Origin: Biscogniauxia marginata
Lineage: Eukaryota; Ascomycota; Sordariomycetes; Xylariales; Xylariaceae
Assembly: GCA_022695795.1 (NCBI GenBank)
Contig: MU404144.1
Location: forward strand, 1 to 64,000
Direction: 5' to 3'
Length of the DNA stretch: 64,000 nucleotides
Below the pieces are notes generated by a model. The model was not told the origin of the DNA. It was given only the letters and a program-made list of their open reading frames with translations, and did no database searches. Numbering within the stretch: position 1 is the stretch's first letter; every line of letters starts with the position of its first letter. Positions 1-64,000 of the stretch are shown piece by piece. Position numbers and translations under genes: made by a program.

Positions 1-490
1 ATTATATATTTATAATATAAAGAGTAGTTTAATATAACTTATTATTATAATATAAATAAAAAAGAAATTATATTAAATAAAATATTAATTAATTATAAAT
101 AAAATTTTAAAAATATTTTAATATTTAGTTTTTTCTTAGTTATTAACTAACTAAGCTTAGTTAATTTTAGTTAGGGCCTTGATTAACTAACTTAGTATTA
201 GTCAAGGCTTTAATTAACTAAAACTAAAAAAAAATACTAATTAGTTATTAATTAGTTACTAAATCACAACCCTAGTCTTAGTTAATTATTAACTTAACTT
301 AAACTAACTTATATAAGTCAAGTTAATAACTTGAAAAAAACTAGTAACTTGCCAAGATTTTTAAAAAATATTTTTAATTTTTAAATATTATTTATAATAT
401 AATTAATTAACTTATAATTAACTTATAATTTTATTTTTAATTAATAAATCTATATTACGTTATAAATTTAAAAAGTAACATCAAATTTTA
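1..490. repeat. AT-rich, RIP-like DNA at the window edge
   Basis: No intact coding sequence is visible. Positions 120-360 are built from short TTAGTTAA/TTAACTAA-like words. The stretch 334-356, reading actagtaacttgccaag at its core, is the reverse complement of 5411-5433. The two therefore look like arms of one inverted repeat enclosing 360-5410, which contains the Rep-like element at 491. An ATCACAACCCTA motif near 264-275 resembles CACAACCCTG at about 5542-5551. Such ends are reminiscent of hAT-type terminal repeats, but that assignment is inference. Confidence 0.5.
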
Positions 491-1019
491 CTATGGTGTT
501 ACGAACCATAATCATATAAGGCTAACCTCTTACCACTAGCAAAACTCTAACAAATAAACAACTAAAATACATTTAAACTTTATATACACACCTCTTTAAA
601 ATCAATTAAGTAGCAACCTTTATCCACGTGAACAACGTATATAACCACTAAACGCATTATTAACTAATTATATATCATTACTATGCGGATTCCTTTTACT
701 TAATTATTTAACATTAAAAGCGAGTAATTTAATAAGTAAGGAGATTTAAGCCCTTAATCGCCTGTTAACACTATAAACTCTCTAAAAAACTTTATAGTTT
801 TAAATAACCAAGAAACATTACTTAAACTAAAAGCCTTAAATTAGCCACACGACTATTAACTACTAATTACTCCCGTAACGACTTTACTCACATTGCGACT
901 AAGTAGCAAGTTATTAAACTTCTTCGCAAGTTCCCCCCTTTTAACTCTATTCGCGTCGCAATTAAAGCTTAAGACCTTAAACTTATAATTTTAAAACTTA
1001 TTTATATTAAGCCGTTTTA

Positions 1020-2420
1020 AGCTTAACATAAAATTTATGTTTTTAACGTACTTAAAATACATATTTACACTGGACGACTTAATAAAAGGCTTTAAAAATT
1101 TTTAGTTTTAACATTTCTATGCCGTTCGCGAGCTTTATAAAGACGGGACCTCTTATTATTACGTATTAAAAAATAAGCTAAAAAGCGATAATTTCGTAAC
1201 GTTTATACGTTCGACATTCATAGGTTTTATTTTAATATCGGCTTTATTAAAAATAAAGTCGTAACGTGGAAATACCTTTATAAAAAAGGTTCGAAATACA
1301 TCGTTAGCGACATAGCATAACCATATAAATACTAAAAAGAAATATAAATAGAGTTTTAAGTCTTAAAACGAATTTTTCGCCCGCTTCGAAGAATTTACCT
1401 CGCGAGACTTCATTTTACATTTCTCGTTTATAATGTTATATATTAACTAAAAATGAATTAACTTCGTTTTAAAATATATTACTTTAAAGCTTAATAATAT
1501 ATAAAACTTACTAAAAAAAATCCGGGATTAACTAGAAAATAACCTTTATAAATAACTAAATAAGTACTTTTTTTATTTTTCGGTATTATTTTATTTTTCG
1601 TAATTATTTTGCCCGTCGGCGAGGGGTAATTATATACGAGTTATAAAGATTCGTAAGCTTACTAGGCGTTTTAAGGGGTTTCGAGAGTACCCCACCCTCG
1701 TGCCTCGAGGGGGCCCCCCTTTACACCTCTTAACATAAAATAAACGTTATAAATCTTTTTAACACTTTCGTAAGTAATTACCTCTCCCCTTAAAAGCGTT
1801 TTAGCTCGTAATAAAAAGTTCTTTTTATTTATTAAATGTTCGTTTAAGGGTTTTTAGCTTTATATAAACGTTTATTTTATAATAATTTATATAACTTTCT
1901 CCCTTATTTTAAGTCCCCTTTTTATTTTTGTTTTTCGAGAGGTTTCTTTCCTTATAAAGAGGGAGTTATATATAACATTTAAAAAGATACGTTTTAGCGA
2001 ATCGATAAAAACCTACTCGCGGTTTTATAAAAAATATAATACTAATATTTATTTAAAACGCTTTAAATCATTTTACGTATATAACGACACTTGTTTTTTT
2101 AAAACGATATAAGTAAAATTGTTAAAACTTTATTATTACATAAATAAGGTATAAAACGCCACTTAAATAAATATATTTAAAAAATATATTGTTGTTAATA
2201 ATATACCCCTTAACGACACCGGCATTTATTAATTTTATAAATAAATACTTTTATAAAAAGTTTTATGTTATCTAGCAAAAACCTTATATATACTTATTTA
2301 ATTAAGACTTTTAAGACTATTTAAATATAAATAAGCGGTAGTTAAAAAAGAACTATATATTCGTGAAAATTAAATCTTTATTATTTATTATACGCGACAA
2401 GCTAGTAACCCTTATTAACA
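1020..2420 (+). pseudogene. Decayed CRESS/genomovirus-type Rep, left copy
   Basis: On the plus strand, broken by stops and frame shifts, there is a stretch at 1210-1320 beginning FDIHRFYFNIGFIKN. It is followed by the tetrad YLYK at 1273-1284. That spacing matches the GRS region and the catalytic-tyrosine motif III (YxxK) of geminivirus and genomovirus initiators. Further down, YIVVNN near 2185-2202 matches the Walker B position of the superfamily 3 helicase, and NYIFV at 2351-2365 matches the family's C-terminal signature. The other copy has the same landmarks in the same order, so the match is not a chance reading of AT-rich DNA. Codon 20 after the FDI start is TGG here and TAG in the other copy. 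This copy is non-functional. Confidence 0.6.
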
Positions 2421-4652
2421 TAACGAAGGTCTTTAATTAATTTATTAAAGAAATAAAAACTAATAATAACTTCGAGGTATAAAGAATTAAGGTTTTTATT
2501 ATATAAAATAAATTTAAAATTTAAAACCTTTAAAAATTAATTATTATTTTTATTAAAAAATGCTATAAAAAAGCGGTTATTTTTTTAGTTTTAATTTTAT
2601 TTATAAATATAATATTCTTTTAAATCTAATAAACGAAAATAAATTAATTTTTAATTTTTAAAACGAAAAAAGTAATATTAAAATTATTATTAATTAAATT
2701 ATTAATAATTTTCGAAATTCTAAATAAAAACCGTATTTTAAACTGAAAAGTAAAAATAACTATATATTTACGTTTAAGCCTTTTATTTTTATTATTCGAA
2801 ATCTCTTTATCCGCTTTTCGTTTCGAGGGTTTAGGCTTTTTATTTATATTTATTCTTTTTATTTTAATTATAATATTATTTACCTTTTTATAAATAAACT
2901 TTTTAGTAATAAAAAAATACGTAAATTAATATTATAACGTAAAGATTATACTTTATAATACTCTTTTTCTTAATTTAATAAAATTTATTTATTTCGTTAT
3001 TATAAGCCTTTATAACTTGATTAATTAGTAGTTAAATAAAAAAAAGGAAAAACTATAATTAAAACTTAACGTAAAAATAATAATATCGATTTAAAATAAT
3101 ATTAAGTTATTACTTTTTATTTATAAAACGAAAATAAAAAGGTTAAGTATTATTTTTTAAAAAAAGAAAAAACCCCGCCGTAACTGTAAATAAACTAATC
3201 TTAAACGACGTATTCCCGACTCGATTAAACCTTATACTTAAAAACTTAATATTAATCACCTTTATAACACGCTAATTACTAACCTTAAACATGTTAAAAA
3301 CAAGATAAATCCGCGACGTAATGCTTTATTAAGCCAAAATACGTATATTATAAAACCTCGATATATAATGTTTTATTAAAACATTTAAACCTTGAAAAAA
3401 ACCTCGTTATTACCACGATAAATACTCGTAAAAAATTAATTTTAAATAATAAAAATCTTATGTCGTTATCTTTAATATATATATTATAATTAATAAAAGC
3501 ATTATTAACTTTTTTATTTTTTTTATTTTTTATTTTTTTAACGTTAAATTAATAATTATATATACTAAGCGAAATTTCGCTTAACATTATTAAGTCGGGA
3601 ATGACGCCGTTAGCTTTAACCGAATTTGTAAAGCATTACCGCCTTTAAACCTTAATCGCGTTAATAATAATAAAAATAGTTAAAAATTAAGGTATAAAAC
3701 AAGAACGCCTTAGCTTAACGAGGCGAGTCGAGGTTGCCGGTCGCGATAGCGGGTAAATACGACGCTATTAAAAAAATAATGATAATACATCTAAATAAAC
3801 TATTAAAAATATAAACTTTTTATTAAAAAGTTATTACTTAAAAACCGTAAATTAAAATTAAAATTAATTTAACTCACGTTAATAAAATAATACGAATAGT
3901 TTCTTAAAAAGGTAATAAAGGGGCGATCTTAATATGACATATTACTCTTATCCTTAACGAGATATATAGTTTTAAACTTAATAACGCCGGTAATATTAAC
4001 GTTAATAACCCGTATATTAAATTAAGCCGTATGACGCTCGAGGCCGTGAATAATAACGATACTTAAAACGCTTATATTTTAATCGAAAGCCTTTATATAT
4101 ACCTAATTAAGCCGAATAAAAATAATAATATAAATAAAACACGAAAAGTTAATAATAATTCGATATATACGAAAAAGAACTTAATAACACTAATAATAAT
4201 TATCGAAATTCGTAATTTTAAGGAAAAAAAAGAAACGGTGACGACGTAAATAACATAAATATAGAAAGAACTAACGTAAAACTTATAAATAAACAAAATG
4301 CAAATATAAAATGAGATATATTACTTATTAATATAAATAAAAATAAGAATAGTAATAACAAAATTATATATAAGAAAAAAGGTAATTAATAAATATATAT
4401 ATACGTAAAAGCGGTAAGTTTTAAAACTAATTATATCCGAAAATATAATAAGTATTAATATAAACGAAAATTAATTATAAATTATACGATTAAATAAGTA
4501 GAATTAAATAAACGAAAAAACTTTATAAAGATTTATTATATAAACATTATATATAAAGTATAACTAATAAGAAAGTAAGGCCGGACTAACAAAAACTAGA
4601 ATAACTTATTAAGTTTAAAAGTAAGTAATCCTTATAAGAAAACTAAATAACC

Positions 4653-4898
4653 TTAATAAAATACGAATAAAACACAAACCGCGTAAATAACGTTCGTGCC
4701 GTAAATAGGGCTGGAATCCGTCCCCGCGTAATTAATAACTACACCTCCCGAATAGTCTTCATAGCCCGAAAGTGGCCTTAACCGCCACGCACAAACGTGC
4801 ACTCCAAAAAAGGTGGGGGGGGACCCCAAAACTAGTAAGGGGGACCTTAATCCAAAATAGTTAATTAAATATGCCGCTTGTATTTTAGTGTAGGACAC
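4653..4898 (-). pseudogene. Conserved minus-strand frame at right end of Rep element, left copy
   Basis: An 81-codon open frame reads leftward from the element's right end. It shares SPPTFF, VHV, AWRL, a later INYA..TD, and PIYGTN with the frame at 60216-60473 in the other copy. Retention of the same residues in two independently mutated copies suggests the frame once encoded protein, perhaps one exon of a longer minus-strand gene. I do not recognise the family. It is divergent to the Rep frame if the element is viewed as a circle. A non-coding explanation (both copies simply descend from the same DNA) cannot be excluded. Confidence 0.4.
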
Positions 4899-4928
4899 TA
4901 AACACTAACATCATAACAGTAATATTAA

Positions 4929-5550
4929 TAATTATTTTATTTATAAATATTTAAAATATTAATATATAAATTAATTAATTTTTAAAAATTAAGGTTTATA
5001 TAAATTATATAAATTATATGTTATGTAATTTATCTTTTAAACTTTATAATTATAAGTTATTTATTTAACGAGTTATTTAACTTATAAATTTTTATTATAA
5101 AAAACCTTTATTTTTAAGGAAAAGAAAATAATTGAGTTATTTAATTAAAATAACTTTTTAATTATAAGTTAAAATTTAAGTTTTTTATTATATTATATAA
5201 AGATAAAGTTTAATATAATTTATATAATGAAAGATATAAATTTATAATAAATAATTAAACAGATATTAAAGAAATAAATTTATTTTTATTTAAAATATTA
5301 AATAATTAAATAACTTATTTAATAATTAACTTGAAATTATAAAGTTTATATAATAATTAAAATAACTTTTTAAAAAGGGCTTAAATTATTTTAACTAAAA
5401 TTTTAAAAAGCTTGGCAAGTTACTAGTTTTTTTTAGTTATTAACTAACTAACTTATAAAAAACTTAAGTTAGTTAGTGACTTAACTTAAACTAGTAAGTT
5501 AATTAATAACTTAATTTTGACTAAATACTACTAGTTTTTTTCACAACCCT
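4929..5550. repeat. AT-rich flank ending in inverted-repeat arm
   Basis: This is RIP-like sequence without a coding frame. Its right end (5411-5550) contains cttggcaagttactagt, the reverse complement of the arm at 334-356. It ends in CACAACCCTG, where sequence matching the next element (5551 onwards) begins abruptly. This looks like one transposon inserted into another. Confidence 0.45.
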
Positions 5551-7500
5551 GAATATAAATAATATTATTCGAGAATAAATTATTATAAATTAATAATACT
5601 TTATAATATTTCTTATATAATATTATAAAAATAAAATAACAATATATTTATATAATTAATTATAAAACTAAATACTCGAAAATTTACGTTTTACGAAAAA
5701 ATAATTAATTATTTCTTTTTCATTTAAGTTATGTTATTATGATAATATTTTTTATTACGCGAATATAACGCGAGGCAAGTCGAAAAAACCTAAATTTTTA
5801 ATTTCGTATGACGATAAAAATTATTATAAACGCATTTAAATAAATAAATCGATTATTAAAAAGCTTTATACGAAAATTTAAATATATATTGAAAATAATT
5901 TAAATTAATACGTAAAATAATTATAAAACATAAAATTTTTAAAAAATATATTTAATTTTAACGAGATAAAGTTTATACTTAAAATAATTATTTAAATTAA
6001 TATAATAATAATAAATATAAAACGATATAAACGACTTTAATAAGTTTAATAAAAAATCGAAAATAAGTTATAATTATTTAAGTTATTAATATTAATAGTT
6101 TTATTATATTAAATAATAAATAAATAATAAATAAACTTAATATAAAATTTATAAAGTATTTCGACTTTTATATTAAAAATCGAATATAAAGCTTTAAACG
6201 TTTATTATATTTTATATATTTAATTATTCGTTATATAAATTATAACTTCTCGATTTTATATATTTTAATATTTTTTAAAAATATATATATATAATAATTA
6301 CTTAAAAGATTTAATAAAACGTTATTATTATTACGATAATTACTTCGAATATATAAATTAATTTTTATATAAAAAGCGCGTATATCTTTTCTCGATTTTA
6401 ATATAAATTAAGTATTTTAAAAAGTTAAAATATTTATAATAACTCGCGAGGTATTATTATAATTTAATTTTATTATAAATAAAATTAAAAAGCACTAAAA
6501 AGTTTTTTTATAAACATTATAAACATTTATAATTAATTTATAAAAATTAATTTATTATTAATATATAAAATGGTTTTATTACGAGATAAAATTACTTGTT
6601 TTTAATAAATAATATAAAATTAAAAATAAGTAATTATAAATAAAAGAAATATTTAATATAAAAAAAGGAATAATTTTATAAATTAAAAAAATAATATTAC
6701 GATTAATAATAATAAAAAAGTCTTGAAAAAAGTAATAATTAAACAAAAACGATATAATATATATATTTATATAACGAATAAAGATATATTTAATAATATA
6801 ACAAATAAAAAAGTATTTAATAATTTAAATTTCGAGGAATTATAATTAATTTTATTTATAATTAATTTTTTATTTTAATTTTAAAGGGTTTTAACTCGAA
6901 AAATATAATAAATAAATTAATTTAAATTACTTAACGTGTCTTATAAGCGAGTGGGTTACTCGATTTCTTATATAAAATCGACTTTTTTAAAAATTCATAG
7001 CTTTGCACGTAAAAATCGTAAAAATATCGGACCTTTTTTATTAGTTATATAATAATGAGGTTTTATTAAAAGTAAAATCGGAAAAATGGATTTCAAGAAA
7101 CGCGAAAAACTAAAATTAAAACAAAACGCACGGACCTTTTTACGTATTTTTTTTAACTTTTAGTTAAACCTTATAATTATATAACTAAAAAAAAAAGGTC
7201 CGAGATTTTTACGATTTTTACGCGTAAAGTTATGAATTTTTAAAAAAGTCGATTTTATATAAAAAATCGAGTAGCTCACTTGCTTATAAGACACGTTATT
7301 AAAAAAACTAAATACTTAATATAAAAAAGGTATTTAGTTTTTAAAGCGTAAAACTAAAAAAGACAATTCGAATAATAATAATTATTAATTAATTTTAATA
7401 ATTAAAACTATAAAAGTTATAAAAATTAATTTACTCGTTTATATAATTTATATTTATTTAAAAGTTATTAAAGGATTTTTTATTATATATAAAAACTTAA
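5551..7500. mobile_element. RIP-mutated transposon copy A
   Basis: This stretch is the reverse complement of about 35311-36800 and parallels about 49490-50940. A diagnostic shared block is a hairpin-like run around 7308-7400 (ggtatttagtttttaaagcg and flanks), found again at 36968, 50868 and, inverted, at 35430-35490. All interior frames are destroyed and most remaining cytosines are in CpG. The transposon class cannot be decided from what survives. Copy A lacks the part corresponding to 36800-37210, consistent with interruption by the neighbouring element. Confidence 0.6.
6934..7296. mobile_element. MITE-like element with about 120-bp inverted arms
   Basis: The left arm starting acgtgtcttataagcgag (6934) pairs over about 120 nt with the right arm ending cttataagacacgt (7296). 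The element is 363 bp. It sits inside transposon copy A, and two uninterrupted versions of the host site are present at about 36951-36970 and 50848-50868, which defines the insertion. TTA/TA flanks the ends, so the target duplication is probably 2-3 bp. A decayed relative lies at about 48733-49155 and an end fragment at 35311. Confidence 0.7.
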
Positions 7501-8073
7501 AATAAAATAAAAGGATATAATTAACTAGCTAGATTATAACGGTATTAATAAATTAAATGAAAGTGGATATATATAAACGAAACCTAATTTGTTACGCAAA
7601 GTTATACTAGGTAGCAACTATAACCATGGAAAAAGACCAGCGAACAGAACCCACACCAAGAGAGCGCAATATGAACACTCGAGGTAGCTAAACTTTCCCG
7701 CTCGAAAGGGCATCTTTCTCCAGTCGGCTAGTCGTTCTAGGTGTTATCATCGTAGAGACTAGAACGAGAATATACTCGCGGGCATGGTAATCATAATTCT
7801 TCTCCGTCAATGTATTCGCCTGCCTTGGATACGGAGATTGCCTGTGCACCGCATATCTGGTAGAAGCAGGAAGCCATGGAGTTAATGTCATGACTGGTCC
7901 TAATTTTGAGCGTACCTACAAAGAGATTCTAGCTCTATGGGAAGTAGAGCGACCAGATCCTGTGTGATTGGCATTGCTCTACCGTAGTCCATCCGCTGTT
8001 CGATGCACCCTGAGTTATGAGGGATGGGGGTAGGTCACGTACTGATCGGTCCAACTTCTAGGCTGGAGTCAGG
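7501..8073. other. Intergenic, island border to FIP1 3' end
   Basis: Composition changes sharply from AT-rich island to normal genic DNA at about 7550-7620. No conserved coding frame is visible. The segment presumably holds the FIP1 3' untranslated region and terminator. Confidence 0.5.
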
Positions 8074-9256
8074 TCACCAATTCCTACGTCCGCCGCGGCC
8101 ACGGCCGCCAAATCCACCAGCAGTTCCCCCTCCCCTGCCCATGCCTTGGTCATAACCAAAATTCTGGCCTTGGTTGCCGCCAAAGGCCTGACCAGTACCA
8201 CTGAAGCTCTGGTTCTGACCACCTTGACCTCCAGCAGCAGTACCTCCCGCATTTTGCATGCCCGCAAACATGGCAGACATGGCTGAGGGATCCATCTGAC
8301 TTGGGTCTATACCGGATGCCATCATCTGCTGCATCATTGCTTGCATCTCTGGAGGCATGCCGTCCATCCCAGGCATATTCGGCATAGAAGCAGTTGCGCC
8401 GGCACCACCCATACCGGGCATTCCACCCATCATCATCATCTGCATCTCCTCCATCATCTTCTTGTTGTTCTGAGCGATGGCATCTTGGCTATACTCCCCA
8501 CGCACATTGTCCTGTTTTGCAGCATACAAGGCCCACGTAAACTCGTCAAAGCCATAGTTGAAGTAGTCGCTAAGATCAGTGCCAGGTTTTCTCCAAGGCT
8601 TATCGTTATCAGGGAGGTCTGGCAAGGATTAATCAGTCGTCGCGAAACAGCTTGGGTGAGATTGGGTTAGGTGAGTGAAATGACCAACCTTCGTCGATGT
8701 TCACCTGGGTGATAGGCTTTCCTGTTGGCTTGTAGACTGGGATTGCATTGACGTCTATCTTGGAGGTCGAGACGGCTGGTAGATCGGCACCAGAGACCGT
8801 CTTGGCGGGCTCTTCTTTCTTGACAGCGGGCTTCGTGGCAGTGTCGCTTGATGCGGATCGTTGAGGTATGTTTCTTATGTCGCTATAGCGCGATTGTCTA
8901 TATTCCCGGTGAGCGAGGGGCGGCAGGCATATGGAGGAATGGTGTAGGAAGAAGCTCACGTCGGCGGCGGTGCTTTTGTACCGTCTTTGCGTTCTGTAAT
9001 GATATCTATGTCCTAGATGTGAGATGTGAGCAAACAGGGCCCTTCCAAGACGGGATTGGCAAAAGTGACATTAGCGTACAGAGTCATCATCTTCCATATC
9101 TGCACCTTCGTCTTCCTCCTCTCCTTCTTCAAGATCTTCAACTTGGTGTTGGTGTTGCTCTACGATCACGGCGGCGCTATCGGCAGGGTCTGCGGTGGCG
9201 GCGGTAGTGGTGGGCTCCTCAGGCGCATAGAAGTCATCCTCGTCGTCTATCTCCAT
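8074..9256 (-). CDS. FIP1: Fip1, pre-mRNA 3'-end processing factor
   Basis: Fip1 is a subunit of the nuclear cleavage and polyadenylation factor and tethers poly(A) polymerase to it. The gene has four exons on the minus strand: 9256-9080, 9012-8960, 8897-8689 and 8618-8074, giving 327 residues. The product has an acidic N-terminus (residues 1-59, opening [10 protein letters not shown]) and a [11 protein letters not shown] segment. The hallmark Fip1 motif follows across the third intron, around VNIDED then [12 protein letters not shown] and [10 protein letters not shown]. The C-terminus is Met/Gly-rich and ends in RG repeats ([14 protein letters not shown]). Splice sites are GT..AG and the phases match throughout. 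The acceptor of exon 3 has two other in-phase choices (at TATAG and ATAAG); the chosen one keeps [11 protein letters not shown]. The start is the first ATG in frame with the acidic region. Confidence 0.93.
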
Positions 9257-9913
9257 AGTGAATTGCGTGTAGTGTATATATCGGGGAGGAAGTGGTAGCA
9301 CGTTTGCCGACGTAGATGTCTATGTCGTCGATGTCGATGTAGATAAAGACAAGGCTGTGCGGAATTGAGTTGCATGCACAAGCTCTCTAAAAACCTAGGT
9401 ACCTGTACCTTATTGTGGGGCTACATCTGACCTCAATCAATGGGCCGTCTTGGATTCATATACATATTATGTTTGCTAACTACATAGGTACATACCTAGA
9501 TATATACATAGATAGAAGGTGTACCCGCAGCAGGTACATGCAATTATGAGGTCCAGCTCATGTATTATATAGATACATGAGCTTGATAACTGCATGTGGG
9601 GTTGCGCAAAGAAGCAATCTGGGAAGACCTAGCATTAGAGCAGGTCTCATTCATTAAACCGAGGATTCCGACCAATTCAAAATCAACAACGCTAAAGAGG
9701 AAAAGTACAAAGAAAACACCAAATCAAATCAGATTCCCCTGCGCACACGCGCGTCACGCCGTCACGCCGTCACCCATCACCCGTCACCGGCTCCCGCAGC
9801 TTGCGCGTTGTAGCTGTAGCTATCCTATAGCTTCCTTGCCACCCGCATGCCATGGCCCTATCCAGGTCCGCCAGTGGTCCTGGAGGGTTAAGCATCAACA
9901 CGTCGTCAGCAAA
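9257..9913. promoter_or_regulatory. Divergent promoter region FIP1 / NUP49
   Basis: These 657 bp lie between two divergently transcribed housekeeping genes and must hold both 5' regions. Short ACCTAGGTACCT-like words occur at about 9403-9413 and 9486-9500, as in several other intergenic stretches of this window. No TATA box is evident. Confidence 0.5.
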
Positions 9914-11447
9914 CATGTTGTGAGTTTCACCCTCCCTTCCTTGCTGTCTCAACCGCTTTGCATATTTCTTGATCCCATGCCGCTTCAAAAACTGACCGAG
10001 TCCAACCGCGACAGTGGTTCGACTAGCAGCCAGCCTCCCGCCCCGGGAGGTCTGTTTGGTTCTGCATCTACTCCGAAAACCGGTGGCTTATTCGGCAATA
10101 CATCGTCTTCCAACACCTCCTCACAACCTCAACAGATCCCGTCGTTGTTTGGCAACACCGCCACTACAACTACGAGCCAGCCTCAGTCTACCGCGACGCC
10201 CCCGACACAACCGCCAACCGGAGGGTTGTTTGGGACATCCGCCGCTGTCTCGCAACCTCAGCAGTCGGCTGGTGGTAGCCTGTTTGGAGGTACCAACACG
10301 GCCACACCCTCTCAGCCCCAGCAAACAGGTGGTCTTTTCGGGAACGCTTCGCAGAACCAATCGCAACCTCAGACTCAGAGCGTGGGTGGTTTGTTTGGTG
10401 GTCAAACAGGCACGGGGACTTCAGGGGGAGGAGGCTTGTTTGGGAATCCTTCGAATATATCACAACCAGTAAACACCGCCGGTGGGAGCAGCTTTCTTGG
10501 TCAACAGGGCCAGCAGAAACCTAGCCTTTTGTAAGTAGCAGCTACATATCCTATACCGCGGTGGCTGACTAATTCCACGTAGCGGTGGTTTTGGCCAGCA
10601 GACTCAGAGCCAAGCCGTCTCTCTTGGCCAGTCGCAGCAGCAGCCCACCATGGGGCTAGGTGGTTCCTTTGGTATTGGTTTGACTATGGGCCAGTCGACA
10701 TCCGCTCAGACCGTACCCGGCGTGCGCATCGATCTTGCCAACGTCAAAGGCACCACCCGTTTTAATGATCTCCAGGAGGATCTGCAGAAGTCGATTGAAC
10801 AGTGTGATCGTTTCATTCAAGCACAGATGGACCGCTCAAGAGAGGTCGAGGGATTTATGCCTGGTCACGGCGAAATGCTTGAAAGTATTCCCAACGATGT
10901 TAGGTTCGTCGCGAGGAAGTACGATGGTGCGCACAACGCACTAGAGTCGGCCGCTCAGGCCATCGATTCCGCCCGGGTTTTGGTCAACCAAGATGCAGAT
11001 CACGCACGCCTCTGCTTTCGAGCAATTGATAACCTGAAGCTCCCTCAGCAGTACCACATGTCTGGCTTTTGGTCGCCAAGACAGCAGGCTCCTGGCACCG
11101 CAAATACGGAAACTGATGGCCAGGATCTCGTCAGCTTTTTCTCCAAGTCGGCGGACGAGATGACCGAGCAGATGAAGAAATATGAAAGGAATTTGACCGA
11201 CATAGAGACGCATATGCATGCTGTTAATGACAGCTTGGGCGACCAACTACAGAGAATGATGGCTATAAGGAATGGCACTTTGTCGGGGCCAGAGGAAAAG
11301 ATACAGGAGCTTGTCGCCGTGCTCCGGGACTTTGAGCAGGGCATCTTGAAGGTCGCTGGTGATGTCGGTAGCGCGAGAGAAGGTATGACCCGGCTTCAAT
11401 TAGGAGACTTTATGGGTAACGATGGCTATCGCGGCGGTGTATATTAG
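9914..11447 (+). CDS. NUP49: FG nucleoporin Nup49/Nup58 family
   Basis: Nup49 is a component of the central transport channel (Nsp1-Nup49-Nup57 complex) of the nuclear pore. The exons are 9914-9918, 10015-10530 and 10583-11447, giving 461 residues. The first coding exon is only ATGTT. It splices at GTGAGT, with a perfect CTGAC branch point, to give MFGSTSSQPP, a typical nucleoporin opening. Residues up to about 210 hold repeated GLFG/FG units in a Gln/Thr/Ser-rich spacer, the phase that binds transport receptors. The C-terminal half (from VPGVRIDLANVKGTTRFNDL) is the alpha-helical coiled-coil region that assembles the trimer. An alternative start, the ATG at 9977 inside the proposed intron, gives the same protein downstream but a non-typical N-terminus. 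Confidence 0.9.
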
Positions 11448-11840
11448 TTTTAATGAGTATTTGGCAGGCATTTGGTTGTCATAACACTAGCATGGTCTTC
11501 TATCCAAGGCCAAGATACCCTGTTTGGAACAATAATAAAGAGTCGTCTAGGATTTAGCGAGGTCTTCTGGTTCGCCGCTAGTGATACGTGTCTACCTATG
11601 GACAGCTGATGTCCTCACAATGTGCTTCTATTTGGAGCTACGGCCATACCTACATAACCTCAAATAACACGCCTACGCAAAACCGGCGACTCCTAATCGT
11701 GTTTGGGATGGCTGCTTCGTAGGACCGGATATTAAGAAAACCTTAAGGCAAGAAGAGGTAATGCCGAACTAGTAGGACAATTTTTTTCAATTTTTTTTTT
11801 CAATTTCTCATGGCTGATAGCGCCCCGTCCCGTGTTCCCA
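11448..11840. other. Intergenic between convergent genes
   Basis: This 393-bp spacer holds the 3' ends of NUP49 (+) and the next gene (-). It contains an AATAATAAA-like polyadenylation signal near 11530 and a T-rich run at 11780-11803. No coding frame was seen. Confidence 0.5.
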
Positions 11841-12756
11841 CTACCAAAACAAGACTCTCCACCGCCAACCTCTCAAGACCTTCAGATCCTCATCCCCGAT
11901 GCCTTGATCGCCCCTCTCAATCTTGGCCGTGAGCTTCTTCAGCCTTTTGGAGACCGTCTTGGCGACCCTTAGCGACACTTCACTCTGGAAAACGTATAGG
12001 ACGGCTAGGACGAAGAAGGCTAAGGACGCTAGGGCGCCCTTGCCGCGCACCGAGTCGACAATCCGCGCTATAAGTGACTTGCTCTTCTTGAAGGCGTACT
12101 CGGTGTCGTTGGACTCCTTATCCTTTGAGGATCGCCGGAAAAGCTTCCTAACGGCGGGTATCAAGGACGCGCTAGATGGCAGCCATGAGCGAGCCTGTAT
12201 ACATATAGATGCACATACACATCCGTTCATGATACGGCATCATACAATATACCTAAATAACGGGGAATGATACGTGCTTGAGCATCGAGATCTCAGGGAA
12301 GGGAGTGGGGATTGATCCACGGAAATGGTAGATGGGCGGGGGTAAGGGAGCGCGGAGAGTAAGTGAAGTAGACGAGAAGGGAGAAGGGACCCACGCGATA
12401 CCGCCGAGGATCCATCGTCGCCACCGATTCGACTCGGCCGTCTTAACCAGTGTTGAGACCTCCCGGCGCAGGTTGTACAGGTCGCCGAGGACAAGGTCGT
12501 GCTGTGCACGTAGACGGCCGTCCTCGCCGCTATCGTAGTACCGTCGACGGTTCTGCAAGGCTGCGTACTCACGCAACGAGGACTCGCAAGCCGCCTTGGT
12601 AGAGCGCAGGTCCGTCTCTGTTCCCGCGTTCGCGAACGGCGTGGCTACCGAGCCCTCGAGTCGCGCGTCCGGTGGAGTTACCGCTGCCGGGAACGATGGG
12701 TTCGGGGTGGCCTGGGCTGCGGTGGCGGCAGTGGTGGTGGGATGTTGATATTCCAT
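11841..12756 (-). CDS. Uncharacterised single-pass membrane protein
   Basis: I do not recognise a named family. The N-terminal part, from the ATG at 12756 (MEYQHPTTTA), is Thr/Ala/Pro-rich. It is followed by a helical, charged stretch (LRREVSTLVKTAESNRWRRWIL). The C-terminal exon encodes IPAVRKLFRRSSKDKES, a hydrophobic helix GALASLAFFVLAVLYVFQ that is a good membrane segment, a basic VSKRLKKLTAKIERGDQG and the terminus WRWRVLFW. An intron is required between about 12380 and 12170 because frame and character change. The acceptor is probably the CAG at 12204, but the donor is uncertain (GTCCCT near 12387 and GTATCA near 12277 both keep phase). It converges with NUP49. Existence is well supported; the exact splice is not. 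Confidence 0.6.
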
Positions 12757-13281
12757 GACGTACCGTGCGTGCGGGACGAAAGACGAGGCGTAATTATAGG
12801 CGATCCGGCCGTCAAATCTAGATAAGCACACAACCAAACTATTGAGGGCAGAGCCCGTTCACTTATGGATGCACACTATTGAGAGGAGTCAATATCGAGG
12901 TCGGGTTAGCCGATGTGTATTACAATCGCGGAGACGAGACAGCTGTAACACATACAGGCGAGAAGACAAAAGAGAGTACAAAAAAGGTGGCTGGGTAGGT
13001 CTGTAAGTAGGGAGCATTCCGGGATTTGCCCGTACTTGGCGCAGACTAACGACGCCATGCGAAGGGCATCTGCATATGTGAACAGCTGACATGCTTACAT
13101 ACCTAGGTACATACCAGGTTACATACCAGGTAGGTAGGTAGAGACCCTACAGCAACCCCTCTTCCTCCCCCTTTTCTAGTGTTCGTTTATGCGTATGCGA
13201 TAGCTTGTATCTTGGCTTGTATCTCGTCTATGTGTCTATCACCTAACTTACAGGCGTATCTATCTACCATCCATTCGCATT
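12757..13281. other. Intergenic, with TAGGTAGG-type words
   Basis: No supported gene. Between 13100 and 13142 lies a cluster of ACCTAGGTACAT and ACCAGGTAGGTAGGTA words, a low-complexity motif recurring in other spacers of this window. Confidence 0.45.
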
Positions 13282-14556
13282 CTATGCCATGCCCATATCT
13301 CTCATCGCCCGAAACATCGTGTGTACATTACTGCGTCGGGGGTTGTTTTGCAGCGCGCGGCTGATCCCTTCCATCAGCCTGGCCCTGTGGAAGACAGGAA
13401 CAGAGTTATAGAGCGCCCGGAGCGTATCCAAGTGCCTCGGCGTGGTAGGCTGGAAGACTTTCGAGTAAGAAATGAAGAATACCATGAGATGTTCGGCTCT
13501 GTTGAAGAAGTCAAGTTCGTGGGCATCCATCAGATCCATCGCAAACTCGTCAATCTGTTGGAGGAGCTCATCGCTGCACCCCAGACCATGTTCAGAGTCG
13601 AGTGCGGCGCAGACCCCCAGGAAAAAGTCAAAAGCGCTCTGGTAGCAGGCTTCGTTGTCCCGGTACAGGAATGCCTGGGCTCTCTCGAAAAGGTACATGG
13701 AAGTACCGGTCATGCGGTACATCTCTAAGCCCCGAAAAATGTAATGGAGCGCATCTAGAGCGGAATCGGTCTCGTTGTCGGGCCCGATGTTTGGATACAG
13801 GGTCCGACCGAACGGATGCTGCCTAGTATTGGGTAACTGCTGGAGGATGTCGGCTCGGTTGCAGAGATAGACACCACCTCGCTCAAGGATCACCGTCACT
13901 GGCCGGTCGCGTAGCGTCGATCTCCAACCGGACTCGAACGGCGGTCGTGGCAGCCCAATATTCGGTGATGGTGGATACCATCGCGGCGGAAGCCCACCTG
14001 GAGGTGATCCTCTGCTAGGCATTCCTCTTGGTGGTGATGCTTGAGGCAACGAACCTTGAAAGGGTGTTCCATGATGCGGCGGTCTAAAGCTCGATGGCCC
14101 CTGCGGCGAAAATTCGAAGGGTGAACCCCCACGAGGCGAAACCCCCAGTATAGGTGGCTCTTGGTGTGATGATCCTCGTGAAGAGCGTCCTAGTGATGGG
14201 AGTTCCGGCGAGGGCAACATTTGCGCTGGTAGTTGAAAACTAGCCCATGGACTCCTAGACATGACTGTGGTTGATGGGTCAAGTTGTTCATTGCCGCTAA
14301 GGCTTATGATATACCCAGGAGGGGGTGCGCAATACATACTAGGGGCTCTTCTAAGACCTTGATACAGGGAATGATCAGTATGCTGGAAAACTACGAGCTT
14401 GATAGATAAGAGGTTGAAAGTGGAAGAGATGACGCTATGCAGGAACTTAATGAAAGGGTCGTGAGTAACGTTAGACTTACTAGGATTCTGGGAAGAGTGA
14501 GTGAGTTGTATGTGTTTGCCTGTGGAAGTATGACCACCCAGATTATCTACAAACAT
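13282..14556 (-). CDS. Proline/glycine-rich orphan protein with helical C-terminus
   Basis: This is a single open frame of 424 codons with no intron needed; I do not recognise it. Residues about 100-200 are low complexity, rich in Pro, Ser, Gly and Arg, with loose repeats of the type RGSPxGGLP, PQGPSSFRPP and PRGMPSRGSP. The last 200 residues are ordered and helical in character (RADILQQLPNTRQHPFGRTL, FERAQAFLYRDNEACYQSAF, LLQQIDEFAMDLMDAHELDF) and end in FRAMRDMGMA. No signal peptide or membrane segment stands out. A start at the internal MSRSPWASF is equally possible. The length of the open frame and the protein-like C-terminal composition argue that it is real. Confidence 0.6.
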   Translation of the reverse strand: MFVDNLGGHTSTGKHIQLTHSSQNPSKSNVTHDPFIKFLHSVISSTFNLLSIKLVVFQHTDHSLYQGLRRAPSMYCAPPPGYIISLSGNEQLDPSTTVMSRSPWASFQLPAQMLPSPELPSLGRSSRGSSHQEPPILGVSPRGGSPFEFSPQGPSSFRPPHHGTPFQGSLPQASPPRGMPSRGSPPGGLPPRWYPPSPNIGLPRPPFESGWRSTLRDRPVTVILERGGVYLCNRADILQQLPNTRQHPFGRTLYPNIGPDNETDSALDALHYIFRGLEMYRMTGTSMYLFERAQAFLYRDNEACYQSAFDFFLGVCAALDSEHGLGCSDELLQQIDEFAMDLMDAHELDFFNRAEHLMVFFISYSKVFQPTTPRHLDTLRALYNSVPVFHRARLMEGISRALQNNPRRSNVHTMFRAMRDMGMA

Positions 14557-14894
14557 CTTTCAGATCATACCTAGTCCCAAGGACCTGGGGAGGTGATCAG
14601 CAAAGCTCGGCTTCTCAGGTAACGAGATGTTGCATAGTGAGCGCACAACTTGTAACAAACAACACTAAATACCGAGACTACATATCAACTTTTGAAATAA
14701 TGTTAGTGTTCCCATTACCGAGTTAACTCGCCAATTCTCTCCACCACACATCGAAGTGTATTGATGTCAGTCACGATACAAAGTGTTTCTTTTCAAAACT
14801 TAAAATTTTGGTTACTATAAAATAGTTAAAAATTGTACCATTGAAAAATCCTACACAGTGATAATAATTTTTACATACCTACTTACCTAGTACT
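14557..14894. other. Intergenic
   Basis: About 340 bp upstream of the proline-rich gene, mildly AT-rich towards 14870, with an ACCTACTTACCTAG word at the right edge. Nothing else is recognised. Confidence 0.4.
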
Positions 14895-15355
14895 TGTAAC
14901 GACCCATCACGAGAATTAACATTATTTCAGGACTTGACTTTATACTTAGTATTAAACCTCGCCTCCGAACTACACTATAGTGCGTGAGAAGTACGATAAC
15001 GCACTAAAGCTAGATATCAAGATCTAGTTTGATTTATAACGACCTAGTTATAAGTTGCACAAGAAACAGCCTCACCGTCTCAAGGGAGGAGAAAATACCA
15101 AGGACGGCTACGTATTTATTTGAGTTCGATGTTATCTACCTAGTTATACTTTATCAACTTAGTCGAAACATAGGATTATAAAGTGCAAGACTATAGTGCT
15201 TCTTATAAATATTATATATTAAGTAAGTTTATAAACTATGCCAACATTATGGGACAAAGTATAAAAGCCCTTTCGCCTAGTAACTATTCTCTTTCTTTCC
15301 ACTTATACGTACTACATAGGTTACTTAGAAACACGGGGGCTCGTGAATAATTAAC
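14895..15355 (+). repeat. Possible solo LTR
   Basis: The segment begins TGTAACGACCCATCACGAG. It contains a TATA-like element in GTATAAAAGCCC near 15261, followed by a pyrimidine-rich initiator-like stretch (TTCTCTTTCTTTCC). CTCGTG near 15350 mirrors the opening CACGAG. That arrangement is typical of fungal Ty3/gypsy LTRs. No internal retrotransposon domain or second LTR was found next to it, so if real it is a solo copy. The right boundary is approximate and no target duplication could be shown. Confidence 0.35.
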
Positions 15356-15732
15356 CTTGATATCACCTTTAAATTACCTTGTTCCAGGCATGCACCTGCA
15401 AACATCAAGCCTACAAATTCCCAGCACGCCTAAGGGCCCCTTTCTAGTCATCCTAGCTTGTTTACGAACAAAGTAATATATTGACCAACTAGGTACCCAG
15501 TATTTTAATGCGGTGATTATGGGTAGGCCTTTAATCTCCAGGCAGCAAATCCTATTTACGAGACATTAACGTGGTGAGTCTCCCAAGGTAGGCCGCGTAT
15601 CAGGTAACCGACAGGATAGTCTCCGAGTATATGTACTTATAAGTTCACCTACTCTCTAGGAGTGTTCTCTTATATGTCCTCCGTATTTGCTTCCTGGTAT
15701 CACGTACATAACCCACCCCCTTGCCTCCTTTA

Positions 15733-15759
15733 AACAACAACAACAACAACAACAACAAC
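15733..15759. repeat. (CAA)n microsatellite
   Basis: This is a perfect run of about nine CAA/AAC triplets. It is not inside a supported gene. Confidence 0.9.
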
Positions 15760-16019
15760 CACAAGCATGGTTGGTAACAGCATCAAGGTCTACGAGGATG
15801 TCGAGCAATCTGCAACTATGCAAGTCTGACAGAAGCAGGAACATTATACCCGTGACTTAACTGCTCGGCCAGTCACTCTCTTGCCCTATAGAGCACAAGT
15901 CACACGAAAAACCAAGGATAACACCTTAAAGTAAACCACCCCGATTCCTTAAGAACATCATGCTACGTGCATGGGCGTCAACTTTGACTTGTCAATTCTA
16001 GCCGGGTGTTAATTAAGTC

Positions 16020-16837
16020 ATGATTGTTGGCCTGACCCCAACCCTTGACAAGAAGTCGACCATAATCGGAGGTACCGGTTACGCCATCATTAGCAACATC
16101 GCTGTCGAGATACCACTAAATCGAGACGCACTACAAGCTCTCTATCCTGATTTGGACGGCGACTATGATGAGTTTGACACGAAGGTCGATTCTGAGATAG
16201 CTTTCAATGTGGAAGTTTAGGAAAATAATGACTTGAAGACAGTTCAAGACAAGCTATGTCACTTGGGCGATGCATAAAAGCGTGCCTACGAGATTGTGCG
16301 AAGTGCCCGACGCCGCCTGGAAGTATTGGATTCCTACGGGAACCCACGAACGGTCGGGAAAGGCAAGGTCAGTAATGAAGAAGGCATAGAGACGTATACG
16401 ATCCAGTTGCAAAAGATTGTCTAGGATTTAATAGTTGGCGAGATCTGGAATCGTGATATCGCCATGGTACCCGCCAACTCAGGGGTTCTATGTTTTGATG
16501 GCCGTCTCACGAATCGCATTTTAGAGACACGGTCCAATTACAAGATCATATTATCGACTTCGTAGGCCGACTTTTCGGGCTTTAATGATGTGATTCCCTC
16601 GTTGACACACTGGCGTGTTCGCCTGACTAGCAAAGGTAGCCCCAGAACTTACAGATGTCATGTTATGTACTCTCGCGCGAAGAGATCTTTCGAAGAACAA
16701 ATAACGCATCTCAACTACTGCATATTACCTTTGAGGAAGTTGGCTTCACCACTACCTACGACTTGCCCGGTTTGAAGCACCTTATACCCTTCCTCGACAG
16801 GTTCCAAGCAACGGGTTGCCCGCATCACGTTTTCTAA
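16020..16837 (+). pseudogene. Decayed protein-coding gene of unknown family
   Basis: A protein-like frame opens at 16020 with VGLTPTLDKKSTIIGGTGYA and EIPLNRDALQALYPDLDGDY. It runs on through in-frame stops near 16218 (TAG), 16276 (TAA), 16423 (TAG) and 16563 (TAG) to about 16640, still with reasonable composition (LEVLDSYGNPRTVGKGKV, VPANSGVLCFDGRLTNRILE). It then continues in another frame, SREEIFRRTNNASQLLHITF, to a stop at 16837. Each stop could arise from CAG or CAA by one C to T change, which would fit RIP on a duplicated gene. I cannot name the family. No intact copy is present in the window. Confidence 0.5.
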
Positions 16838-19800
16838 TATGGCCTTCAGCCATACCGTTGTTGCCAAGCATAAGTCGGCTGCCTACCTCAAGCTAGGGCG
16901 CGCAACAGCAGCAGGCTTACACCCTGTCGCGTTGCAGCTCCGACAGCGCTTTCAGTCTCCGTAGTGTTAAAAATAGCAAGCCCGTGCGGATCACCGTAGA
17001 CCAGGACAGTCAGCGAGGAGGAATGCCTGCGCGTCGACATCCTCCAACCCGAGTGATTAACGATCGGGAGGCTCGCTGTTGGCTATCGGAATGGCATATC
17101 GGACCTGATCTTGGGATGGTATAACATGGGCTAAGGCGGACGCGATGTTGGAGAAGGATGGCGGGGTTGTGTGGGATGCCACGCTGAATGCTGGAAGCAC
17201 GACCGTGTGGAATCATAATGGTCTCACCGTATCTATACTGATGAAAAATACCACACATGTTGCTACTATATAGTGATGTCATCAATAAGCTGAGCCCTTA
17301 ACCAAGTAGGTTGGACTTAAATGTAACATGGAAAACATGTTGCTCGAGGAGATATCGTACAAGGCAGGGGGGGGGGGGGGTAATCTATATCTTGTTCAAT
17401 AAGTTTGTGGTTCTATGATTATGACTTTCCCAGCAAAGCCACCCTAAAAGAATATCACCCATGTCCTGATAAATTGACAGAACTCTCATTCTGATTAAAG
17501 GATATGGCTATTACCATGAAGGTTGGTTTCCGCTTCAAACTTCTGTGGGGGATGAATGCAAGGGAATGTATCGCAAGATAGTTGTAGACTTGGGGAGGTA
17601 ATGCTACTTCTGTCGAGTGTGTTGACCGTCAACGAAGGACTAGATAAGATGATACGTGAATAAGAATCTAGACAAGCTCGCGCTTTCGTACGTCTTCCCT
17701 TACCACGAATACGGAAATCGCTCTTCATACAGTCCTTTTCGAGCGTTGTAACGAAACATCCACAGTCTTGAGTCTTGTAACCCGTTGACTCTTCAAATCA
17801 TGAAATCCCATGCAGGTTATCGGAACGATTTCCGATGAGGGTCTATAATATCCTGGTGACGAAGGACTTACTTACTGATGAGAAAGGGGAACTGTAAATA
17901 TCGGAGTAATTATATGGGCATTTGACAGACGATGTGGTGGTGGTGTGCATATTGCACGCTCTTGATGATCCACGATGAAGAAACACACAAGGCGATGACG
18001 CATTGTGTCCCATTACAATCATACGACACGACGCCCGTGCCTCCTAGTCTGTCCGAGTTGCTGCTGACGAAACTCAAGTCTACCGGGATTTGGGGGTACA
18101 AGCCCGTGTGTAAGCTCTCGGGCGTCAATACGGAACAACCGTCAAGATAGGTGCAGGTAATAAGCATAAAGCATCAGATATGCCTGTTTCGGGACTGTTT
18201 CAACAATATTGCTGCCTTTATAATGTTGGGGATGTGGCGTTACCAACTGCTACACTAGCAACGAATGAAGTTGACCGATAATACAGATAGAGGCTATTCA
18301 CCTTAGGTACCTACCTAGGTAGGTATTGAATGGAATGGGGCACATATCTAGCAATGAATTGGCAAGGCGGCTGTTGACAAGAAGTTGTGCTTATCTGTTC
18401 GGGTTGGGCGATATGATTCGGCTCCGGGTTAGCCGGTTGTTAACCACTACCTAAGGTAAGGAGCGGGAGGTGGTATATGTAGACTTTGAGCCCCCTTCGT
18501 CATAGGAGAAATATGGAAAATTGAAATTTCTGGATCGACTTGGGATGATGACCATGGCGTGGCGTGTGTGATCAATTCCGTCGCGCGACGCCGGGGTGGG
18601 TTGTCAAATATCCGGTGGCAACTTAGGAGGATATCCCTTAACACACAAACACAACCCTTATATGCTTCTACTGGACACCGACCGAATATTATATGCCACG
18701 TGCCTTTTATCACTTTACTCGTCTCGATGCCATTAACCGAACGTTCTGGTTGTAAGGTGTGATGGAATCGGCAAGTATTCACCACCCCTTCAAATGGGGA
18801 GGCCAGAGGATCCTAATTTGAAATTCCCTCGGCCCACTCCGCCTCTTGAAGACAACAGCGACGGACCCGCGGAATATGGAGCGGACTAGGTTAGAGAAAT
18901 TCAACCTTACCGAGGGAACCGCAGTGCTATTGAGCTGCGGCCCAACACGAGGAGAGATATAATGTTCCCTTAACAGCTGATACAGCTTAAGAGCGATTTG
19001 GCTGTAAATAGGAGAGACGACCCGGTGCCAAGGAAAAATATACTGCTGCTATTTACGTTTCCGAAATGGCGGCCATCCCCTCGGCCTTGAGTGGAATGAG
19101 CGACAGATATGGACACCCACGTAGGTTAGTTAGGTGCGTTTGCGGAGGGAATCTTTATTTAGTCAGATAAACCGACCAGCTACATCCACACCGCGAGATC
19201 CGCATTTACACTAAGGTACATCCATATCCCAATTGCGAGTTCCGTCTACCGTAGTTCCAAGTAGCTAGCCTATCAGCCAGGAAGTAGAAATTCGTTCATT
19301 CTACTAGATGAAAACGCTCTCGTGTTCGGTCGATAGTCGGGGGAGAGGGAGGAAGGAAGGGGAAAATGTGTGAACCAGGCCGGAGTCTGAAGGAGAATGG
19401 AGTGACCACCATCTTGGTAGAAGCCAGTGCGGCCGGACAAATTCGTAAAGCCGGTTGCTCCGAGGCTTTCGTGTCACTTTAAGGGAGCGCGCGCGCCTCC
19501 GAAGCACGATGGAACAAAGCATTCTCTGGCACACATCTCTTGTCAATTTCCCCGTTGGATTGTAGATCCAGTACGGGTTTAGACTTCTGACGGTCCCGTT
19601 TCGCTCCTTTAAATGAGACATGAATGCGAGATCGGCATTTTGAGACACCTTTTTGAGCAGCGGCCCGGCAGTTTCGGTCCTCGGAATTGAACATAGGTGT
19701 ACATATACCTAATTACTGTAGATGGATGGTAATGTTGGCTCTAACAATTAACGAATCCGGATCCATAAGCGGGAAGAGAGCGAAAAGAAAAATTGACGCA

Positions 19801-22800
19801 GTGGTATCGCGTAAAACGCGGGTTCTCGAAACACGCGATCTGGGGTCAAAGTCCAGGAAAGACAGAGCCGGCCAAGCGCAATTTTAAATTGTTGCTAAAA
19901 ACGACAGCATGGGTAGTATGTAAGGCTCGAGGGTTTGGGGTCGGGAAAGTACCTAAACCGCAATGATAGCAGCCTTGAGATCTTAGCCAAGATTGGATAC
20001 ATATGTATCCCTGTGGAGAGCGAAGTCTGGTCAGCTCCAATGAATGGATTGTGTGCGGAGATGTAGGGAGGGCGAACGAGGAGCCGGCCGGTGCGACGCC
20101 CGAGATGAATACTCTTCTTCCCCGGCAAAGACCGGTATGACGAACTTGGCTTACTGTATCGGGTTTGGAAGGTCTATATTTTACGAGGCCGCGTAAACAA
20201 AATGAGTATGGGGCAGGGACATCTTTCGATGCCTATTGAGAGAGCCAATATACACTATATATGTGATGGATACCGGCATGTAGTTTCCGTCTCTCTGGCT
20301 GTCTTTGTAGGCTGGGGCACTTTTCCTGTAAGACTACGGAGCAAGAAGTGCTACACCTATCACTTCTTAGAGAATTGGGGAGGGGGATGGATGGGAGAAA
20401 AGGCCCGTGTCATGAGCGCCCAAATAGGTACCAGCGAGGTCTTCGGCAGCTCCACCTCCTTCCGGTAAGCTCAGACAGACCTTTTGGGGGGGAACAAGGT
20501 CAGAAATGAGATTAGGGGCTCTTTCCAGGCTGTCAGGAACTTGCGATATGGTAGTAAAAATATGTCGTGCAAACGGGCATGACAATCGTGACCTTCTGTT
20601 TCCTTGCCCTGGCAAGCTTGTAAAGTGGTGAACTAATGACGGCGGATTGAGGACCGGTGAGGGAACAAAAATAGGTACGAGGCACACGCCCCAGGCCGCC
20701 GAGGTGCTGAGCGTGGGCGGTTCTCGGTTGAACAGGATTCGTTGGCTTTTGGCCATTAAAAAGTTTCGGCGGCAATGCCTTACCTACAGCTAGAACGAAG
20801 CTACAGGGGGTACTGATTCGGGTAACATGCTTGGCGGATGCCCCAGCCATCGGTAACATTGAAGGAGGGCGTCCCGGTTTTTCGCATGAGAGGCCTCGGG
20901 TCGTGATAGCAGGCGACTCCCGACTGGCACAGATATATAACATATTTATCTGTACTTATCCATCACACGAGATAGGCGATGAGGATGGCAACGACGACGA
21001 TGATCTAGGACGTTGATAACCCCCCCACCCAATGAAACGCGATTGGAATAATAGAGAGGTAGATGTGTAAATAGTGTGGGTGGTGGCGGAACTTGGGGGA
21101 CCTGATAAAGGACGGGCGAAGCGACAAGTTCGGGCGGACGCAAAGACTAGTCCGGCACCGCCGCTTGGAGGACTTCAAGTTTGTTAGGGAAGCATCGCCG
21201 CTAAAACAATCCTTGCGCACACCATTTCAATAGGTGATCAATCGACCCGGGCGACACGCTACCGCGCATGGGCCGGATCGAGCAACGAGTGTCAATTTGT
21301 AAGAATACGTAGTACAGTACCGGAGTACGGACGACGGGTCTCGTACGGGAAGTCCCATCTAACCTGCGAATAGACGCGACGAAGGGCATGGCTACGTAAG
21401 CAAAGTGCCTCCGGATGCAGGGCCAATCACAGCGCCGGGCTTTTTTCGTGTTCCGCGTCGGTGAGTGCAATCAAGCCATTCATGGTGCCTAAGGATGTCA
21501 TGCCACGGAGAGAAAGAGAGAGATCGTGTGTTCCGTCCGGGGGGGTTTCTCTGTCGGAGTTGAGAGTGTCGCCCTCCATTTCAGCTTTCCTATCTGTCTA
21601 TGCGCCAGCTGCATAAATAGCTATGTAGGTTAGTTATAGAGGTATATATATATATAGGTATGTACTGCTACCTTTCACATAATAGAACCAGTTTTCTAGG
21701 ACCGTGTTGTCTTGGCCGCCGACATGGCACGAAGATCGAACGGTAAGATGACTTGGGGTGCAGTGACCCCTAGACCATCCCTACCTTACACACTAGCAGC
21801 CTACCTAGACGGCATCTCCTGTTAGGCTAACAAGTGTTTAGGTAAAATAAGATAGTTAGAAATAAAACATCATCCTATGCAAACACAGTAGTTACCTACA
21901 TGGCAGGTTAGGTATTGTGGTGTGGGTAACTAACTGGCTGGATGATCAACAGCGAGGAGAAGAATACCATGAAGAAGAAGAAGAAAAATAAGAAAAGGTA
22001 CTAACTACATAATGCCACCTACCTACATACATACCTAGTATGTACATCCCGTCTTACAGTAGAGTGCAGTGAGAGTCCCGGCAAATGACAAGGGCCGATC
22101 CGCCCCAGACCTTCAAGTTGCCCGTGGTCGAGAAGCAACAGGACCTAGGAGGAACTCAACAGGCGGACGGACAGTTTTACACTCAATCATCCAACCTCCA
22201 CTACATGCATGTACGTACCTACATGTCGACATGTAAGTCGAGTTACAAGGCATGTAGCACTTGCTATCTTCCAAACACTTCCCTGGAAGTATTTCGAGAT
22301 AGCTAAAGACAAAAAAAAAGGTCAAATCCTCGATAATCATTCACAGTTCATTTGATACTTAGGATGCAACATCAATAAATTAACGAGAGCACTGCGTTGC
22401 GTGTCAGGTATTGTACAATACTGTATATACAGTACTTGCATTGCACTTCCCTAGGTTAGGTGTGGTGTAGTGTAGGTAGGTAGTGACCTAAGTTAGGCCC
22501 CAAGCTGGCTGGCTGGCGGCCGCTATAAGGCGCGTGTGGTGTAGGAGGTACGGAAGGGTCCCGTCGCACATTCCCACATTTTCGAAGAAAAAGGAAGAGC
22601 CGGGGAGCCGTAGACCCGTAGACCCGAGACTGCTAAAATTAATAATTCTTTTTTGAATTTCGAGCCTCGTTTCTTTCCCTGCCCCGATCGATCGCGCGCG
22701 CTGGCCCCGGATTTCCTCTCCTGCCCTCGCACCTCTGCTCCCGTCCTTCTTTCTCCCTCCTCTCTTTTCCCTCTCTGCCCATCTCGTCGTCGTCCTCCTT

Positions 22801-23353
22801 TCTTTTCAACTTTCCTTTTTTCTTCTTCTAATCCACAATTTCCCGCATCGGTGTGCCTAACTAATTACCTTCTTGTTCTTACACATCCATCAATCTATAT
22901 CCATCGACCCAGGTTTAGCTATTCGGTCGCCCGATAAGTCGGTCTGTGTGCACCGCCCGCCTGGCCATAGTCGTGCCCTTTTTTAGCTCCTAGAGTTTCG
23001 CTCTCCCGGATTCTAGGGCTATCCAGGGAGAAATCCGTAGAGAGAGAGGGGGGGGAAGCTGCTAGGATTTACTAGCCGTCCCTTTTTATTTTCCTCCTTG
23101 TATTATTTTATTGCCTTTTTTAAATCCTCTCTCCCCTGCGTCCCCCTTCCTCCACTCCCGACCGAAACTCCCACAACAAAATTTCCATCCACCGCACCGA
23201 ACAACCACCGTCTTCCCCCGTCCTCCTCCGCTTCTTCACCACACCTCTACAACAACTCTTCAACCTGTTACCGGACCTACCTTCGGAGCACCTTTCTATT
23301 ACTGTCAAGACCTTGTTCTATTTGTCTGTCGCCTACAACACGTTACCATCGCC
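16838..23353. other. 6.5-kb region without a supported gene
   Basis: Only short, unconserved frames occur on either strand. Visible features are a run of 14 G at 17367-17380, palindromic ACCTACCTAGGTAGGT words (about 18305-18323, 22018-22038, 22480-22486), and a CT-rich stretch at 22700-23250 just before the Zn2Cys6 regulator. That stretch probably includes the promoter and long 5' leader of the regulator. No tRNA-like B box or other RNA gene was recognised. Confidence 0.5.
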
Positions 23354-26064
23354 ATGACGTCCGTCGTCCGTGGCACGTCGTTACGAGCCGGCGGCGCCTG
23401 CGTGCGCTGTCGCAAGGGCAAGACTAAGTGTGTCTATGAGAACGGCCGCGCGCCCTGCAAGAACTGTGCAAAGGGCATGCACGAATGTTATCTTCCGTCG
23501 GAGAGCATGGCTCACCATCACGGTCAATCTCCTGCGAGACCTCCTCGTCCCAGAGAGAGTTTGCCTGGCGAACGAAGCGTGTCGGCCACCAGCGACCGGC
23601 AGCCTACCACCTCCGGTCCTGTCCTGCCGCGTAGCTTGCAGTCTAATACCGACAAGTAAGTCGTCGACCTCTTTCTTTTTTCTTCTACTCCTTAGTCCTT
23701 TTCTCGTTGTGCTTTCCCTCATGTCGCTATCCGTGCCCACCCTCCCGTTCAGTCTGTGAGCTCCGACCGTGATTCCCGGCCTCCAGTCAGGTGTTGTCTG
23801 GATCGGCGGTTCTCGCTGGTGCTAGGCCAAACTGAGCGTTAGGCCACCCTGACCCTACTCTTGGTGGCTGATGCCGGTTGCCTCGTCTCGTCTCGTCTGG
23901 TCTCGTCTCGTCTCGCCTCGCCTCGGGACCTCCACGACCTTCCAAAAGCTCAATTCTGCTCCGTCTTTTTGCTTTTCCCACCACACGCCCCAACACACGC
24001 CCCCAAATCACACCGCCCTGTCGCCCCCCTCCATCCACACTGGACGCGTATTGATCGGCTTTGCTAACAATTAATCTTCGCTTGTCCCCACAGGCTGACT
24101 CCGGAATTGGTCTCGGAATGTGAGAGGGTCATCAACAAGACCATCCCGTCCTGTGTCGCCTTTCACAAGCCCTCCTTTTTGCAGAAACTCAAGAATGGCA
24201 CGCTCGAGCCAAGCATTGTTAACGGTCTTCTGACCTGTGCTGCACGGTGAGTATCTTAAGTCGCCCTAGTTCATCCACCCCGGAGCATGTCGACCCCCTT
24301 CCCACACGAATGAACCATGCTCTCCGGAGCTGCAGCAGCATTTTGCTAGTGCCTAAAACACATAATTCATTCCCTTGCCGCCAACCCCATATTACCGGCA
24401 TCCTTTCCGGACAAGACCGAAACTCTCCCTAGATCCCGTTGTGTTAAATCGACATCGGTTTTATTTCCCTTTTCCATTCCCGTTTGTTCATTTGCTAATC
24501 ATGCCGTTTTTCCTTGTCTAGGAGTTCTCCCACTCTGATTCGTCGCTATGGAGGGCAGGGAGGTGCCTCGACAGCCTCCGAGCATTTTGCCGTCAAAACC
24601 ATCAATCTGGTTATGCAGACCCTCGATAACCCGAGCTTGGCAGACATTCAGGCTCTTTGTCTCCTGACCATCCATGAATGGGGCAACCGGAATGCTGTCC
24701 GCGCCTACGTCTATCTTGGCCAGGCCTCCCGCATGGCTCAGATGTATCGGGTAATCGCTGTCCACCAGAGCAGGGGCGATCCCGATCAGTTCATCAAGGA
24801 CGAATCTTTCCGCCGGACCCTGTGGCTAATTTACATCCTCGATTGTTTTCTGACTAGTAGCCCCGGTCGTCATCCGGCAGTGTCTCACCATGATGTCAAG
24901 GATGTGCCTCTTCCGTGCCCGGATATGAGTTACAACTTCGGCACCCCCGTCTTCGTTCGCACTTTAGCTGGTAACCCACCGCCCGGTCTTCCGGATGCTT
25001 CCACTCCCTTAACCGAGGTTGGCGAGTTCGGACACATCGTCATGGCCACGCAGGCCTGGCGTAACGTCATCGAGATGCTCACTACGGTAACGCCCACGAC
25101 TTTTTCGGAGGATGATTGCGTCACCCTGGAAGCTGGCATTGAGGCCGTTCGCAACTCGTTGCCCATGCATTTCATCGACAAGCCCGGTCATATCAACCTG
25201 CATATTACTATGGGTAGTGGTTATACCTACGCTATGCTGCACTGCCTTCTTCACTGTGCTACCATCATGGTCAACCGTCGCAGACTTCTACACCTTGTTA
25301 CAAACGAAGGCTTCAATCATGAGACATGGCGCATGGTACCACACGCACACCTCCAGACTGTTGATCGGGTTTTCGCAGCCTCACACAGCGTCGTGTCTCT
25401 CCTCTTAGCCCTTGAAGCGAATGCCGATAAGGACGCTGTCATCAACTTCCCTCTGGTTATGCTGTTTTCGTGTTTCACCGCTTGTTCTACTGTGGCGTGG
25501 TTTAGTTTGAAAGGCCTGACGCCCGGTGATGTGAACGAGACTGCTGAGGCGATAGTTCGTGATGGTATGCGGTTCCTCCAAGATGGTGCGAATATCTGGA
25601 TCTTGGCCGTCCCTTGGTATCGTCACCTATCGGTCATGGCGAAAGTTCTGCGCAACGGAGATAGAGATGCAAGCCGGACGGCGCCTGAGCCTGCGGCTAC
25701 ATCAGTAAAGGATGACACGTCCAGTCAACCTGACAACCCCCCTGAGAGCATGGATTACGAGCGGCACTCGTCGGTCAACCCGCAAGAGTCAGCGGAGAAT
25801 AGGGGTAGTGAACCACCTCGGAAGTCTGGATTTACCACCATTAACGGAGGGTCGGCCGGCGTGTCGACCCCGGCAACGGCAAGTCCGCCTCCGGCACAGC
25901 CAAAAGCGGAGTCTCCCGTACCATCGTCGTCTGGTGACCAGCCGGCCGAACCCGCGGCGAGCTCGGCAGGCAATGACATGACGGCAGCCGAGTTATGCCT
26001 CGCCTTCGAACGACAACTGTTGGAGCTGGACGACCTTGCAGCCTTCATGGGTGGTGGTGTATGA
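23354..26064 (+). CDS. Zn2Cys6 fungal transcription factor
   Basis: A nuclear DNA-binding regulator with three exons (23354-23655, 24094-24246, 24522-26064) encoding 665 residues. The binuclear zinc cluster has cysteines at residues 16, 19, 26, 35, 38 and 45 (C-x2-C-x6-C-x8-C-x2-C-x6-C), in CVRCRKGKTKC and CKNCAKGMHEC. A Pro/Ser-rich linker follows. The middle region has the Fungal_trans look (CVAFHKPSFLQKL, IQALCLLTIHEWGNRNAVRAYVYLGQASRMAQMYRV, RRTLWLIYILDCFLTSSPGRH). The C-terminus is disordered (Ser/Pro/Glu) and ends with an acidic helix (LCLAFERQLLELDDLAAFMG). The target pathway cannot be read from sequence. Intron 1 (about 438 nt) carries a TCTCG-type tandem repeat at about 23883-23925. 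The ATG at 23354 is chosen because the upstream in-frame stretch is CT-rich leader. Confidence 0.9.
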
Positions 26065-27094
26065 GCTCTTCTCGTCTGGCCCTTCTACTAGCCTCTTTTT
26101 TACTGCCCAGTATAAGCCGTACTGAACGACACAGGTGTACGTTTAGTGGGAATGGATTCAAGGTTTTTTTCTCTGGCCTGGTGTTTTTTTTTTTTGGAGT
26201 TTTGGGTCTTCCCGAGTGGGTTTCATTTGACATTTCTCATGATTTCCATTGTCTCCGAAGCTACTAGCATTGTGTCGGATGTTGTTAGTTTTGATAGCAG
26301 CTAGGTGATTTAAGGCAGGATGGCTTTTATTCGTGAGCTGTTTATTGCCGGCGCGGTAGAAGGGAATCGTGATGTTATGGTCAAGATGGGTGTATGTGCA
26401 ATTTGAATTATTTGATTGCCTCACAGGCGGGTCATCGCTTCGGGATGCGCGGGATCAAGCATACACAACAAGATACAGAAAGGATGGGCCTGTGGACTTG
26501 AAAAGTTGCCGGGAGTGTGAATTTTTACGTTCGCCATACGGAATGCATGGCAACAAGCACACTCGCCGCCATTGAATAGGCGTGAGGCCTTCGGCGTTGA
26601 AGAGAACTTGTACTATACATGATAAATGCTTCGTGTGCCAAATTACTTTGCTATATGTTTGTTTGTATGAAGAGCAAATCATTGTTTCACCGTGGGAGTT
26701 GATTGTCATTCACTTGACTTGATTAAGGCAAAGATCAACATAGATCCATATGTATCAGAAGTGGAATCCAGGTAAGTACCTAAGGTAGGTATCACTCGTG
26801 AGTTGAATGGAAGAGAGATATAGAGGAGGGCTGAAAATAGGTGGGGGTCACGTGCACGGGAAAATTCGGTAGCCCACGTCGACATTTTTAATTTCTAGTG
26901 TACCAGTTGATTGCTTTGCCACATACTGTAGGCTTAGTGTTACGACTCTGTAGGAGATTACTTTATATTATTCTCACATCGAGTATGTAGGAATAAACAG
27001 ACATCTCTATCGGATTCTGTGTGCCCAGAAGTTTGTAGCTATCGGCACACATGCTGAGGTTCAACATGCATAATCGGGAGTGCCAGCAAATGAG
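26065..27094. other. Intergenic
   Basis: About 1 kb between the regulator's 3' end and the methyltransferase start. It contains an ACCTAAGGTAGGTA word near 26777. No coding frame has protein-like composition. Confidence 0.45.
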
Positions 27095-28735
27095 ATGGAT
27101 TTGTTGGACCAAGATGTTAGCCCGACACGAGGCACAAAACGGAAGTATTCTGGTGGTCAAGCCATGTTGATGGACTCATATTTTCGACTCGATGCTCTTT
27201 CAGGGCTCAATACTGATCATACAAGACGTCGAATAGGTGGTCATAAAGACGAATATCATCAACACCCTGTCACCCCTCATATGGCAAAGGATCAACGCGA
27301 AACTCCAAACGCGATAGAGAGGTACCGAAATGACGGCTACTACAAAAGGCTTTACCGTACGGAACTGGACTTCCGTCTTCTCGGGCAGCAAGACCAGGAG
27401 TTCGGTGCCGTGCTGGAGCGCGATTCACACCTCAACTTCAATAACCCTGTGGCAGTCATGCAACTCACCAAAACTTTGCTGAAACTAGACTTCGGGCTAA
27501 AGATCGAGCTACCAATGGATCGGCTCTGCCCTCCTGTACCGAATCGTCACAACTACATCCTGTGGCTGAAGGACCTCCTTGACAGCTCCGCATCATCATA
27601 TTTGGACCAGTATGACCCCACTCGACAGGTAACGGGCCTCGACATCGGGACCGGAGCAAGTCTGATCTATCCGCTCCTAGGCTGTGCCCAGCGGCCATGG
27701 TCGTTCATTGCCACCGACGTAGACCCGAGATCCTTGTCATATGCTCGCAAGAACGCCGAGCTCAATAACTACCAGTCGAGGATTCGCGTCGTCGACCGTA
27801 TCGTCACTGACTTACTCATTCCCCTAGACGAACTAGGTGTAGATACTATCGACTTTGTCATGGTCAACCCTCCGTTCTACGTATCGGATTCAGAGCTCCA
27901 GGGTCTAGCAAGGCAGAAGTCCCGCCCGCCCAATGGTGCATGCACTGGTGCACCTATCGAGATGGTCTGCGAAGGGGGGGAGGTCGGTTTCGTGAAACGA
28001 ATTATCGACGAATCTATGACTCTGAGGGGACGGGTACAGTGGTACACGTCTATGCTCGGCAAGCAGTCGAGTTTAGATACCCTCGTGGATATCCTGAAAG
28101 ACAATTGCATCACGAACTATGCTGTCATGGCATTCATCCAGGGTAATAGGACGCGCCGGTGGGCAATTGGATGGAGTTTTGGCAACCTACGACCTGCTAT
28201 GAGCGCGAGCAGAGGCTTCGAGCCATCGATCGGTAAGGGAATTCTGCCACATCCTACCGAAGCAACCGTTGCTCTGGTCTCCTTATCAAATATTGACCCA
28301 GGGCAATTGTCGAAAGCTATTTGCAACTCCGTGGCAACCTTTGACCTCGTGTCTTGGAACTGGGATGAGCAGCGCCTCCGGGGAATCGGTTTTGCGGGCG
28401 GAAACGTGTGGAGTCGAGCTTACCGGCGCAGAAAAGCCCAAGAGCAAATAAATGCGAGCGTGATGACGGGAGAGACTGGTAAGAATCAGTCTTACGATCA
28501 GCGGGTGTCGTCGATAAAAAGGAGTAAGCATTTCGCAAGCTATGCTTTTGGCTTCGCCATTGTGATAACCCCAGAGCAAGATGCAAATGGAGCTCACCGG
28601 CAGGCCACGGTCGTACTCCGTTGGCTTCAGGGAAATGACTACGCGTTATTCGAGAGCTTTGCAGGTGTCCTTCGAAACACGATTTGTATAGGCGATCTTG
28701 CAAAAGACCCACATCCATCATCTAGGCCTCGATAA
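27095..28735 (+). CDS. METTL16-type N6-adenine RNA methyltransferase
   Basis: An intronless gene of 546 codons. Members of this family (METTL16/YbiN-type, formerly DUF890) transfer a methyl group from S-adenosylmethionine to adenine N6, in eukaryotes of U6 snRNA and some hairpins. An N-terminal region leads into a conserved SHLNFNNPVAVMQLTKTLLK block. The SAM-binding glycine motif is LDIGTGAS (residues 182-189), the catalytic tetrad NPPF is at 258-261 (MVNPPFYVSDSEL), and CEGGEVGFVKRIIDES is also typical. The C-terminal half has lower conservation. The first in-frame ATG is 27095. An earlier GTG at 27080 is not expected to start a eukaryotic protein. The assignment is strong; substrate identity is from the family. 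Confidence 0.9.
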   Translation: MDLLDQDVSPTRGTKRKYSGGQAMLMDSYFRLDALSGLNTDHTRRRIGGHKDEYHQHPVTPHMAKDQRETPNAIERYRNDGYYKRLYRTELDFRLLGQQDQEFGAVLERDSHLNFNNPVAVMQLTKTLLKLDFGLKIELPMDRLCPPVPNRHNYILWLKDLLDSSASSYLDQYDPTRQVTGLDIGTGASLIYPLLGCAQRPWSFIATDVDPRSLSYARKNAELNNYQSRIRVVDRIVTDLLIPLDELGVDTIDFVMVNPPFYVSDSELQGLARQKSRPPNGACTGAPIEMVCEGGEVGFVKRIIDESMTLRGRVQWYTSMLGKQSSLDTLVDILKDNCITNYAVMAFIQGNRTRRWAIGWSFGNLRPAMSASRGFEPSIGKGILPHPTEATVALVSLSNIDPGQLSKAICNSVATFDLVSWNWDEQRLRGIGFAGGNVWSRAYRRRKAQEQINASVMTGETGKNQSYDQRVSSIKRSKHFASYAFGFAIVITPEQDANGAHRQATVVLRWLQGNDYALFESFAGVLRNTICIGDLAKDPHPSSRPR

Positions 28736-30257
28736 AGACGCCAAAAACTTCGAAAGAAGTTTAATCAATCCCATAATTCACAAGGGAACATCTCCCTGCA
28801 TAATGAGTGTAGATAGCACCCACCGTAGCTATCCACATCCAACCGACGATGAAATGATCATTGTCAACATCAACAGGTGAAATTCAACGTGGCATCGGTA
28901 ATAGTGACGTCGAATAACATGTTTCGCGGCATCTTTAAGGATCAGTCTCGTTAGATTTAGTGACATCTCTCAAAACATTACTGGCTGATCAGAGAAAGTT
29001 GTGTTGCACTAGGACTTTAGCTTGGTCGTGGCATCGGCGTGTGTCATGTTCCAAAAAAAAAAATTTTGTAGTGCAACTATAAGCGGATGGGGTCAAATAC
29101 GGGACGAGACGGGACAAGAGGCCCGCTCCCGCTCCCTCTACCGATGTACTGCATGTATGTATGTTGGTGGGGTTATTCGTATATCTGAGTTCTAACGAGT
29201 CTTCAATTAGGTAGGTACTACTGTCTGGCCATTGACCTATTGTAGCTAAGAGGATACCAAGTTATCGTACTAGAACTACTTGTCCTAGACACTCTCTCCC
29301 CCCCCAGTATTGCAAGACAACCTCGCATGCATATTGGTTGACATCGGCTAGAGTTACGAAATCGCTCAGGACCAGTGGTAAGGCTTGAATAAGCTCACGC
29401 TACACATGTACTAACATATACTCCATCCACTTGAGTTCCTAAACTACCGCAACAGTGTATAATTATTGTCCCTGGATATTGAAGTGAATCCATTTCAACT
29501 AGCATTTGAACATGACAGGGTTTCTCAATAAGTTCCGCTATGCAGACAAGATCGACTAGCAATTGTAGCCTCATGGGATCTTCCAACATTGTAGAGATGT
29601 AGAATGTTGAGGATTTATATCTTTTTAACCTATGACGGCGACAAGCAAGGCCAAAGCGTTGCTGACGATCAAACGATGGATCGGATCTGAAAAAGAGCAA
29701 ACGATGAACATGTCTTGCGTTGCGTCGCATTGATTTACTTTCGTTACAAATTATTGTGGGAATCGCTCTATCTAAACTTGGATCACCCTGGCGTTGAAAC
29801 CCCCTGAAGGTGAAACCGAAACAAAGGCCTAGTTTTGGAGACTATCGTGGTACAGTCGCACGTGGAAGCAAGGGTATTAACCCCCATTTTGACCCCTGTT
29901 CCCGAGTTTGAGTTGCTCGGACACCGGTTCATCACGCCGATAAAAGGGTTATATATCTATATTATAGTTCGGCAAGACATTCACCTAGCTTACAAGACCG
30001 TGACAACGCCTGTAGAGGTTAAGTGCAACTTGGCAGACGGGTAAGGAAACACCACTATTGTTTCTCATTGTTTCTCGTCTTAGATGAGATTCGGATGGGT
30101 GGAGACGAATGGTTACCTTCCAGGGGTTAGACAGTCCTATCATAAGATCGTCAGAATTTCCAGGGGATTATATTCAAGATGATCGCCCGTTCGTGAGAAG
30201 GGTCTGATATCTTTTCATCTGAAAACAACGTGGTTCTCTGACGAGCCAGCGAGAAAC
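28736..30257. other. Intergenic
   Basis: About 1.5 kb with only short unconserved frames. There is a run of nine A then TTTT at 29054-29068 and a C-run near 29300. It lies upstream of the rhodopsin-domain gene and presumably contains its promoter. Confidence 0.45.
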
Positions 30258-31738
30258 ATGGCAACCGAGTCTTCACCGCCCGAGGCCCTTCCTGGCGGCT
30301 GGAATCCCCAGTTACCATTCAGCGGCTCTCTCCCTCAGGACACCAAGGGGGGAGTAGCTATCGGCAGCGCGGTCTTATGTATACTTGTCGCAAGTACTGC
30401 TGTGTCATTGCGATTATATACACGGTTATTTATGGTTGGTGGAGCTGGTGTTGATGATTGGATGGCGACACTGTCTATTGTGAGTATTTACGTTGAACTA
30501 AGCATCATGGGTCATCATGAGCGTTTGGCTCATATTTCTTGCAGGTATGTCTCATCGGCTTAGGAATTAACCAGATCCGCAATGTCGATTCTGGACTTGG
30601 AAGCCACATTTATAATCTTGATTTGCCTGGGGCGCTAGTTGATTTCACTCGTGTATGTAATGTCTTTCCACCTAGTATAATGAACTCTAAGCTAACTACT
30701 AGTATCGTGAATAGGATTTCTGGTTTAGCCTGCTATTTTTCAATATCACCTTGTTCTTTGTCAAGATGACATTCCTATTCCAGTACTATCGGGTAGTGGC
30801 ACAGGTGCCAAAACTCAGAATCGTTTATATCGCATCTATGATCCTCGTTGGGGGTTGGTCGATTGCCCAAGTCATGATCATCAGCTTCATATGTATGCCA
30901 ATTGAAGGATTTTGGGACCCCAAGGTGGATGCAAAATGCTTGAACAGCCAGAGCATTCAAGATCTGAACGCGATTGGCAATATCGTTACGAATTTCATGG
31001 TGCTCATACTCCCTCTACCAGTGCTCTTGCGCTTAAGTTTACCACCTGCTCAGAAATGGGCATTGGTAGGAGTGTTCTCCCTCGGTTTCCTGTAAGTTTA
31101 CTTGAATCACCAAATCTCATACGTGAATTAGTTGAAATGCCTTATCCACTAACACAAACTGCAGTACGTGCATCATTTCCATCTTACGACGAATATTAGG
31201 GCTTATGTTTACCAATGACATGACTTATACTTCGGTTGAGATAGCAGCCTGGTCGATGGCAGAGGCCGCATCCGGAATTACTTGTACAGTTTTACCTACA
31301 CTAAAACCACTTCTTAGCCGGTGTTTGCCGTCTCTAAAGTCGAGAATCCAGAGGCTTTCTGGCGAGCAGAAGCTGCACGACTATCAGGCAAGCACGCAAG
31401 TTAGTCGAAAACACTCTGCTGCCAGCGGGGATGGGCATTCGTCCAGGGAGGGGTCAGTTTCCGAGCCACCAGAATCGTGGGGTCACTGTGATCGCCACCG
31501 GCCACAATTTATGAGACCTCCCACGCCGCCACCTAAGGATGTACCCTGTCATAGGAAGTCTCCGGAGTACCGAGAGAAACAAGGAATGCTGTGGCCAGTG
31601 GGGATGAACACGACGATCGTGGGAGGTGATGGGGCTCTCTCGCGACCTTCCTCAGATGTCGGTGACTTGAATGTACCGAAGCATGTCGCCATTAGAGTTC
31701 GGAGGGACCTCAGGATAGAGTCCTTACATACCCAGTAG
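30258..31738 (+). CDS. Rhodopsin-domain integral membrane protein (PTH11-like)
   Basis: A plasma-membrane seven-helix protein of the large fungal rhodopsin-like/SAT4 family, which includes PTH11-type surface sensors. The four exons are 30258-30479, 30545-30652, 30715-31091 and 31165-31738 (426 residues, all phases compatible). The first helix (VAIGSAVLCILVASTAVSLRL) is followed by the family signature GAGVDDWMATLSI. Later helices include FWFSLLFFNITLFFVKMTFL, IVYIASMILVGGWSIAQVMI and NAIGNIVTNFMVLILPLPVL, plus an RRILGLMFTNDMTY loop. The last 130 residues are a Ser/Pro-rich cytosolic tail. No CFEM domain precedes it. The ligand is unknown. Confidence 0.88.
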
Positions 31739-32391
31739 TTTACAGAAAACGTAACCGTAATGGAAAAGGATAAATCAACCAAAGATTCTATGGCCTGAAG
31801 CTTATCAATGCTGATGAACACATCGAGTTGCATCAGTACATAATAGGAAGCCCATGTAACTACGACTACAATGTGTAGGGGTAATAATCGTACCTAGAAC
31901 AAGCAGCTAATAGGGAGAAGGTAAGATGCTAGTTGTTCTTTGTATAATTAGTAATTCCCCAATCATGGTATTTGCATCAGACAAAATCCCCCGTCCCCCC
32001 AACATGCTGCACCGGCCGACGACGGAAGACTGCAGAAGTGGGGGAAAGCAAGGCGAGAATGGGGGAGGCATAATATCGACTTGCACGAGGCAACCATGAC
32101 CTGGAAAATTAGCTAGACATACGTCTTAGACTTGGAATCGTGTAATCGTGTGCAGCCAGTTGAACACTTGACTCCGACACGGACAGGTCGAATGAAAGCA
32201 AATGTCCCATCAAACGTGGTAACAGGCAATGAACACCCAAGCAGAATCGGATCAGGAATCGAGCAATAGGTGTCGTCGTCATTGGTATAATCGAACGCCG
32301 AAACTGTCGGGGATACCATAGCAGCGTAGGAGCATTGCACGTCCAGTCGAGACTTCTACCCACCAGATGAGGCTGCAACAAATCCAACGCA
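31739..32391. other. Intergenic / promoter of the flavoprotein gene
   Basis: A 650-bp spacer between two plus-strand genes. Minus-strand frames between 32109 and 32609 overlap the start of the next gene and have no recognisable character. No clear regulatory site. Confidence 0.4.
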
Positions 32392-34901
32392 ATGTATCCG
32401 AACAATAGACGAGATGAAAACGGCAAAGCTAGGCAACACAAGGAGGAGGAAATTCGACATAACCCTGAAGTCTGCATAATTGGAGCTGGCCCTACTGGGC
32501 TTATGCTCAGTGTCTTATTGGCAAGATTTGGCATTGACGTCGAGATCATCGATGAACGAGGAGAACAAACCTCAACTGGCCGCGCCGATGGCCTACAACC
32601 GAAGACCATCGAGACTCTACGTCAACTCCGGCTTGCGGACGATCTTCTACGAAAGGGGGCGAAGATCTATGATATCTGCTTTTGGAAGGCTACAGCCAAC
32701 GAGCCGCTGAAAAGGACTTCACGAGCATGTCACTAGTAAGCTGATTTTGGAGTTCTTTATTGCCCCTTGTAGCCTGTCTCACGAGTAAAACATGCATATT
32801 CTGGCTTGTTGTATGAGCTTTTGCTCCCGAGACATGTTTTACGGTTTAACAACAGTCCAAATATAGGAATTACTGACTCCTGTTTCTGCAGCCCATCAGA
32901 AGTTGTTGACTTGTTAGACAACTACATCCTCCTAGTCCATCAGGGCATGGTTGAAGAGATTCTTGTGGAAGATCTCCGCGGGCGTGGAACCTATGTGAAG
33001 CGGGATATCCGATTCGAAGACATTAACCGACAACACGAAGGGTATTTACCAGAGGCTGTGTGCAAAGTTGGCACAACCGGCGATAAGCAGACAATCCCAG
33101 CAGAGTACGTTATCGGATGTGAGTTAGGGCTGACAACTCCCACAAGAAGGTAAAGCTCATATAAATAGGTGATGGCGCTCATTCCAGGGTAAGGGGCTGT
33201 ATACCGGATTCCTACTCTGCTGGGAAGTCTAGTGAGTCAATTTGGGGTGTTCTCGATGGTGAGCTCATCACGAACTTTCCCGATCTTTGGTCAAAGGCGG
33301 TTGTCTATAGTGAGGAGCAGGGCTCTATTCTTATAATCCCTCGAGAGCGGGGTATGACACGATTCTACATCGAAATAAAAGTAGGGACGGAGAGCATCAA
33401 ACTACGAGAGCTTGGTCAAGAGTTCCTGATGCAAAGAGCCAAACAGATACTGGCGCCTTACTCGATTGAGTGGCGGACAGTAGAATGGTTTGGCAATTAT
33501 CAAATTGGGCAAAGAATTGCGAATAAGTTCGCTGATCCACATTTGAGGGTATTCATTGCTGGGTAGGCCTCACTAGTCAAGAGTTGATGTGATCTCTTGA
33601 AAGCTAACACTGCCTAGCGATGCTAGCCACAGCCACTCGCCCAAGGCGGCCCAAGGAAGTACGTCAATTTTGAAGCTATTTGCTATATCATACTCTCTTT
33701 GTTCTGGACTTCATAGTATTTTCTCCTGAGTCTCGGCGATCAATGACTCTCGCAATAGCTTTTTCTTGCAAACAAGAACTTGGGACCTGTGGTTACTAAC
33801 AAAAGCCTTACAGTGAATACGGGCATACACGATGCGTGGAATCTTGCATGGAAATTGAACCTCACAATCAGAGGCCTGGCGAAACCAGCTCTACTTGAGT
33901 CGTATGAGCTAGAACGCCAAAAGATTGCGCACGATCTCATCAACTTTGATTATGAACATGCCAATTGGATTTCTAGTGGCGATGCAGAAGCACTAGCCAA
34001 AAACTTCAAGACAAACGTGCGGTTTATCTCAGGTGTTGGTGTCGAGTACGAAGAAAATGTGCTTAACCAACCTCAGAAATTCGGGGAAGAAGAAGGACTG
34101 AAGATAGGTTGTCTCGTTCCTCCTGCTAAGGTGACTCGGTATATCGGTAAGTCTTCTCATAAGCTTGGTAGTAGTTTTTGACCTGGGGATTGTATCAAAC
34201 CTACCTTAGGTAGCTTAACAGGATAGATTCAAAGTTCCCTAGACTGTGTCTGCGTGCTAACCAACCCTAGACGCCAATCCTATCGATATCCAGCTCGATA
34301 TTCCAATTCTTGGCCAATTTAGAGTATATTTTTTTGTTCCGGATGTACATAGGAGCTTCTCATTCCTGGAAACTTTATCCACGGCGGTGTTGGGACAAGA
34401 ATCTTCTCTTGCCCGCACCACCCAATTGGCTGCCGCAAGTTACGCAGACAAACCACGACCTCTAACTACAGATGATGCTTTCGTCAGACCAGAGAGATTC
34501 ACGGGTGTCAGCCAGCTTATGACATTCGCTTTAGTTAGTGGGTACATTTGTCTTCATAAATGCGTGTCACGACAATATGAGCAATCTTCCTGACAGGGAA
34601 TTCGTTTTTAGCAACGATGGAGAAAACAACTATCGAAATTACAGACCTCCCAGAGTTATTTGTTCGAAGCGCGTGGACCTTCTATCTAGATGACGTCCCC
34701 AATCTAGACACGCGTAAAGACACCTGTACTAGCAAGTGGGTTGGTACGATGAAGAATGAAGAGGTAGCGATTCTAAATGTGCGCCCCGATGGCTATGTTG
34801 GATCCTTTAGCAAGTGGAATTCCTTGGATAAGGAGGCTGGCCCGGAAGCGGTGGAATGGCTAACTTCATACTATGATGAATTTCTAGTCGCTAAGAACTA
34901 G
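32392..34901 (+). CDS. FAD-dependent phenol 2-monooxygenase-like hydroxylase
   Basis: An NAD(P)H- and FAD-dependent aromatic hydroxylase of the phenol hydroxylase/MhpA group; the substrate is not readable. It has seven exons: 32392-32735, 32892-33118, 33169-33562, 33618-33658, 33814-34146, 34271-34537 and 34597-34901, joining in phase to 636 residues, normal for the family. The motifs are [20 protein letters not shown] (GxGxxG at residues 31-36) and [27 protein letters not shown] (DG motif) spans intron 2. [32 protein letters not shown] spans introns 3 and 4. The C-terminus is a thioredoxin-fold-like domain ([27 protein letters not shown]). Without splicing the locus looks broken; with it the frame is intact. 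The sixth donor (GTGGGT at 34538) is the least certain. Confidence 0.85.
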
Positions 34902-35100
34902 GGTACTTAAACTCGCGAGCTAGGAACTAAGGAGCATATGGAATAAGGTCTATTGAGCTTACTCCCTCACCTACCTAAAGTGGGTAAGAAGCTCCCTATA
35001 TATAGGCGCTACCCAGCTAGGGTGAGCAGTGGTCACATGACCTGAGATGCGAGGAGCGCCATACGTGAATAGCCTCATCGGCGACAGTTGGGTAATAATA
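34902..35100. other. 3' flank before AT island
   Basis: Normal-composition DNA up to about 35090, followed by an abrupt change to AT-rich RIP-like sequence. Confidence 0.5.
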
Positions 35101-35310
35101 TACAGAATTCGAAGGAATTAATTATATATTTTAATAGGGGTTTAGATATTATTTACGTGATAATCTCTTTATATAACTTTATATACTTAATTATAATAAC
35201 GTTACTTTTAATTTATTTAAATATAATACTTTATAAATATATTATAAAAATAAGCTTATAAATGAAATTTTATAATTATTATACTTTTAATTATTAAAAA
35301 TTATTTATAT

Positions 35311-37210
35311 TAACGTGTCTTATAAGTGAGTAGGTTATATAAACGAGTAAACTAGTTTTTATAACTTTCATAGTTTTAACTATTAAAAAACATTTACGTG
35401 GTATTAAAATTAATTAATAATTATTATTATTCGAATTATCTTTTTTAGTTTTACGCTTTAAAAACTAAATACCTTTTTTATATTAAATATTCGATTTTTA
35501 TACGTAATTTAAATCGATTAATTTATTATAATTTTTAAGTTAAAACCCTTTAAAATTAAAATAAAGAATTAATAATAAATAAAATTAATTATAACTTCTC
35601 GAAATTTAAATTATTAAATATCTTTTTATTTATTATATAAGTATTATTAGTTATATTTTTATTTGTTATATAAATACGTGTATTATAATTAGTTTAACTA
35701 TATATATTATATTGTTTTTATTTAATTATTACTTTTTTTAAAACCCTTTTTTCTTATTATTAATTATAATATTATTTTTTAACTTATAAAATTATTCCTT
35801 TTTTTATTTATAATTATTTATTTTTAGTTTTATATCATTTATTTAAAATATAATTTATCTTTCAAAAATAAATAATTTTATTTCGTAATAAAGTTATTTT
35901 ATAAATTAATTATAAATATTTATAATAAAATTAAATTATAATAATATCTCGCAAATTATTATAAATGTTTTAACTTTTTAAAATACTTAATTTATATCGA
36001 GGTTAAAAAACGTATATATATATTTTTTATAATATAATAATAATAACGTTTTATTAAGTTTTTTAAATAATTATTATATTTTTTAAAAACATTAAAACAT
36101 ATAAAGTTAAGAAGTTATAATTTATATAACGAATAATTAAATATATAAAATATAATAATATTAAATTTTTTATAATATTTTTCGTAATTATTTAAAATTA
36201 ATAAGCGTTTAAAACCTCGTATTTAATTTTTAATATAAAAGTCGAAATATTTTATAAATTTTATGTTAAATTTAATTATTATTTAATTATTATTTAACAT
36301 TTTAATTTTACTTTTTAATAATAATAAATTATCGTGATATTATAAAATTAAATATAAATCTTATTTCATTAAAATTATATATATATTTTTTAAAATTTCA
36401 TATTTCGTAACTATTTTATATATTAATTTAAATTATTTTTAATATATATTTAAGTTTTCGTATAAAGCTTTTTAATTAATTATTTATTTATTTAAACGTA
36501 TTTATAATAATTTTTGTCGCTACACGAAATTAAAAGTTTAATTTTTTTAATACGTCTCGCGTCGTGTTCGCGTAATAAAAGGTTTATTATTACGATAATA
36601 TAATTTAAACGAGAAAAAAATAATTAATTATTTAAATTAATAATATATCGAACGATTATTATTTCTTCATAAGACGTAAGTTTTTGAATATTTAGTTTTA
36701 TAATTAATTATATAAATATATTGTTATTTTACTTTTATAATGTTATACAAGGAATATTATAAAGTATTATTAACTTATAATAATATTATTTATATTTAAT
36801 TATATAAGTTATTCGAGTTTTTATTAATATTATTAAGTTTTAAAATAAATAAATTAATATATTTAAATTTTTTTATTTAAAAATATATAAATATAATTTT
36901 ACGTGTTTTAATAATAATAATAAATATATTATTTATTAATTAATTAATTTAAATTACGCGTTAAGTAACTAAATACTTAATATAAAAAAGGTATTTAGTT
37001 TTTAAAGCGTAAAACTAAAAAAGATAATTCGAATAATAATAATTATTAATTAATTTAAATTACATATTAAAAAACTAAATGTTTAATTTAAATAAAACGA
37101 TTTAAATAATAATAATTATTAATTAATTTCAATATTATATAAATAATTTTTAATAATTAAAATTGTAATAATTACAAAAATTAACTTACTTATTTAAGTA
37201 ATACGTTATA
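35311..37210. mobile_element. RIP-mutated transposon copy B with inverted ends
   Basis: The left end starts TAACGTGTCTTATAAGTGAG at about 35311. The right end runs to about 37210, where a decayed inverted copy (acttatttaagtaatacgtta) is read. Inner blocks at 35430-35490 and 36968-37050 are inverted relative to each other. The interior 35500-36800 matches copy A (5551-7500) in reverse orientation. No frame survives. The 14-bp end ACGTGTCTTATAAG is shared with the MITE at 6934, so the MITE may be a deletion derivative or a dependent of this family. Confidence 0.6.
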
Positions 37211-37899
37211 CATTTTAATAATAATAAATATATTAATATTTAATTAAATAACGAAATTTATATATGAAAAAATTAATTACTTTATATAAAATAAACATTG
37301 AGTTTTTAAAATATAAAACAAAACAAAATAATTTTAATAATATTTATTATTAATTAATTTCGATGTGATATAAATAATTTTTAATAATTTTTAATATAAT
37401 AATTATGAAATTTCACTTATAAACTTATTTCGTTTATTTATTTATATAACATATTATTAATAAATATTACGGTTTATTTAATATATTTAAATTAAATTTA
37501 CAAAGAATTTTAAATAATTATTATAACTTTATAACTTTTCTTATTATAATAATAAAATATAAAAATAAAAATTTATTTATAATAATTATTATTATTATTA
37601 AAAAGCATATAATTTAATTGTTAAATTTTAATTTTAATTTTAAAAAGCGTTAATATTTAAACGAGTTAATAATAGGAAGAAAGGTGTTATTAATTTAAAT
37701 GTATGAATTATAGCCCGGATAACGGAGGGGATAAATATAGTCCAGATATTAACATTTATAATTGACTCTAGATGTCATAGAATCTACACTGCTGAAAGGG
37801 TTCCACTTATCTAAAGACTAGAATTTGATTTGAACATGAATTCCAGTAATTATAGGGGTCTCTTATATTCATTTTTGAAGCATCCAAAATTTTAGTCAA
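37211..37899. other. End of AT island and 3' flank of the flavoprotein gene
   Basis: AT-rich until about 37690, then normal DNA. No coding frame. Confidence 0.5.
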
Positions 37900-39508
37900 T
37901 CACAGCATAGATGGCGATACGGCATTCCCAAAGCTTCGCGACCATCGGTCTTCGACATCTTTTTCAACATCGTAGGTCAATAGCCAATATCCAACGCCGT
38001 GATATCGCCAGGGGAACGGGTCCTCACCCAATCCTTGATGTGGCTCCATAGTCGCCTCTAAGTTTTCAATCCAACGTTTATCGATTTCTTCAAATTTCTT
38101 CAAATTTTCATCGCGTTTTCTTTGTTCTACACCATCATGAAGATGGTTCATCTCTTTCTGGAGATTAGCCCTTTCTACGACTCTTTCTGTCCTTTCTCTT
38201 CGACATTCTTCGTAGATCCTGAGTGCATGTATCTTCTGTTTTCTTGACTTGTTAGTTAGTTTGGTGAGACAGAGGCCGAGGGCTGCCCCATCCTCTAGCG
38301 CCATACCACAACCGCTGGCAAGATACGGCAGAGTGGCATCTACATAAAAGTTGTTATTAAAAGGCCATATGAGAACAATAAATGAGTATTGCCTTGAGAT
38401 ACAGAAGCATGCTAATTGGTGTAGTGGACGTTTGGGGGAGAGGAGATAGATTGTATAATAAATTCATACCACTTACGGACAGCATCTCCCAACAACGTGA
38501 AGCAACCAGACTGATGAGACCACCGCTCTAAGCTCGGCCGAATACACAGCTTCCATTTCTGGACTTTTTGACAAAAATCGAGGAGCTTGGATATTCTTGG
38601 ATCCCAGCCATGAAATCGGGATTTCATTTCCTCGACATTCCCATCCAGTGTCATAGCGCCGGTTGGCATATCGTCTGGAGCCAGTAAGACCATGTTGAGT
38701 AATTCTCCGCCTCTAAGGACATAGTTTACCACATGCGCGTCAGGTCCAATCCAATAATTGACCTGGGGCTCTCGAATAAATTCTTGTAGCTCCGTGTCTG
38801 CGAATATGTCCTTAGCATTAATCAGCAACCTGTACGCTAGATCGCCCGTTTCCACTGGAGGATCCGGTTTCCCGAGGAGAATCTCGCGCAACTTGGATGA
38901 TATTCCATCTGCACCAACGATCAGATCTGCAGTTAACCTCTTGCCATCGCCCAGCACCGCAGTTGCTGTAAGGTCGTCCGCACCATAGTCAATTCTATCA
39001 ACTCTGGAACTGACTCGGATGTCTGCCCCGAGCTCAACAGCCCGATCTAACAGGCAGCGATGCAAATCTGCTCGGTGGAAATCAAAGAAGGGGGTCCCTA
39101 GAGCCTCGCCATAGCGATGGAAGTCCGCTCGTGAAAGGCGAGTCCCTTTCCAGCCCATCATATTGCAGTATCGTGGCATGGCCGCATACTTAGAAACTGT
39201 ATCTCGTAGGCCCCATGAACACAATATCCTTGACGAGTTAGGCAGTACTTGGATACCAGCTCCTATTTCACCGATATCAGCGGCGCTTTCTAGGACAGTA
39301 ATATTGTGACCAGCAAGAAGTATGGAAATGGCAGCGCCCAAGCCGCCAAGCCCAGCTCCCACTACTAACACCTTAGCATCGATTAGAACATTTGTCGCCT
39401 AGATCAAAGGCGGAAATAGCTCACATGAAGTTGGCTCGATGTGCTCCTCTCAACTTTCTGCCACGTCTTAGGTGGTGATCGACGAAGCATTGATTCACTG
39501 ATATCCAT
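37900..39508 (-). CDS. FAD-dependent monooxygenase, salicylate hydroxylase-like
   Basis: A class A flavoprotein monooxygenase that would hydroxylate an aromatic or polyketide-like substrate with NAD(P)H and O2. The exons are 39508-39425, 39371-38477 and 38339-37900, giving 472 residues. Motifs are LVVGAGLGGLGAAISILLAG (GxGxxG at 33-38), IVGADGISSKLREIL (DG motif), and LLGDAVHATLPYLASGCGMA followed by LEDGAALG (GD motif), which is restored across intron 2. The first intron uses GTGAGC and an AAG acceptor with a CTAAT branch point. The alternative TAG acceptor would make a 26-nt intron, too short to be credible. The gene is divergent to the C2H2 regulator, which suggests possible control by it. 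Confidence 0.88.
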
Positions 39509-40239
39509 GTTTAAAATAGACAAAGGGGTAAAATACACACAGAGAAGCGCAGCAAAAATTTGTATTCAGTGTGGTGTTTATCACCTTTCGTCATTGGCCA
39601 TCACATTAAAACTGCACGGGAATGGTCTAGTTAAAGCATAGAGCAGGTTGGGGAGCGCAAATCCGTGATCGATAACCCTCCAAGTTTGGAAGTCTATGAA
39701 TTTGTATGCAGCAGCACACTGCAGCAAGGCGCAACTAATCAGATTACCGACTGCAGTATCGCTGAAGATAAGCATACCTAAAGCAATTTATCGATGATAT
39801 TGTTACATTTCAAGTCGGCCAAGACACCTTCACGCCCACTTCCAGACCCAAATGACATGCAGGAGTGGGGTAAGGAGCCTGTGCGATATTGTAAGTACCT
39901 ATACCTGCTTGTCGGTTAAGTTTATCGGGTTGATTTTCTATGACATGATGGCTCATACTCATCCGAGTGGTCCGTCCAGTTTACTACCGACCTGGCACTG
40001 CTCTAGCGTCTTTAAGACCTAGAACTATTGCTGAGCCTGACTGAGCAGGAACATGCGGAGTGATCACCACTCTTGATAGAATCCCACCCTCTTCGAGGCT
40101 TCCAAGGTGAGCTCAGACTTCTGTCGTTCGGCATGGATCACCCCAACCACTAGAATGGGGGCCCTTCGTCTCTGACTAGGTTTCGTAGAATGCGATCTAG
40201 AGTGCGGGCAGAGTCAGACGATAACAAACGTGACATAAG
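39509..40239. promoter_or_regulatory. Divergent promoter, flavoprotein / C2H2 regulator
   Basis: A 731-bp spacer between divergent starts. It contains TACCGACCTGGCAC- and ATCACCACT-type unique sequence but no motif I can assign. Sharing by a monooxygenase and a regulator is a common cluster layout. Confidence 0.45.
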
Positions 40240-43036
40240 ATGCAGCGACCTAGGCGAAAAAGCCAAGAAAATTCGGCTGCGAGACGGCACTTCATTTGCG
40301 ATATCGATGCGTGTGGAAGATCATTCACTAGGTCTGAGCACCTCCATCGCCACCAAAAAAATCACACAAACGGCGATGCGACATGTACGCGTTGCCGGGC
40401 GCATTTCAAGCGCCAAGATCTTCTTGGTGAGCTCTCATCTCTTAATAGCATTTCGGCGCTAATAGTATGAGGTAGAACGGCACTTAGAACGACATAAACA
40501 GAGGGATAAAGAAGCTGGAGGCGAGGGCTTCGGAATCCTGAATACCCGGAAACGCATGTGGAAGGATCATGATGGTAGAATCGTCCAAAAGAAGCCTGCT
40601 AACCATGGATCTAATAATGATCCACTGGAAGCGCCGTTTCTACCTCAGATTGAACAGCCGATATCTCCTCCGGTATCATCTCAAAATTCAGACCTCACAA
40701 ATATCAACGGCGTCCAGACGCCATTCGTTGAGGAAAATGTGCTCCCAGATTGCTTGTTTTCAAACTGTCAACGCGAACATCAGCGACCATCATATTGGTT
40801 GCCATCTTCAGATTGCCCAAATATTGGTATAAACTCCGTTCATATCGATAATAACTACGACGAGGTCCTTCAGCCTGACACCGCGAGTTCATTTAACATG
40901 CCTTATACAACGCAAGTCAACTATGACTGGCTATTCAGTCCAGGTGATAACTTTGAAAACCTCGGTGGCATGGCACCTTCGATATCACAAGTGCCTTGTA
41001 TCCTAGAACCAGCCTTGAACTCATATTCTTACGGAATCGACCAAACTACGTCCGTAAATTTAGTTCCTAGTATACTACCAGTCGTCTCGATGGATACAGG
41101 GCAGCATAGTGATACTACAACAGCAACCTCCGCCACGACCTTATATTACATGAACCTGGGCGCATCTAGCAGGCTTGACTCAAGCACCTCGGAAAGAGGA
41201 GGTTGTTGCCCTAGCCAGAGGGTATCATTGTCAAGGCAACAATCTATCGAGAGTTCTGAATTAGTCTCCGAGGTAGATTTCGAACGCCCCCTAGCCACAC
41301 TTCGGCCTCCCGAAAGTCTGCCTTCTATCGATAGTTTCACATATACTCAGATACAAGCGAAGATTCAAGCCGCGAAGCCGTTAGCTCCGGATGGTTCTAA
41401 CTTGAACGTACATCAACCTCTGCTGTCCATTGCTTCATTACAGGCATATTGCGACTTATTCTTCACAAAGTTCAACACTGCATACCCTTTGATACATCAG
41501 GCGACTTTCGAGCCACATCGAAGCGAGCCTTTGCTCTTACTATCCATTATTCTACTAGGAGCTACATACTCCCAAAAGGATGCGCATCAACTGGCTGTAT
41601 GCATTCATGATGTGATCAGACCACAGATATTTGCACATGCAGATTTTAGCCCCAAACCAAGTCTTTGGATGCTACAAACTATCCTTTTGGTCGAATGTTT
41701 CGGCAAGTCTCGAGCTGGCCAGAAACAGCATGGCATGAGCCACCTCTTCCATGGCATGCTAATTAATCTCATTCGACGGAGTGATTGCCAATCTGCAAAG
41801 CCCATACGACCTAGTGAAACCGACCAGAACAGTACGAATGATGAAATGCATTGGAGAAAATGGTCAGAAACTGAAGAAAAGAAAAGGTACCAACTCTAGG
41901 GCTTGGTGCACTAACATTGAAGGAAGGACTGACAGATTCATAGATTAGCATTATTATGCTTTATGTGGGATACCCAACACGCCGTGCTCTTCTGCCAGAG
42001 TCTTTGCATGTCGGCATTTGAATTAATACTTCCTCTTCCCTGCGACCAATCACTGTGGGAAGCCTCTACAGCTACGGAGTGGTCAAGCTTGTCTCGTGTA
42101 ATCGCCCCTGAGCCAATGTATCTCCTCGCATTGAAATCGTTCTTCACACATGATTCTCATCGGGAATATCATACCAATGGACTGTCTAGGATTATTCTCT
42201 TTCACGGCTTGATGTCCATTTTCTGGGATATGCAGCGCAGAGATCAGACCAGCCTCGGTGTAATATCGACTCCCAGCGGACACTGGCAGAATCGCTTACA
42301 GGCTGCTTATAAGGCATGGAAGATATCGTTCGACAGCTTCTGTGACCAGCTATCAGAGATCACGGATAGACAGGTCCAAATTGGTACCGTAGCCAAGGAA
42401 GCAAGAATTGAATTTGACGCTTGGCAATCTGCGTACACCGTTGTTTATCACGCGGCTCATATCTTACTGCATTCAAGCTTCTTAGACATCCAGGTATATG
42501 CGGGGGCTCGACATATATTAGGCCGCGCAGTACAGCGTGGAGATTTTTTGCGCTCAGAAAAAATTGTGAAGCGATGGGCTATGGCGGATGGCTTGCATGA
42601 GTCTGATATTTCTGGCAAGTTCCCAAATCCATCGTTGGCAGCATGGCACGCTGCTATGTTACTTCACACTATACCCCAGACATTAGTTGATCCTGACTCG
42701 GCCCTATTCCATGTGCCTTGGTGTCTATATCTGGCGACGTTGACGACCTGGGCTTTCCACCACGCCGGACGTAAGGGGCCTGGGCTTAGTAATGATGAAG
42801 ACAGTGAATTAGTGTGGGATGCTCAGGCTGAAATGAGCGCTTTAGTAAGCTCCATGGTGGAAACAGGAACTCGAGGTTTACCATCAATCCAAGGATCCAG
42901 GCAGGCCAGTGGGTTAGTATGGGTTATGGCGGGCGCCCTAAGTAAAGTCCGTTGGGGTATTGTGCACGAAGGTGTTACGGTTCTCAAGAGGTTGATTCCC
43001 TGGAGATTAATTGGCCAATTCGAACGCCCGGATTGA
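40240..43036 (+). CDS. C2H2 zinc-finger / Fungal_trans transcription factor
   Basis: A nuclear regulator. The three exons 40240-40426, 40476-41886 and 41944-43036 give 896 residues. Finger 1 has C20, C25, H38, H42 (FICDIDACGRSFTRSEHLHRH). Finger 2 has C49, C52, H65, H69 (ATCTRCRAHFKRQDLL then ERHLERH) and is completed only by splicing intron 1. The middle is Ser/Gln/Asp-rich. The C-terminal half has the Fungal_trans character (YCDLFFTKFNTAYPLIHQATF, LLLLSIILLGATYS, LQTILLVECFGKSRAGQKQH, and after intron 2 LALLCFMWDTQHAVLFCQSL). This architecture is typical of regulators located in catabolic or secondary-metabolite loci. The target genes are unknown; the divergent flavoprotein is the obvious candidate. 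Confidence 0.88.
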
Positions 43037-43327
43037 GTTTTGGATGAAGAGGGTGATTATTGGGCCTAAGATACATACATATAGTAATCATGGAGATTTC
43101 CCTCGACCGGACACACAAGCATTGAAACTTTCTAGAAGACACTTATTCCCATATTCTGATGGCTTCTAGTGATTTTTTACTTATGCTACGCTTCTATTGT
43201 CCGGCTCACATATAAACCGGCAGAAACTGCATAATGTCTAACTACACTGAACTTAATGATTCGAATATTTCCCTGGGATAACAAGCTATAAAATAGGTCT
43301 GTCATCAAGCGGCTCTTGTGTAAAGAT
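43037..43327. other. Spacer between convergent genes
   Basis: 291 bp containing the 3' ends of the regulator and the OYE gene. No coding signal. Confidence 0.4.
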
Positions 43328-44784
<1,457 letters not shown>

Positions 44785-45594
44785 CGCATTTCCTGAACAT
44801 TTGCCTACGGGACATTCGTAGAATTGCTGATGATCTTGTTAATTACGAACCAAGTCCAAAGATCGTGACTCGGACACAAAAACTTGAAGGTCTATAAATG
44901 CCGGAAAACTTGAGATTCCCCTGATTAATTATACGAGGCCGTCTCGGACATGCAGACTTGCAAGTAAGCCAAGCCTTCCCATCAGGAGTGGGATGGCTAT
45001 GCGTGAGAGTGCTTTCACGGTATGCAGATCCAATATCAATAGTGGGGGAGAGGGGGAGTTAGATGCGCATTTAATCTAGGTAATGTTGTACCATGATGGA
45101 CTAGAGAATGAGTTGTATCAATACCGAAATAATGAATTACGAGGTAGGCAAACAAATCTATTGTTCTAGATACCTAACTACCTTCAATATGACGTGAGAT
45201 AACAAGTTGACAGCTATGGTACTGGTACCGCCTAGATGTCTTAAGTGTATTGGCATTACCCCAGTCTTTGATAGCCTCCAGCATAGGGTCTTGACAAAAC
45301 TCAAGCTTCATGACATTAAAATAGGCGTGGTCGGAATAAACAGATACATACATATATATCTATATATATACCAGAAGCCTTGGATATTTGATTGCAACAA
45401 AGAGACGACACCAGGTGTTCCGGGGTTGAAGCACTGTGTGGGAGACGTAGAGTACGCAGACACTACCTAGACTTTCTTACCAACCTCTACCCCTATTCTA
45501 CACTTCTTTCCTTCCTGTCATCGTATTATAGTAGCCAAGAGCAGCTACTATGCATCTATATTCCATCTTATTCGATTAAACACGATGATTTCTC
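44785..45594. other. Intergenic
   Basis: 810 bp between the OYE start and the deacetylase stop (both minus strand). It contains a TATA(C)ATA-rich run at 45345-45371. No coding frame was supported. Confidence 0.45.
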
Positions 45595-47330
45595 CTAAGA
45601 GGACTGGAACGTTGTTTCATCCCCTTTGTCCTTGAGAATCTCGCCTGGAGGAGCGGGCATCATGGCTCCTTCTGGAGGCTTATTTTTGCTTTTGAAGTAG
45701 TCGCACATCTATCAACACGACTTAGCATTTCATGACCTAAAGCGTACCTACTTATTACACTAACCTCGCCTAGGGTCATCCACTCTACACCTGTTAAACA
45801 TGGATCAGTTAGTAAATAGATTACACAACTATTTTGTAGGAGTTCTTAAGAACAAAATGAGAAGAATAAACAGAAGATTATAATAGCATAGACTCAAATT
45901 AAAAAGAAAACAGATAAGTTGCAATCCTCACCTTCATGCTTATTTATGTATTCGATCAATCTTTGTATCATTAGCATATCGCTGCTGAGATGGAGCTTCT
46001 TGAAAACTATACCTCTCGTGCATCATGAGAACATCTACACCTTAAGTTAGTAAACAAGTCTTAAGGGTAGCTAGTAATGAGACCTTTTCTGAGAAACTCG
46101 AATTAAAACACATATACGAACCCTAGTTATCCTGGGTGCGCGGCGGGGAGTTGGTTGGGGCTAGGAGTGTGGTATATAGGGAACTTACGAGGACGACCTG
46201 ACACGTCAGGGTGAATGGTCATTGGGAAGATGAATTCGTCATATTCGCGGTAAAAATAATCGAAGTGATCCCTCCATATGTCTTCTACATCGCTGGTTCA
46301 CAATGAGTATTTATTCGTATGGATGTGAAAAATGGGTCATGTCACGAACCGCGGATTGACCCAACCATGAGAGTTTGCCGACTTCTTCATGAACATCATA
46401 GGTGGCAAGTCATCAATGTACCAACTGCCCGGGATTTCAACCATGCCTGTTGGTTGGCCTTTAACAAGGGGCTTCATCCACTCATCGGCCTTCTTTGAGT
46501 AGTCGATCTTGGTCCAGGTATCTCCTTTATGGAGACGTATTTTAGCATGCTATATGGTTAATTCAGGAGGGGGGTTTACCAGTTCTCAGCCAGTACATTT
46601 GACAATCTTCGTGTGACATAGAATGGTCGTATTCAATTCCGTACGATAGCATGAGCTCGGTTCCTTCCTTCGAAGTCTCCCACCACTACACATTCAAGCA
46701 CTAGAGTAAGTCACACGCCTTTCAAATAGAACCAGAGGTTTATCCTGAAGCTGTCCGGCTGAGCCTCTTGCTCTGAGGATCAACTAGGGGTTAATGAACT
46801 CCTCAAGACGTACTGGTGCCACAGACCCCCTAGGCGGCTTGCCACAAAAGTCAGTGAGAAGCCTATATGTCTTGTCGAGTACATCTCGCTGTTGCTCAAA
46901 TGTCATGTCGGCCGGGTTCTCATGAGAATAACCATGTAGGCCAATCTCATGACCGGAATCCCTGACAAGCACACATTCGTCGTGGAACGTCTCAAGACTG
47001 TGCCCTGGGATAAACCATGATGCCTTGATGTTGTATTTATCAAATAGACTCAGTAAACGGCGAGTACCAATAGTACCAGCCCAAATACCTAATTCGTTCT
47101 AATCGTCAATCATAGAACGAGAAGCCAGTGCTTTAGCCCTTCAGCAACGCATATTTACCTCTGCTTATATCACTAGTGCTATCCTCGCCACCGTACGAGC
47201 CCAACCATCCGGCAACGGCATCAATATCTACACCGTAGCTTATGTAGGGCCGTATTAGCTTCAGATGTATAGATATAGCTGGAGTTGAAGTTCGGCAGAT
47301 AACTCACCCAACAAGAACTTTCTTTCCCAT
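45595..47330 (-). CDS. NodB-type polysaccharide deacetylase (PgdA-like)
   Basis: Carbohydrate esterase family 4-like metal-dependent deacetylase. The ten exons are 47330-47308, 47238-47159, 47088-46814, 46685-46580, 46524-46350, 46292-46189, 46034-46013, 45960-45932, 45790-45765 and 45708-45595, all in phase, giving 317 residues. Motifs are [17 protein letters not shown] (metal and base aspartates), [37 protein letters not shown] (metal histidines), [24 protein letters not shown] and [14 protein letters not shown]. There is no signal peptide, so it is probably cytosolic, like the bacterial PgdA/HP0310-type subgroup. The true substrate is unknown. Four exons are under 30 nt, so read in separate frames the gene looks broken although it is not. 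Confidence 0.85.
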
Positions 47331-48230
47331 TGTAGCGCTTTGGTGGCAATGATAATAAAACACAATGCAGATTCGACCTGATTGTTTTCACCAGAGGACA
47401 TATAAGGCAGTTCAAGGAAGAGTTCTAGATAGCGCTGCTATAAGTGAAGGTGTTTGAAAAGGTCGCCGTGTATAACAGTGCGTACCCCACCTACTCCCTA
47501 CATACCTACCTACCTAGCCCCAGAGGCTTATCTACCTACATATGTGTACTAGGTACTTGATAGTAAGTTCTTAGCCCACTCGAAGCTACGTGTGCTGTGT
47601 CACATCGTTTCTTTAAGTTGCATCCCCTCTTCCTTCATGGTATCATCCTGGAAATAAGATCATTCTTGTCTTGGCATATCCCCCACTTTCAGGATAAGGA
47701 TGGCTGCCTCCGGGACCACTGAACGAAGTGTGACACGACATTCATGTCTGTAAGGTTACGTCGTGATACTTATCTCTGACCGGCATTACGCTATCTAGAG
47801 TTTTGCTTCCGGCTTTTCCTGGTTCGCTCTTTGGCAGTTTCTTCCTATGGAGGCCTCCGCATCTGTATCCGGACTCTCAATACAAAGCTAAGTCCAACGC
47901 GAACACCTAAAATCGACGGCTTGATACTATAATATCAAGGCGGTCGCCCCTATACTCAGTAGCTATAAACACTTTAAATTCCTGCAGAAGAAAATACTAT
48001 ATACCAATCAGCTAAAGACAATAATAAAATGTCCTGTGAGCCTGGGGCATGCTTGAATTATGGGAGATGTTTACCGGCGAACCTTTGCTTCTAATTCTAG
48101 ATGTTGAAAGTCAGTGTGCAAGCCCTCTTGATTTATGTTCCCCCTCCATATTCTGGGGGCCAAACCCTAGACCCTCAACCTCGTTTCACTCGAATTGGTC
48201 ACATCCGTATCCATGGCACATTTATAGCAA
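47331..48230. other. Intergenic to AT island border
   Basis: Upstream region of the deacetylase gene. ACCTACCTACCTAG words lie near 47503-47516. No gene was seen; AT-rich sequence begins around 48230-48310. Confidence 0.45.
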
Positions 48231-51173
48231 CATAATTAATTCGTTAATAATATACCTCTCGACATGTTTTTCAGTATCTTTACTATTTGATTTGTAATTT
48301 ATAAAGTTATTAAGGTACCGAAGACGATTATTTAACCCCCGTTTTTATTTATAACAAGTTACTTTTAAATCACCGCTTTTTTTAATTACGCTTTATATTT
48401 TTATTATTATATAATTATAATTTAAGTTTTTATAATATTTTTATAATAATTAATTTAATAATATAAAAATGTTTAATAATAAAATTAAAGTTTAAACTTT
48501 ATTTTTATTTAAATCGTTATATTTAGTTTTTTAACATATAAATTATATTAATAAATTTAAAAATAATATATTTATTATTATTATTATTATTAAAACGTAT
48601 AAAATTATATTTATATGTTTTTTTTAATTTTTAATTTATTTTAAAACTTAATAATACTCTTTATAAACAAGTAAATTATATAAATAAATAAGTTAGTTTT
48701 TATAATTTTAACTATTAAAATTAATTAATATTAACATATTATATAAGCAAGTAAATAAAACAGGCTCGCGGACGAAATAGTTTTTTATATAAAATCGACT
48801 TTTTAAAAATTGTTTAATTTAATATATAAAAATCGAAAAGATTTTAAACATTTTTTTTATATAATTATATCGTTTAATTAAAAATATATATAAATTAAAA
48901 AAACGCAAAAAAAAACCGAGACATTAAAATAAAACGTATAAACTTTTTATATATTTCTTTATATTTTTTTAAAATTGAATATTATTTATAATGAAAATAT
49001 ATAATTATATAATCAGAAAAAAAGTCCGAGATTTTTACGATTTTTACTTATAAAATTTAAAAAATTTTAAAAAGTCGATTTTATATAAAAACCCATTTTA
49101 TTTACCAGTTTATTTTATTTATTAATTTATAATATATTAATTAACGTGCTTATAAGCCGGTTTAAAATTTTTTAATTAAACTAGTTTATTTATAATTACG
49201 TTTTATCTAGCTTTTCATTTAATTAATTTAGCGGTAAAACATGTTATATAAATAAATTATATAAATAAGTAAATTAGTTTTTATAACTTTTATAATTAAT
49301 ATAAATATATAAAAATGAGAGAAAAGGTGATATATTAATAATAAAAAGCTTAGCTTTTAAAGCTTTATTAAAGCTCTCTTTTATAAACTTAATCCTTATA
49401 TAACGTTATACCTCTTATCGTCTCGTATTAATAATTTTAATTATTAAAAACATTTACACGGCATTAAAATTAAATAATAATAATAATATATTTATATAAT
49501 TAATTATAAAACGAAATATTTAATATTTAATATTTTATAAAAAATAATAATTAGTTAATATATTATTAATTTAAATAAATAATTATTTCTTTTTTATTTA
49601 AATTATATTATCGCGATAATAAATATTTTATTATGTAAACGCGACTCGAAACGAGTTTAATACGGGGCTACAAAGGTCCGAAAGACTTTATAAGCCTTAA
49701 CTTTAAATAGCTTAGTTAAATAAAGGAGATAAAGGTCTATAAAACAAAGCTTATAAGCCTCCAGCTTGCAAAGCTCCTCCCTTTTCTTCATATAATTTAC
49801 TATTTACTATTTACACACACTTTATATACTTATATATCAAAGTTAAAAAAAACTAAATTATTATAAACGCGTTTAAATAAATAAATAATTAATTAAAAAA
49901 CTTTATATAAAAACTTAAATATATATTAAAATAATTACGAAATTTAAAATTTAAAAGAAAATATATATAATTTTAATAAAAATCGAGAATAAATTATAAT
50001 TATTTAAGTTATTAATATTAATATTTTTATTATATTATTATTAATTATATTAATTAAAAAGTATTTAATTTTATAATATTATAATAACTTATTATTACTA
50101 AAAAGTAAAATCAAATATAAAGCTTTAAACGTTTATTAATTTTAAATAATTACGAAAAATTATTATTTTATAAAATTTAAAAAATATTATAAAAAACTTA
50201 ATATTATTATATTTTATATATTTAATTATTTATTATATAAGTTATAATTTCTCGACTTTATATATTTTAATATTTTTAAAAAAAATATAAATTAAGTTTT
50301 ATATAATTAAATTGGTTTTTTTAATTAAAAAAGTTATTATTATATTGTTTTAATATAAAAAACACGTATATCTTTTCTCGATTTTAATATAAATTAAATA
50401 TTTTAAAAAGTTAAAATATTTATAATAACTTATAAGATATTATTATAATTTTATTTTATTATAAATAAAATTAAAAAACGTTAAAAATTTTATAATTAAT
50501 TTATAAAGATTATTTTATTATAAAATAAAATATATATTTTAATAAGTAATATAAAATTAAAAAGAAATGATTATAAATAAAAAATATTTAATATAAAATT
50601 AAATTAACTTTATAAGTTAAAAAGATAATATTACGATTAATAAAAAAAGACTTTAAAAAAGTAATAATTAAACGAAAATAATATAATATATATAATTAAA
50701 TTAATTATAATATGTATATTTATATAATAAATAAAGGAATATTTAATAATTTAAATTTCGAGAAGTTATAATTAATTTTATTTATTATTAGTTTTTTATT
50801 TTAATTTTAAAGGGTTTTAATTTAAAAAATATAATTAATTAATTAACTTAAATTATACGTTAAAAAACTAAATATTTAATATAAAAAAAGTATTTAGTTT
50901 TTAAAGCGTAAAACTAAAAAAGACGATTTAAATAATAATAATTATTAATTTTTTGTTTTAATTTAAAAAAATTATTTAAATAATATAATAATATAATAAA
51001 TTAATTAACTTAAATTATATATTAAAAAACTAAAAACTTAATATAAAAAAGTATTTAATTTTTAAAATATAAAACTAAAAAAATAATTTAATTAATAATA
51101 ATAATTAATTAATTTTAATGTTATATAAATGTTTTTTAATAATTAAAATTATAAAAGTTATAAAAACTGGCTT
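48231..51173. repeat. AT island with transposon copy C and a decayed MITE
   Basis: 48733-49155 is a decayed relative of the MITE at 6934: it has the shared AAAATCGACTTTTT arms and a GTCCGAGATTTTTACGA block. 49490-50940 parallels copy A. Within it, about 49650-49850 is sequence absent from copies A and B and with less mutated composition (CTCCAGCTTGCAAAGCTCCT), so it looks like a younger insertion. The copy is cut by the N gap. Confidence 0.5.
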
Positions 51174-51269
51174 NNNNNNNNNNNNNNNNNNNNNNNNNNN
51201 NNNNNNNNNNNNNNNNNNNNNNNNNNNNNNNNNNNNNNNNNNNNNNNNNNNNNNNNNNNNNNNNNNNNN
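51174..51269. other. Assembly gap (96 N)
   Basis: An unresolved run of N. It directly abuts a short tandem repeat, the probable cause of the gap. The 96-aa frame reported across it is an artefact. Confidence 0.98.
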
Positions 51270-51386
51270 GATTATTTATTTATATGGCTTATTTATTTAT
51301 ATGGCTTATTTATTTATATGGCTTATTTATTTATATGGCTTATTTATTTATATGGCTTATTTATTTATATGGCTTATTTATTTAAT
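51270..51386. repeat. 17-bp tandem repeat
   Basis: The unit GGCTTATTTATTTATAT is repeated perfectly, with GGC starts at 51286, 51303, 51320, 51337, 51354 and 51371. The left side is lost in the gap, so the true copy number is unknown. Confidence 0.95.
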
Positions 51387-51559
51387 ATTAAAAGATTTAA
51401 TTTTTTAAATAATATATATATATATATATTATAATAAACTTATTTAAAATAAACTTAAATTAAAAAATTAAAAAGTTAATTTATATTAATAATTTAAAAT
51501 CTTTTAAGATTATAGTTCTTTTTTATAATAAAGATATTATTTTAATACTTTATTTTTTC

Positions 51560-52230
51560 AACATTTTATATTTAACTTCTAGATGCATATGTCTTGACCT
51601 TAATGTATTAGCTCCATTTATAACCAAAACATCGTTAAAAGTTCTTAATAAGCCTCAGACCTTAACTCTGCTTAGCTGTGTTGCTATCCCCCTGGTCATT
51701 TCGACCGATGATGATAGAGATTTTATCGGGCCACGGGATTTGGACCAAAGTGTTATTACCATGATCTAGCGTTTATCTTCCGTGTACCGGGGCTCGGGAG
51801 GTATACGGACTGAAGCTAATGCAACGATGAAGGTTAGCAGCACGCTCGTCATGTCGAGAGTAAAAAGCACGCATATTTTTCTGGCTCTGAAGTAACTTCT
51901 ACACTAGTCACTATGCACGCCGTCAGGAGAACCTAGATAAGAGAGAGCGGTCATGCGGTTAGCGATTGAGGGGAACGTGGTAGCCAATATTCATGAATGC
52001 ACTAAGGACTCTGATGATGCTGGTCTGTTATTGGTGGATCTAGCTGGATAATAAAGCTCTTGGTGCCTGTATCGAATTTGTTATACCTAACATGTTGTGT
52101 TGGTGTACCATGTGACATAATATGGGCGTGAGATGTCCTCTGCCAATACCTACAATTTAAGGGGGATTGGGGGTTGACACCAGCCACCAGCTGCGATCTC
52201 TTATGAGTATTTATTCGTGGGCTAATATGC
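51560..52230. other. Unique-composition spacer inside AT islands
   Basis: About 670 bp of normal GC content flanked by RIP-like DNA on both sides. The frame at 52002-52187 (-) has no recognised features. It may be original chromosomal DNA between inserted elements. Confidence 0.45.
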
Positions 52231-55200
52231 TTAAGGTAGGTATAATGATGATATTATTAACGTCCGAAGAACGGGAATTACTTGACTATATAAATATTCG
52301 CCTGTATTTATCGCGCAGTAGTAACGCATAAGACGATTAAAATACTTCGAAGCCTTAAAATAAAGCTAATATTTTGCGTAATATAAAAGATTTTCCGTTT
52401 TTATTTTCGTATTATGTATATTTAAAATTATATATTTTACGAATTTTTCGTTTATAAGTTATATAAATTTTTATAATTTAATATTTAATAAACGATTTTT
52501 TTAAAGTAACTTTAACTAGATTTTAATTAAAAAGCTTTTTATACCTTTTTAAGTTTTTATTATTATATAAAGTTATATTTCGTAAATAAATAATTTAAAG
52601 TCTCGAAAGCTTTTAAAGCTTAATAAGTAATTTAAAATCCCTTTTTTTGTAAACGTATATTTTAATAGTTTTCTTTTTATATATTTATATTTTACGAAAT
52701 AACTTAATATTTTTTTTTCGTAACAATATAATTTTATTTTTTCTAGGTATTTTATTTATTTATAATAAATTAAAAAGTTATTATATTTAATTCGTTTTAT
52801 TATTAATTAATATAAAATAAACTAAGTAAATTAATGTTTTTTTAGAGCTTATATATTTATATATATTTTATTTTATTTTATATATTAAAAAAAGCGTTTT
52901 TTAATTATTATTTTAATTATATATATTTTTTCCTTTTTATTAATTCTTTTAAAATACGTAAATATAAAAAGTTTTTTTATTTTATTTTTATTTTATTTTT
53001 ATTTTCGTATTTTTTTTATTTTCGCATTCGCGATTTTATTTTTAGGTATTTTTATATATTTTAAAAATTATTATATCAATTAATTAATTAAATTAATTAT
53101 TATAATTTAAAATTTTAATATAAACGTTTATACGTTATTTAATAAGTGTTTTAAAAGCTTTAATAATATAGCCGTGTTATTAAAATAAAAATAATAAATC
53201 TCGTATAATAAATAATTACTTATTTCGCGGCTTTTAAAGCGGTTTTCGTTTTCGCGTTAAATATTTCCGCGTTACTTATTTTATTATATATTTAATTAAC
53301 GATTTAAATATTTAAATAAGTTATTTAACTTTATTTTATCGTGCTTTTTATTTTCGATTTATTTAAATGTATTATTATATGTAATAATAATACTTAATTT
53401 AATTATACGTAATATATTTCTCGGTTTATTTTTTTATTTTACGTAATTAATAAAGAATACTTTTTTTCTTCGAGTTAATAACTTTAATTAAAGGCTTAAC
53501 AGCGTTAATATCGTTATACGTTATAATTAAAATAATTTTTATAAAGAAGGCTTAATTAAAAGTTTATTATTTTATTTTCGAGCTAGCGTTTTAATATGTT
53601 TAATAAAAATATTATTAATTTAATATATAAAGCTTTATAAAGGTTTTTAATTATATTTATTTAAATAATACTTTTATAAGTAATAAATTAGTTTTTTAAT
53701 ATAAAACTAAATTAAAAATTATATATTAAATAAGTAAAATCGCTTTAATTATTATTTAAATTATTTTATTTATAATGTTATAATAATTATTACGTTTTTA
53801 TTATATATATTATTATAAGGAAAATATAAATTATAATAATTTTTATTATTATTATAAATAAAATATTAATATAAATTTTATTAAAGCTTTATAAATATTA
53901 AGTTATTTTTAAAACTTTCCTTTTTTAACATTTTATATATTTTATCGTTAATTAAACCTCGAAATAAAAATCGAGGTCGTTAATTTAAATATAATTATAA
54001 TGTTAAGCCTTTATTTTATTAAGTTAAATATAATTACATTAAACATATCTCATTTTAATATATTTTAAATATTAATTGTAAGTATTATAATAATATTTAT
54101 TATTATTTTTCTCGTGCGAAAAATAGCGAGGTTATTTATATATTCGAAACGTGTTTTTCGGTCTTTCTAATTAAAAAACGGTTTTATATATAATATAAAA
54201 AATATAAAAAAGGTAAATAAACCTTATAAAACTTCGTATATTAACGAGGCCGCTAATAACGATTTATTTTTTATATAAACTAAAGCTATATAATTTATTA
54301 TAAATTATTTTATTTATTTTATTAATATCGTAAATTATTTTTACGTTTAAAGCCGTAAAATTAAATAGCTTTTTAATATCGCGTTAAAAGCTTTAAACAC
54401 GTTTATAATTAATAACGAGGCTTTTTATTCGTTTAAAAAACTTATTTAATATTATATATTATATATATTATATAGTTTATTATTAATCGCTTTAAAAATA
54501 CGTTAAATTATTATAAATTAAGATTTTTTAATTATTAAATTAATTATTTTTTAAACCGTAAAGCGCTTAAAACTTTTATTTAAATATAAAAAGAATAAAA
54601 TAAGTTATTATAATTTTAATGTTATAAAGTTTAATTTTTTTTATTTTTAATAATATTATTATATTCGCCGTGCGAAACGTTATAAAGTAATATTTAATTT
54701 AAAAACTTTTTTTATATAATATATAAATATATTTTTTAAACGCGAGTTAAACAAAATATAATAATAAAATTAAAATCTCGTTTTTATTAAAAGTTATATT
54801 CGTAATTTTAATATAAGTCGTTTTTATTTTATTTATTATAATTAACTTTTTTTATAAAATAAAGTTTATTTAATTTATAATTAATACTTTTTATAAATTT
54901 AAGATATTATTCTTAGTTATTATAAAAACTAAAATTTTATTTTTTAAAACCTTAATTTTCTTTGTTATATTTATAATTAGTTTTTTTTGGTTTCGTTAAA
55001 AAAGAAGCCCGGAATTTATTTATAATTTTATATTATTTAAAAATAACAAAAATCGCTTTATTTAAATATATTTTATTAATTTTAATAATCTTTTTTTATT
55101 TATTATATTATCGTTTAAAATTTACGCTTTTTATTTTATTATTTATTTTTCGTTTTTTTCGTTTTTTATAACTTTATATATTACGCATATCGCGTTTTTA

Positions 55201-55920
55201 TAATTATTATTTTATTAAGTCGCTTTAAAATCGAGGTTTTTTCTCTTTATATTAACGCTATAAAAACATTTATTAAATATTTTTATTATTTTATTTATTA
55301 GCTTTTTTACTTATTTTATAATTATTATTATAACTAAATAAATATCGATATATATATATTTAAATTAAATAAAAGTAAATATATTTTTTAAATTAATTAT
55401 TAATTTTTTAAATTTATTATTAAGAGAAGGGAAATTAATATTTTATAAAATATAATATAATAATTTAAGTCGATATAAAAAAAGGCTTTTATTTCGCTTT
55501 TTATACTTGTAATATTTATAAAAGCAAAATTAATAATATTATTTTATTAATAAATTAATTAATCTTTAAAAATAAATTTTAAGTTATAAAATTTTACTTA
55601 TTACGTTATTTATTTTTTAAAGTTATTATATTTAATATATTTTAATTATTATAACTAATAAACCGCATTAAAGTCGTTTATAATAATTATTTTTATAAGG
55701 CTTTTTATATATATTATAAAAAGTTATATTATTAATTTATATTATATAAATATCCTTTAATATAAAAAGCTTAAATTATATATTTAAAAAGTTTTTTACT
55801 TTTTTAATATAAATAAAAACCTTTAAATACTTTTTTTAACTTTTAAACGAAAAAAAAAGTTTCGAAATTTAAATAAATTTTAAATAAATATTTATTTAAT
55901 CGTAACATTAAAAGTATTCG
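52231..55920. repeat. AT-rich RIP island
   Basis: A 3.7-kb stretch that is overwhelmingly A/T, with most remaining C in CpG. No reading frame survives. It is probably one or more old retroelements, but the class cannot be told. Confidence 0.6.
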
Positions 55921-56520
55921 CCATGGTGTTGAGAAAAAGTATAAAGAAAAAAACAAATCCCACAGCGAATATTTCACAAATACCAAAGCATCATCAAACA
56001 CTATTAATTACTATATATACCTTTATATATTTCGTTTAGGCAGCAATTACCGTCCTAGTGACTACATCATTTAATAATGTATTTTACTATTTACTAATTA
56101 CACGCTTCCTTAGTACGAATAGGCTTAACTTAACTTTTCGAACTAGAAAACGAAGAGGAAAACCGTCGCGGAGATTTAAGCCCCTTTTCTCGCGACGGTT
56201 TACCGGGTTTACTAATAGACTTCGTAATTCCCGATATTAGTACACCGTTTAGCCTTAATAGCGTATTTAACTAGGTACATAAATAAGAACTCTTTAATAA
56301 ACGTTTTTCGAGCCTAATTTTAGACTTAAAAGGCCCTCGCCACCGTAATAACACCCCCCTTTCTTTATCCCTGTTCGTGCGCAGCCGTTTTACAAAGGGC
56401 GTAGTCGTACTAACAACCCTATTACTACCCCGATATGTATTAATAATAAAAACGACCTCTCGCGAAGCCTCCATCGAAGCCTAGCGGGATTAATCTCTAG
56501 AAATCGACTTTTAAGACCCT

Positions 56521-57995
56521 TTTAAACTGGGTCGATTTAAACTTAACACGAAGTCCGTTTTTTTTATATACCTAAAATACATCTTCCTATTAAAGAAATT
56601 CCTAAAGGAAATTAAAGCCTTTAAATTTTAACACTTTTACGCTTATTATAAATAGCATAAAAATAATATACCTTATTATTACGTACTTGACAAATAGTCT
56701 AAAAAAAAGCAGATTCGTAACGCTCGCCACTTCGACATTAAGCGTTTCCACCTAAACATCGGTTTTATTAAAAATAGGACTACCGCCTAGAAATATTTAT
56801 ATAAAAAGGGGTCTATATATATTAATAGAGACATGACGTAACCACGTAAGTACTAAAAAGAAGTCAAGGTAGATTTCTGGTTAAAGGCCCTCACCTTCTA
56901 AACGAAAGAAGAATTCTTTAAAAGATTCAAAGAATATGCCTCGCGGGATTTAATCCTATACTTTATCGCGATAAGCTTATATACGGACTAGAAATAAAGA
57001 CTTATAATTTAAGAATATATTTTACTAAACCTCGATAGAATTTAAGACCTGCTAAAAGAACTCCGGGAGTAGAAAAAGAAGAATCTCTTTAATAAACCGA
57101 GTAAATACCTTTTCACTTTTCGATATTACACTTTTCGTAATTATCTTACCCGTCGGCGAGGGGTAATTATATACGGGTTATGGGGACTCGTAAGCTTACC
57201 AGGCGTCTTAGGGGGTTTCAGGGGTACCCCACCCTCGTGCCTCGGGGGGCCCCCCCCCTTGTATCCCCCAACATAAAGTAGACGTTATAAGTCTTCTCGG
57301 TACTTCTGTAAATAATTACTCCCCCTCTCGAGGGCGCTTTAGCCCGGAATAAGAAGTTCTTTTTACTTGCTAAGTGTTCGCTTAGGGGTTTCTAGCTTTA
57401 TATAAACGTTTATTTTATAATGATTTATATAACCTTCCTTTCTATTCCAGGTCCCCTCCCTACCCTCATTCCTCGAGGGGGCCCCCCCCCTACAAGGGGG
57501 GGGTTATATACAACATTTAAAAAAATACGTTTTAGCGAATTAATAGAGACCTACTCGCGGTCTCATAAAAAGTATAGCGTTGACATTTATTAGAACGACC
57601 CTGTATATTATATATATATAAAAAAACCCGCCTTTTTAAGACGATATAGGCCCGATCTCTTGGCCCCCATTATTATATAGCAGGGGTATAGAACGCTGTA
57701 TTAATAAACGAGAATGTCGACTATATCGTCGTAAATAATATCCCTTTAAATAGTAAAGGGCTTAACCAGTTTTACAAGCAAATACTAGGATATTAAGTCG
57801 CTTTTTTAGTGATAAACAAATACATGCGCCTCGCAAGTTTTATAAATTAGGCCTTATTATGTATATATATCTTTAATTAGGATCCCAGGGATTACCCTGA
57901 GATAAATGTGAGATGGTTAAAGGGAAACTATATATTCGTGGAGATTAAATCTCCACTTTTTATTAAACGAAAAGGACCCCGCACCTTAAATAGTT
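56521..57995 (+). pseudogene. Decayed CRESS/genomovirus-type Rep, right copy
   Basis: Rolling-circle initiators of this family nick the origin with a tyrosine and carry a superfamily 3 helicase. Read on the plus strand with stops left in, a hydrophobic motif-I-like stretch (SVFFIYLKY) lies at 56554. IPYYYV at 56668-56685 sits where the metal-binding HUH histidines belong. ARHFDIKRFHLNIGF spans about 56722-56766 in the GRS position. YLYKKG at 56794-56811 fits motif III (Tyr-x-x-Lys). After a frame change, DYIVVNNI at 57719-57742 fits Walker B and NYIFVEIKSP at 57926 the C-terminus. A Walker A lysine loop is not clear. In-frame stops (for example TAG at 56788) and lost histidines make it inactive. 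The frame change may be an intron or an indel. Confidence 0.62.
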
Positions 57996-58201
57996 AAATA
58001 AAGGCTCTTAACTAATTCATCGAAGAGGTAGAAGTTAATAATAACTTTGAGGTATAAAGGATTAAAAATAGAAATTTTATTAAATAAATTAAAAATATAA
58101 AACTTTAAAAATTAATTATTATTTTTATTAAAAAAAATGCTATAAAAAGGCGGTTATTCCTTAATACCAGTTTTATCTATAAATATAGCATTTTTTTAAA
58201 C

Positions 58202-58534
58202 TTAATAAATGGAAATAGATAAATCTCGAACCTTTAAAGCAGGAAAAGCAATACCAAGGTCATTACTAGTTAGACCGCTAGTAATCTTTAAAATCCTAGA
58301 TAAAAGTCGCATTCTAGACCGAAAAGTAAAGGTAGCTATGCGCTTACGCTTAAGCCTTTTATCCTCACTATCCGAAATCTCTTTATCCGCCTTCCGCTTC
58401 GAGGGTTCAAACTCCTTATCCATATCTATCCTCTCCATCTTGGCCGTAACACTATTTACCCCACCACGAACAGACTTTTTAATAGTAAAAAAAGGTATGT
58501 GAATTAATACCATAACGTGAAGATTATATTCCAT
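58202..58534 (-). pseudogene. Basic/charged minus-strand frame in Rep element
   Basis: A 110-codon frame on the minus strand contains an acidic-basic stretch (DKEFEPSKRKADKEISDSED then KRLKRKRIATFTFRSRMRLL). That resembles a nuclear-localisation or linker region rather than random AT-rich translation. The equivalent region of the left copy (about 2580-2890) is too mutated to compare beyond patches. An overlapping plus-strand frame (58209-58502) is less protein-like. I do not recognise a family; it could be part of the minus-strand gene that begins near 60473. Confidence 0.35.
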
Positions 58535-60215
58535 AATACTTTTCTTCCTAATTTAATAAAGCTTATTCGTTTCGTTATCACGAGCCTTTATAACTCGATT
58601 AATAAGTAATTAAACAAAAAAAGGAAAAAACTATAATTAAAACTTAACGCGAAAATAATAATACTAATTTAAAATAATATTAGGTCGTTACTTCTTATTT
58701 ATAAAACGAAAATAAAAAAGCTAAGTATTATTTTTCGAAAAAAGAAAAAACCCCGTTATAGCTGTAAATAAATCAATCCTAAACGATATATCCCCGACTC
58801 GACCAAACCCCGCACCTAAAAACCTAGTACTAGCTACCTTCGTAACACGTTAATTATTAACCTTAAACACGCTAAAGATAGGATGAGTTCGCGGCGTAGT
58901 GCTTCACTAAACTAAAACACGCATACTATAAAACCTCGATATATAAAGTTCTATCGAGACATTTAAGCCTCGAAAAAAAACCTCGTTATTACCATGACAA
59001 ATACTCGTAAAAAAATTAGTTTTAAGTAATAAAAATCCCATGTTGTTATTTTTAATATATATATTATAATTAATAAAAGTATTATTAATATTTTTAATTA
59101 TTTTTACTTTGTTATTTTTCCGACGCCGGGTTAATAATCGTATATACCGAGTGAAGTTTCGTTTAGCGTTATTAGGTCGGAAATAACGCCGTCGGCCCCA
59201 ACTAAATCCGTAAGGCATTGCCGCCTCTAAACCTTAGCCGCGTTAATAATAGTGAGGGTGGTCAAAAATTAAAGTATGAAACGAGAACGCCTTGACCTAG
59301 CGAGGCGAGCCGGGGTTACCAGTCGCGGTGGCGGATAAATACGATGTTATTAAGAAAAATAACGACGGCGCATTCAAGTAAACTACCGAGAATATAGACC
59401 CTTTATTAAAGGATCGATAAACCCTAAAAGATCATTACTTAAAAACTACAAATTAAAATCGATATCGGTTTAACTCACATTAATAAAATAATATGAACGG
59501 TTTTTTAAAGGAGTAATTAAGGGGTAATCCCAATATAACACGTTATCCTCACTTTTAATAAAATATATAGTTTTAAACTTAATAACGCCGGTAATATTGG
59601 CGCTAATAACCCGTGTATCGAATTAAGCCGTACGACACTCGAGGCCGTGAATAATGACGATATTTAAAACGCCGATATTTTGGTCGAAAACCTTTATACA
59701 TATTTAGTTAAGCCGGATAAAAGCTATAACATAAGTAGGACACGGGGGGTTTGCGACAGTGCGATAAACGCGAAAAGGAACCTAGTATCGTTAATAATAA
59801 TTATTAAACCCCGCCACTTTAACAAGAAAAGGAGACGGAGATGACATAAGTAACGTGGGAGACGAAGAACGGGACGTTAAAGCAGATGCAAAATGGGGCA
59901 TATTATTTATTTATATAAACAAAAACGAGAATAATAATGGCTAAATCATAAATAAGAAAAAGGGTAATCACTAAATATATATACGCGTAGGACTAATAAG
60001 CTCGGGAACTAATAATATTTGAGAATATAATAAATGTTAATACGAAAACGATTAATTAATAATTACATATTAAAAAGCCGGATATATAGAACTAAATAAA
60101 CGATAAGAATTTGCGCGGACCCACTATATAAATAATATATATAAAGAATAACTAATAAGTAAGCGGGCCGGGTAAAAAAAATAAAAACGAATTACTATAT
60201 TTAAAAGTAAATAAT

Positions 60216-60473
60216 CTATATAAGGAAAGTATAGCGTATTACTATAAAACTAAATAGCCTCGATAAAATATAAACCGCGTAAGCTATATTCGTGCCGTAA
60301 ATAGGATTATAGTCCGTTTCCGCGTAATTAATAGAAATTAATACCGCATTCGCGCAAGCGGCCCGAGACGGCCCTAACCGCCACGCATAAACGTGCACCT
60401 TAAAAAAGGTAGGGGGGGACTCTAAAATAAGCGGGTCGGCCCTTGATTCTAAGCAATTGATTAGTGAAATCAC
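60216..60473 (-). pseudogene. Conserved minus-strand frame at right end of Rep element, right copy
   Basis: An 85-codon frame reading leftward from just inside the right terminal repeat. Shared with 4653-4898 are SPPTFF, VHV, AWRL, INYA, TD and PIYGTN, spanning about 60 residues despite heavy mutation of both copies. The position and direction would make it divergent to Rep around the joined ends, where a capsid gene sits in genomoviruses. Nothing in the sequence shows it is a capsid protein. Confidence 0.4.
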
Positions 60474-60525
60474 TCAGATTTTGGTGTAGAGAAGTTAAAC
60501 ACCAACACCATGGCTGTAATATTAA

Positions 60526-62330
60526 ATTCGTTTAAAGTTTTTATATTAAAATTATATTTATATATAATTTTTATATATAATTTAATATCGCGTTTTAATT
60601 TAAATTAATTTTAATTATATTTACTTAAAAAATCGTAAAATGCGAATTTTTTTATTACGTCGATATTAACGGCATTATAAGAAGTATACTTTATTATTAA
60701 TTATTAATAAAATAATTAAGTTATTTAAATTTAAAGTAAATAGCGATTTTTGCTTTTTTTATAATAATATTTTATATTATATAATTTAATAAGTCGTTAT
60801 TTTCTAAGTTTAAATAAAGTATAAAGCTAATTGAGATATATTATTTATTCGAAAAAAGAACTTTATATATCTTAAAAGTTAATCTCGTTTTAAATATGTT
60901 TTATTTCGCGTTAATTATATCGTTTTATTTCGTTACGAGAAAATATATAAAAATACATATATAATTTATTATATTTAACGTCATATTAATAATTAAATAA
61001 ACTAAAAAATTCGCTAAGTAAAAGTTTTTATAATTTACGTATTTTATATAATTATAATATTCGTTTTTATAAGTCGTGTTATAATTAATATATTTTGCTT
61101 TTTTATAATATAAATAAAAGTTATAATAAATTTAATATTATTTATATTAAATAATTTATAACTTTTTATTTAGTTATTATACCGGCTTTGAATTAAAAAG
61201 TTTAATTTTAATTTTAAATATTAAAGTTATCGTTTAAATATTAAATAAGTTTATATAAAATTAATTTTTTTTAATCGCAAACGCGATTTTTTATATTATA
61301 ATAACGATAATAAGTTTAATTTTACTATATGTTTTAAAAATTTAAAAGACTTTAAAAACGATAATATTTTTTTTTATTTTTATTTTTTATTTAAATTTTT
61401 TTCGTTATAAAATAAAAAGTTAAGTTTTTATATTATTATTTTTAAATTAAATAATATAACTCGTTTAAACTTATTAAGTTTTTTATAAGTTTTTTAAAAA
61501 TTCGTTAATTAAAGTTTTTAAAGTTAATATTAAATTTCATTATAAAAATAGTTATTATTTTTTATTTTTTTATTTTTTATTATTAAATTTTAACTTTATA
61601 TAATTATATTTATTATTAATTTTACGACGTTATAATGAATTAAGTTATAATTATTAAAATAATTTTCGTTATTATAATATATATTTAAATGGTTAACGTG
61701 CGAAGTTATTTATATATATTTTTTATTATATTTTTTATAAATATAAAAACGAGGTTTTTTATTTATTAATATTATAAATAATTTATTTACATTATATTAA
61801 CGTTATTAAGTATTAAATTAAATATTTTTATAAAGATAAAAAAGTCGATTATAATATTTTAAAAAGCGGTTTAAATTAATATATAAATATAAGTTATTTA
61901 TTTACGATAAAACTTAATTTAAAAAGAATTAAAAACTTTATCGAGTATTATAATTATTTTAATAAGTATTTCGTAATATATAAGTTAATTAATTTCGTTT
62001 TTATTTAAAATATTTAAAATAAATTTTATAAAGGTTTTAAAATAACGTTTTTTAATATTAATAAACGAGAAAAGTAAAATTAATACGTTTATAAAATGTA
62101 TAATTACTTATTTTAATATTTATCTTTTTTTTTAAAATATAACGATATATATTAACGATATCATAAATAAATAAATTAAAATTATACGAAGTATTTAAAA
62201 AGTTATTTTAAAGGTTTTAATAATTAACTTTTTCGAGTGCCGCTCGTTATTATTACTTTTTTTAAATAGAAATATAATAATGTTTTCGTTTGTAATAACG
62301 GGCGTTAAACGCGTTTCGTTAGCCGCGGGC
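60526..62330. repeat. AT-rich RIP island, right end
   Basis: 1.8 kb of A/T-dominated sequence with no frame. It ends abruptly in GC-rich sequence (GCCGCGGGCGGCGGCGCGGG at about 62321-62340) before normal DNA. Confidence 0.6.
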
Positions 62331-62612
62331 GGCGGCGCGGGGGTGTTCGTTATTCTTAGGACGGGGTACGATACACCGGAATACTATAAATCAAGTTAAT
62401 TAATTGAGAACTTCAATTAAAAAGGCTAAACTAAGGCATACAGGCGCAGAGCGAGGATTGAGGTCGAAAATTCTACCAGTATGGAGTCAATTTGGTTGTT
62501 ATAAGAAGGATGCCTAAGGTAGGTATCCCGGGGGAGAAGACGATATCCCACTCCCTATCGCCAACCCTACCAAATAGCTCTAATCTTGTGATGTTTGTTT
62601 CCTTCTAGCTAT
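62331..62612. other. 3' flank of PDX2
   Basis: Transition from island to genic DNA. Contains a CCTAAGGTAGGTA word at 62512-62524. No coding frame. Confidence 0.4.
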
Positions 62613-63512
62613 CTATCTTTTCCTTTCAGTGACTTGATCTAGCCACCAGACATGTATCCGGATGTCGTCAGTCAACTCTGGATGAAAGCTCGTCCCAAAA
62701 ACATTACCTTGCCGCAGGGCAACTATATCACCTGCTCCTTCAGGTGACACTGGACGAGCGTTCCCTGCTGCGGCTTTCTTGTTAGAATCGTGACGCCCTG
62801 CAAGAATTGCCAAAATCTCAACCTTTTCCCTGGCTGGCTTGAGCTTGCCGTCCGGAACCAGTTTCGACAGGCTCACATCGTCTAACTTCCCATCGATCGA
62901 TTGGATGTTAGTTAACAACTGATCTACTACAGGAGCCCGGATGAAGACGGCCGGGAAAGGAACAGCCTGAGTATCATTCATCCCGTCATTTGACGACTGC
63001 GACAGAGTTTGTGATAGGAACGGCAGTTCCAGGTTCGTCACGAAACTCTCCATTTGCCGTCCGAAATGGTTGCGGTGAACTTTGACGTCAAGTCCTCCAA
63101 TCAACTCCTGGCCTCCTCTCTTCGTAGCGCTCGCTTCCTCAGACAAGAGTATGAGTCCGGCACATGTACCCCATGTCGGTTTCTTATCGATTCTAGAACC
63201 ATAATCGATACGTCAGAAAATGCCATAGGGCAGGTAGAGTTAGGTGTGCACAAACTTGACGAATTCCCGCAATGGCTCTATCAATCCGGACTGCGCTGCC
63301 ACGAGTGATAGGGTAGTGCTCTCGCCCCCGGGTATGACTAAAGCATCGCAAGAGGCTAACTGCTCCGGAGTTCGCACCTCGATGAACTGGAAAGCCGCGT
63401 GTGTAGCCGATGCGGGAGACCGGGTCTTCGTGAGATACTTTGCCGCTTTCTGTAAAGAGCCGAGGTGCTCCGAGAAGCCTCCTTGGAGCGCCAGCACTCC
63501 GACAGTCACCAT
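62613..63512 (-). CDS. PDX2: Pyridoxal 5'-phosphate synthase glutaminase subunit (PdxT/Sno)
   Basis: This subunit hydrolyses glutamine and channels ammonia to the PdxS/Snz synthase in de novo vitamin B6 synthesis, in the cytosol. The exons are 63512-63256 and 63192-62613 (278 residues). The class I amidotransferase core is complete: VGVLALQGGFSEH at the N-terminus, LVIPGGEST (oxyanion region, 61-66), WGTCAGLILLSE with the nucleophile Cys96 just after the intron, and FGTSFHPELTDD with catalytic His256/Glu258. Residues about 130-225 hold an insertion relative to the short bacterial enzymes (near 200 aa), as in other filamentous fungi. The chosen intron (GTTTGT..TAG, CTGAC branch) keeps VKIDKKPTWG; a GTGCAC donor is an alternative. 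In several fungi the partner PDX1 gene is divergent next door, which would be beyond this window. Confidence 0.93.
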
Positions 63513-64000
63513 CTTTGTGCGTATGACGGGGCCGTAGAACTTGCCTTTCTAGATCTGCAGAGGATTCGTAGGTAACACGGGTATGAACTTCTCTGATGCG
63601 GTCTTGAAACCAAGGGAACCTATTGCCGCTAAGCGATAAAGAATGCAAGGGGGATGCCTAGATAGGATAGGATACTACTTAGTACCTACTGTCAGGACCG
63701 TCTGCGGCTTGCTTCGGTTCAGGATATTTTGTTTTTAAGGGCTATTTCTTTTTGTTTCTTTCCGCATCCTGCGTAGAACCCTCGCCTCCGGGACCCCCGG
63801 GGCGAGGATGAGCGTATATTGTACAGCCCATACTACTGCCAGGTAGGGAGTGCCTAGTCAAAGCTGTACGGATTCCACCGAACTCGGCGGATTGTATGCG
63901 TCATGACACAGCATCCAGCTGCCAGACACCAACAACGTTCTCCAACAGTTCCCGGTTGTGGAAAAATTTTCACGCAAGCCGTGAGTCCAACACCAACTGG
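63513..64000. promoter_or_regulatory. Upstream region of PDX2
   Basis: 488 bp to the window edge, expected to contain the PDX2 promoter. An inverted GC-rich motif (CGCCTCCGGGACCCCCGGGGCG) lies at about 63783-63804. No start of a divergent PDX1 gene is visible. Confidence 0.4.

What the first reader, a model, noticed from the sequence alone, without database searches (positions are those of the whole stretch)
55921..60525. Repeated 4.6-kb element carrying the remains of a genomovirus/geminivirus-type Rep
Seen: plus-strand translation keeps, in order and at family-like spacing, a motif-I-like stretch, IPYYYV at the HUH site, HFDIKRFHLNIG (GRS position), YLYKKG (Tyr-x-x-Lys), DYIVVNNI (Walker B position) and NYIFVEIKSP (C-terminus). 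Known: that order is diagnostic of CRESS-DNA Rep, and the GRS and C-terminal wording is closest to gemycircularvirus-type Reps of fungi. Inferred: a CRESS-like replicon or a Rep-driven transposon colonised this genome and was silenced by RIP. At 4.4-4.6 kb it is about twice the size of a genomovirus, so it may be an undescribed class.
Basis: partly seen in the sequence, partly recalled or inferred. Interest (0 to 1): 0.92.

Follow-up and report, generated by a model that had tools for sequence, protein, structure and literature searches.

The report
Virus-Rep transposon ending in its origin
In an ascomycete fungus, a dead 4.6-kb repeated element carries the remains of a geminivirus-type replication gene, starts and ends at a geminivirus-type replication origin, and seems to have inserted at genomic sites that look like that origin.

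Summary
The 4.6-kb repeat belongs to a family with 31 places in a 45-Mb ascomycete genome (28 with long matches), heavily changed by RIP-like mutation. The window copy is too mutated to score, but six sister copies match Pfam's geminivirus Rep domain above the cut-off, the genome's only matches at E<=1. GTAAYATTA (TAATRTTAC on the other strand) stands at both ends, framed by a 12-bp inverted repeat, and in a head-to-tail dimer the two ends rebuild one stem-loop with TAATGTTAC in its loop. Unoccupied copies of two host repeats show that the target already carried a nonanucleotide-like 9-mer (6-8 of 9 in one, 8-9 of 9 in the other). A RIP-immune purine/pyrimidine comparison shows codon periodicity in two Rep frames and in a gene of about 343 codons on the other strand, and several age classes of copies. 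No transposase or Helitron domain was found in the element; no capsid was recognised. Best reading: a geminivirus-like rolling-circle element whose Rep acted as an origin-directed integrase. A geminivirus-like truffle transposon is in print, with 37-bp TIRs and transposase ORFs; I found no account of origin-defined ends and targets.

The parts
55902..60524 (+). whole element (about 4.61 kb per unit), a young copy
   Evidence: ends shared by sister copies, flanks unrelated beyond them
55902..55910 (-). left-end nonanucleotide, GTAACATTA on + (TAATGTTAC on -)
   Evidence: 19 of 20 left ends tabulated read RTAAYATTA
55920..55931 (+). left arm of the origin inverted repeat, GCCATGGTGTTG
   Evidence: complementary to 60503-60514; pairs with it at the dimer junction in L010
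60503..60514 (+). right arm of the origin inverted repeat, CAACACCATGGC
60516..60524 (-). right-end nonanucleotide, GTAATATTA on + (TAATATTAC on -)
   Evidence: 19 of 24 right ends read AAYATTA after GT or AT; the 5 exceptions carry transversions
60483..60509 (-). iteron-like GGTGT/ACACC repeats at and beside the stem (three in this stretch)
   Evidence: read from the sequence; function inferred, not tested
56500..57087 (+). remains of the Rep nuclease domain (motif I, HUH-like, GRS-like, Tyr-x-x-Lys)
   Evidence: Gemini_AL1 in six sister copies at this position; motif residues tallied in 28 aligned rows; RY differences 14 of 29 and 25 of 50 at codon position 3 (p 0.21 and 0.017)
57500..58050 (+). 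downstream coding-like frame in another phase (DYIVVNNI, NYIFVEIKSP), probably the Rep C-terminal part after an intron or frame change
   Evidence: RY codon-phase signal p=3.4e-4 in 57402-57701; no helicase profile match
57217..57505 (+). two G+C-rich stretches between the two Rep frames, intron-like
   Evidence: sequence; frame change across it
58205..59233 (-). broken gene of about 343 codons on the strand opposite Rep; capsid candidate by position only
   Evidence: open pieces of 108, 71 and 135 aa in one frame in L010; RY signal p=0.0045 and 6.3e-4 in windows 58602-58901 and 58752-59051; no convincing Pfam or PDB match
59540..59842 (+). third coding-like stretch (101-aa open piece in L009)
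   Evidence: RY phase signal p=0.007 in 59502-59801; strand uncertain
1..4927 (+). second, diverged and mosaic copy of the element (right-end nonanucleotide at 4919-4927; left end not aligned)

Best explanation
It is a RIP-inactivated, geminivirus-type rolling-circle element: a 4.6-kb replicon with a Rep of the Gemini_AL1 type on one strand, another gene on the opposite strand, and one stem-loop origin. Proposed mechanism: Rep nicks the origin within TAATRTTAC, a unit-length single strand or circle is made by rolling-circle replication, and Rep joins it to genomic sites that resemble the nonanucleotide, so that integrated copies are cut open at the origin and carry a nonanucleotide at each end. 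An integrated copy's own end is again a target, which gives head-to-tail copies. Shown: Rep domain in sister copies, origin-type ends, dimer junction, nonanucleotide-like unoccupied targets, copies of several ages, RIP-like decay. Inferred: that Rep itself does the integration, the nick position, and the circular intermediate.
For: Gemini_AL1 above cut-off in 6 places, all in this family, 0 of 14 controls. A nonanucleotide in 19 of 20 left and 19 of 24 right ends tabulated. Only one exact full stem-loop in the genome, at the junction of two copies 4,617 bp apart; DNA fold z -5.3, none of 200 shuffles as good. Unoccupied host sites: ATAACGTTR at the site of L014 in 3 of 3 copies and ATAACGTTR or a transition variant in 19 of 20 more, the 20th ACAACGTTA; GTAATATTA, GTAACACTA, GTAATACTA at the site of L013 (3 of 3); GTAAAATTA, GTAATGTTA, GTAGAATTA or GTAATATTA in six host copies at the right flank of L012. 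In AT-rich flanks 9-mers scoring at least 7/9 make 1.96%, at least 8/9 0.22%, and 9/9 none of 24,958. DDE_1 matches 21 places in this genome, 20 over its cut-off and most with several stops, none in the element proper.
Against: All six Gemini_AL1 places contain stops, and no aligned copy keeps both HUH histidines. The helicase half has no profile match. At the L014 site the filled left end has GT where all 20 sampled unoccupied copies have another dinucleotide (19 AT, 1 AC), so a simple nick-and-join that keeps the target's two bases does not fit that copy. Target variant ATAACGTTG scores only 6 of 9, which 7.9% of background 9-mers reach. Targeting rests on two full empty sites and one half site: of 15 joined-flank queries only L014 showed uninterrupted copies among the fetched loci, L013's were found by a genome search, and a search with L009's right flank showed none across the junction. 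Microhomology-driven integration without Rep would leave much the same trace. Several copies lack one end.
Confidence: 0.62

Rival explanations
1. A geminivirus/genomovirus-like mycovirus or plasmid that kept infecting this lineage and was integrated passively by host repair, using microhomology between its nicked origin and nonanucleotide-like host sites. Rep makes the break; host enzymes do the joining.
For: Same ends and targets expected; GT instead of the target's AT at the L014 left end fits repair by homology; genes on both strands, as in small ssDNA viruses; mosaic copy at window 1-4927 like a recombinant.
Against: 31 places, with three young copies identical in purine/pyrimidine space, are more than passive capture usually leaves; most tabulated ends are exact.
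Confidence: 0.22
2. A DDE-type transposon with terminal inverted repeats that captured a Rep gene, in the manner of the Tuber melanosporum element.
For: Inverted repeats near both ends; the truffle precedent carries two transposase ORFs.
Against: The inverted repeats are not terminal and sit at unequal distances from the ends (18 and 10 bases); the terminal 9-mer is conserved rather than a random duplication; no transposase family among 121 open pieces; 0 of 21 DDE_1 matches in the element proper. Other transposase families were not searched genome-wide.
Confidence: 0.1
3. A Helitron or another HUH transposon.
For: HUH-type mobility protein, no clear target duplication.
Against: The domain found is Gemini_AL1; no Helitron_like_N match, though that search rang nowhere and is weak; Helitron ends (5'-TC, 3'-CTRR; recalled) are not seen.
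Confidence: 0.03
4. Chance resemblance in RIP-scrambled DNA.
For: The window copy itself does not score.
Against: Six sister copies over cut-off at one position, codon-phase signal immune to RIP, origin at both ends.
Confidence: 0.02

Closest known systems
Geminivirus-like transposon of Tuber melanosporum (Liu et al. 2011, PMC3198968; passages and section 8 read)
   Same: Fungal, dozens of copies, interrupted Gemini-type Rep, inverted repeats at or near the ends, no ordinary target duplication
   Different: There: 37-bp terminal repeats, two transposase ORFs, a microsatellite, copies over 95% identical; the words nonanucleotide, stem-loop and tandem do not occur in the main text. Here: no transposase found, 12-bp subterminal repeat framing a nonanucleotide, origin-like targets, a dimer, RIP decay
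Geminiviridae / Genomoviridae (layout and sizes recalled; Rep domain tested)
   Same: Gemini_AL1 nuclease domain, stem-loop origin with TAATRTTAC, Rep on one strand and another gene on the other
   Different: 4.6 kb instead of roughly 2.2-3 kb (recalled), chromosomal multicopy, no recognised capsid, helicase not confirmed
Replitrons and Helitrons (recalled; only a search listing seen)
   Same: Eukaryotic transposons driven by HUH proteins
   Different: Different Rep type and ends (recalled); not compared here beyond a Helitron_like_N search

Membership tests
Elements with a geminivirus-type CRESS Rep | Gemini_AL1 (HUH nuclease) domain | tested here: met
   six sister copies above cut-off; not met by the window copy's own pieces
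Elements with a geminivirus-type CRESS Rep | SF3 helicase domain | tested here: inconclusive
   none of 35 RNA_helicase matches lies in the element; coding-like frame present downstream; heavy RIP
Elements with a geminivirus-type CRESS Rep | both HUH histidines | tested here: not met
   the first is left in 3 of 27 ungapped rows, the second in 0 of 26; H-to-Y is what RIP gives
Geminivirus-type origin | inverted repeat with a TAATATTAC-like nonanucleotide in the loop (definition recalled) | tested here: met
   dimer junction C127:82987-83029, TAATGTTAC in loop, fold z -5.3; TAATRTT at 19 of 24 right ends
Genomoviridae | Rep groups with genomovirus Reps | not tested
   a tree would need mended or read-through Rep sequences; left out
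Geminiviridae / Genomoviridae | recognisable capsid protein | tested here: inconclusive
   Gemini_coat silent, but it rang nowhere; opposite-strand pieces gave no convincing Pfam or PDB match
Tuber-type geminivirus-like transposon | transposase ORFs beside Rep | tested here: not met
   121 open pieces of at least 65 aa, no transposase family at E 0.05; 0 of 21 DDE_1 matches in the element proper; other transposase families not searched genome-wide
Tuber-type geminivirus-like transposon | long terminal inverted repeats | tested here: not met
   12-bp repeat, subterminal, unequal offsets
Helitron | Helitron_like_N domain | tested here: inconclusive
   no match, but no control rang
RIP-inactivated repeat | transition-only divergence and RIP-type dinucleotides | tested here: met
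   652 of 654 substitutions are transitions; TA/AT 1.33 and (CA+TG)/(AC+GT) 0.49 against 0.87 and 1.10 in the genic stretch

The most novel reading that the evidence does not exclude
A distinct class of eukaryotic transposon: a CRESS replicon that moves by using its own Rep as an integrase aimed at chromosomal look-alikes of its replication origin, needs no DDE transposase, and can stack on its own ends. It would be a direct bridge between geminivirus-like viruses and rolling-circle transposons.
Probability: 0.45. Interest if true: 0.9.

Novelty: new variant of a known kind. Interest (0 to 1): 0.78.

Why it matters
Endogenous CRESS sequences are often taken as passive leftovers. Here the ends, the dimer junction and the unoccupied targets all point at the replication origin, so the proposal that Rep can turn a virus into a transposon (made for fungi by Liu et al. 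2011, passage seen) becomes testable on real insertion sites. The purine/pyrimidine comparison also shows a way to read coding signal and age in repeats that RIP has scrambled.

Tried and rejected
Protein database searches with the 177-aa Rep-side piece (79 candidates) and the 135-aa opposite-strand piece (13 candidates) gave nothing at E 0.01. IMG/VR scans with the 52-aa and 135-aa pieces gave no relative. The origin 19-mer matched one viral contig, L067, inside a 390-aa ORF; otherwise that contig shares only short weak matches with the element (best 38 bases, E 0.002): taken as chance. BLAST of joined flanks at low stringency was AT-rich noise and was redone at high stringency. The right flank of L009 gave no match across the junction. 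Rfam and tRNA scans were empty. Kelch-like PDB matches of the 71-aa piece (best E 3e-6) have no stretch significant on its own and were set aside as a composition effect. One of 121 pieces matched DUF6019 at E 9e-4, about what 121 scans would give by chance at that level one time in ten; set aside. The 85-aa open piece at window 60219-60473 is not supported as coding: its purine/pyrimidine differences pile up at codon position 2 (6, 15, 7).

The host was narrowed only to a filamentous ascomycete: the best match of one host protein was Daldinia childiae, 47%. Structure prediction was not used: whole genes would have had to be mended, and single pieces would give poor models.
Full report
What was checked. 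The window is contig C90 of a 45.3-Mb genome in 229 contigs. A gene at 40556-41899 is a fungal transcription-factor-like protein whose best match is Daldinia childiae, 47%, so the host is taken to be a filamentous ascomycete. AT-rich blocks (about 7-31% G+C per kb) alternate with genic DNA (about 40-56%); the kilobases 56-60 of the element itself have 30-38%. Its dinucleotide ratios are RIP-like, and it differs from copy L009 by 654 substitutions in 4,625 columns, 652 of them transitions, with one gap column.

Copies. A 1,001-bp probe found 37 matches that reduce to 31 places, 28 of them with a match longer than 650 bases (counts of repeats are lower bounds). I fetched 28 regions around these; 27 of them (all but L036), and the window twice, hold element sequence in BLAST pieces of at least 150 bases. 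Some copies lack one end, such as L015, L018, L024 and L025 on the right and L017, L019 and L026 on the left. Two copies on C127 lie head to tail, 4,617 bp apart.

Rep. Gemini_AL1 (PF00799) matches six places in the genome at E<=1, 24.7 to 38.5 bits against a cut-off of 24, all six inside copies of this element (C127, C207, C9, C80, C33, C34), each with stops inside, and none in 14 control genomes. By coordinates the C80 match corresponds to window 56536-56814, and the others fall at the same position within a few tens of bases. Open pieces of L010 taken apart match profile positions 1-28 and 40-74. In the PDB the first piece found seven chains at E<=10, six of them Rep proteins: five align at their residues 1-32, 7kik at 58-85; the seventh is an antibody chain. 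The second piece found only 7vg8, a Rep, at E 0.096. The window copy does not score. The HUH histidines read as tyrosine in most copies: the first is H in 3 of 27 ungapped rows, the second in 0 of 26. Gemini_AL1_M, Viral_Rep, Gemini_coat and Helitron_like_N gave nothing, but those searches rang in no control either, so they are weak negatives. RNA_helicase has 35 matches in the genome, none in the element.

Ends are the origin. I tabulated 20 left ends and 24 right ends. From the 24 left rows I dropped four: L017 (end missing), L029 (partly aligned), a second piece of L033 and a chance hit in the window; no right row was dropped. Left ends read RTAAYATTAA in 19 of 20 (G first in 15, A in 4; L020 differs). 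Right ends read AAYATTA after GT or AT in 19 of 24; the other five (L012, L023, L021, L032, L020) carry transversions there, which RIP does not make. Beyond these bases the flanks vary freely. GTAAYATTA is TAATRTTAC on the other strand, the nonanucleotide type of geminivirus origins (recalled). A 12-bp inverted repeat, GCCATGGTGTTG / CAACACCATGGC, lies 18 bases from the left end and 10 from the right. At the dimer junction the ends form one stem with TAATGTTAC in the loop, the only exact occurrence in the genome; as single-stranded DNA it folds with z -5.3. GGTGT/ACACC repeats at and beside the stem look like iterons, untested.

Targets. The L014 copy sits in a high-copy host repeat. Of 15 joined-flank queries this was the one that showed uninterrupted copies among the loci then held. 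Three such copies read ATAACGTTA, ATAACGTTG and ATAACGTTG at the site. A genome search listed 40 places (449 first-look candidates, 40 scored; one is the query itself); I took the site from 20 of the others: ATAACGTTA 8, ATAACGTTG 7, ATAATGTTA 2, ATAATATTG 1, ATAACATTA 1, and one ACAACGTTA. The L013 copy sits in another repeat; the three unoccupied copies found read GTAATATTA, GTAACACTA and GTAATACTA. The right flank of L012 belongs to a third repeat. Six alignments of it begin at the junction, and those copies read GTAAAATTA (3), GTAATGTTA, GTAGAATTA and GTAATATTA there; alignments that begin further in were not inspected, and the left flank of L012 is a different repeat, so this is half a site. 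In AT-rich flanking DNA 7.9% of 9-mers score 6/9 or better against GTAAYATTA, 1.96% 7/9 or better, 0.22% 8/9 or better, and none of 24,958 scores 9/9. The L014 sites score mostly 6 or 7, the L013 sites 8, 8 and 9. Against a naive nick-and-join model: L014 has GT at its left end where none of the 20 sampled empty sites has GT. The element may have kept its whole 9-mer there, as gene conversion or microhomology would do.

Coding signal that RIP cannot fake. RIP makes only transitions, so I compared copies in purine/pyrimidine letters. Against six diverged copies, variable sites favour one codon phase in the Rep frame (28, 15, 12 in 56802-57101, p=0.008), another phase in 57402-57701 (1, 15, 5, p=3.4e-4), which implies an intron or frame change across the G+C-rich patches, a third phase for the opposite-strand gene (9, 8, 22 in 58602-58901, p=0.0045; 2, 7, 17 in 58752-59051, p=6.3e-4), and again the second phase in 59502-59801 (4, 12, 2, p=0.007). 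Of 29 windows, 10 reach p<0.05; windows overlap and p values are uncorrected. Region by region the signal is often modest and not significant, for example p=0.21 and 0.017 for the Rep nuclease stretch and p=0.06 and 0.09 for two parts of the opposite-strand gene.

Ages. In purine/pyrimidine space the window copy, L009, both L010 copies, L011-L015 and L017 differ by at most 3.3 per 1000, and L009 and the two L010 copies not at all; L016 and L018-L028 differ from each other by about 5-14.5; L029-L033 by about 28-35 among themselves and mostly 30-53 (up to 69 against L026 and L027) from the rest. I read this as at least three waves. The copy at window 1-4927 is mosaic: 7 differences in 498 columns in 57152-57651 and 13 in 1,475 in 58152-59651, but 9-18% per 250-bp window in the Rep frames and 6-11% from 59652 to the right end.

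What is absent. 121 open pieces of at least 65 aa from ten regions (not all copies) gave no transposase family at E 0.05. DDE_1 has 21 matches in the genome, 20 over the cut-off and most with several stops, which shows that such profiles survive RIP here; none lies in the element proper, and one, C24:426482-426910, is nested in the broken copy L019. Other transposase families were not searched genome-wide.

Prior art. Liu et al. 2011 (PMC3198968; passages and section 8 read) report 42 geminivirus-like Reps in Tuber melanosporum and a transposon with a Rep, two transposase ORFs, 37-bp terminal repeats and no obvious target duplication, and suggest that such Reps might drive their own spread. 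The words nonanucleotide, stem-loop and tandem do not occur in its main text. Other searches of the held library (search listings with starts of abstracts only) showed no account of origin-defined ends or origin-like targets; most subscription papers are not held.

Verdict. The family is a new variant of the geminivirus-like fungal transposon, most simply explained by Rep-driven rolling-circle mobility.

Noticed in passing
window 5579-7454, 35209-37469, 48736-51174: Another AT-rich repeat family, with the middle copy inverted relative to the others (arms up to 98% complementary).
   Followed up: no
window 1-4927: Mosaic copy: capsid-candidate region and G+C-rich patches like the young copies, Rep frames and right end diverged, as if modules were exchanged.
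   Followed up: partly
window 57217-57270 and 57450-57505: Two similar G+C-rich stretches, with runs of C and G, inside an otherwise RIP-changed element; intron-like by the frame change across them.
   Followed up: partly
C24:426482-426910 (L019 983-1411): A decayed DDE_1 transposase nested inside a broken copy of the element.
   Followed up: no
L025:5990-6330 and 39 other listed places: High-copy host repeat (449 first-look candidates) that served as the target of the L014 insertion; not identified.
   Followed up: partly
L010:2515-2727: 71-aa piece matches designed and natural kelch-type propeller proteins in the PDB (best E 3e-6) with no stretch significant on its own; probably composition.
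   Followed up: no
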